In this document: piece after piece, positions 1 to 33,091 of the stretch
How the letters are laid out: the number at the start of each line of letters is the position of its first letter
Numbering within the stretch: position 1 is the stretch's first letter
Notes under the pieces: generated by a model
Told to the model about the DNA's origin: nothing
Databases searched by the model: none
Seen by the model: the letters and a program-made list of their open reading frames with translations, nothing else
Program-made: the position numbers and the translations under genes
DNA from: Gammaproteobacteria bacterium
Lineage (GTDB): Bacteria; Pseudomonadota; Gammaproteobacteria; Steroidobacterales; Woeseiaceae
Length of the DNA stretch: 33,091 bases
Assembly: GCA_018677555.1 (NCBI GenBank)
Contig: JAHHOT010000218.1
Location: 1-33,091 of the forward strand
Direction: 5' to 3'

Positions 1-201
1 ATAAAACTTCCGCCCCTCGTTGCTGAGGGTGAGTTTGCGTGTGGTTCGATACAACAGCGTGACACCGAGAAATTCCTCCAGATCGGACACCGTATGGCTG
101 ACGCGTGAGGGCGCAAGGCCAAGATCCCTGGCCGCGGCGCGAAACGAGCCTTCGTCGACCACTCGAGCGAATACCGCCATATGTCGCAGGTAATTGATCA
201 T
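1..201 (-). CDS. LysR-type transcriptional regulator (N-terminal part, cut by window edge)
   Basis: Reading the minus strand from the ATG at 201 gives 67 codons that run off the left edge. The protein begins MINYLRHMAVFARVVDEGSF and continues with the winged helix-turn-helix of LysR regulators: RAAARDLGLAPSRVSHTVSD (recognition-helix region), then LEEFLGVTLLYRTTRKLTLS, the typical 'LE..LG..L..RTTR...LT' signature. Only the DNA-binding domain is visible, so the effector cannot be guessed. The gene diverges from the outer-membrane barrel gene at 352. A perfect dyad in the shared intergenic region overlaps this start codon and lies inside its putative promoter, so autoregulation and control of the neighbour are likely (inference). 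No good Shine-Dalgarno precedes the ATG. Confidence 0.88.
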   Translation of the reverse strand, partial: MINYLRHMAVFARVVDEGSFRAAARDLGLAPSRVSHTVSDLEEFLGVTLLYRTTRKLTLSNEGRKFY

Positions 202-254
202 TGTTCTGAATATCGGAACTATTATATACGTCTATTATAGCTATTCAGAACAAT
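200..254. promoter_or_regulatory. 13-bp perfect inverted repeat between the LysR and barrel genes (candidate operator)
   Basis: ATTGTTCTGAATA at 200-212 is repeated as its exact reverse complement TATTCAGAACAAT at 242-254, with the arm centres 42 bp apart (about four helical turns). The left arm also belongs to a TTC-N9-GAA dyad (204-218), which fits the T-N11-A form favoured by LysR regulators. The left arm overlaps the regulator's start codon and the right arm lies between its putative -35 and -10. The spacing between arms is AT-rich. Binding by the adjacent LysR protein, with looping or tetramer contact, is inference. Confidence 0.6.
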
Positions 255-261
255 CAGTAAA
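234..261 (-). promoter_or_regulatory. Putative sigma70 promoter of the LysR gene
   Basis: On the minus strand TTTACT (forward 256-261) and TATAAT (forward 234-239) are separated by 16 bp. This puts a start site roughly 25-30 nt before the ATG at 201. The right arm of the 13-bp dyad fills the spacer. A second TATAAT on the minus strand lies at 221-226. This is pattern match only. Confidence 0.4.
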
Positions 262-351
262 CGCTATCTTGATCCTGAAATTTGAACGGTGACCCCGGCC
301 AGACGAGCCGATCACCGCGAACACTAGGCAATTTACATTCAGGAGATAAAC

Positions 352-1074
352 ATGAACACACGTAGCAAAAAACTGGCACTGGGCATTGCAGTGGCACTGG
401 CCACGCCCTCAATCGCACTGGCAGAAGGCTTTTACGCCACCGGCCAACTGGCGTTCAGCGAGCAGGCAAACGATTCCCGGCCGATCGGACAAAATATCGC
501 CGCGGATCCGGACTTCCCCGGGAAATTCGACGCCGGCGACGCCACCGTTGGCGGAATCGGCATCGGCTATAAAGTCAGCGAGCAATTTCGTATCGAGGGT
601 CGCATCAGCCACCGTGACAGCAGCTTCAACGACCGGCAGATCGGAACCGGGGCACGTGATGGCGAGGAATACATCCTCAACGGTGCCCTCGAGAGCACGA
701 CCTTCACCGTAGAGGGCTTTTACGACTTCGCTAACGAATCTTCGTTCACGCCCTATGTCAAGGCCGGCGTCGGCGTATCGGACAACAGCTACTCAGCCAG
801 GCTCGGTGGCGCAGGCGTAGCCGCGTTCGATCCCTTCGACGGAGTAACCGATGGTTATTACGACGCCTATGCCGATGGTGACTCTACCGAGTTCTCCTGG
901 AACGTCGGCGTTGGTGGGAACTTCGACGTGTCCGACAGCGTTTCCTTCTATGGCGAATACCAGTATGTCTCGTTCGGCGACGTAAGCACCGGGCAAGATG
1001 CATTCACCGATGGTTTCGAGATCGAGGATGCAGCTGCCAATGAATTCGTGCTTGGTATTCGGATCAGTTTCTAG
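352..1074 (+). CDS. Outer-membrane beta-barrel protein (OMP_b-brl type, 8-stranded)
   Basis: A 240-residue protein with a clear signal peptide (LGIAVALATPSIALA, cleavage before EGFY at about residue 25). The mature part alternates aromatic and polar residues in beta strands (for example GGIGIGYKVSEQFRIEGRIS, FTPYVKAGVGV, VSFYGEYQYVSFGDV) and ends in FVLGIRISF, the terminal-Phe beta-signal recognised by BamA. Its size fits the small 8-stranded barrels related to OmpA/OmpW. The ATG at 352 has an AGGAGA ribosome site 11 nt upstream. It is divergent from the LysR gene and probably its target (inference). No catalytic residues are evident. It could be a porin-like, adhesin-like or structural barrel. 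Confidence 0.85.
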   Translation: MNTRSKKLALGIAVALATPSIALAEGFYATGQLAFSEQANDSRPIGQNIAADPDFPGKFDAGDATVGGIGIGYKVSEQFRIEGRISHRDSSFNDRQIGTGARDGEEYILNGALESTTFTVEGFYDFANESSFTPYVKAGVGVSDNSYSARLGGAGVAAFDPFDGVTDGYYDAYADGDSTEFSWNVGVGGNFDVSDSVSFYGEYQYVSFGDVSTGQDAFTDGFEIEDAAANEFVLGIRISF

Positions 1075-1125
1075 GCGATTGTTGTCCGGCACGACGATGA
1101 CAGGAACGATATTGTCACGAGTGAG

Positions 1126-1428
1126 TCAGTGCCGGGGCGGCGTCAGGCCGCCCCGGCTCAAATCCCAGGCACCGAGCCCGGGGTTCAAGGCATCGCCACC
1201 GAAATTGGGGTCGAGGCCCGGATTGTCGGCTTCGGTCAGGGTGCCGTCGCCGTGAAAGCTGAACATTGCCCTTACAGGACTTCCGAAGAAGTCGGTCGTT
1301 GCATCCCACGTGCCGTTTATGCGCGCGTTGTGACCTTTCTAATTCACGCCATCGGCGGATAGCGGCGACCAGACAAGAAATGCAGCCAGGAGCAGCAATA
1401 TGGAAGGCATTAACAAGAATTTGTCCAC
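1126..1428 (-). pseudogene. Decayed secreted-protein gene with in-frame TAG
   Basis: On the minus strand a GTG at 1428, with GGAGAG five nt upstream, opens a signal peptide (MPSILLLLAAFLVWSPLSA) and then hits TAG at 1339-1341 (codon 30). The same frame continues past the stop into a coherent sequence: INGTWDATTDFFGSPVRAMF, then SFHGDGTLTEADNPG, then LNPGLGAWD, ending at TGA 1126-1128. This pattern (GTW..., a phenylalanine-rich strand, F.ADGTLTEADNPG, LSPGLGAW) matches a family of small secreted proteins of unknown function that I know only by its motif. Members usually continue with further strands, so the C-terminus looks truncated as well. The stop and truncation together argue for a relic rather than a working gene. 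Sequencing error at the TAG is the alternative. Confidence 0.6.
1131..1157. repeat. Perfect 11-bp GC hairpin
   Basis: GCCGGGGCGGC (1131-1141), a 5-nt loop GTCAG, then GCCGCCCCGGC (1147-1157). It lies 57 bp beyond the barrel gene's stop and inside the last codons of the decayed minus-strand gene. It has no T-run on either side, so an intrinsic terminator is uncertain. It could work as a 3' stabiliser or transcription barrier for the barrel mRNA. Confidence 0.6.
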
Positions 1429-1454
1429 TGCATCTCTCCGCGTCAAGGAGCAGG

Positions 1455-1667
1455 ATGCGCCTGAATATCCTGAGCGAACTGGATTCGGCGCCGCTTCCAT
1501 TCGAGTCCGAAGAACGCTCGATGTTCATGGTATGGCACCGCAGAGCCCACCTCGACCCCGCGCATCGCTGGCTGCGGGAGCAGATCAAGGCGGTGGCCGC
1601 GCAGGTTGTCGATGGGAGTCAGGAAACAGGACTCGGCGATCCGAGCGGACTTGCTGCGGCGGGGTAG
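1455..1667 (+). pseudogene. C-terminal remnant of a LysR-type regulator
   Basis: The plus frame ending at TAG 1665-1667 reads ILSELDSAPLPFESEERSMF, then MVWHRRAHLDPAHRWLREQI, then KAVAAQV. The 'M(Y/F)MVWHRR...DPAH.WLR.Q' ending is typical of the effector-domain end of LysR regulators with this C-terminus. Nothing upstream in this frame looks like the rest of a regulator (no winged helix, no core effector domain), and a stop-free stretch before 1455 encodes the antisense of the neighbouring relic. I read it as the 3' end of a gene truncated by a deletion whose junction lies near 1430-1455. There is no start codon with a ribosome site. It is not part of the LysR gene at the left edge, which is on the other strand. 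Confidence 0.5.
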
Positions 1668-1744
1668 CAGAGAAGAAACGCCGTTTTGGGCAACGCCGGT
1701 TGGCTCAGCCGGGTCATCGAAACACGCGCTGCATACTGGAGCGC

Positions 1745-2935
1745 TCAAGCCTCCGGAATGCGCGGGTTGTCCGGCTGACCTTCAGGGTGGCGCAGCAACA
1801 CCTTGCACAGGCCGATCCATGCCGGGCTTAGCGCGAGGCTTATAGCAGTCAGGGCGACGAACAGTTGGTAGTCTGCCTCGCCCATGATGTCGCCGCTCCT
1901 CGCCAATGCGATCAGTATGAAGCTGAATTCGCCGATCTGCGACAACAGGGCACCGGCGTAGGTGGCACGGCGCCAGGATGATCCGAGGAGCCTGAGAATG
2001 CCGGCATTGAGAAGCGTATTGATGACCAGGATGACGAAGACGAGCAGGGCCAGCTTCAGTGGATTGGCGAGCACGTAGTCGATGTTGATCAGCATGCCGA
2101 CGGATACGAAGAAGGCGGCGACGAAAACGACGCGGAACGGCTCGAGACTGTGATGCACCCAGTCCGTCTCTCGTGCCGAACTGACGACAAGGCCGGCGAT
2201 AAAGGCGCCGAGCGCCGTCGACAGCCCCAGTTCGCCGGAGAATAGCGCCAGGCCGAAACACAGGAGGAGCGCTGCGAAGACCTGCAGCTCGTGGTCCTCT
2301 TTCAGCTTCTTTGCGAATGGCAGCCGAACATGAGGGCGTGTGAAAACCCAGACCGCAATGCCGACGAGCACCAATGCGCCGATCAGCTGCAGTGCAAGTT
2401 CCGTTGTTGATATGGCTCCGCCGCCAAACAAGTTGATCGTGATAATCATCGGTGCGAGGGCCACATCCTGTGCAAGCAGTACGACCAGTGCGTTCTGACC
2501 GGTCTGTGTATCCAGTTCATTCCAGTCTTTCAGCAGCTTGAGCACCACGGCCGTACTGCTAAGGCTGATGGCGAAACCGAACAGCACGATGAGCTGCCAC
2601 GACCAATCGAAGAAGTAACCGATCAGCCAGATGACGCCGATCGTCGCCCCGACCTGCAGCAGGAGCCCGAAGATGGCCAGCCGCCAGCGAGAGAGCAGGG
2701 CGCCCGGTGACGCCTCCATACCCACGAAGAACAGCAGTACGATCAGCCCGATGCCGCCAATGCGGCTGATGAGATCCTGGTCCTCGAGGAGGCCGATACC
2801 ATGCGGCCCGATGATCAGGCCGGCGATCAGATAACCTACGATCTGCGGCTGCCCGACGGCGCGCAGCACAATTCCAATAAGCAGGACGGCGACGATAACG
2901 CCGACGATGATCGGTAGAGCCGGATCGATGTGCAT
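1745..2935 (-). CDS. CPA2-family cation/proton antiporter (Na+/H+ exchanger domain only)
   Basis: A 396-residue, very hydrophobic protein with about 12 membrane segments. It has the CPA2 hallmarks: GQPQIVGYLIAGLIIGPHGI (residues 28-47), FFVGMEASP (69-77), SLSSTAVVLKLL (124-135) and the LLAQD motif (Asp157), whose acidic residue binds the cation in this family. It would exchange K+ or Na+ for H+ across the inner membrane. KefB/KefC and similar proteins carry a C-terminal RCK/TrkA-N regulatory domain; here the protein ends about 20 residues after the last helix, so gating by NAD(H) or glutathione through that domain is absent. It follows the TPR gene by 54 nt on the same strand and may share its transcript. 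The ATG at 2935 lacks an obvious ribosome site. Confidence 0.9.
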   Translation of the reverse strand: MHIDPALPIIVGVIVAVLLIGIVLRAVGQPQIVGYLIAGLIIGPHGIGLLEDQDLISRIGGIGLIVLLFFVGMEASPGALLSRWRLAIFGLLLQVGATIGVIWLIGYFFDWSWQLIVLFGFAISLSSTAVVLKLLKDWNELDTQTGQNALVVLLAQDVALAPMIITINLFGGGAISTTELALQLIGALVLVGIAVWVFTRPHVRLPFAKKLKEDHELQVFAALLLCFGLALFSGELGLSTALGAFIAGLVVSSARETDWVHHSLEPFRVVFVAAFFVSVGMLINIDYVLANPLKLALLVFVILVINTLLNAGILRLLGSSWRRATYAGALLSQIGEFSFILIALARSGDIMGEADYQLFVALTAISLALSPAWIGLCKVLLRHPEGQPDNPRIPEA

Positions 2936-2989
2936 CGCGGCAGTATATTAACTTCGCGCCAGGTTTTTCTGTCTATCGCAGACATGCCT

Positions 2990-4666
2990 TCAATTGCCTT
3001 TGACGCGATTCTCCAAAGCGACCGGACAGCCGACACGATCGGTATCTCGATTGGCCGTCAGCGAGTGCAAGCTGGCGCAATGTTGCCGGGCTACGCCCGG
3101 ATTGCCGGCGGCGTGCGCCGATTGGGCAGCGCCGTATACACTTCGCAGCCGATTCGGATCGCGTTTCAACGCGCGTTCGAATTCCGACAATGCCTGCTCC
3201 GGCGCGTCAAGTGCCAAAAGCATTTCTGCCAGGAGCTCGCGCGACGGTGCAACACTGCCCGGCGTGACCGGATGCTTGTCGCTCGCGTCTTCGGCATCTG
3301 CCGCTGCGCGCATCAATTGCAGCGCTTCTTCCCGGCGGTTCTCCGCGAGCGCGATCCAGCCCTTGAGTGCCTGAATTTGAAAGTCGGTCTGGCCCGACCA
3401 GTAGGTATTCTTCGCCGCAGTCATCGCGTCCCGTAACGCTTGTAGTTTTTCCACGTCCTTTCGGGCAGCCGCGCCATCGCCGCTGCGTGCGGCACCCAGA
3501 CCTCGGGCAAATGCAAGAATCGCTTCCGCTTGCGGAAACTTGCTCCAGGCCAGATCGCGCGGCGATAGTTCGAGCGCAGCTGCCTGCTGCCACTGGCCGC
3601 GCTCTAGTGCATATCGCGCCGGGATTGCGGCAAACGCGTACGCGGCAATGAAGTTCTCCACGTTGACCTTGCGTATCGCGGCAACCTCGTCGACGAGGGC
3701 CTTCGCCGCCTTGTCCTGGGACTGCTGTAGGTGGGCGAAGACCAAATAGTCCAATGCGTGCAGCGCATCATAGGTGCCGACCTCCAGGGTGGTTTCCTCG
3801 AGTTCACTCCTGGCGGCGAGGTAGGAGGCCCGGTTGCTTTCGACCATTTCAGGCCACAGCCCGACACGGCTGAAAACGTGCGACGGCATGTGCAGGGCAT
3901 GCGGTACTCCGGGCGCGATTTTCGCGTACTCGCGGGCGGCGGGAAGGCCGCGTTCGGCCAGCTCGGCATAGTCGTATGCATGGATGAGGTAATGCGCGAC
4001 GCCCGGGTGCCTGGGATATTTCTCGAACAACGGTTCCAGGATTGCCCCGGCTCGAAGCTGATTCGCAAAGGTCTTGTCGGTCGGGAGTGCAGTGGCAACG
4101 AGCAGAAGCGCATGCAGGATCTTCGCTTCATCGTCCGTGGGATACGCAGCCGACACATCTCCCATTGCTTTCTCGAATGTTGCGGCTCGTGTGCGATGGT
4201 CGATCGACTCCCGGCGCTCGAAGTACGATCCGAGAGCCGCAATGTAGCGACGTTCTCGCTCGCTCCTGGCGCCTACGCGTCGGGCTTCGAGGGCGGCCGT
4301 CTCGGCCGCGGTCAGTGCGTCCGGGTTGGGAGGCCAGGCAAACGGATTGCCCATCGACATGATGGCAATTCCCCAGTGCGCCATTCCGCATTCAGGGTCC
4401 TGCTCGAGGACACCGGCAAAGGAGTTTTTCGCGGGCTGAAACCAGAAAGAATGAAATTGCGCCATTGCCCGGTTGAACTCCTTTTGCACAGCCGCGCTAC
4501 AGGAGACGGCGAAGTTCACCTCGCCAAGCTGCGCGGGTGCGGCGGTTCGGGGCGGGTGATGCGTTTCATGCTGTTCGCTTGCTACGAGGCTGGGCGCAAG
4601 CAACAGGCAAACGGCCAGCGACATGGCCGCGCTTGACGGGAATAAACGGAGAAACAAACGACACAT
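2990..4666 (-). CDS. Exported TPR-repeat protein
   Basis: A 558-residue protein with a signal peptide (SLAVCLLLAPSLVAS, cleavage near residue 30) and helical TPR-like repeats through the rest. Visible motifs are FNRAMAQFHSFWFQPAKNSF, DPECGMAHWGIAIMSMGNPF (residues 90-109), GVAHYLIHAYD, ALHMPSHVFSRVGLW and a C-terminal canonical repeat, PEQALSEFERALKRDPN. The conserved 'A.A.WGIA.S..NP' and 'H.PSH.F...G.W' signatures belong to a family of large periplasmic TPR proteins without a known activity. The His pair in HMPSHVF could bind metal (speculative). The ATG at 4666 has AGGAGA at a good distance. It precedes the antiporter on the same strand. It most likely acts as a periplasmic scaffold or binding protein. 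Confidence 0.8.
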   Translation of the reverse strand: MCRLFLRLFPSSAAMSLAVCLLLAPSLVASEQHETHHPPRTAAPAQLGEVNFAVSCSAAVQKEFNRAMAQFHSFWFQPAKNSFAGVLEQDPECGMAHWGIAIMSMGNPFAWPPNPDALTAAETAALEARRVGARSERERRYIAALGSYFERRESIDHRTRAATFEKAMGDVSAAYPTDDEAKILHALLLVATALPTDKTFANQLRAGAILEPLFEKYPRHPGVAHYLIHAYDYAELAERGLPAAREYAKIAPGVPHALHMPSHVFSRVGLWPEMVESNRASYLAARSELEETTLEVGTYDALHALDYLVFAHLQQSQDKAAKALVDEVAAIRKVNVENFIAAYAFAAIPARYALERGQWQQAAALELSPRDLAWSKFPQAEAILAFARGLGAARSGDGAAARKDVEKLQALRDAMTAAKNTYWSGQTDFQIQALKGWIALAENRREEALQLMRAAADAEDASDKHPVTPGSVAPSRELLAEMLLALDAPEQALSEFERALKRDPNRLRSVYGAAQSAHAAGNPGVARQHCASLHSLTANRDTDRVGCPVALENRVKGN

Positions 4667-4946
4667 AGCATTCTCCTGAGGACGAAAAGAGAAGACCGCG
4701 TCTTGGCCCCCGGGACGTTGAGGTCAATCGGTGGAACGCGCTGAACAGCACGGTGCGCGGGGCGAGCTTGATTCTGCGCCAATGTTGAAAATTGTCAATG
4801 GTGTATTCTGTTGCCCTTGTCAGCGTAGTTGTCTTTACACACAGGTCGCCCTGTCATGCGGCCGGTCAGGGACTTCGCCATCCTATCGGGATTCTTGCCT
4901 GTAGCTGGCATGCACCCGACAATGAATGCAATGCCGGAGCAATATG

Positions 4947-5888
4947 ATGCCTATATGTGAAGCCGATCCGTGGCGAATGCAGTACTTCGAAGGCGTCGAC
5001 TGCCCCGATGACGTCAACATTCCAACTGAGGACGGCGACGCCTGGCGCTGGAACCCGGAGTACAAGTGGGTGTACGACAAGCTCGCGGTCGCCGAAACGC
5101 AGGACCTCGTCTGCGCGCCTCACGGCATCGATCCCGACGAGTTCCCGGTGTTCTCGAAACCCATTTACAACATGCGCGGCATGGGCGCGGGCAGTGGCGT
5201 CATGCGCACGCTCAAGGAATACCGGCACCGGCAGCGCCCGGGGCACATGTGGATGCAGCTGCTCTCCGGCGACCACGTCAGCACCGACGCGGCGGTGGTA
5301 GCGGGCGAGGTTGCATGGCAGCGGCACACGGTCGGCGAACCGCTCGACGGCGGAATGTTCGATTACTGGACCGTGCTTGCCGCAGCGAAGCCGGACATCG
5401 AGAACTACATTTCAAACTGGGTCAAAACCCATATGCCCGGGTACACGGGCATGCTCAACTTCGAAACCATTGGTGCACGTATCATCGAGGTGCACATGCG
5501 CTTCGCCGACCAGTGGCCCGACCTGTACGGCTCCGGCTGGGTCGAAGCGCTCGTACGTCTTTACGCCGACGGCGCCTGGCGTTTCGACGACTCCAAGCGG
5601 CGCGACGGCTACAGCGTGGTCCTGTTCGGCGCGCACGGTGTGCAGTACCGGCATCCACCGGCGGACCTGGTCGAACGGCTGCGCGCCACCGATGGCATAT
5701 CGAGCGTCCAGATCACCTATCACGAGGACCGGCCACCGGCGAGCCACTCCATGCCGCCCGGCGGCTTCCGGCTGGCGATCGTCAACACTGTCGATCTCGA
5801 GCTCGGGCGTCGCGCGCGCGAAGAACTGGCACTGAGTTTCTGGTCGACGCAGGAACTCGTGCAGCGTAGCCGGCGCAAACGCGCGTGA
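4947..5888 (+). CDS. ATP-grasp-fold protein of unknown substrate
   Basis: The 313-residue product shows the order of an ATP-grasp fold. YDKLAVAETQ (43-52) comes first. EFPVFSKPIYNMRGMGAGSG (65-84) follows, with Lys71 in the 'PV..KP' nucleotide-binding position. HMWMQLLSGDHVSTDAAV resembles the hinge strand. TGMLNFETIGARIIEVHMRF carries Glu173 and Glu181. The family's usual metal-binding Glu-x-Asn reads Glu-Val-His183 here, an unusual substitution. It could be a carboxylate-amine ligase or a degenerate, non-catalytic member. GGAG at 4936-4939 favours the ATG at 4947 (7 nt) over in-frame ATGs at 4944 and 4926. Its stop overlaps the GTG start of the hydrolase gene by 4 nt, so the two are translated together. 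The call rests on motif order alone. Confidence 0.65.
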   Translation: MPICEADPWRMQYFEGVDCPDDVNIPTEDGDAWRWNPEYKWVYDKLAVAETQDLVCAPHGIDPDEFPVFSKPIYNMRGMGAGSGVMRTLKEYRHRQRPGHMWMQLLSGDHVSTDAAVVAGEVAWQRHTVGEPLDGGMFDYWTVLAAAKPDIENYISNWVKTHMPGYTGMLNFETIGARIIEVHMRFADQWPDLYGSGWVEALVRLYADGAWRFDDSKRRDGYSVVLFGAHGVQYRHPPADLVERLRATDGISSVQITYHEDRPPASHSMPPGGFRLAIVNTVDLELGRRAREELALSFWSTQELVQRSRRKRA

Positions 5889-7894
5889 CGGACGACGTCG
5901 AGGACATCGAGAACGTCTGGATACCGATGCCGGACGGCTGCCGGCTGGCGGCGCGCATCTGGCGCCCCGTGGATGCGGCGGACAACCCCGTGCCCGCGTT
6001 ACTGGAGTTTCTGCCGTATCGCAAGCGCGACTTCATGCGGTTTCGGGATGAGCCGATGCACCGCTTTCTCGCAACGCACGGATACGCAAGTGTACGCGTG
6101 GACCTGCGCGGGTCGGGCGACTCCGATGGTCTGCTCGACGACGAGTACACCGAGCAGGAACACGCAGATGGTGAAGCCGTCATCGCCTGGCTCGCGGCCC
6201 AGCCCTGGTGCTCCGGCGACGTCGGCATGTTCGGTATCTCCTGGGGCGGATTCAATTCGCTGCAGATTGCCGCACGCCGCCCGCCCGCGTTAAAAGCAAT
6301 CATGGTGCTTTGCGCGGCCGACGATCGGTACACCGATGACGCCCACTACATGGGGGGCTGCCTGCTCACCGAGAACCTGCAGTGGGGCGCGATTTTCATG
6401 ATGAACCAGGCGTTGCCGCCGGACCCCGCGATCGTCGGCAACGGCTGGCGCGAGCAATGGCGCAAGCGGCTCGAGCACCTGCCGAACTTTCCCGAGCTGT
6501 GGCTCGAGCGCCAGTGGCGTGACGACTACTGGAGTGAGGGCTCGGTGCGTGACCACATCGATCGCATCGATATCCCCGTCTACGCAATTGGCGGCTGGGC
6601 CGATGCGTACTCGAACGCGGTGCCGCGACTCGTCGAGTCATTGACGTCGCCGTGCAAGGGCCTCATCGGCCCCTGGGCACATACCTTCCCGCACCTCGGC
6701 ATACCGGGGCCTGCCATCGGCTTTCTACAGGAAGCCGTGCGCTGGTGGGATCGCTGGTTAAAGGGCATCGACAATGGCATCGACCGGGAGCCGAAGCTCA
6801 GGGTCTGGCTGCAGGAAGCCGTGAAGCCTGAACCTCAATACGAGACGATGCCGGGCCGCTGGGTGGTCGAGGACAGCTGGCCGAGTCCGAACGTCGAGCC
6901 GCGGGAGCTGTTCCTGTCCGCCACGGGTTGCAGCGAGGCACCCGGCGAGCCCGAGGAGCAGATCCTGTCATCGCCCCAGATCTGCGGCATCCGCGGCGGC
7001 GAATGGTGCGCCTTCGGCAGCGATGGCGAGATGCCGCGTGACCAGCGCCCGGACGACGGTTTCTCGCTGACCTGGGATACGCGCCGGCTCGGCGAGCGGC
7101 TGGAGATTCTTGGCGCGCCGGTCGTGCGCCTGGTGCTGTCCTCGGATCAACCGACCGGCAACGTGATTGTGCGCCTGTGCGATGTGGCACCTGACGGCTC
7201 CTCGCTGCGCGTCACCTACGGCGTTTTGAACCTCGCGCACCGCGACGGGCACGCCTCGCCAAAGCCGCTGGAGCCGGGCCGACGCTACACCATCGACGTG
7301 CGCCTGAACGACATTGCGCACGCGTTTCCGCAAGGGCATCGCATCCGCGTCGCGGTGTCGACCGCCTACTGGCCGATCATCTGGCCGAGCAGCTCAGCCT
7401 GTTGCCTGCGCGTCGTCAGCGGCGAAAGCCGCCTGACCCTGCCGGTGCGCCCGGCGCGGGAAGAAGATGCGAGCCTGCGTCCATTCGAGGCACCGGCGAT
7501 GGCTGCCCGGCCCACCATCAGGCGCGTTCGTCATCACGAGTTCGTGCGCAAGCTCGCCGTTGATCTCGTGACCAATCGATTCCACTACGAGCTCAACGGC
7601 AGCGAATTTGACGACGCGAGTCTCGTGCACTTCGAGGACATCGACCTGCGTGTCGGCTACACGATCAGCAAGTTGTTCGAGATCGGCGAAGACGATCCGC
7701 TGTCGGCGGAGCAAACGATGCACCAGCGCGCAACACTGATGCGGGGCGACTGGCGGGTAACACTGCGTATGTCGATGACCCAGACCGCGACCGCCGACGC
7801 TTTTCACATCAAAGGGCGTCTCGAAGCCGAGGAGGGCGAGGCGCTTTTTCTCGAGCGCGACTTCGACGTCAGCGTGCCGCGACGCCTGGTCTGA
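5885..7894 (+). CDS. CocE/NonD-family serine hydrolase (X-Pro dipeptidyl-peptidase S15 type)
   Basis: A 669-residue protein of the S15/CocE family, with an N-terminal alpha/beta hydrolase and a C-terminal beta-sandwich (galactose-binding-like). The nucleophile elbow is GISWGG (Ser119). The acid is in GGWADAY (Asp240) and the base in IGPWAHTFPH (His266). Tyr45 in LPYRK matches the oxyanion-hole tyrosine known in cocaine esterase. The C-terminal domain starts near residue 310 (LRVWLQEA) and includes APVVRLVLSSDQPTGNVIVR and HRIRVAVSTAYWPIIWPSSS. The family cleaves acyl esters, amides or peptides and is usually cytosolic; no signal peptide is visible. The GTG start overlaps the upstream stop (GTGA). 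The length exceeds CocE (574) because of an extra region of about 130 residues after the sandwich, rich in beta strands. The substrate is not known. Pairing with an ATP-grasp protein suggests an amide or peptide bond (inference). Confidence 0.88.
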   Translation: MTDDVEDIENVWIPMPDGCRLAARIWRPVDAADNPVPALLEFLPYRKRDFMRFRDEPMHRFLATHGYASVRVDLRGSGDSDGLLDDEYTEQEHADGEAVIAWLAAQPWCSGDVGMFGISWGGFNSLQIAARRPPALKAIMVLCAADDRYTDDAHYMGGCLLTENLQWGAIFMMNQALPPDPAIVGNGWREQWRKRLEHLPNFPELWLERQWRDDYWSEGSVRDHIDRIDIPVYAIGGWADAYSNAVPRLVESLTSPCKGLIGPWAHTFPHLGIPGPAIGFLQEAVRWWDRWLKGIDNGIDREPKLRVWLQEAVKPEPQYETMPGRWVVEDSWPSPNVEPRELFLSATGCSEAPGEPEEQILSSPQICGIRGGEWCAFGSDGEMPRDQRPDDGFSLTWDTRRLGERLEILGAPVVRLVLSSDQPTGNVIVRLCDVAPDGSSLRVTYGVLNLAHRDGHASPKPLEPGRRYTIDVRLNDIAHAFPQGHRIRVAVSTAYWPIIWPSSSACCLRVVSGESRLTLPVRPAREEDASLRPFEAPAMAARPTIRRVRHHEFVRKLAVDLVTNRFHYELNGSEFDDASLVHFEDIDLRVGYTISKLFEIGEDDPLSAEQTMHQRATLMRGDWRVTLRMSMTQTATADAFHIKGRLEAEEGEALFLERDFDVSVPRRLV

Positions 7895-8915
7895 CGCGAT
7901 CCCAGGCTGTTTCGACGAGTGCTGCGAGCAGCTCGGCGTAGCTCCAGCCTGCGAACCCGGCCATCAGCGCGAGCTTGGCATCGTAGCCCCAGGCGGGGTT
8001 CGGGTTCACTTCCATGAGCTTGATGGTGCCATCGGCCGCCGCGCGAAAGTCGAAGCGGCCGTAGTCACGCAGGCCAAGGCGTTTGAACAACCGCTCGCAG
8101 CGGGCCCCGAGTTCGCGCTGGCCATCGGTAGACAGGCTTGCCGGGACGATTGCGATGTCGTTCCAGTACGGCGACTCGGGATCGGTCTTCGACTCGAACG
8201 ACAGGATGGGCGCGAAGCCGTCCGGCAGTTTCGAGAAATCGACTTCGAGCATTGGCAGCTGTCGAAATCCGGCGCCGGGGTTGCCGATCAGGCCAAGACC
8301 GAATTCGCGGCCGGGCAGGTATTCCTGGATCAGGACGTCACGGCCCGGCAACGCGTTCGCGAGCCAGCCGAGATAGTCGCGGGCTTCACGCTCGGTCGAC
8401 ACGACAGAATCTTTGGTGATGCCGACGCTGCCATCGGCCGTGTTCGGCTTGATGAGTGCCGGCAGCGCGGGCAAGGCGGCGTCGACGACCTCCGCAGCCG
8501 GCACGAAACGTTCCGCCGGCACGGCGATTCCCAGAGCCTCCGCGACCAGCCGCACGATCTGCTTGTCATAGCAGATCAGCATGCCGCGCGGCGTCGCACC
8601 GGTATACGGCACGCCCAGGAGTTCGAGCTGCGTCGCCACGTGAATCTCGAAATCCGGATTGTTAAAAAGTCCCGTGTCGCAGAAATTCACGACCAGGTCC
8701 GGGCCGAACGCCGCGATCGCGTCGAAGAGTCCGGCATGAGTTTCGATGATCGTGACGTCGAAGCGGTCCAGCGCGGCAAATGCCTCTCGCATCCTGGCGT
8801 GTACCTCGAGATCGGGCGGCCCGTAGCGCTGCTCGTGCTTGGTGGGGTCCGGCAGCGACGGATCACCCGTGACCACGGCAACCTTCACGGGAAGTGACGA
8901 TGTTGGTTTGGTAAT
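7869..8915 (-). CDS. ATP-grasp ligase, D-alanine-D-alanine-ligase-like
   Basis: A cytosolic ATP-grasp enzyme of about 340-348 residues. It begins [15 protein letters not shown] and has [20 protein letters not shown] (the 'D-K' start of the central domain), [20 protein letters not shown] (Lys-Pro and glycine loop), [19 protein letters not shown] (hinge) and [20 protein letters not shown], then PNPAW (metal-binding Asp, Glu and Asn). All the key ligands look intact, so it should join a carboxylate to an amine. It lacks the full Ddl length and sits away from cell-division genes, so a special peptide or amino-acid ligase is more likely than Ddl. Its start is odd: AGGAGG at 8925-8930 is followed 9 nt later by in-frame ATT (8913-8915), and the first standard start is GTG at 8886-8888. 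Its 3' end overlaps the hydrolase gene by 26 bp, tail to tail. Confidence 0.82.
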
Positions 8916-9079
8916 GGTCCGATTCCTCCTGGCGCAGGCGACCGGTGCGCGGACCTGCGCACTATCACCTCGTAGCATGTGCGGAATCAATACCTTTTTT
9001 GCCCGGGTTATCTTATTGTTCGGCGTGCAGGAATCGCGATAGAGGCAATCGCAACCTCGATTCACGCGGAATGGTCATT

Positions 9080-10429
9080 ATGAAATCGGTAGCTCAGATC
9101 ACGCCTATGGAAGCCGCCGCCCTTGTGCGCCCGGGCTGCAAGATGGTCGTCGGTGGTTTCGGCATGACGGGCCATCCGGTGAACCTGATGCATGCAATCG
9201 CAGAGACGGACGTAAGCGACCTCACCTATATCGGCAACAATGTCGGCGAAGCCGGGCTCGGCGGTGGGCGGCTGTTGCGTAACGGCCAGATTCGCAAGGC
9301 AATCGGCTCCTACTTCACGAGCAATCGCGAAGCGGTGGAGGCGGCCCAGGAAAAGCGAATCGAAGTCGAGCTCATGCCACAGGGGACGCTCGCGGAAGCG
9401 CTGCGTGCGGGCGGCGCGGGCATCGGCGGATTCTATACGCCGACAGCCGTCAATACGCCGCTGGCCGAAGGGCGCGAGATTCGCGAGATCGATGGCAAAA
9501 AAATGGCGTTTGTCGAGTCGCTGCGCGCCGATGTTGCGATCGTGCGAGCATGGAAAGCCGACACGGCAGGCAACCTGCAATACCGGATGACCGAAAGTAA
9601 CTTCAATACGGCAGCGGCGACCGCCGCCGATCTCGTTATTGCCGAAGTCGAACACATCGTCCCGGTCGGCGAGCTCGAGCCGGAGCACATCCACACGCAG
9701 TGTTGTTTCGTGGACTACCTCGTGCAGGCGTCTGTCGGCACGGACCTGCTGGGCTCGTCGGCCTCTGTTTCGGCGAGCAACAAGAAAACGGACGCGCAAC
9801 GTGAAATGATGGCACGAGCGGCGCTGGCAGAACTGGCGCCCGGCGACATCGTCAATCTCGGCATCGGGATTCCAACATTGGTCGCCGATCTGATCGACCC
9901 CGCGGACGGCATCATCCTGCACACGGAGAACGGCCTGCTCGGGGTCGGGCCCGAACCGGAAAGCGGCGGCGCCATGGACTACCCGGTCAACGCCGGCAAG
10001 ATTCCCGTGACGGCGCTACCCGGTGCGAGCTATTTCGACAGCGCGGCATCTTTCGCGATGATTCGCGGTGGCCACGTCGACGTTGCAATCATGGGCGGGT
10101 TGCAGGTTGACCAGCACGGTAACCTGGCCAACTGGGCCGTTCCGGGCCGGCCGCTCCTCGGTGTCGGCGGTGCAATGGATCTCGCCAGCGGCGCGAAAAA
10201 ACTGATCGTTACGATGACACATTGCGCACGCGATGGATCGTCCAAGGTCGTCAGAGAATGCAACTTGCCACTGACGGCTAGCGGCGTTGTCGATGTCCTG
10301 ATCACGGACCTCGGCGTATTTCGTTTTCAGGGCGGCGAAATGCTGCTCGAAGCGCTGATGCCTGGCGCGAGCCTCGAGGATGTCGCGGCCAATACCGATG
10401 CTGAATACACGACGAACCTGGCCGGATAG
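9080..10429 (+). CDS. Single-chain family I CoA-transferase (SCOT/acetoacetate type, alpha-beta fusion)
   Basis: 449 residues carrying both subunits of a 3-oxoacid CoA-transferase. The alpha half runs from about 1 to 230 with GGFGMTGHP (25-33), NNVGEAG and [12 protein letters not shown]. The beta half starts near 235 with [20 protein letters not shown], then GIPTLVADL and [11 protein letters not shown], where Glu283 is the expected CoA-thioester nucleophile. Other family marks are [35 protein letters not shown] and KLIVTMTH. It moves CoA from succinyl-CoA or acyl-CoA to acetoacetate or another 3-oxoacid. In most bacteria the halves are separate genes (scoA/scoB, atoD/atoA); fusion resembles the animal enzyme. 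The ATG at 9080 is preferred, with GCGGA 9-11 nt upstream; an in-frame ATG at 9071 is closer to that site. It is divergent from the ATP-grasp gene. Confidence 0.9.
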
Positions 10430-10633
10430 GTCACCCGGAACGCCACGGCGTGTTATCAGTCGTGTCAAAGCTGCGGTTCGATGAATTCACGTCAGCCGCC
10501 TCGCTGGCGCCAAGTCGGGGCTCGGCAGGGTGGGGCCAGGACACAAGGTATCGTGGACTGCGTCACAGCCCGGGCGAACGGCCTCGACTAGGATTGCCGT
10601 TAGAAGAAGGATCTCCGCTCAGGTGCGCCAGGA

Positions 10634-11179
10634 ATGCAGACACCACAGCCTTGTCGGGCAAACTACTCCCCAGAGTTCGACATTCCGCGTTGGCGGCGAC
10701 GGTTCGCGGTGCTCGCCCTGCTTATCTGCACCGGCGTGTCGGCCAACGATGAGCTCAAGGTGCAGAATCCCCAGCAGATTGCGTACAACGTCGGTGGCAT
10801 GACGGACGCCGCAATCGAACTCGGCCTGGATGAGCAACGGGTATCCATGTGGCTCGCCCAATCGCTGCAGCACGCCGGCCTTGCGGCACGTGCGGCAGAC
10901 ACGGAACGCGACCAGGAGGTCGTGTTTCTCGACATCGTTGTGGAAGCCGGGTCGTACTACGCATCCGTCGGGTTCTGGCGCAATGCCAGTTACGATCTGC
11001 CTGACGGCACCGAGGCATCGAACCAGGTGATTGTCTGGCAGGAATATGCCATCGGCAGCCACAACGGCGACGTCGATCAGCTGCGCCATACGGTCAATCG
11101 TGTCATCGAGCGCTTCGTTTCCAGCTATGGCAACGCGAACGACCTCGACCTTTCGCAACAGGTCGCTGCAACCCGCTAG
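10634..11179 (+). CDS. Small exported protein of unknown function
   Basis: A 181-residue protein with an arginine-rich N-terminus (RWRRRF), a hydrophobic stretch VLALLICTGVSA and likely cleavage before NDELKV at about residue 38. The mature part reads as a mixed alpha/beta domain of about 140 residues: AYNVGGMTDAAIELGLDEQR, EVVFLDIVVEAGSYYASVGF, SNQVIVWQEYAIGSHNGDVD and a C-terminal helix LRHTVNRVIERFVSSYGNAN. I do not recognise the family. The ATG is directly preceded by AGGA, closer than usual, so the start is not secure, but the signal peptide supports a start in this area. It lies 190 bp upstream of the autotransporter gene on the same strand and is probably periplasmic. Confidence 0.6.
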   Translation: MQTPQPCRANYSPEFDIPRWRRRFAVLALLICTGVSANDELKVQNPQQIAYNVGGMTDAAIELGLDEQRVSMWLAQSLQHAGLAARAADTERDQEVVFLDIVVEAGSYYASVGFWRNASYDLPDGTEASNQVIVWQEYAIGSHNGDVDQLRHTVNRVIERFVSSYGNANDLDLSQQVAATR

Positions 11180-11368
11180 CCACAATCCTGCTCCAGGCTT
11201 CGATTCTGCGATACAGTGTTGCTGTCTCGCAACAAAAACGGGGTCTTTGCTTGTTGTCTGTAACCCGATGAACTAGTCTTGTAATAAGACTTTGCGCGGG
11301 CGTTTCACGCGGCTAAAAGCCGGTGTAAACAACGCAATACAAACAACAAAAATGCAAAGGACGACGCA

Positions 11369-12916
11369 ATGAATACCACGCAACGACGATCGCGAGCGCG
11401 ATCCTTTCTTGCACTGTCTGCATCAGTTTTTGCCTACGTGCTTTTATTGCCGACGCCGGCATCGGCTCAAGTTGCTATTGCAGATTTCATGACGCGTGTT
11501 GGCGGCGACACTCTACTAAATTCTAATGTAGGCGTGTCGGGATGGGCTGTTAATCGGATCTGTCTGGAGCTTGTTGAGCTGAGTTCGTCGGGTCCTCTGG
11601 ACCAGGCGCCGCAAGAACTCTTCAATCGTTGCGGCGAGCTGGTATTTACGTCCGATTCGCTCAACGGCGGCACGTTGCCGAACGCGTTGGGATATGAAAG
11701 GGACGACGATCTCCTTGCGGCGCTGCAACAGGTCAACGGGGAAGAAGCCCAGGCGGCCGCCAGCTTTTCCCAGAACGCGTCGTACGAACAGTTCTCGAAC
11801 ATCGCCGCGAGACTCGGCGCACTGCGTGGTACGACCGGCGCGTCCGTCACGTCCGTCGCCGCCAACGGGGCGGAGATGATGTTTGGCAGCGGCGGAGGCG
11901 CAGCAGCCGACTCCCCGTTCGGGCCGTGGGGCTGGTTTATTCGCGGATCCTATGTAACGGGCGATCGGGATCCCAGCAACCGGTCGAATTTCACGGGTGC
12001 TGAAAACGGCTTCGACTTCGACCAGTACGGCATCACCGTTGGCATCGATCGCTATTCCGGATCGACGGTCTGGGGATTTGCGCTCGGCTACACCGCCTAT
12101 GACATCGAGATGCAAACTACGCAGGTGGGTCGTCCGCTCGACAACCAGGCGGTGAACGGCGGCGATATCGAGACCGATACCATTTCCGGGACGTTCTATT
12201 TCGATTTCAACAGCGAGTCGGACGTCTACTTCTCGGTCCTCGCGGGTTACGGTAGCCAGACCCTGGACATGACGAGAAATTACATTTACGTATCGAATGC
12301 GGCAGGAACAGACGACCAGCTGCGTTTGTTGACGTCAGATCCCGACGGCGACTCGCTGGCGGGATCCATGACGCTCGGCAAGGTCTATCAACAGGGCGGC
12401 TGGGTATTCGAACCGCGTATCGGCCTTTCCTACGACCGCCTGAACGTGGATCGTTTCGTCGAGGCAGACAGTGGCAACCAGGAAGCCGGGACACCGACCG
12501 TCTCCGCGATGCAGCTTGCATTCGACAAGCAGACGATTGATTCATTCAGGGTCAATGTCGGTCTCCAGTTCAGCGGCAACATCAACACCGGCTTCGGCTC
12601 CGTGCGGCCCATGTTCTCGCTCGACTACTACCGGGAGTTCGAGGATGACCCGCGCAAGATCCGGGTCAAATATGCATTGGAGGACCAGCTTGCGGCTGAC
12701 AATCCGGGCGCCGCGTTCATGACCGGATTCGGCGGCTGCCTCTCCTGCTTCGAACTGGTATCGGATGCGCCGGATTCCGGCTTTTACGTCGTAGGGCTGG
12801 GCATCGCCGCGACCTACCGAAACGGCATCCAGGCATTTCTGATGTTCGAGAGCCTGATCGATTACGACAATCTGCGGTCGAATGCGCTAACTCTTGGATT
12901 ACGCGGACATTTTTGA
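11369..12916 (+). CDS. Autotransporter beta-barrel domain protein with short passenger
   Basis: 515 residues. The signal peptide ends at TPASA (cleavage before QVAIAD, residue 34). A short helical passenger (about 35-185) contains ICLELVE, two cysteines (in NRICLELV and NRCGELVF) and LLAALQQVNGEEAQAAASF. From about residue 185 (PFGPWGWFIRGSYVTGDRDP) the rest is a 12-stranded autotransporter barrel: GFDFDQYGITVGIDRYSGST, WGFALGYTAYDIEM, TISGTFYFDFN, YFSVLAGYGS, WVFEPRIGLSYDRL, FRVNVGLQFSG and the C-terminal LTLGLRGHF with terminal Phe. The passenger is far shorter than in adhesins or proteases, so the barrel itself or a small surface plug may be the working part. It precedes the caspase-domain gene by 146 bp on the same strand. 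Confidence 0.87.
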   Translation: MNTTQRRSRARSFLALSASVFAYVLLLPTPASAQVAIADFMTRVGGDTLLNSNVGVSGWAVNRICLELVELSSSGPLDQAPQELFNRCGELVFTSDSLNGGTLPNALGYERDDDLLAALQQVNGEEAQAAASFSQNASYEQFSNIAARLGALRGTTGASVTSVAANGAEMMFGSGGGAAADSPFGPWGWFIRGSYVTGDRDPSNRSNFTGAENGFDFDQYGITVGIDRYSGSTVWGFALGYTAYDIEMQTTQVGRPLDNQAVNGGDIETDTISGTFYFDFNSESDVYFSVLAGYGSQTLDMTRNYIYVSNAAGTDDQLRLLTSDPDGDSLAGSMTLGKVYQQGGWVFEPRIGLSYDRLNVDRFVEADSGNQEAGTPTVSAMQLAFDKQTIDSFRVNVGLQFSGNINTGFGSVRPMFSLDYYREFEDDPRKIRVKYALEDQLAADNPGAAFMTGFGGCLSCFELVSDAPDSGFYVVGLGIAATYRNGIQAFLMFESLIDYDNLRSNALTLGLRGHF

Positions 12917-13062
12917 GTCGCATTTAACAAAATACGGAATCCGCCGACGCGCTCCGGGCCGCTCACGCCAAGCGCTCGAACAAGGCCCCCGAGTGGCGTA
13001 AAATAGTGCGCTACAATAATAAGTGTCCTCTTTGGCAAATGCGGCCACGGGCAGGACGACGT

Positions 13063-16000
13063 ATGAGCGGTGAACGGCAAATCGGATTGGCGTTGGCGGC
13101 ATTCGCAATGTTGCTGCCTGATGCCGCTATGCCCGTGCCGGGCGATTCCGCATTTGACGCACCGCGCGGAATCGTCGATTGTCTTCTGCCCGGGCCGATC
13201 CGGCGCGTTGGCGGAAGCATCTACCAGATGCCGCAGCGCCCCGCGCGACTGACCGCGTCCGAGTGCCAGATCCGTGGCGGCGATTTCCTGCTTTACGACC
13301 GCGCCAACTACGAAACCTCCCTGAACCACTGGAAGTCGCTCGCCGAGAACGAAGCGGATGCCGACGCGATGTTGTACGTCGCCGAGATCTATGAGCAGGG
13401 CATTGGCCGTGATCCGGATTACGCAGCCGCTGCGGAGTGGTACCGCAAATCGGCGGATGCCGGCAATTCGACCGCCCTGATCAGCCTGGCGCACCTGTAC
13501 AAGACCGGCAAGGGTGTACCGCTGGACCTCGGCGCCGCCCAGTCACTGTATTCACAGGCATTCGGTTCGGACATTCCGATTCCGCTGGACCCGACTTCTG
13601 TTGCGGGTGCCGATCAGCGCCTCGAGACCTTGCTGGCAGAAGTCGACAAGGTGCGCCGGCAAAAGATCGCCGTCGAACTCGAGCTGGCGGCGGCCAACGA
13701 ACAACTCGACGATGCGCGTAACGCGCTCAATGTCGCACTGGCCGGGGACGACGAGAATGCCGGCATGATTGCCACGCTGCAGGATTCAATCTCGCGGCAG
13801 CAGTCGGAAATAGAGAACTACCAGAGAACGCTCGAATCCATGGCGGGCGAGAACGCGGACCTGGCGGATCTCCGCAGACAGCTGGAGGAACAAAAAGCGG
13901 AAGCATCGACGCTGCGCCAACGACTGGCGCGTGCCGAGGATGAAGTCGGGCGCAGCCGTGCGGCGCTCGAGCAGCAGCAGCGTTCGCTGCAGCAGACTCA
14001 GGAAGAATTCAACGAGCAACTGGCACAGGCGACCGTCGATGCCGCATTGCTGCAGACCATGAGTCGGGATCTCGAACAGCAGCGCGCAGAAGTCGAGTCA
14101 CTGGAGGAGGCACTCAGAAAGGCGGAACAGGACAAGCACCTGTACGAGGCCCTCGCCGACGATACGGCCACCAGGGAAGAGCGCATTGCTGCCTTGTCGG
14201 CCCGCATCACGTTGCTCGAACAGCAGGCAAACGCGGTTTCGGGCAACCTGGCGGACGAGAAAAGCAAACTGGCGTCGGCGCAGAGACGGCTTGACGAGCA
14301 GGTCGCAGCCGCCAAGGACGCCGCGGCGCTGTCCGCGGCGGAGATGGCCCAGCGTGACGAAGAAATAGCCCGCTTGCGCGGAATCGTCGCGCGCGCCGAA
14401 CAGGAGCGAGACCGTCACCGCGGCGACATCGATCACCTGAGCGAGCAAAGCGTGGAGCTGCAGCAACTTCGCACGGAACTCGAACGCGAACAGGCGCAGT
14501 CGAATCGATTGCAGCAACTCCTCACGGTATCGCAGGATCAGTACGCGAACTCGATGCGGCAACTGAACCAGGCGAACGCAGATCGTACAGATCTCGAAGA
14601 GCAGATTCAGGCACTACGAAACCAGGCCACGTCGGGAGATCAGGCCGTTCAGATCGCGCTCGAGCAACGCGAACGCGAACTTCGTTCAGCGCATGCCGGC
14701 ATCGAGGCACTGCAATCGCGGGTTGCTAAATCCGAAAACGAACTCAAACGCTACCAGCTTCAGATGGCGGACACCGCCGCGCGCCAGACAGAGGCCATCG
14801 AGAATTTGCGCGAAGCCGTTGCTGCCAGTCGCGTGGAACGGGCGCTGCTGGAAGAACGGCTTGCGTCGGCGAGCGCGCAACTGGCCGGCGCGGAGGTGGA
14901 TCTGAGTCTCGAACGGAAGCGCGTGGAAAACCTGCAGGACCAGCTTCGCGAAGCGAGAGCCGCGAATACCAGCAGCGCGGAGGCGCTGCAGCAGAAACAG
15001 GCGATGCTCGACGACCAGAGACGGCAACTTCAATCGCGCCAGCAGGAGATCGACCGGCTCAACGAACAAACGCAGCGCTACGTCGCGCAGATCGACGAAT
15101 TGAAGGAAATCGTCGAAGCCAGGAAAGTCGAATTCGTCGGTCCTCGGATCGTCATGCTGGAGCCGAGCGAAAACGTGCTCGCCGATGCAACTCTGCCCAC
15201 TCGCGGCGGGGCAGCGACGCGCGGTTTCGCTGTCATTCCGGCCTCGTACATCAACGAAACGCGAATGGTGCGCGGGCACGTCGAAGCGCCAGCTGGGCTT
15301 GCGAGACTGACGATCGATGGTTGGCAGGTCCCGTTCAACGAACACAACGCCTTCAGTTTGCCGCTGGAACTGGATACGGAAAACAAGCACATCAAGATTG
15401 TTGCGGTTGACCACAACGGCAAGAAAGACACCAAGGAGTTTCAGTATCGAATCGACGGTTCGATCGGACCTGCCGAAGCAACGATTGTCAACAAGCGGGA
15501 ACGCTTCGAAGAGGCGAGAAACAACGCGCTGGACCATTTGAAATACTACGCGCTGGTCATCGCCAACCAGGACTATGTCAATGAGTTCGTGCGCGACCTG
15601 GAGACGCCAATCTCCGACGCGGAAGCAATCGCCGCCGTGCTCAGGGATCGCTACAACTTCGAAGTGGACATTCTGTACAACGCCGACAAGGATACGATCG
15701 AAACGGAGCTGGAGCGGATTTTCTACATCGAGGAAAACGACGAAGATACGGACAACGACAAGGACGCTATCCTTATCTACTATGCAGGCCACGGCTTCGC
15801 ATCGGATTCACGCAACAACGATGCATATTTCTGGGCGCCGGTCGACGCCGAGTTCAACAGCCCGAGGACCTGGTACAAGACACGCGACCTGGAATCGTAC
15901 ATGCAGGTCAGCGCGACCAAGCAGATCATGGTTGTCGCCGACTCCTGCTTCGCTGGAAACGTGTTGAGTCGCGACGGCATCCAGGAAGACCATGCATCGC

Positions 16001-16407
16001 TGAACTCGCGCAACTGGCGCAAGTTCCTCGCCGAATACACCGAGAAAAAGAAATCGCGCTACGTGTTGACCTCCGGCGGTTTTGCCCCGGTACTCGACGG
16101 TGGCGGCGGCAATCACTCTGTCTTTGCCCGCGCATTTCTCAATGTGCTGATGGGGAACAACGAAATTATCTCGGCGTCGGGCGTGCACGAGCAGGTGGCC
16201 CCGGTGGTGATGGACCTGGCCGAGCGGCAGAATTTCGAGCAAACGCCATTCTTTGGCTACCTGCGTAGCGCGGGTCACGGATTCGGCAACTTCTACTTTC
16301 CGGCGCCGCGTTACGCCGCCGAGTCCGAGGAAATCATAAAAACCTCGTCGTTGATTCAATACCCGCTCAGCGGTACCGGAGTGAATACCGGGCATGCGTC
16401 CAGATAG
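13063..16407 (+). CDS. Exported caspase-fold (peptidase C14) protein with Sel1 repeats and long coiled coil
   Basis: 1114 residues from the ATG at 13063 (AGGA six nt upstream; an earlier in-frame ATG at 13006 has none). Order: signal peptide (IGLALAAFAMLLPDAAM, 1-25). Sel1-like repeats at about 95-170 (AMLYVAEIYEQGIGRDPDYA, TALISLAHLYKTGKGVPLDL). A nearly unbroken Gln/Glu/Arg/Ala coiled coil from about 186 to 687. A beta-sandwich at about 690-800 (TRMVRGHVEAPAGLARLTID). A caspase domain from Lys827 (KYYALVIANQDY) with the His910 motif YYAGHG and the Cys962 motif ADSCFAG, both catalytic residues intact. Acidic residues around 893-902 (IEENDEDTDNDKD) could bind Ca2+ (inference). Bacterial metacaspases cleave after Arg/Lys or Asp depending on type; the specificity here is not evident. 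The predicted location is periplasmic or surface. Confidence 0.88.
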   Translation: MSGERQIGLALAAFAMLLPDAAMPVPGDSAFDAPRGIVDCLLPGPIRRVGGSIYQMPQRPARLTASECQIRGGDFLLYDRANYETSLNHWKSLAENEADADAMLYVAEIYEQGIGRDPDYAAAAEWYRKSADAGNSTALISLAHLYKTGKGVPLDLGAAQSLYSQAFGSDIPIPLDPTSVAGADQRLETLLAEVDKVRRQKIAVELELAAANEQLDDARNALNVALAGDDENAGMIATLQDSISRQQSEIENYQRTLESMAGENADLADLRRQLEEQKAEASTLRQRLARAEDEVGRSRAALEQQQRSLQQTQEEFNEQLAQATVDAALLQTMSRDLEQQRAEVESLEEALRKAEQDKHLYEALADDTATREERIAALSARITLLEQQANAVSGNLADEKSKLASAQRRLDEQVAAAKDAAALSAAEMAQRDEEIARLRGIVARAEQERDRHRGDIDHLSEQSVELQQLRTELEREQAQSNRLQQLLTVSQDQYANSMRQLNQANADRTDLEEQIQALRNQATSGDQAVQIALEQRERELRSAHAGIEALQSRVAKSENELKRYQLQMADTAARQTEAIENLREAVAASRVERALLEERLASASAQLAGAEVDLSLERKRVENLQDQLREARAANTSSAEALQQKQAMLDDQRRQLQSRQQEIDRLNEQTQRYVAQIDELKEIVEARKVEFVGPRIVMLEPSENVLADATLPTRGGAATRGFAVIPASYINETRMVRGHVEAPAGLARLTIDGWQVPFNEHNAFSLPLELDTENKHIKIVAVDHNGKKDTKEFQYRIDGSIGPAEATIVNKRERFEEARNNALDHLKYYALVIANQDYVNEFVRDLETPISDAEAIAAVLRDRYNFEVDILYNADKDTIETELERIFYIEENDEDTDNDKDAILIYYAGHGFASDSRNNDAYFWAPVDAEFNSPRTWYKTRDLESYMQVSATKQIMVVADSCFAGNVLSRDGIQEDHASLNSRNWRKFLAEYTEKKKSRYVLTSGGFAPVLDGGGGNHSVFARAFLNVLMGNNEIISASGVHEQVAPVVMDLAERQNFEQTPFFGYLRSAGHGFGNFYFPAPRYAAESEEIIKTSSLIQYPLSGTGVNTGHASR

Positions 16408-16445
16408 GCAAGGCGTGACACCTGATCCCGGTTAGCCCGCTCAGC

Positions 16446-17255
16446 ATGATCCGCCGGGTCTTAATCCTTGCGATTTCGCTGATCGCATCCGCCTGCGCGC
16501 CCTATGGGCATTCCGTCATCGCCGAACGCCGCGGCCTGCAGCGCAGCGAGGTCACAGGGGACGTCTTTCGGCACCTCGTTTACCAGCGCTTCGATCCGTC
16601 GGGCAGCGCGCGACTACACGTATATATAGAAGGAGACGGCATCCCGTGGGTCGGCAACTTGCCCGGCGCGGACCCGACGCCGCGCAATGCGCTGGCTTTG
16701 CGCCTCGCGGCCGTGGATCCGCAGGACATCGCCTACGTTGGCAGGCCCTGCTATTTCCAGGTGCAGACGCCGGACAAGTGCACAGCGAATTACTGGACCT
16801 CGGACCGCTACGGCGAGGAAGTCATCCGGAGCATGGCAAGCGTTGTCGAGCAGGTCCGCGGGCCGCGCCACCGGGAGCTCGTCCTGATCGGACACAGCGG
16901 CGGCGGTGCGATTGCGGCGCTGCTGGAGTCCCGCGTTGACGGCGTCGTCGCGGTCGTCACCATTGCTGCGAATCTCGATATCGAGCGATGGGCCGCGCAT
17001 CATGATTACGATCCGCTGGATGGCTCGCTCAACCCGGTTGACGAGCCGACAGACCCGCGTATACCAAAGTATCAGCTTGTTGGCCGAGCCGACGACAACG
17101 TACCGCTGCAGACCGTCGTGCACTATGCCGACGATCGGCAGAACGTGGAACTGCTCGTCTACGATGGCTTCAACCACGCCTGTTGCTGGGAGAAAGAGTG
17201 GGCGAGCTTCCTGTCCCGGCTGGACCGGGCATTGGCAACGACCGAGCCATTCTGA
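16446..17255 (+). CDS. Putative lipoprotein alpha/beta hydrolase
   Basis: 269 residues. An N-terminal membrane stretch, LILAISLIASAC, ends in a near-lipobox with Cys17, so lipidation is plausible. The hydrolase core shows HVYIEGDGIPW (first strand and oxyanion region), the nucleophile elbow LIGHSGGGAIA (Ser151), an acid in LVGRADDNVP (Asp216 or Asp217) and the base in YDGFNHACCW (His244). Together these form a complete triad. Extra cysteines (GRPCYFQ, DKCTANYW, HACCW) suggest disulfides, which fits a periplasmic location. It begins 38 nt after the caspase gene and probably shares its transcript. It may be an esterase or lipase; the substrate is unknown. Confidence 0.8.
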   Translation: MIRRVLILAISLIASACAPYGHSVIAERRGLQRSEVTGDVFRHLVYQRFDPSGSARLHVYIEGDGIPWVGNLPGADPTPRNALALRLAAVDPQDIAYVGRPCYFQVQTPDKCTANYWTSDRYGEEVIRSMASVVEQVRGPRHRELVLIGHSGGGAIAALLESRVDGVVAVVTIAANLDIERWAAHHDYDPLDGSLNPVDEPTDPRIPKYQLVGRADDNVPLQTVVHYADDRQNVELLVYDGFNHACCWEKEWASFLSRLDRALATTEPF

Positions 17256-17295
17256 GTCCACGATATAACCAGGCGGCCTTCGCCGCGGCTGGGCG

Positions 17296-19392
17296 CTATT
17301 CGTTGGTGATGTCCCGCAATGTGCCGCCGTCGGCGACCAGGCGTTCCAGCAAGGGTGACGGCCGCCACCAGCGCTCTCCGTGCAGCTCGGCAAACTCGCG
17401 GATCCGCTCCAGGACCCGCCCGAGGCCGACCGCGTTTTCCGCCCAGTACATGGGTCCGCCGCGCCACGCGGGGAAGCCGTAGCCGTTGATATACACGATG
17501 TCGATATCCGAGGCGCGGAAGGCCATGCCCTCGTCGAGCACATCGCAGCCAATGTTGAACAGCGAATAGAAGCAGCGCTCAATGATTTCCTCATCGGAAA
17601 TCTCGCGTTGCTCGATGCCGAACTTTTCGGCCGCCTCGGCGATGAGCTCCTGCGTGACCGGCGACGGAATAGGGGTCCGGTTGCCCGGTTCGTAGTCGTA
17701 GGTTCCGGCGCCGGTTTTCTGCCCAAGCCGGCCCATTTCCACGAGTCGGTCGGGCACGTAAGTGGCTCGTACGTCGTAGGCGCTTTCGTCCAGCTGCTGA
17801 CGCAATCGATAACCGATGTCCAGGCCAGCCAGGTCGCCCATGGCGATCACGCCCATCGGCATACCGAAGTCGTACAACACGCGGTCGACCTGTTCGGGTG
17901 CTGCACCCTCCAGCAACAAGAGCTGCGCCTCGCGACCGTAGCCCGACAGCATCCGGTTGCCGATGAAGCCGAAACAAACGCCGGCCACCGCGCCGGCCTT
18001 GTTGATGGTCTTGGCCAGCTTGAGTATTGTCGCGAGCACCTCCGGAGCCGTCTTCTGCGCGCGCACGATTTCCAGCAAGCGCATCACGTTGGCCGGCGAG
18101 AAGAAATGCATGCCCAAAACGCGTTCAGGGTTTTCGACGACCGTCGCGATTTCGTTGATGTCCAGGTAGGAGGTATTGGTCGCGAGAATCGCGTCGGCGC
18201 CCACGGTTTCGTTAAGCGTCGAAAAGACCGTTTTCTTGACGTCCATGTTTTCGAACACCGCCTCGATCACCAGGTCCACGTCGGCCAGGTCGCCGTATTC
18301 GGTGGTGCCGGTCAGCAGACCCATGCGCTCCTCGACCTGTGCGTCGCTTATGCGGCCTTTTCGCGCGCTGTTCTCGTAATTCTTACGAATGGTGCCAAGC
18401 CCTTTCTCCAGTGCTTCGTCGTTCATTTCGAGGATGGTGACCGGAATGCCGACATTGACGAAGTTCATCGATATGCCGCCGCCCATCGTGCCGGCACCGA
18501 TGACGCCGACGCTGCGGATGGGTTTTAACTCGACGTCGCGCGGAAGGCCCGGCACCTTCGTCGCTTCGCGCTCGGCGAAAAAAACGTGTTGCAGTGCTTT
18601 GGCCTGCGGGTCAGCCATGCATTCCATGATCAGTTCGCGTTCGCGCTTTGCGCCGTCCCCGAAGGGGAGATTGACCGCGGCTTCAACCGCCTGGATAGCC
18701 CGCTCCGGAGCATGCATGCCGCGGGTCCGACGTGCGATCGACTTGCGGAAGCCGGCGAAATAGTCGTCATCGAAACGGCTCGCGTCGAGCGTCATCTCGT
18801 GTGACTTCCTGAGCGGCGCAGCACCTGCGACCAGCTCCTCTGCGTAGGCGACCGCCGCCGCGACGATGTCACCGTCCTCGACGCGATCGATCGCACCGGC
18901 TTCCAGCGCTTCGGCGGCCGGCACCGGGTTACCGGATACGATCAGTTTCAGGGCGAAATCGACGCCGGCGAGACGCGGCAGTCGCTGCGTGCCCTGGGCG
19001 CCCGGGATAATGCCCAGCTTGACTTCCGGCAGGCCGATTTTCGCCGACGACAGCGCGATACGATAGTTGCAGGCCAGTGCCACTTCCAGGCCGCCACCGA
19101 AGGCGGTGCCGAACAACGCTGCGACAATCAGTTTCGGGCTGTCGCCTAATTTGTCGACCACCTCGCCGAGCCGCGGCGGCTTCGGGCCACTGGCGAACTC
19201 GGATATATCGGCGCCGGCCATGAACGTGCGGCCGCGGCACGCCAGCACCAGCGCATCGATGTCGTCGTCGGCGGCCGCGGATTCGACCGCCGCCACGAGG
19301 CCTTCACGGACGGCGTGGGAAATGGCATTGACCGGTGGGTTGTCGATCCAGATGATCCCGATCGAACCACGCTTCTCTATCGAACCTTGCAT
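17296..19392 (-). CDS. Bifunctional enoyl-CoA hydratase / 3-hydroxyacyl-CoA dehydrogenase
   Basis: 698 residues with the two catalytic halves of fatty-acid beta-oxidation. The crotonase domain (1-190) has FMAGADISEF (oxyanion loop), GTAFGGGLEVALACNYRIA (Glu103) and GLPEVKLGIIPGAQGTQRLP (Glu123), the two expected acid/base glutamates. The dehydrogenase part has VGVIGAGTMGGGISMNF (NAD loop, 296-311), NTSYLDINEIA and LGMHFFSPANVMRLLEIV with the catalytic His. C-terminal domains include CFGFIGNRMLSGYGREAQ and NGYGFPAWRGGPMYWAE. The length is slightly below FadB (729) and FadJ (714), and is similar to peroxisomal-type enzymes. No thiolase gene adjoins, so it is not a fadBA operon. AGGAGG lies 6 nt before the ATG at 19392. 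Confidence 0.93.
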   Translation of the reverse strand: MQGSIEKRGSIGIIWIDNPPVNAISHAVREGLVAAVESAAADDDIDALVLACRGRTFMAGADISEFASGPKPPRLGEVVDKLGDSPKLIVAALFGTAFGGGLEVALACNYRIALSSAKIGLPEVKLGIIPGAQGTQRLPRLAGVDFALKLIVSGNPVPAAEALEAGAIDRVEDGDIVAAAVAYAEELVAGAAPLRKSHEMTLDASRFDDDYFAGFRKSIARRTRGMHAPERAIQAVEAAVNLPFGDGAKRERELIMECMADPQAKALQHVFFAEREATKVPGLPRDVELKPIRSVGVIGAGTMGGGISMNFVNVGIPVTILEMNDEALEKGLGTIRKNYENSARKGRISDAQVEERMGLLTGTTEYGDLADVDLVIEAVFENMDVKKTVFSTLNETVGADAILATNTSYLDINEIATVVENPERVLGMHFFSPANVMRLLEIVRAQKTAPEVLATILKLAKTINKAGAVAGVCFGFIGNRMLSGYGREAQLLLLEGAAPEQVDRVLYDFGMPMGVIAMGDLAGLDIGYRLRQQLDESAYDVRATYVPDRLVEMGRLGQKTGAGTYDYEPGNRTPIPSPVTQELIAEAAEKFGIEQREISDEEIIERCFYSLFNIGCDVLDEGMAFRASDIDIVYINGYGFPAWRGGPMYWAENAVGLGRVLERIREFAELHGERWWRPSPLLERLVADGGTLRDITNE

Positions 19393-19460
19393 GCACAGCC
19401 TCCTGAAATGACGGATCGTGTGATCCTTCCGATATTCAGCGACAACAGTCTACCCTGTAG

Positions 19461-19588
19461 CGACCCTCGTGGGTCAGCGCGTTTCGCAAGCTTGTGGATA
19501 CGGGCCTCCTGAATGAGGCGACCGGTAACATCAGCTGCCGGGTCACGGACGGCATGCTGATATCCGCTCCGGGGCCGGTGCCGCGAAC
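19461..19588 (+). pseudogene. Fragment of a class II aldolase/adducin-like gene
   Basis: Between the beta-oxidation gene and the DUF1428 gene, the plus frame after TAG 19458-19460 reads SAFRKLVDTGLLNEATGNIS, then CRVTDGMLISAPGPVPRTS. Class II aldolases begin with '...LGLN.GTSGNIS.R..DG.LITPSG.P', and the match over about 30 residues is good. The rest of the enzyme (the metal-binding HxH motif and beyond) is absent, because the frame runs into the antisense of the DUF1428 gene. No start codon with a ribosome site is seen. I read it as a leftover 5' piece of a lost gene. Confidence 0.4.
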
Positions 19589-19935
19589 TAGTCGTCCACG
19601 ATCATCTCGAAGCTACCGTAGATCAGGCGCTTGCCGTCAAACGGCATTGTCGCCGAGCTCATCCGTTCGTCAGCCATCAGTTTTTTCATACCCTTGTTGC
19701 GCGCGTCGCGCGACGGCCAGATAACCCAGGAAAATACCACCGTTTCGTCCTCCCGGCACTTCACGGCCATCGGGAACGACGTGACTTCCCCATCGGGTAC
19801 GTCATCTCCCCAGCACTCGACAACTTTCGAAGCGCCGTGCTCTTTGAATATCGTTGCCGCATACTCGGCATGTTCGCGATAGAGGTCGCGGTTGGCGGTT
19901 GGCACTGCCGCGACGAATCCGTCAACATAAGCCAT
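19588..19935 (-). CDS. DUF1428 family protein (YbaA-like)
   Basis: 115 residues, beginning AYVDGFVAAVPTANRDLYRE and continuing with HGASKVVECWGDDVPDGEVT, ETVVFSWVIWPSRDARNKGM and MPFDGKRLIYGSFEMIVDD. These are the recognisable blocks of DUF1428, a small dimeric ferredoxin-like alpha/beta-barrel family. The E. coli relative YbaA has no established activity. The start is the ATG at 19935 with GGGGAGAA 5-8 nt upstream; the frame stays open further upstream but has no ribosome site there. It is cytosolic. It is divergent from the beta-lactamase-like gene, with about 80 bp between the starts. Confidence 0.88.
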   Translation of the reverse strand: MAYVDGFVAAVPTANRDLYREHAEYAATIFKEHGASKVVECWGDDVPDGEVTSFPMAVKCREDETVVFSWVIWPSRDARNKGMKKLMADERMSSATMPFDGKRLIYGSFEMIVDD

Positions 19936-20015
19936 CGTGTTCTCCCCTGCAGATTTGAGGGTATTTTCGCATAAACACCGGTGATCCAGACAAAAGTCTT
20001 TCCGCGAGCCGGCGC

Positions 20016-21482
20016 GTGCACCGGTGTTCGCGACTGGTGGCCTTTGTATCGATCCTGGCGATTGCCGTTGGCTGCACGGCGCGGAACGATTCACCTGCCG
20101 GCGTTGCATCCCCGGACAACAATGCGGGAATCGACGCCATTTTCGCACAGTGGGACGTGCCCGGTTCACCCGGATGCGCACTCTCGGTGGCGCGCGACGG
20201 CGAGCTCATGTACTCGCGTGGCTACGGCTATGCCAACCTCGACTACGAGCTGCCGATCACGCCGCACACCGTGTTCGACGTTGCCTCGGTGACCAAGCAG
20301 TTTGTTGCCGCATTGCTCACGATGCTCGCACTGGACGGGACGCTGTCGCTGGATGATGATGTTCGTGAATGGCTGCCGGAGCTGCCGGAGTACGATCGCC
20401 CGATAACGCTGCGCCACATGCTCTACCACACGAGCGGCTTGCGCGATTACCTGACCCTGTTTCCGCTGGCCGGGCGCGACGACTACTATCCGATCTCACA
20501 CCCGCAGATACTGCAGATGATGTCGCGCCAGCGCGCGCTGATTTTTTCGCCCGGCGAACAATATCGATACAGCAACACGGCCTACATGCTGCTGGCACAG
20601 GTAATCGAGCGCGCAGGTGGCCAGTCACTGGGTGAATTCGCGCGTGAGCGTATCTTCGAACCGCTCGGGATGAACGGCAGTTTGATGTACGACAACCGCG
20701 AGGCGATTATTCCGCGGCGCGCGACCGGCTACGATCGCGATCCGGACGGACTCACGCGTATCGTGCACAACTACAACTTCGACGTCGCCGGCGACGGGCA
20801 GCTCTACTCGACCATGGAGGACCTGCTGCGCTGGGATCACTACCTGCACGGACCCGACAAGTCCCCGATATATGAACTAATGCTCACCGAAGGCCAGCTC
20901 GATAGCGGCGAGCGGACCGGCTACGGCCAGGGCCTGCGGCTCGACGAGTACCGCGGGCTGCGCACGGTAGGACACAGCGGCAGCTCCTGGGGGTTTCGCA
21001 CAGAACTCGTCCGCTTTGTCGATGCCGGCCTGGCGATCGCCATCTCCTGCAATTTCGACGATGCGGAACCGGGAACGCTGGCGCAGCGGGTCGCCGACCA
21101 CTATCTAGCCGACAGCCTGGGGCCGGAGGATGGGGCTGAGTCAGCCGAGGCGGCCGCGCCGATCGACGAACCCGCCGCACAAGCGCCGGACCTGACCGCC
21201 GAACAATTGAGGGAGTTCGCCGGCGCCTGGTTTTCGCCTGAACTGGACGCGATCTACCGGTTTGCCGTCGTTGACGGGCGCCTCGAGCTGCGCATCGAGC
21301 AGGAATCGCCTGTTACAGCTATGCCGGTCGCGGGCGATGAATTCGAATTCGCGTTCCACCCGAAGGGGTGGTCGGAGCCGGAGCAGGTCAACATTCAATT
21401 CGATCGCAACCGTGGCGGTGCCGTCATTGGCTTCGGCCTGACCGCCGGCTCGGAGCGCGGCATCGTATTCGAGAAGCACTAG
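20016..21482 (+). CDS. Serine beta-lactamase-like lipoprotein (class C / esterase family)
   Basis: 488 residues. The lipoprotein signal VSILAIAVGC places Cys20 at the lipid site. The penicillin-binding-like core has all three motifs of the S12/class C family: SVTK (Ser91, Lys94), YSN (Tyr185-Asn187) and HSG (His320-Gly322, in place of the KTG of true AmpC). The last variant is common in esterases and D-aminopeptidases of this fold. Other marks are TLRHMLYHTSGLRDYLTLFP, SPGEQYRYSNTAYMLLAQVI and FEPLGMNGSLMYD. A C-terminal beta domain follows from about residue 395. It more likely acts as an envelope esterase or peptidase than in antibiotic resistance. The start is a GTG with a weak ribosome site; a second GTG lies at codon 8. 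Confidence 0.88.
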   Translation: MHRCSRLVAFVSILAIAVGCTARNDSPAGVASPDNNAGIDAIFAQWDVPGSPGCALSVARDGELMYSRGYGYANLDYELPITPHTVFDVASVTKQFVAALLTMLALDGTLSLDDDVREWLPELPEYDRPITLRHMLYHTSGLRDYLTLFPLAGRDDYYPISHPQILQMMSRQRALIFSPGEQYRYSNTAYMLLAQVIERAGGQSLGEFARERIFEPLGMNGSLMYDNREAIIPRRATGYDRDPDGLTRIVHNYNFDVAGDGQLYSTMEDLLRWDHYLHGPDKSPIYELMLTEGQLDSGERTGYGQGLRLDEYRGLRTVGHSGSSWGFRTELVRFVDAGLAIAISCNFDDAEPGTLAQRVADHYLADSLGPEDGAESAEAAAPIDEPAAQAPDLTAEQLREFAGAWFSPELDAIYRFAVVDGRLELRIEQESPVTAMPVAGDEFEFAFHPKGWSEPEQVNIQFDRNRGGAVIGFGLTAGSERGIVFEKH

Positions 21483-21576
21483 GCTCGACGCAGACCAGTG
21501 CAGCCGATATGTCGCTTCTGTCGGCTCGTACCATCAATTTCACAGGCTATCGGTCGGATCGGCGGAATTCGCTAGA

Positions 21577-22173
21577 ATGGGGGTTCATGACCCCGGGAAC
21601 AGCGCAGTGGATATTGGCGTAAACCATCGATGCCTCGGTGAGGTCGATACGGCCGCATTGCGCGGCAGGATTCTCGAGCAGCCTGCGGAAGCATGGATAG
21701 AGCAGGCGATTCGCCAACAGACTTACGAGGTGCATCGGGACACGCAGTCCATCGTCATGCTGTTCTGCGACGAAGGCTGGCCCGAAGACGGTGAGCTGTA
21801 CAGGGAATCGGGCTACGAGCGGCTCGCGGACGTGGCGCTGCCGATTATCGACCACATCATCGACAGCTCGTACGAGACCGGCGGCATCGTGCTGCGCGCC
21901 ATGGCCGCCAAACTTGTCGCGGGCGGACGCATCCCGCCGCACAGGGACTCGCTCAGCTCATTTCATATCGGTCATCGCATCCACGTGCCGATAACCACCA
22001 ATCCGGGGGTGCGGTTTACCGTGGCCGGCAAGCCGTATCCTTTTGACGTTGGTTATGCGTATGAAATCAATAATCAGCAAAAGCACAGCGTGATGAATCT
22101 CGGCGACGAGGATCGGATTACCTTTATTTTCGATTACGTGCCGCCCGACAGGGTTCCCGGGGGGGCGCAATGA
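21577..22173 (+). CDS. Aspartyl/asparaginyl beta-hydroxylase-like 2-oxoglutarate oxygenase
   Basis: 198 residues with a double-stranded beta-helix core. RIPPHRDSLSSFHIGHRIHV contains His122 and Asp124. GVRFTVAGKPYPFDVGYAYE and INNQQKHSVMNLGDEDRITF contain the distal His170 and Arg180, which in this family bind iron and the 2-oxoglutarate carboxylate. The size and motif spacing fit the Asp_Arg_Hydrox family, which hydroxylates Asp/Asn side chains or amino acids. There is no signal peptide, so it acts in the cytosol. The ATG at 21577 is given; a GTG at 21607, with GGGA upstream, would make a protein 10 residues shorter. The stop overlaps the next start as ATGA (22170-22173), so it is tightly coupled to the sulfotransferase. 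Confidence 0.85.
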   Translation: MGVHDPGNSAVDIGVNHRCLGEVDTAALRGRILEQPAEAWIEQAIRQQTYEVHRDTQSIVMLFCDEGWPEDGELYRESGYERLADVALPIIDHIIDSSYETGGIVLRAMAAKLVAGGRIPPHRDSLSSFHIGHRIHVPITTNPGVRFTVAGKPYPFDVGYAYEINNQQKHSVMNLGDEDRITFIFDYVPPDRVPGGAQ

Positions 22174-24206
22174 GCACCGGACATAGCGCAGGTATGGCCG
22201 ACGACGGGCGGCGGATCAGCCTCGAGAAGGCGCTGGACTTTCTCAAGGGCGACCGGCCTTTGCGTACTGAAGAAGTGTGCCGCGACTACCTTGTCGAGCA
22301 CCCCGGCTGCACCGATCACCTGCGCCTTCTCGGACACGCGCTGATCAAACAGGGGCGTGCCGCAGAGGCGGAGCAACAGCTACGCCTGGCGCTGTCGATC
22401 GATCCCGAGTTTCCACAGCTGTACGAGGACCTGGGGAGCGCGCTGGCGCTGCAGTCGAAATTCGATGAAGCCATTCCGAATTTCGAACGCGCGCTGGAGT
22501 TGCAGCCGGCGCTGCCACTCGTCGAGCGAAAGCTCGGCCAGGCGCTTGTTGCGGCAGGCCGTGGCGACGAGGCCAGCGAAGTGTTGCGCGACTACGTCGA
22601 CAAGGACCCGAACCGTGCAGCGGTATTCAAAGGCATCGAATTACACCGGGCAGGCAAGCCGGATGAAGCGATGGCGGTATTTCGCGACGTATTGAAGTGC
22701 GATACGCAGAACGTCAATGCCATGCGGCAACTCGCCGTCGTTTACTGGCGCAGCGAGAAACGCAGCGATGACGCCGAAGCGATGCTACGCCAGGCGACAG
22801 GAATTGCCGACGACTTTCTTGGCGGCTGGCTTACACTGTCGGCGTTGCTGATGGATATGGGCAAGTACGTTGACGCGATCGCCACCTACAAGAAGGCGAC
22901 ACAGCTCGATCCCGACAATGCCGAAGCCTGGTCGGGGCTCGGGCATGCCAACGGACGCGCCATGTACCCGGAAGAGGCCACGAAAGCGTTCGAGCGGGCA
23001 CTGGAAATCAACGATTCGGAACCCAGCGTGTTGTCCTCCTATGCCTGGGAATTGAAAACGATCGGCGACCAGGAGGGTGCGTTAAAGGCCTACCGTCGGG
23101 CGGTCGAGCTGAAACCCAGCTTCGGCGCCGCCTACTGGAGCATGGCCAATCTCAAGATCTTCAAATTTAAAGACGCCGAGATCGACGAAATGCTGCGACA
23201 GGTCGAACGCGATGACCTGACCGAGGTCGAGGATATTCACTTTCGCTACGCGCTCGGCAAGGCAATGGAAGACAAGAAAGACTACGACCGTGCCTGGCAC
23301 TTCTATCACACCGGTGCGCAGCGGCAACGCATGACGGTCGAGCACGAGCCGATGGAATTCGAGCGCCGTCAGCAGGCCATTCGCGACGTGTTTACGCGCG
23401 AGCTGCTGGAAGCGCGATCCGGCGCGGGCTTCGATGCCCCGGATCCGATATTTATCGTCGGAATGCCGCGATCCGGCTCGACGCTCGTGGAGCAGATACT
23501 TGCGAGCCACAGCCAGGTGGAGGGCACGGCTGAACTGCCGATCATCGGCCGCATCACCGAGTCGATCGGCCGTTATCGCGCTGATGGCGTGCGTTACCCG
23601 GAAGCCGTCCGCGAGCTGCGCGACAAGGACCTGCGTGGCTACGGCCGCCAGTACATTAAAGAAGCACGGCGATACCGAAGCACGGATAAACCGCTATTCA
23701 CCGACAAGCTGCCGAACAACTTCCCAACGCTTGGTTTCGCCAGGCTGATCCTGCCGAATGCGAAGTTCATCAATGCGCGCCGGCACCCGTTCGATACCTG
23801 TCTTGGCAACTACAAGCAGCTGTTCGGCCGCGGTCAGAACTTTACCTACGATATGCTCGACCTGGCGCACTATTACCAGCAATACGTGGCGACAATGCAG
23901 CACTGGCATGACGTGATGCCCGGGCAGGTGCTGGACGTGCACTACGAGGAGACCGTCACCGATCTCGAAGGGCAGGTGCGGCGCATCCTCGACCACTGCG
24001 GATTGCCGTTCGAGGAAAGTTGCCTGCGCTATTACGAAACTGACCGCGCCGTCAAAACGGCGAGTTCCGAACAGGTGCGCCAGCCGATCTACACGAGCGC
24101 GCTCGGCAAGTGGCGTCGCTATGACAAGCACCTGGATGTGTGGAAGAAGCAGCTCGGAGACATTGTCGAGCAACTGCCGGAAGCATCGAGAAACGCCGGG
24201 CTTTAG
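22170..24206 (+). CDS. TPR-repeat sulfotransferase
   Basis: 678 residues in two parts. About 20-400 is a TPR solenoid with canonical repeats such as YEDLGSALALQSKFDEAIPN, KYVDAIATYKKATQLDPDNA and YPEEATKAFERALEINDSEP. From about 425 comes a PAPS-dependent sulfotransferase: the 5'-phosphosulfate loop is IFIVGMPRSGSTLVEQILAS (near 427-446), and the 3'-phosphate region is FINARRHPFDTCLGNYKQLF (near 532-551). Later marks are LDVHYEETVTDLEGQVRRIL and TASSEQVRQPIYTSALGKWR. The TPR part usually recruits a protein or peptide substrate, so this is likelier a protein or peptide sulfotransferase than a small-molecule one (inference). It is cytosolic and translationally coupled to the hydroxylase. It ends tail to tail with the next gene, the stops overlapping by 4 nt. 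Confidence 0.9.
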   Translation: MSTGHSAGMADDGRRISLEKALDFLKGDRPLRTEEVCRDYLVEHPGCTDHLRLLGHALIKQGRAAEAEQQLRLALSIDPEFPQLYEDLGSALALQSKFDEAIPNFERALELQPALPLVERKLGQALVAAGRGDEASEVLRDYVDKDPNRAAVFKGIELHRAGKPDEAMAVFRDVLKCDTQNVNAMRQLAVVYWRSEKRSDDAEAMLRQATGIADDFLGGWLTLSALLMDMGKYVDAIATYKKATQLDPDNAEAWSGLGHANGRAMYPEEATKAFERALEINDSEPSVLSSYAWELKTIGDQEGALKAYRRAVELKPSFGAAYWSMANLKIFKFKDAEIDEMLRQVERDDLTEVEDIHFRYALGKAMEDKKDYDRAWHFYHTGAQRQRMTVEHEPMEFERRQQAIRDVFTRELLEARSGAGFDAPDPIFIVGMPRSGSTLVEQILASHSQVEGTAELPIIGRITESIGRYRADGVRYPEAVRELRDKDLRGYGRQYIKEARRYRSTDKPLFTDKLPNNFPTLGFARLILPNAKFINARRHPFDTCLGNYKQLFGRGQNFTYDMLDLAHYYQQYVATMQHWHDVMPGQVLDVHYEETVTDLEGQVRRILDHCGLPFEESCLRYYETDRAVKTASSEQVRQPIYTSALGKWRRYDKHLDVWKKQLGDIVEQLPEASRNAGL

Positions 24207-25129
24207 TCGAAAGGCCAGCACTCGAGGCCATGTATCGAGTGGCGCACGTCCTTACTGAGGTTGACCGATCCGAGCACGGCATTGCCGGCGAGGTCGTAGA
24301 CCGTAATGGTCGCCGGGGAAGAGCCTCCCGCAACAACGCTGTCGGATAGCACGCACAAACCGCGAGCGTAGCCTTGCCGGGCCAGTTCATCTTTAGCGCT
24401 GTCGGGCATGATCAGTGCCGATTCATCGAAAACCGGTACCGTCATCGCACGATCTTCCTCGCCTTCGCCGCGCCCCGTGTAACGCAGCGCGTCAGCTTCC
24501 GTGTCATTGAACAGCACGCCGTCACGGAACGGCCGGGCGTTATGCGTGCCCGCCGGCAGTTCGACGGCCATGCGCACGCTGCGGCCATTAAAATGCAGCA
24601 TGCCGCCGGTTCGTAATCCGGTCAGGTACATGCCGTGGCGCGAGCAGTACACGTTGTTCAAATGAAACTTGTTGACCATCAGCGGGCCGTCGTCGGTCAG
24701 CGGGTCGAACAAGGTCGCCTTGAAACGACTACGCGAGCCGGTCACGTGCATCGCCCAGTGGAAGCGATGCTCGTCGAGATGAAATCCGAGAATGGTATCG
24801 AACGCCGCCGAGGCCAGGTAAAGCGTGCGCTCCCACACGAAAATCTCGTCGCAATGCTTCAGGTAGGGGTTGCGCCACGTATCAATTTTCCGGAAGTCCG
24901 GAGAGTAAGCGAGCAATTCGTCGCTGGCAGCGATGAAGACGCGCTCGCCGTCAAACGCGATGCCGCGCAAGCCGCGGTCGCGGCCATGACCCTGCCAGTC
25001 AATATCCGCGCTGTCCCAGACGACAGGCTGCTGCACCGCTTGTTTTTCGAGGTCGACCAGAAACACGCCGCCGTGGCTGTCGCCGCGTTGGCCGCCACGA
25101 ATAACGGTGGTTGCGGCGAGTTTGACTAT
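24203..25129 (-). CDS. Probable beta-propeller-like protein of unknown function
   Basis: Up to 308 residues. Repeating beta-strand blocks suggest a propeller: RGIAFDGERVFIAASDELLA, CDEIFVWERTLYLASAAFDT, ILGFHLDEHRFHW, LNNVYCSRHGMYLTGLRTGG, NARPFRDGVLFNDTEADALR and GLCVLSDSVVAGGSSPATIT. I do not recognise the exact family, though 'H/CDEI.VW...LY..S..FD.IL' recalls propellers found near TPR and sulfotransferase genes. No signal peptide. The start is unclear: the first standard codon is GTG at 25066, but the in-frame sequence before it (VKLAATTVIRGGQRGDSHGG) looks like a genuine first strand. That would need a start at ATA 25127-25129, which overlaps the receptor's TAG. It is co-directional with and immediately downstream of the receptor. 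Confidence 0.7.
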   Translation of the reverse strand: MVKLAATTVIRGGQRGDSHGGVFLVDLEKQAVQQPVVWDSADIDWQGHGRDRGLRGIAFDGERVFIAASDELLAYSPDFRKIDTWRNPYLKHCDEIFVWERTLYLASAAFDTILGFHLDEHRFHWAMHVTGSRSRFKATLFDPLTDDGPLMVNKFHLNNVYCSRHGMYLTGLRTGGMLHFNGRSVRMAVELPAGTHNARPFRDGVLFNDTEADALRYTGRGEGEEDRAMTVPVFDESALIMPDSAKDELARQGYARGLCVLSDSVVAGGSSPATITVYDLAGNAVLGSVNLSKDVRHSIHGLECWPFD

Positions 25130-27654
25130 CGGCCGCCGAAGCCTTTACGCAGCGTCAGCCAGATCGTTCGCGGGCGCCACTGTGCCCGCTGTTGCTGGTA
25201 ACGGTTGTCGCCAAATAGTGCGGCATCGCCGGCTTCGCCTCGCCAGATATAGTTGTAGCCGTCTTGATCGAACAGGTTGTTGATGTTGACCAGGACTTCC
25301 CACTGGTTGGGCCAGTAAACCCCAGCGGACAGATTGCTGTAGGTCCAGCTCGGTGAAAGGCCAGCGGTATTGTTGTCGCGTATTTCCTGGGTGTCGTTCC
25401 AGGTTTCGGAGCTGTAGGTGAAGTCGTAATAGACCCACATGTCGCCGCCGAATACGTCGGGAACGTCCAGGTTCAGGCTCGCGGAAATATATGCCTCCGG
25501 CGCCGATGGCATTGTCATGCCAGCAATGATGTCGGGCGGACTGCCGTCGGGATAGGCCGCGTTGCCGTTAGCATCGACCACGCAACCCTGGTTCACGCCG
25601 TTGACGAAGTCATTGCAGAAGTTGTCCTGGTATTCGGCGTCCGCAAGAATCATGTTTGTCGCGAAGGTCAGGTTGTCGGTCATTCGCCACTGAAGATGTG
25701 CCTCTATCCCCAGTGTTTCCGTGCCGCCGGCGTTGATTGTTCCGTCAAGCCACCACGGTGCGTCACCGCCGAACGATGCATCGTCCTGGTAGTCCGTCCA
25801 TTCCATGTAGAACGCGCTGGCATTCAGCGTCACACGGCCATCGGCCCATTTACTCTTCAGGCCGATCTCGTAGTTGTCGACGAAGTCGCCCGCGTAGGTC
25901 TGCGGCACCCTGCCGGTTGCCGCGGCACGCTGGCTGTTCGCGCCACCCACGCGGAAGCCCTGGCTGAACAGCCCGTACACCATGCGGTCTTCGTCGAAGT
26001 CGTATTGCAGGCCAAACTTGAATATCGTGTCACTTTCCTTGCCAACATCCCTGAACGTTGAGTCACCGGATGCCCGATCGCCAAAAGCGAGCAGCCGATC
26101 GACAGGGAAGTAGTTCGTTTCGATCTTGTCGCGATCGACTTCGGCCCAGCGGATGCCGCCGAACACCTTGAACTCGTCGGTCAGGTTGTAGCTGAGTTCG
26201 CTGTAGACCGCGAATTGCTTGATATTGTTCGAGAAGTCATTCAAGTAGTGAATATCTGTTTGCGGCAACGGACACACCTGGTTGGGGTTCGGCATGTAGT
26301 TGTTGTAGTAGTTGGCGCAGCCGTAGTAGTAGGCATAAGCGTAGGCTGCCGGAAACGCAGTAGTGTTGACGAGGCCCGGTGTCGCCGCGCCGTAGATCCA
26401 TTCGTTCAGGAAGTCCTCGTAGTAGGCGCCCACCATCCACTGGAAGCGCGTATCGCCCTTGGAGACCAGACGGATTTCGAACGCGTCACGTTCCTGCTGC
26501 TGGTCATTGAAGATATAGCTGCGGTAATAGTCGGTGACGTATCCGCAGTAGTAGCCCGAGTTCTGGCAGTAGTAGCCGTAGTTGTAATCCTTGGCCTGCG
26601 AGTACGTCATGTTGTCGTACTCGTACACGATGTCGCGATCGAAGCGGGTGGCGGTGAATGACAGGTCGGCGAAACCGAGGTCGCCGCTCAACGTCGCTGA
26701 CACCGAGGTCCAGTCGTCATCGCGGAATTCCTCGTAGAAGCGCGTCACTTCGTAATCGTCGAGTCCGGCATCGGAGTCCCAGGCGCCGGGTGCGGAGGTG
26801 TTCTCGGCGACCACGCTGAACAGGGTTGACCAGTTTTCACTGAGGTTCCACAAAACGTGCAACCGTCCGCCGTTGACGTCGTACTCGTTGTGATCTTTCT
26901 CGACCAGGTCCGCGTTGTCATAGTTGCCGCTCAGACTCGTGCCGAAGACGTTGTCTACGTAGCCGCCGTCGCGCGATGTGTACGCCACTAGCCTGGCGGC
27001 CAGTTTGTCGTCCACCAGCGGAACGTTGAGGACACCGCTGACGTCATAGCTTTCGGCGCCGCCGCTGGTCGTGGCTGCGCTGACCGAGAGTTCACCGGAG
27101 ACGCCATCCATGCGGGGCTTGTTGGTGATATAGCGGATCGTGCCGGTTTGCGAGCTGGAGCCGAACAGCGTGCCCTGCGGGCCGGGCAGCACTTCGATGC
27201 GTTCCAGGTCGATGTTGCGAATCCCGACCTGCTGAGCGTTCGACGTCATTGGCTGCTCGTCCAGGTAGACGGCGACCTGCGCATCCCTCGTGTACTCAAA
27301 AATCTCGGAGGTGACACCGCGCATGGTCAGGACGTTCTGCCCAGGCTGCAACGCGGTCAGCGTGATACTCGGCATCGCGCGCAAGGTGGCTTCGAGATCG
27401 CGCGCGCCCATTTTTTCGAGCTGCAGGGCGGATAGCACATCGATGCTGTGCGGGACGTCCTGCAGGTTCATCTCACGCTTGGTGGCCGTGACCAGGATCT
27501 CTTCGATCTGGTCGTCGTCCTGGGCGATCGCTACCTGCGTCGGCCCGAGCGCAGCAACGATGGCAGCGGCAAGCGCTGACCGGCGAAAGTGCACAGAGTC
27601 GTTGGGCATCGATGCAATAGGTAAACTCGCATCGCTTGAAATTTTGTCCGCCAT
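25126..27654 (-). CDS. TonB-dependent outer-membrane receptor with tyrosine-rich loops
   Basis: 842 residues. Signal sequence RRSALAAAIVAALGPTQVAI (cleavage near residue 45), TonB box EEILVTA (51-57), plug domain with LTMRGVTS, VAVYLDEQPM, RIEVLPGPQGTLFGSSSQTG and TIRYITNKP, then a 22-stranded barrel ending WLTLRKGFGGR. It imports an unknown ligand across the outer membrane using TonB energy; a carbohydrate, peptide or sulfated compound is possible. Two segments predicted to be extracellular are unusual: residues 344-380 hold 13 Tyr and two Cys, and 438-453 hold 8 Tyr and one Cys, with Cys461 nearby. A further Cys pair lies in FCNDFVNGVNQGC. GGGGGA precedes the ATG at 27654. No TonB-ExbB-ExbD genes lie nearby. 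Confidence 0.92.
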   Translation of the reverse strand: MADKISSDASLPIASMPNDSVHFRRSALAAAIVAALGPTQVAIAQDDDQIEEILVTATKREMNLQDVPHSIDVLSALQLEKMGARDLEATLRAMPSITLTALQPGQNVLTMRGVTSEIFEYTRDAQVAVYLDEQPMTSNAQQVGIRNIDLERIEVLPGPQGTLFGSSSQTGTIRYITNKPRMDGVSGELSVSAATTSGGAESYDVSGVLNVPLVDDKLAARLVAYTSRDGGYVDNVFGTSLSGNYDNADLVEKDHNEYDVNGGRLHVLWNLSENWSTLFSVVAENTSAPGAWDSDAGLDDYEVTRFYEEFRDDDWTSVSATLSGDLGFADLSFTATRFDRDIVYEYDNMTYSQAKDYNYGYYCQNSGYYCGYVTDYYRSYIFNDQQQERDAFEIRLVSKGDTRFQWMVGAYYEDFLNEWIYGAATPGLVNTTAFPAAYAYAYYYGCANYYNNYMPNPNQVCPLPQTDIHYLNDFSNNIKQFAVYSELSYNLTDEFKVFGGIRWAEVDRDKIETNYFPVDRLLAFGDRASGDSTFRDVGKESDTIFKFGLQYDFDEDRMVYGLFSQGFRVGGANSQRAAATGRVPQTYAGDFVDNYEIGLKSKWADGRVTLNASAFYMEWTDYQDDASFGGDAPWWLDGTINAGGTETLGIEAHLQWRMTDNLTFATNMILADAEYQDNFCNDFVNGVNQGCVVDANGNAAYPDGSPPDIIAGMTMPSAPEAYISASLNLDVPDVFGGDMWVYYDFTYSSETWNDTQEIRDNNTAGLSPSWTYSNLSAGVYWPNQWEVLVNINNLFDQDGYNYIWRGEAGDAALFGDNRYQQQRAQWRPRTIWLTLRKGFGGR

Positions 27655-27774
27655 TTTTTCCCCCGCATAATCGGTCAGTCAGACCGACATAACACCTCTA
27701 TTCTCTAACGGCGGCTTGCGCCGGTCAAATACCGATGCAGTTGCAGTGGGTGGCACAGCGGCGCAATGCTCGCC

Positions 27775-27804
27775 AAAAAAAAGGGCCCCGCAAGCGGGGC
27801 CCTT
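27775..27804 (-). terminator. Rho-independent terminator of the cold-shock gene
   Basis: On the minus strand an 11-bp stem, AAGGGCCCCGC / GCGGGGCCCTT with a 2-nt apparent loop (forward 27781-27804), is followed by a run of eight T (forward A-run 27775-27782). It lies 21 bp after the cold-shock stop codon and also shields the receptor gene region from read-through. Confidence 0.9.
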
Positions 27805-27824
27805 CGGCGTGAATATCTGGTTTT

Positions 27825-28031
27825 CTAGACCGGGACGATATTCTCGGCCTGCGGGCCCTTCTGGCCCTGCGTGACGGTGAACTCGACCTTCTGGCCTTCG
27901 GCAAGCGTTTTGAAGCCGCCGCCCTGGATTGCGCTGAAGTGCGCAAATACATCGGGGCCGGATTCCTGCTCGATAAAGCCGAATCCCTTTGATTCATTAA
28001 ACCATTTGACGGTTCCGGTGGTGGTAGACAT
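27825..28031 (-). CDS. CspA-family cold-shock protein
   Basis: 68 residues, the full length of a single cold-shock domain: [20 protein letters not shown] with RNP1 (KGFGFI), DVFAHFSAI with RNP2 (VFAHF), and [20 protein letters not shown] at the end. It binds single-stranded RNA/DNA as an RNA chaperone. AGGAAA lies 8-9 nt before the ATG at 28031. A promoter at 28199-28226 implies a leader of about 160 nt, as in cspA-type genes whose leader controls translation with temperature. It stands alone between a strong terminator and its own promoter. Which paralogue (A, C, D, E) cannot be told from the sequence. Confidence 0.96.
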
Positions 28032-28062
28032 ATCTGTTTCCTAATTAAATCAATATAAACAA

Positions 28063-28079
28063 GGCCCTGTGTCAGGGCC
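28063..28079 (-). promoter_or_regulatory. Leader hairpin of the cold-shock mRNA
   Basis: GGCCCTG-TGT-CAGGGCC is a perfect 7-bp stem with a 3-nt loop, ending about 30 nt before the start codon. It sits inside the predicted leader of about 160 nt and could take part in temperature-dependent folding near the ribosome site (inference). Confidence 0.5.
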
Positions 28080-28198
28080 GGACAGACTGGAAGTGATGCA
28101 TTTACTGATGAAAAACAGACCGAGGATCTACGGAAGAAGCTTCTGAGGAAACGTCGAAATGGAGTGCATAGTGAAAAGCGCACTTACAGACTGAGCGG

Positions 28199-28226
28199 AG
28201 TATAGAGCAACTTGCTGTTTAAGCAA
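28199..28226 (-). promoter_or_regulatory. Putative sigma70 promoter of the cold-shock gene
   Basis: The minus strand carries TTGCTT (forward 28221-28226), a 16-bp spacer and TATACT (forward 28199-28204). The implied start near 28192 gives a 160-nt leader. The -35 and spacer overlap a small inverted repeat, CTTGCT-N5-AGCAAG (28211-28227). Confidence 0.5.
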
Positions 28227-28403
28227 GCAAATGGCCCTCAATTTCGGCAATTTTCCGGTCCCTTCGCCGCACAGCCATATTAATAAGAGTGCGCCACGGG
28301 TATAGTGAAAGGCTGTCAATTCCCGCTGTTCGGGCGTATCGGCCAGAGACGGTCGTATTGGCCCCGATCAGCCATTAGTGCACGCGAGAGTATTTAACCA
28401 TTG

Positions 28404-28655
28404 ATGAATGAAGACTATGAAATCGTATCGGTAGAGCCGACCGGACCGCCAAAGGACATGGATGGTTCCGACTGGCACTGCTACATTATCGGCCAGGGGA
28501 AGAACAAGATCCGTGGCTACCAGCAAGGCAGTCTCAAGGTTGTCACCCAGTCCGTGCAGGAAATCGTAATGCGGCTCAACGAGCGGCGTTACGGCAAGCG
28601 GGGGCGCGTGCACCTGGATATGTCGGCGAACTCCAAAAAGGCCAAGAGTAAGTAG
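28404..28655 (+). CDS. Small conserved protein of unknown function
   Basis: 83 residues from the ATG at 28404 (a TTG one codon earlier is less likely). Sequence blocks are EDYEIVSVEPTGPPKDMDGS, WHCYIIGQGKNKIRGYQQGS and VVTQSVQEIVMRLNERRYGK, followed by a basic tail, RGRVHLDMSANSKKAKSK. The 'W.CY.I.QG.N.I.G.R.GS' and 'LNERR.GKRGRVH' pattern looks like a conserved small gammaproteobacterial protein, but I know no function. The tail is Lys/Arg-rich, which suggests nucleic-acid or ribosome contact (inference). It lies between the cold-shock gene and the RNA helicase gene, on the helicase strand, 195 bp before it. Confidence 0.65.
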   Translation: MNEDYEIVSVEPTGPPKDMDGSDWHCYIIGQGKNKIRGYQQGSLKVVTQSVQEIVMRLNERRYGKRGRVHLDMSANSKKAKSK

Positions 28656-28850
28656 CGCCGCGGCACAATACCTTCCATTTAGTACCAACTCTGTTATAGT
28701 CCGCCGCGTCATGGCGCACATCGATCTGCGCCACTCACTACGCTTCGCAATCCTGCGGCCGGCGTAGCCAACCAAGAATCCAGGCCTGGATCGAGACTTT
28801 CGCGGCATCGCGCCGCCATCGTGTCAGGCGGTTTCGGAGCAAACAATCCA

Positions 28851-30116
28851 GTGTTATTCAATGAACTTGGCCTTTCGGCCGAATTGCTGCGCGCGATCGA
28901 AGAACAGGGGTACCAGACGGCGACCCCGATCCAGCAGCAGGCTATACCTCTAATTCTCGAAGGTCGTGATGTCCTTGCGGGTGCCCAGACCGGGACCGGC
29001 AAGACCGCGGGCTTCACGCTGCCGATGTTGCAGCGCCTGCAACAGGGCACCGTCAATCGGCGCCGGATCCGCGCTCTCGTGCTTGTGCCGACCCGCGAAC
29101 TCGCCGCGCAGGTGGCTGACAGCGTGCGTTGTTACGGCCAGCACCTTCCGTTTCGTGCAGCCGTCATCTATGGCGGTGTCAGCATCAATACGCAGATTGC
29201 GAAAATTCGGAAAGGCGTGGACGTCGTCGTCGCAACGCCGGGCCGCCTGCTCGATCACCTGCAACAACAAACGATTGATCTGACTGCGGTCGAGTGCCTG
29301 GTACTCGACGAAGCGGATCGCATGCTCGACATGGGATTCATTCGAGACATTCGCAAGATATTGAATTCATTGCCCCGGGAACGACAGAACCTGTTGTTCT
29401 CGGCCACGTTCTCAAAGGAAATACGTCGGTTGGCGGCTGACCTGCTGAATTCGCCGACGGAGATCAGTGTTGCCACGAACGGCAAGCCAGCCGAAGGCAT
29501 CGACCAGGTCGTATACCCGGTCGACCGACAGCGCAAGCGGGCGTTGCTATCGCACACGATCGGTGCACAGAACTGGCGCCAGGTGCTGGTGTTCACGAGA
29601 ACGAAGCACGGCGCCAATCGATTGGCAACGCAGCTCGAAGCCGATGGGCTGAAGTCGGCTGCCATTCACGGCAACAAGTCGCAGGCTGCCCGTGTGCGCG
29701 CGTTGCAGGAATTCAAGAATGGCAAGGTTCGCGTGCTGGTCGCGACGGACGTCGCCGCGCGGGGCCTCGATATCGAGCGACTGCCGCATGTGGTTAATTA
29801 CGAGTTGCCGCACGTTGCGGAAGACTACGTGCACCGCATTGGCCGCACGGCACGCGCCGGGCACACCGGTCACGCGGTGTCGCTGGTCTGTGTCGATGAG
29901 CACGGCTTGCTGGCCGACATCGAAAAATTGCTGCAAACGAAAATCCGCACGGAGGTGATTCCGGGTTATGAGCCGGACCGCCGGATCAAGGCGGAAGCGA
30001 TTTCGACGGGGCGGGGCGGCCAGCGCAATTCGGGCAACAAGAAGCGCTGGCGGAATGCCGGGCGCGCGAACTCATCGAAGAAACGCGCCACGGACAATCG
30101 CCGGTCCGCCGTCTGA
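28851..30116 (+). CDS. rhlE: DEAD-box ATP-dependent RNA helicase, RhlE type
   Basis: 421 residues with every DEAD-box motif in order: Q motif ([14 protein letters not shown]), motif I AQTGTGKT, Ia PTRELA, GG (IYGGVS), Ib [48 protein letters not shown] and [12 protein letters not shown]. The C-terminus is a short basic tail ([20 protein letters not shown]), as in RhlE rather than DeaD or SrmB. It remodels structured RNA, often in ribosome assembly, RNA turnover or cold growth. Start: GTG at 28851 gives VLFNELGLS, which aligns with the usual RhlE start and has GGAG 11 nt upstream. GTG at 28821 (ten residues longer) has no ribosome site. It sits near the cold-shock gene. Confidence 0.93.
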
Positions 30117-30245
30117 TCGGCGGGCACGTGCAGGTAGCGCGCAAAAGCTGCTGGAGAGTGACCGGCTGAATCGGCTACGATCGGACCCCGGAAACCACGC
30201 AGCGTGCCGAATTCCGGCTACGCTGCACTCCAGGAGAGGCCTTCT

Positions 30246-30548
30246 ATGAGTTACTACTCGACTATCACCGTTACGCCCACCACGGACGAGTGGGTGGCGG
30301 ACTACATCGGTGCCGCCAATGCCCTGGTTGCGAAGCATGGCGGCAAATACCTTGCGCGCACTGCCAGCCACGAACGCCTCGAGGGTGAAGGTGAAGATGC
30401 TGCACTTCGCGTCATCATCGAGTGGCCCTCAAGGGAGGCCGCGCTGGCCTTCATGAGCGACCCGGGCTACGCGCCGCATCTCAAGGCGCGCACCGCCGGG
30501 TCCCAGAGTTATCACTTTCTGGTCGAAGGGAAGGACGACCTCGCCTGA
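30246..30548 (+). CDS. DUF1330-like small protein
   Basis: 100 residues, beginning SYYSTITVTPTTDEWVADYI and containing LVAKHGGKYLARTASHERLE, IIEWPSREAALAFMSDPGYA and SQSYHFLVEGKDDLA. The pattern 'YG/HGG+YL.R...E.LEG......VI.EWPS...A..F..DP.Y' is that of DUF1330, a dimeric ferredoxin-like alpha/beta-barrel family without a firm function. AGGAGA lies 9 nt before the ATG at 30246. It is cytosolic. It ends 3 nt before the stop of the convergent small membrane-protein gene. Confidence 0.8.
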   Translation: MSYYSTITVTPTTDEWVADYIGAANALVAKHGGKYLARTASHERLEGEGEDAALRVIIEWPSREAALAFMSDPGYAPHLKARTAGSQSYHFLVEGKDDLA

Positions 30549-30551
30549 ATC

Positions 30552-30776
30552 TCACCGCTTCGTCGTCTGCTTGGCGAAGAACGAATAGATCAAAAACGAC
30601 AGGGTCATTCCGCAAAGCAGAATTGCTACTAACGTTTTTCCGCGGTGCGGCGTTTCGGTTGTCCATATGCCGCCGTATTCGAGCCAGTAGAGCAGGTACA
30701 TCGAGAATATCCAGGGCGCGAAGGCGGCGGCGAGCCTGAGCGCGTTTCGGGCTTTTGTTTTTAGCGCTTTGAGCAT
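30552..30776 (-). CDS. Small two-helix membrane protein
   Basis: 74 residues with two hydrophobic segments, LRLAAAFAPWIFSMYLLYWL and LVAILLCGMTLSFLIYSFFA, separated by a short polar loop (EYGGIWTTETPHRGK), and with Lys/Arg at both ends. Both termini are likely cytosolic by the positive-inside rule. I do not recognise the family. The ATG at 30776 has no clear ribosome site, but the composition is strongly protein-like and it fills the gap between two oppositely oriented genes exactly. Confidence 0.55.
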   Translation of the reverse strand: MLKALKTKARNALRLAAAFAPWIFSMYLLYWLEYGGIWTTETPHRGKTLVAILLCGMTLSFLIYSFFAKQTTKR

Positions 30777-30897
30777 GCCGGGATACTATCATGGGCATCG
30801 CGGGCATCTTCGGAGGCTGTCGAAAACGTGACCCTTCGCGCATGGAATGAGAACATACGCTGCGGTGTGACAAGAACCTGCGCGTGCAACTGAATTC

Positions 30898-31809
30898 ATG
30901 ACAGTCGACCTGGATAAATTCTTACGGTCAAAGGCCGTAAACGGATGGCCCCTGTTCTGGCTTGTCTCGATACCAATGTCGCTGGTCATGGTCGCGGCCA
31001 TGCTGGACGCAGACATGTCCACCGGCGCTGGCGTGTCGTCGATGATCGGCTTTTCCGTGCGCTGGGCGGTTCCCTTCGTTTTTCTCGTCGTCGCCATATC
31101 GTCGTTGCAGTACCTCATCCCCGGGCCGGTGCCGGCGTGGTTGTTGCGTAATCGCAAGTACATCGGGCTCTGCTTTGCCGTTGCGATGGCCTGGCAAGGT
31201 GCGTTCATCTTTTTGATGTCCAATTTTTTCAGCGATTATTACTACGACGATGTCTACCTGCTCCGCGATGAGCTGGAAGGTAGCGTCGGTTACATCTTTC
31301 TCACCGCCATGGTCGTCACGTCGTTTCCCTTCGGCCGCAAATACCTGACACCGAAGCAATGGCGTGTGCTGCACAAGTGCGGGCTTTATTTTTTGTGGGC
31401 CTATCCCTTCAGTGTGTACTGGTGGAACCTGTCCTATTACCCGAATCCGCAACCGATCGACTACGTCTTTTACTGGAGCGGCTTCCTCGCGTTCTCCCTG
31501 CGTATCCTGGCGTGGGGCAGGAAACGTCAGCAGATAGCGGAGGGCAGCCCGACATTGGCGTTCAGACTGCTGGGGAGTGGCATCGTTGTGGCTGGCCTCA
31601 TTCTCGCGTCGTACGGCTTGCACTGGCAGGCGCCAATAACCGCATTCCTGACCGAGCCCGACTGGTCCGCCGAGCTCGTTTTATGGCTGCCGTTCTGGCC
31701 ATTCGAACCTTTTTTGTCGCTGTTCGTCATCGGTCTTGGCGCAATGCTGATGACCGGGCCGGGCGCAAAAGTCAGAAGCGAGGAGCTGGCCCCCCGGCCG
31801 GCCGGCTGA
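30898..31809 (+). CDS. Eight-helix membrane protein, possibly ferric-reductase-like fold without full haem ligands
   Basis: 303 residues with about eight membrane helices (WPLFWLVSIPMSLVMVAAML, RWAVPFVFLVVAISSLQYLI, KYIGLCFAVAMAWQGAFIFL, YIFLTAMVVTSF, KCGLYFLWAYPFSVYWWNLS, YVFYWSGFLAFSLRILAW, GIVVAGLILASYGL, FLSLFVIGLGAML). The pattern 'LLRNRKYIGL...A......F' and 'LTPKQWRVLHKCGLYFLW' resembles the ferric-reductase-like/MsrQ family. There, 'RR.LGL.......H' and 'W..LH...Y' carry the haem histidines. Here the first position is Trp-Gln rather than His and only His in VLHKCG remains, so haem binding is doubtful. It is divergent from the small membrane gene. No ribosome site is obvious. Its function is unknown. 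Confidence 0.7.
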   Translation: MTVDLDKFLRSKAVNGWPLFWLVSIPMSLVMVAAMLDADMSTGAGVSSMIGFSVRWAVPFVFLVVAISSLQYLIPGPVPAWLLRNRKYIGLCFAVAMAWQGAFIFLMSNFFSDYYYDDVYLLRDELEGSVGYIFLTAMVVTSFPFGRKYLTPKQWRVLHKCGLYFLWAYPFSVYWWNLSYYPNPQPIDYVFYWSGFLAFSLRILAWGRKRQQIAEGSPTLAFRLLGSGIVVAGLILASYGLHWQAPITAFLTEPDWSAELVLWLPFWPFEPFLSLFVIGLGAMLMTGPGAKVRSEELAPRPAG

Positions 31810-31898
31810 CCCCAAGGTTGGATCGGAGGACGTCAACCCTGCGATAGTTGCAGCGACCGTCACTCTGGATCCTGCAATCGTTTTCTTCGCTGACTGTG

Positions 31899-31917
31899 AT
31901 CGATATTTCAGATCGAT
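31899..31917 (+). promoter_or_regulatory. ATCGAT-N7-ATCGAT dyad upstream of katG (candidate activator site)
   Basis: Two ATCGAT palindromes (31899-31904 and 31912-31917) with a 7-bp spacer end 3 bp before the putative -35 of katG. This is the place expected for an activator such as OxyR, which commonly controls katG, although the half-site does not match the OxyR ATAG-N7-CTAT consensus. Confidence 0.35.
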
Positions 31918-31920
31918 TGA

Positions 31921-31948
31921 TTGTTGAATATGCGATCTAATCTATAAA
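31921..31948 (+). promoter_or_regulatory. katG: Putative sigma70 promoter of katG
   Basis: TTGTTG (31921-31926), a 16-bp spacer and TATAAA (31943-31948), about 37 bp before the start codon. Confidence 0.5.
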
Positions 31949-31973
31949 TGCATGCAAAGGTATTTCTACCTAA

Positions 31974-33091
<1,118 letters not shown>

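Follow-up and report, generated by a model that had tools for sequence, protein, structure and literature searches.

Closest described systems and layout of the locus

Operons which combine a ligase with a hydrolase are known, an example being the NAGGN operon asnO-ngg-peptidase of Pseudomonas aeruginosa (PA3459-PA3461; PMC8070244). This small conserved operon is described as encoding dipeptide-forming enzymes and a peptidase, namely an asparagine-synthase-type amidotransferase, a peptide-bond-forming GNAT-type enzyme and a glutamyl aminopeptidase, with neither a CocE hydrolase nor a Ddl-like ligase among them (PMC8070244). The cystargolide and belactosin pathways likewise use an ATP-grasp ligase, a hydrolase and a methyltransferase for a small peptide-like compound, with adenylate-forming enzymes in a central role (PMC11427300).

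Here we describe three neighbouring genes, A, B and C, within a 33,091-nucleotide stretch of DNA (the window), whose logic may be said, by analogy, to resemble the NAGGN and cystargolide systems. The composition of this gene set appears to be undescribed: in agreement with the preliminary description, our literature search found no described system of A-B-C composition, and none of the three proteins matched an AsnO-type amidotransferase or a GNAT-type Ngg when compared to family libraries.

Gene A (4947..5888, forward strand) encodes a 313-residue ATP-grasp-fold protein, running from an ATG at 4947 to a stop codon at 5886-5888; an ATG at 4944 is an equally possible start. Gene B (5885..7894, forward strand; GTG start at 5885, stop codon at 7892-7894) encodes a 669-residue CocE/NonD (peptidase S15) alpha/beta hydrolase. 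Gene C (7869..8915, reverse strand) encodes a D-Ala-D-Ala-ligase-like ATP-grasp protein and is convergent with gene B. The coordinates bear out both overlaps which had been reported earlier, 4 bp (GTGA) between A and B and 26 bp tail to tail between the ends of B and C (7869..7894). Gene C is likely to start at the ATT codon at 8915, 9 nt downstream of an AGGAGG (8930-8925); the closest in-frame ATG upstream is at 8978. Gene C lies on the opposite strand from A and B and may not be expressed together with them.

Purifying selection acts on A, B and C alike, with the following values against the nearest relative (L012; Nei-Gojobori): dN 0.12 and dS 1.44 for A, dN 0.15 and dS 1.56 for B, and dN 0.21 and dS 1.04 for C. 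No RNA or tRNA elements were found within the window, a promoter and terminator scan gave signals no commoner than in shuffled sequence, and A, B and C were all without a match in PADLOC (anti-phage defence) at E 0.01.

Predicted folds and active sites

Gene A matched no family in Pfam or NCBIfam at E ≤ 1, and since its profile also found no match at E 10 among the sequences of solved structures, its fold assignment rests on a predicted model. The AlphaFold2 model (pLDDT 84, pTM 0.83) matched 435 chains in Foldseek at E ≤ 0.001 (best 1.8e−12) and gave Z scores of up to 20.5 in structural comparison (VIA), the nearest solved folds being the L-amino-acid ligases RizA and BL00235, PylC, PurD, PurT and biotin carboxylase. 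Structure prediction and fold search had been set beforehand as the test of whether A is an ATP-grasp protein, and the fold found in the model is that of the ATP-grasp enzymes. The L-amino acid ligases among its nearest folds (RizA, BL00235, BacD/YwfE and PylC) share ≤ 20% identity with A and have longer chains, of about 350-470 residues. A has ~40 residues ahead of its first ATP-grasp motif, compared to about 100 in its relatives, and so may lack most of the pre-ATP-grasp domain, although in structural comparison the model still aligns from residue 1 to the start of those relatives.

The Glu-Val-His which had been noted in place of Glu-x-Asn was confirmed as Glu181-Val-His183, followed by Arg185 (Glu181-x-His183-x-Arg185). 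Across the A family, E173, H183 and R185 were found in 41/41 sequences, K45 in 40/41, E181 in 39/41 and K71 in 38/41 (Arg in the remaining 3), with K45 and K71 assigned as the ATP-binding lysines by position; the A sequence of L024, which has an in-frame stop, was left out of the motif counts and the A tree. A therefore departs from the strict Glu plus Glu-x-Asn form of the metal ligands, His replacing Asn throughout the family. The ligase PylC carries Glu-Ile-Asp at the same site in a weak alignment to A (E 0.98), so the strict Asn is not universal and the ATP-grasp fold assignment stands. Because the His is found in every A sequence alongside the other ATP-site residues, Glu-x-His is, judging by this conservation, not the product of decay. 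The preliminary description had suggested that A may be a regulatory member, and a non-catalytic protein of this kind would suit both the exchange of Asn for His and the apparent shortening of the N-terminal domain; however, the family-wide retention of the His together with the other ATP-site residues, as well as the PylC variant, makes such a role very improbable.

Gene B exceeded the cut-off of the CocE/NonD model TIGR00976 (256.2 bits, cut-off 66.3). It contains the CocE/NonD and PepX_C domains followed by a C-terminal region (residues ~515-669) which has no Pfam match and is extra to other CocE/NonD hydrolases such as cocaine esterase and alpha-amino acid ester hydrolase. S119, D240 and H266 were invariant (n = 11 sequences) and also aligned to cocaine esterase, and the catalytic triad is predicted to be Ser119, Asp240 and His266. 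The family match and the retained catalytic residues uphold the earlier assignment of B to the peptidase S15 fold.

When the profile of gene C was searched against the sequences of solved structures, only Ddl/Van ligases were matched at E ≤ 1e−10, and its model (pLDDT 76.5) matched Ddl in Foldseek at 2.1e−19. C shares the fold and the ATP and metal residues of the D-Ala-D-Ala and D-Ala-D-Lac ligases Ddl and VanA, with K128, K166, S173, R297, E312 and N314 invariant (n = 8 sequences), which favours the earlier prediction of a catalytically intact ATP-grasp ligase. However, C fell far under the cut-offs of the Ddl family models NF002378 (84.9 bits, cut-off 243) and TIGR01205 (79.2 bits, cut-off 245.65), and where VanA has the segment N-T-F-P-G-M-T-S-Y-S, C has N-P-N-P-A-W-x-x-D-x-K. 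The genome encodes its own Ddl elsewhere, at C24 (295 bits, cut-off 246). On sequence grounds C is a Ddl-fold ligase and not Ddl; a cell-wall or glycopeptide-resistance ligase was ruled out by the family cut-offs and the genome's own Ddl.

Recurrence of the gene set and its variable partners

A neighbourhood survey, also set as a test beforehand, found loci elsewhere in which the three genes stay together, as had been proposed. Among 42 A loci, 20 had B after A and 15 had C nearby. In the loci containing all of A, B and C (n = 13), B and C were convergent, with a gap of −47 to +98 bp in 12 and of 4465 bp in the thirteenth. The A-B-C gene set recurs in distantly related bacteria of several proteobacterial lineages, and since both gene order and convergence recur there, the arrangement goes beyond chance. 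It should be noted that open reading frames were called crudely, as the longest or codon-position-scored frames, and that named neighbours were either checked against family libraries or grouped with a checked one.

Among 385 genomes (the class of G400), A was found in 21, C in 16 and both in 5, compared to 0.9 expected (Fisher P = 9e−4, ignoring genome relatedness), and in all 5 both genes were on one contig and < 8 kb apart. In the Fisher test on unfused C, two genomes without A were counted, the second being G856. These class searches with the plain A protein were more informative than a phylum search with A1, in which at least 2 of 398 genomes matched when the best five candidates per genome were scored; a plasmid survey with A gave no match. 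Strain BAL199 (L018) contains A-B, and no C match was found in its genome.

The three genes could be neighbours by descent or transfer only, with C serving a cell-wall precursor, B being a general esterase and A unrelated to either. The many genomes which carry A without B and C, and the position of C on the other strand, would fit this. However, the flanking genes vary between loci while the closeness of A and B and the convergence of B and C are kept, and this, together with the single clade of A-linked B described below the scores of C far below every Ddl/Van cut-off listed and the separate Ddl of the genome, leaves mere neighbourhood quite improbable.

In 22 of the 42 A loci B was absent, and A there lay beside varied genes (egtB, a molybdopterin oxidoreductase, glutamine synthetase and epmA), suggesting that A is independent of B or C. 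egtB was head to head with A in 6/42 loci (L023, L042, L069, L070, L074 and L076), five of them from one family. EgtD was found in 11 of 21 genomes with A, five of the 11 being one family, and in 107 of 364 others (P = 0.027, ignoring relatedness), and it was absent from 8 of 14 searched genomes with A-B loci, some of which are incomplete bins. The ergothioneine pathway was rejected as a general partner of A, given the single family behind five of the six egtB loci and the several A-B genomes without EgtD.

In the B tree, which left out the short B sequences of L025 and L126 and any duplicate of a locus already included, 19 A-linked B sequences formed one clade (100/99) and 24 other B sequences fell outside it. 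B relatives outside the A-B-C module had 49% identity. Two of these, on Aureimonas and Paracoccus plasmids, close operons of an ABC importer (substrate-binding protein, permeases and ATPase), and a third has ABC-importer-type genes nearby; few neighbours were recorded in Mesorhizobium because the gene table there is incomplete, and no neighbours of the B relative were found in Rhizobium BG6. B may instead serve in catabolism, hydrolysing an amide, ester or peptide taken up from outside, with A and C re-ligating the released acid or amine in salvage or detoxification. The importer operons speak for this, as does a gene between B and C in L065 whose product resembles dipeptide/glutathione substrate-binding proteins, but no importer is conserved beside A-B-C and the A-linked clade is separate from importer-linked B, so that we consider it rather unlikely.

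Most relatives of C were, unexpectedly, methyltransferase-ligase fusions: among the 385 genomes, 12 of the 18 C matches carried a fused methyltransferase domain, as judged by tblastn with one such domain; Pfam also confirmed the fusion in L071, L132, L134 and L138. In L071 the methyltransferase-ligase fusion is directly upstream of A. These fusions would suit a protecting-group logic, in which a carboxylate is first protected in ester form, the ligases build a peptide and B, whose family includes esterases and alpha-amino acid ester hydrolases, unmasks it. The cystargolide route combines methyltransferase, ATP-grasp ligase and hydrolase (PMC11427300). However, the methyltransferase and B were not seen together: no methyltransferase relatives were found in A-B-C loci, and the genome carrying the fusion and A had no B match at E ≤ 1e−80. 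The methyltransferase may instead target N or C, and we regard ester protection as improbable.

A candidate two-ligase, one-hydrolase cassette

We give about equal belief and doubt to the reading that A-B-C is one conserved small-metabolite cassette, with two ligases and one hydrolase acting on the same compound. A and C would each be ATP-grasp ligases which convert a carboxylate to an acyl phosphate for coupling with an amine (or hydroxyl), so that two ligations would give a small amide or peptide-like compound, and B would cleave an amide or ester bond of that compound, either removing a temporary group or recycling the compound. The analysis shows the predicted folds, the retained active-site residues, the linkage with its overlap and convergence, and the purifying selection; from there we infer ligase activity for both A and C, their place in one pathway and the action of B on their product. 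Against the cassette stand the A loci which lack B, the opposite strand of C and strain BAL199, with A-B and no C match in its genome.

A broader proposal, which we put forward tentatively and with more doubt than confidence, is that the product of A-B-C belongs to a new class of small metabolites, amides or peptide-like compounds. A would represent a new family of ATP-grasp ligases, short and with Glu-x-His at the metal site, C would be a Ddl-like ligase most closely related to methyltransferase-fused enzymes, and B and the methyltransferase would be alternative partners which determine what becomes of one and the same ligation product.

ATP-grasp-type ligases are useful for amide synthesis. 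Gene A would add to them a family which two standard family libraries miss, and the relatives of C a methyltransferase-ligase fusion family. The gene set is compact and is found in several proteobacterial lineages, and its three tractable folds would make the product testable in vitro.

Gene layout and protein families

We compared the three genes of a putative ligation-and-cleavage module with known families and structures. On the forward strand, the ATP-grasp-like gene A (313 aa) runs from an ATG at 4947 (or, equally possible, from one at 4944) to 5888 and the CocE/S15 hydrolase gene B (669 aa) from a GTG at 5885 to 7894, with GTGA common to the end of A and the start of B. The D-Ala-D-Ala-ligase-like gene C lies on the minus strand, from a likely ATT start at 8915, 9 nt after AGGAGG (start region 8913–8930), to 7869, so that its last 26 bp coincide with those of B; both overlaps are as the preliminary description had them. 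The C query for searches and alignments began at 8945, including some in-frame bases ahead of the ATT. Comparison with a close relative (L012) indicated purifying selection on all three genes. Divergent from C, at 8945–10429 (+), is a CoA transferase gene that unites the two 3-oxoacid CoA-transferase subunits in a single chain and was not seen beside the three genes in other loci.

No Pfam or NCBIfam model matched A at E 1, and its profile had no match among the sequences of solved structures. Its predicted structure was confident (pLDDT 84, pTM 0.83) and, as had been proposed, A is by this model an ATP-grasp fold: its closest Foldseek matches were RizA (1.8e−12), PylC and BL00235, and VIA-align placed GAR synthetase first (Z 20.5, 284 aligned, 3.2 Å), while L-amino acid ligase, biotin carboxylase and PurT scored at most 2 Z units lower. 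The reaction of A cannot be read off this list of structural neighbours, and no assay of any A homologue was found in the literature covered, the family having no name to look up. The first conserved motif, Y-x-K, comes after only ~40 residues. The His of Glu-x-His was invariant in 41 sequences (the window's A and 40 more that share 33–81% identity with it) and thus characterises the family and does not mark decay; Glu173, Arg185, Trp102, Gly108, Ser112, Asp114, Gly168 and Asn171 were also invariant, and Glu181 (39/41), Lys45 (40/41) and Lys71 (38/41) were kept in most sequences.

B was assigned to the CocE/NonD hydrolases (256 bits vs a cut-off of 66), with Peptidase_S15 and PepX_C domains and no Pfam match from residue ~515 onward. 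Ser119, Asp240 and His266, invariant in 11 A-linked B proteins, align with the catalytic residues (Ser, Asp, His) of cocaine esterase, in keeping with the S15-fold serine hydrolase suggested earlier. In L026 (5761–7816) and L066 (10025–12045) B is broken over two frames near residue 450, possibly through assembly errors, as the shifts differ between the two. In two of the genomes sampled for the B tree (G800 and G960) the B profile had 14 matches each, so CocE-type hydrolases are markedly expanded there, with several arranged in tandem.

The solved sequences that matched C (E ≤ 1e−10) were all Ddl or Van ligases, and the nearest structure to its model (pLDDT 76.5) was Ddl (2.1e−19). The ATP and metal residues are kept, consistent with the intact ATP-grasp ligase previously predicted. 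C scored far under the Ddl cut-offs, the genome's own Ddl being at C24 (295 bits vs a cut-off of 246), and N-T-F-P-G-M-T-S-Y-S of VanA corresponds to N-P-N-P-A-W-x-x-D-x-K in C.

Linkage of the three genes across genomes

We collected 42 A loci: the window, 13 from a search of genome contigs, and the others from two class-wide samples. One sample covered 274 genomes of the class to which the window belongs and added 7 loci; the other covered 385 of the class that contains G400 and gave 21. Judged by the titles of near relatives, these classes are presumably Gammaproteobacteria and Alphaproteobacteria, respectively. Twenty of the 42 have B downstream of A and in the same orientation (adjoining in 19, 3.6 kb away in L015). 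C was near A in 15, in 13 of them together with B and in two (L067, L071) with A alone, bearing out the expectation that the genes stay together; it should be noted that neighbour gene calls were crude and that many genomes were metagenome bins whose completeness and naming are uncertain. B and C were convergent in all 13 three-gene loci; 12 of these have a gap of −47 to +98 bp, and L065 has one of 4465 bp. Four loci (L020, L022, L024, L025) end inside or shortly past B, and C was on separate contigs in the genomes of L020, L024 and L025. In BAL199 (L018), A-B was present and no C was found. Flanking genes beyond the set varied.

Between A and B, L015 carries Zn_protease (PF05618), 7TM_transglut and ATPgrasp_ST genes (4939–8148, +), another ligase-and-peptidase set. 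A distant A subfamily (36–40% identity) immediately follows a molybdopterin oxidoreductase gene in L027 (8563–11637, −), L028 (8276–11267, −) and L030 (8384–11442, −), of formate-dehydrogenase-alpha type by family match in L028 and L030 and by similarity in L027. Six loci (L023, L042, L069, L070, L074, L076; 5/6 from one family) have A and egtB, a gene of ergothioneine synthesis, placed head to head.

The 19 A-linked B proteins placeable in the tree formed one clade (100/99) separate from 24 B-type proteins not beside A, several of which share genomes with A-linked B, and 13 of the 15 C near A formed a clade (95/94). Of the 385 genomes, 21 carry A and 16 carry C; 5 carry both (0.9 expected; Fisher P = 9e−4, relatedness ignored), and in all 5 C lies at most 8 kb from A on the same contig. 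The nearest relatives (L012, L013, L017) formed one clade with the window in the A, B and C trees. Since L017 is labelled a deltaproteobacterium and some other members of the clades alphaproteobacteria, the set, judged from these sequences (mostly metagenome bins), seems to have moved between lineages.

Methyltransferase fusions among relatives of C

In the 385-genome sample C had 18 matches, 12 with an N-terminal methyltransferase domain and 6 without, making the wider family in this sample mostly bifunctional; Pfam found both domains in 4/4 fusions checked. These proteins (~620–740 aa), such as L132 (9685–11895, −), are scattered over the class of G400 (also L133–L136, L138–L141 and L143), with L165 and L166 in the window's class, and had no conserved neighbours. 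Four of the 6 unfused C come from genomes that also have A, and lie close to A or B (Fisher P = 9e−5 by genome, relatedness ignored); L067 has A and unfused C with no adjoining B. In L071 a fusion (6969–8993, +) lies 25 bp upstream of A, and that genome had no B match at E 1e−80. Neither the A-B-C loci nor the surveyed stretches around off-contig C held a relative of the methyltransferase, so B and the methyltransferase look like alternatives, an idea from few loci in which either would partner A and C.

A candidate ligation-and-cleavage pathway

Systems of like logic include LysW-LysX-LysK, PuuA-PuuD and BtrJ-BtrG, whose composition is unlike A-B-C. NAGGN, whose operon combines dipeptide synthesis with a peptidase (PMC8070244), and cystargolide/belactosin, with a methyltransferase, an ATP-grasp ligase and a hydrolase (PMC11427300), also share the logic and differ in composition. 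Among the open-access papers searched, none paired ATP-grasp with CocE, with peptidase S15, or with the S15 family in a dipeptide context, in agreement with the preliminary claim that no system of this composition is described. Papers found there on ATP-grasp, amidoligase and gene neighborhood did not mention CocE; a paper by Iyer and colleagues, reportedly with 'amidoligases with ATP-grasp' in its title, could describe a neighbourhood of this kind.

The close linkage of two ligases of the ATP-grasp type with a serine hydrolase points to a pathway of ligation followed by cleavage, which is the most likely reading of the sequences and models, from which all functions given here for A, B and C are inferred. 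A carboxylate would be activated with ATP and ligated to an amine or a hydroxyl group, either in two ligations or in alternative ones, and B would later cut an amide or ester bond. B relatives outside the module sit at the ends of ABC importer operons, which favours peptide-like or amide substrates.

Follow-up and report, generated by a model that had tools for sequence, protein, structure and literature searches.

An exported orthocaspase inherited with a subclass of autotransporters: one form of a probable, apparently undescribed bacterial envelope system

The window, a 33,091-nucleotide stretch of DNA from a gammaproteobacterium of the family Woeseiaceae, carries a cluster of four plus-strand genes. 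An autotransporter barrel, a caspase protein with a long coiled coil and a lipoprotein hydrolase had been placed at 11369-17255 from the sequence by an earlier note, and all three were confirmed there; a gene for a small exported protein precedes them, which was preferred to a reversed open reading frame at 10622-11185. The genes, domains and residues referred to below are as follows.

10634..11179, plus strand: small exported protein, 181 aa, without a Pfam family; fourth gene of the cluster
11369..12916, plus strand: autotransporter-type outer-membrane barrel protein, 515 aa (PF03797 1.6e-29, residues 207-446)
11519..11857, plus strand: pre-barrel domain, residues 51-163, with conserved C65 and C88 (alignment of 70 barrels)
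11810..11830, plus strand: RLGALRG motif (R148, R153, G154), a candidate Arg cleavage site or recognition signature
13063..16407, plus strand: exported Sel1 / coiled-coil / Ig-like / caspase protein, 1114 aa (Pfam, alignment, AlphaFold2 model)
13168..13356, plus strand: N-terminal VDCxLPG...CxxRGG domain, residues 36-98, with invariant C40 and C68 (conservation)
13309..13563, plus strand: Sel1-repeat region, residues 83-167 (Pfam Sel1 at residues 100-135, 7.6e-10; model)
13609..15102, plus strand: coiled-coil region, residues 183-680 (four helices in the model)
15229..15453, plus strand: Ig-like beta domain, residues 723-797 (weak Glucodextran_B Pfam match; model)
15547..16248, plus strand: caspase (Peptidase_C14) domain, residues 829-1062 (PF00656 9e-15; structure match)
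15616..15618, plus strand: D852, predicted S1-pocket Asp (D in 83/83 relatives; role from the orthocaspase literature)
15790..15792, plus strand: catalytic H910 (H in 81/83 relatives)
15940..15948, plus strand: D960-S961-C962, predicted S1-pocket Asp and catalytic Cys (DS in 83/83; C in all readable relatives)
16446..17255, plus strand: lipoprotein alpha/beta-hydrolase, 269 aa, starting 38 nt after the caspase stop
16494..16496, plus strand: lipobox Cys17 (IASAC17), invariant in a 32-sequence alignment
16896..16898, plus strand: hydrolase nucleophile S151 (GHSGGG), invariant in 32 homologues
17091-17093, plus strand: hydrolase D216, invariant in 32 homologues
17175-17177, plus strand: hydrolase H244, invariant in 32 homologues

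Direct reading of the caspase gene suggested the ATG at 13063 as its start, with an AGGA-type ribosome site that the longer GTG start at 13006 does not have, and a signal peptide was seen by inspection in the encoded protein. The only Cys residues among its 1114 amino acids are the invariant pair C40/C68 and the catalytic C962, a content as expected for a periplasmic protein. A lipobox stands right before the N-terminal domain in 58 of the 74 relatives scored, with an Asp after the lipobox Cys in one only. In E. coli, a lipobox Cys without a following Asp directs sorting to the outer membrane, and most relatives of the caspase protein are predicted on this basis to be outer-membrane lipoproteins. 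The window protein and its two orthologues have plain signal peptides with no lipobox Cys. The signal peptide, the lipoboxes of the relatives and the three-Cys pattern bear out the envelope location that had been proposed before.

The dyad His910/Cys962, earlier described as intact, was confirmed by alignment. In an AlphaFold2 model built on an alignment of 59 relatives, the caspase domain and the Sel1 region reach a pLDDT of about 90, with lower values elsewhere (mean 74), and the best PDB matches of the modelled caspase fold in Foldseek are animal caspases, with TM scores of about 0.7 normalised by target. The window protein thus displays the p20 caspase fold, the His-Cys dyad and the two S1-pocket Asp residues of orthocaspases (C14), D852 and D960 being assigned to the pocket from their motif positions relative to orthocaspases. 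In the orthocaspase literature such acidic pocket residues go with cutting after basic residues, and the window caspase is likewise predicted to cut after Arg/Lys.

The region of roughly 500 residues that had been read as a coiled coil has no Pro in its 498 residues (183-680) and a hydrophobic period of 3.5 residues (z = 13.9), so the coiled coil is real. The span of some 70 nm suggested for it, and with it an envelope-spanning rod, fared less well. The model splits the coil into four helices (183-227, 230-367, 372-522 and 527-679, with breaks at 228-229, 368-371 and 523-526), which could fold into hairpins of about 20 nm, and the stretch from the N-terminal domain to the caspase domain varies from 185 to 789 aa among relatives; with helices of hairpin size and no conserved length, the rod is unsupported and was rejected as unlikely.

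The product of the barrel gene has a signal peptide (residues 1-33, by eye) and a C-terminal PF03797 barrel, as in type Va autotransporters, and only about 17 residues between the signal peptide and the pre-barrel domain, where a type Va protein has its N-terminal passenger. The protein is more than the barrel with a very short passenger described earlier, because residues 51-163 form a conserved pre-barrel domain. In an alignment of 70 barrels from caspase loci, the two Cys columns of this domain are conserved at 95% and 97%, and within the R-L-x-A-L-R-x-G stretch that immediately precedes the barrel the Arg residues reach 88% and 85% and the Gly 85%. A strict search for RLxALR before the barrel had matched only about 18 of 63 barrels, and the alignment later revealed that both Arg columns are conserved. 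The hydrolase gene follows the caspase gene at the 38 nt noted before, and the full triad then ascribed to its product was recovered as S151, D216 and H244, of which the Asp and His are assigned from conservation and order and not from geometry; its model is a confident esterase-like alpha/beta-hydrolase (pLDDT 94).

The four-gene order is kept in two further loci (L036 and L037) at 55-64% protein identity, with changes mostly at third codon positions; the gene for the small exported protein is kept directly 5' of the barrel gene in these two loci only (45% and 38% identity). Scans for promoters and terminators gave scores no better than shuffled sequence, and a Pfam search of the window found no kinase, PP2C or FHA genes beside the cluster. 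A search of 99 related genomes recovered full-length caspase relatives in the same gene order in G007 (64%) and G047 (57%), divergent relatives in G002, G046, G024 and G027, and a broken copy in G009. The window barrel is the sole PF03797 match found in its genome (G000); likewise one PF03797 protein each was found in G007, G047, G002 and G024, all within about 7 kb of the caspase gene, and two were found in G046, both at the caspase locus. Because PF03797 domains in the window genome and these five relatives were found solely beside the caspase, the cluster is not a chance arrangement.

A scan of named genomes gave more than 570 related stretches, of which the best 80, picked by caspase similarity and independently of the neighbours, come from Gamma-, Beta- and Alphaproteobacteria, Nitrospirota, Myxococcota and Desulfobacterota. 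Among 97 distinct loci from several phyla, a barrel gene lies within 5 kb of the caspase gene in 59, a Ser/Thr kinase gene in 52, a hydrolase gene in 49, an FHA gene in 19, a PP2C gene in 13 and TssJ/K/L/M genes in a few, and in four loci the kinase gene has a 4-nt overlap with the caspase gene. A second sample of 28 loci, drawn by the N-terminal domain alone and sharing some genomes with the first, gave similar neighbours (kinase in 20, barrel in 16, hydrolase in 15). The same neighbours thus recur elsewhere, and the linkage of the flanking genes is real, so the earlier proposal withstood its own refuting condition, namely flanking genes that prove unrelated in other genomes. Cultured strains with the caspase family include Methylomonas and Parahaliea; a search of plasmids returned no full-length member, only two-partner-secretion proteins of Azospirillum that carry a caspase.

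Genome-wide co-occurrence was analysed in an even sample of 369 genomes from across the class, with the caspase protein scored by its N-terminal domain. The caspase protein was found in 27 genomes (about 7%), the pre-barrel domain in 30 and both in 26, i.e. the pre-barrel domain is present in 26/27 caspase genomes and in 4/342 others (Fisher 1.3e-34, a value that is too small because close relatives share ancestry), an effect that we consider too large for relatedness alone to explain. The four genomes in which the pre-barrel domain stands without the caspase protein belong to the weakest matches (5e-8 to 2.5e-6). PF03797 proteins of any kind, counted for control, were found in 108 genomes, comprising 27/27 caspase genomes and also 81/342 others, so the tie is to the pre-barrel subclass. 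Nor is it just physical linkage, since the caspase and pre-barrel autotransporter genes are far apart or on different contigs in three genomes (G107, G260 and G299). Several genomes encode two to four pre-barrel autotransporters and one caspase protein, nearly all caspase genomes having a single copy, and the extra autotransporters carry long, adhesin-like passengers of Calx-beta and Ig-like repeats, which is the pattern that one enzyme with several clients would give. A functional partnership of the caspase protein and the autotransporter is therefore well supported, and we regard it as very probable. The barrel is the strongest partner of the caspase protein; the earlier note had named it just as the preceding gene.

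Building on the parts, motifs, conservation, linkage and co-occurrence described above, we infer the following mechanism, in which the window cluster is one form of a widespread and apparently undescribed envelope system. Its core would be an exported orthocaspase together with the type V autotransporter subclass that bears the pre-barrel domain. The caspase protein would be kept in the periplasm, anchored in most relatives as an outer-membrane-type lipoprotein and, in the window organism, either soluble or attached to the barrel. The N-terminal disulfide domain and the Sel1 repeats probably bind the barrel or the pre-barrel domain, and the caspase domain would cut after Arg/Lys, most likely at RLxALR-G just ahead of the barrel, although this motif could instead serve pore packing or folding. 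Cleavage may free the surface part or switch the barrel, and the lipoprotein esterase may assist the caspase protein or be under its control. A link from the caspase system to the cytoplasm would be provided in many relatives by FHA proteins, a PP2C phosphatase and a membrane kinase with its tail in the periplasm, and in some of them this link would extend to a type VI secretion system. In the window organism the sole detected autotransporter is passenger-less, so no large adhesin would be released there unless the incomplete genome hides an undetected client; switching of the barrel, or anchoring at it, is then the likelier role. Speaking against the cleavage chain are the inactive and caspase-less forms described below, the missing window passenger and the absence of an adjoining kinase gene. 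The chain as a whole, an envelope orthocaspase that serves and cleaves an autotransporter subclass, is a plausible but tentative proposal. In its most specific form it is rather doubtful, though possible: one outer-membrane-anchored caspase would read the pre-barrel signature (the two Cys residues and RLxALR-G), cut autotransporters after Arg and thereby free or switch adhesin-like surface proteins, subject to a transmembrane Ser/Thr kinase that would also control type VI secretion in some bacteria.

The chief rival makes the caspase protein primarily a scaffold or accessory factor serving the folding, positioning or anchoring of the barrel, proteolysis being secondary or lost. Barrel and cell-envelope partners would then be bound through its N-terminal domain, Sel1 repeats, coil and Ig-like domain, in a manner comparable to TssW, which anchors and positions the type VI machine; in one locus (L112) the caspase gene indeed lies between kinase and FHA genes, a tssW-like place. 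Inactive forms exist: in two loci of a sister genus (L040 and L041) the catalytic His is replaced by Arg, and in L207 the barrel gene is followed by an N-terminal/Sel1/Ig lipoprotein of 327 aa that has neither coil nor caspase; another genome of that genus (L208) has a near-identical version. Proteolysis is hence not always required, and the highly variable coil length also fits a scaffold. However, the dyad and both pocket Asp residues are kept in more than 97% of members, which would be needless for a pure scaffold, and we consider a mainly structural role unlikely, though deserving of serious weight.

Next to this stands the possibility that the caspase protein is an envelope sensor of the kinase-phosphatase-FHA pathway, with a role comparable to that of TagQRST in type VI secretion. 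Contact with or damage to the barrel would activate the caspase, which would cut the periplasmic tail of the kinase and so turn the kinase on, and the window copy would be a version acting on other targets. The frequent kinase neighbours, together with the FHA, PP2C and occasional TssJ/K/L/M genes counted above, favour such a role. In most of the linked kinases, a single predicted TM helix follows the kinase domain and is itself followed by a C-terminal tail, the same layout as in PpkA (PMC12607579). In some loci, TssJ, TssK, TssL, TssM, T6SS-type FHA and TagF-PP2C genes lie downstream of the caspase gene. Over the 369 genomes, a T6SS-type FHA protein is present in 13/27 caspase genomes and 34/342 others (Fisher 2.5e-6, again too small for the same reason), and the window genome itself has, on contig C33, a T6SS-type FHA gene without type VI genes around it and a Ser/Thr kinase gene about 16 kb away. 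Moreover, L213 encodes a two-partner-secretion exoprotein with a C-terminal caspase, situated between a ShlB/FhaC transporter gene and FHA/PP2C/kinase genes with TssM nearby, and this is a type Vb counterpart of the caspase-autotransporter theme. Against a sensor of this kind, the C33 kinase has a cNMP-binding domain instead of the usual layout, and over whole genomes the caspase protein is tied much more closely to the barrel subclass than to FHA. TssC was not found in the window genome (82% complete), G007, G047, G002, G046 or G024, which leaves most close relatives without a detected type VI machine, and type VI secretion as the general purpose of the system was rejected for the window organism and most close relatives. 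Taken together, a sensor role appears less likely than the structural one.

A role in defence or programmed cell death, a link raised in the earlier note, would have phage or stress trigger the protease, and the hydrolase damage membranes as its effector. It would agree with the cell-death literature in which orthocaspases are often discussed and with the close coupling of the hydrolase and caspase genes, but no PADLOC defence family was found for the caspase protein (coil hits only), the barrel or the hydrolase, the NCBIfam EACC1-type caspase model NF047832 gave 58.6 bits against a cut-off of 140, a search for phage homologues found none, the neighbours are secretion and phospho-signalling genes, and envelope export and inheritance with autotransporters fit poorly, so that the defence annotation was rejected as highly improbable. 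That in the window organism the three genes merely adjoin and share no function, as the remnant of a larger system, is suggested by the lack of adjoining kinase, PP2C and FHA genes, but it is scarcely credible given the four-gene order kept in L036 and L037, the dominance of third-position changes there and the intact catalytic residues throughout.

A caspase serving autotransporters thus remains the preferred reading. Bacterial caspase relatives have largely unsettled roles, discussed mostly in terms of death within the cell. A large, conserved, exported branch of the family that is inherited with a defined autotransporter subclass offers a concrete partner and a candidate cleavage site, and the envelope system probably controls surface proteins through cutting. 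If this is true, type V secretion gains a protease-client logic linked to kinase signalling and type VI secretion, and to our knowledge this would be the first caspase of the outer bacterial envelope to be given a function. Our literature search, which left most subscription journals and preprints uncovered, returned no account of an exported caspase with type VI secretion, autotransporters, the periplasm or COG4249.

Among known systems, LapD/LapG/LapA offers a likeness in outline, by analogy only: there, a signal-controlled periplasmic cysteine protease acts on the anchor of a large adhesin at the cell surface. Unlike LapG, a bacterial transglutaminase-like cysteine protease, the present enzyme is a caspase, the secretion route is another, and a kinase takes the place of the c-di-GMP receptor. 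With orthocaspases and metacaspases (MEROPS C14; PMC3501461, PMC6426788), the window protein shares the C14 fold, the His-Cys dyad and the two acidic pocket residues; a survey of caspases (PMC3501461) listed possible signal peptides and, in 6% of its sequences, Sel1, with no autotransporters. In contrast to those enzymes, the present family is secreted or an envelope lipoprotein, carries a CxLPG domain, a long coil and an Ig-like domain, and is tied to one particular subclass of autotransporters. The EACC1-associated caspase two-gene systems (PMC7159879) likewise have a membrane-linked caspase in a conserved gene pair, whereas the window caspase is C-terminal and exported and falls short of the NF047832 cut-off. 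TagQRST-PpkA-PppA-Fha and TssW of Acidovorax citrulli (PMC12607579) are alike in that envelope proteins are wired to a transmembrane kinase, PP2C and FHA, the likeness of TssW to the caspase gene in L112 being compared by gene position only. The genes of this T6SS threonine-phosphorylation module are absent at the window locus and present beside many relatives. The envelope parts of the caspase system differ from TagQRST and TssW in being a protease and an autotransporter, and its window representative comes from an organism in which TssC was not found. Type Va autotransporters (PF03797) share the signal peptide and C-terminal barrel, and several relatives have long Calx-beta/Ig passengers, but the window-type barrel is set apart by an associated protease gene and by the conserved pre-barrel domain with its two Cys residues and RLxALRxG, the window copy being passenger-less. 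Each part belongs to a known family, and there is a fair chance that the whole system is new.

Among the relatives of the caspase protein, those at loci L040 (416-3112) and L041 (8398-11106) carry Arg in place of the catalytic His and retain the Cys; both are probably pseudo-caspases. Hydrolase, kinase and FHA genes adjoin these two relatives. At L207 (9316-10296) and L208 (8588-9571), the corresponding lipoprotein consists only of the N-terminal domain, the Sel1 repeats and the Ig-like part, without a caspase, and at L207 a barrel gene lies directly upstream of it.

The genome of the window (G000) contains five more caspase-domain genes with stronger PF00656 scores (L001-L005, on contigs C269, C40, C231, C17 and C159), as well as a second member of the lipoprotein hydrolase family (L061:1-846, contig C219; 44% identical), which sits at a contig edge with no caspase in view beside it. 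Within the window, an aspartyl/asparaginyl beta-hydroxylase gene is directly followed by a TPR-sulfotransferase gene (21577-24206), and the two could possibly form a peptide- or protein-modifying pair.

At L039 (3685-9831), two barrel genes without long passengers flank a gene encoding a 1182-aa subtilase-VWA protein, an arrangement suggestive of a split autotransporter. A two-partner-secretion exoprotein with TPS, FG-GAP and YDG repeats (L213:2852-9268) bears a caspase at its C-terminus. The gene for its ShlB/FhaC transporter (L213:1127-2779) lies upstream, and FHA, PP2C and kinase genes come downstream, TssM being close by. Similar haemagglutinin-caspase proteins were found on Azospirillum megaplasmids.

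A type VI-linked locus, L112 (6558-20507), encodes in order a barrel, a kinase, a caspase, FHA, TssJ, TssK, TssL and TssM. Compared with the ppkA-tssW-fha-tssJ order of Acidovorax citrulli, its caspase gene occupies the position of tssW, the likeness being one of gene position.
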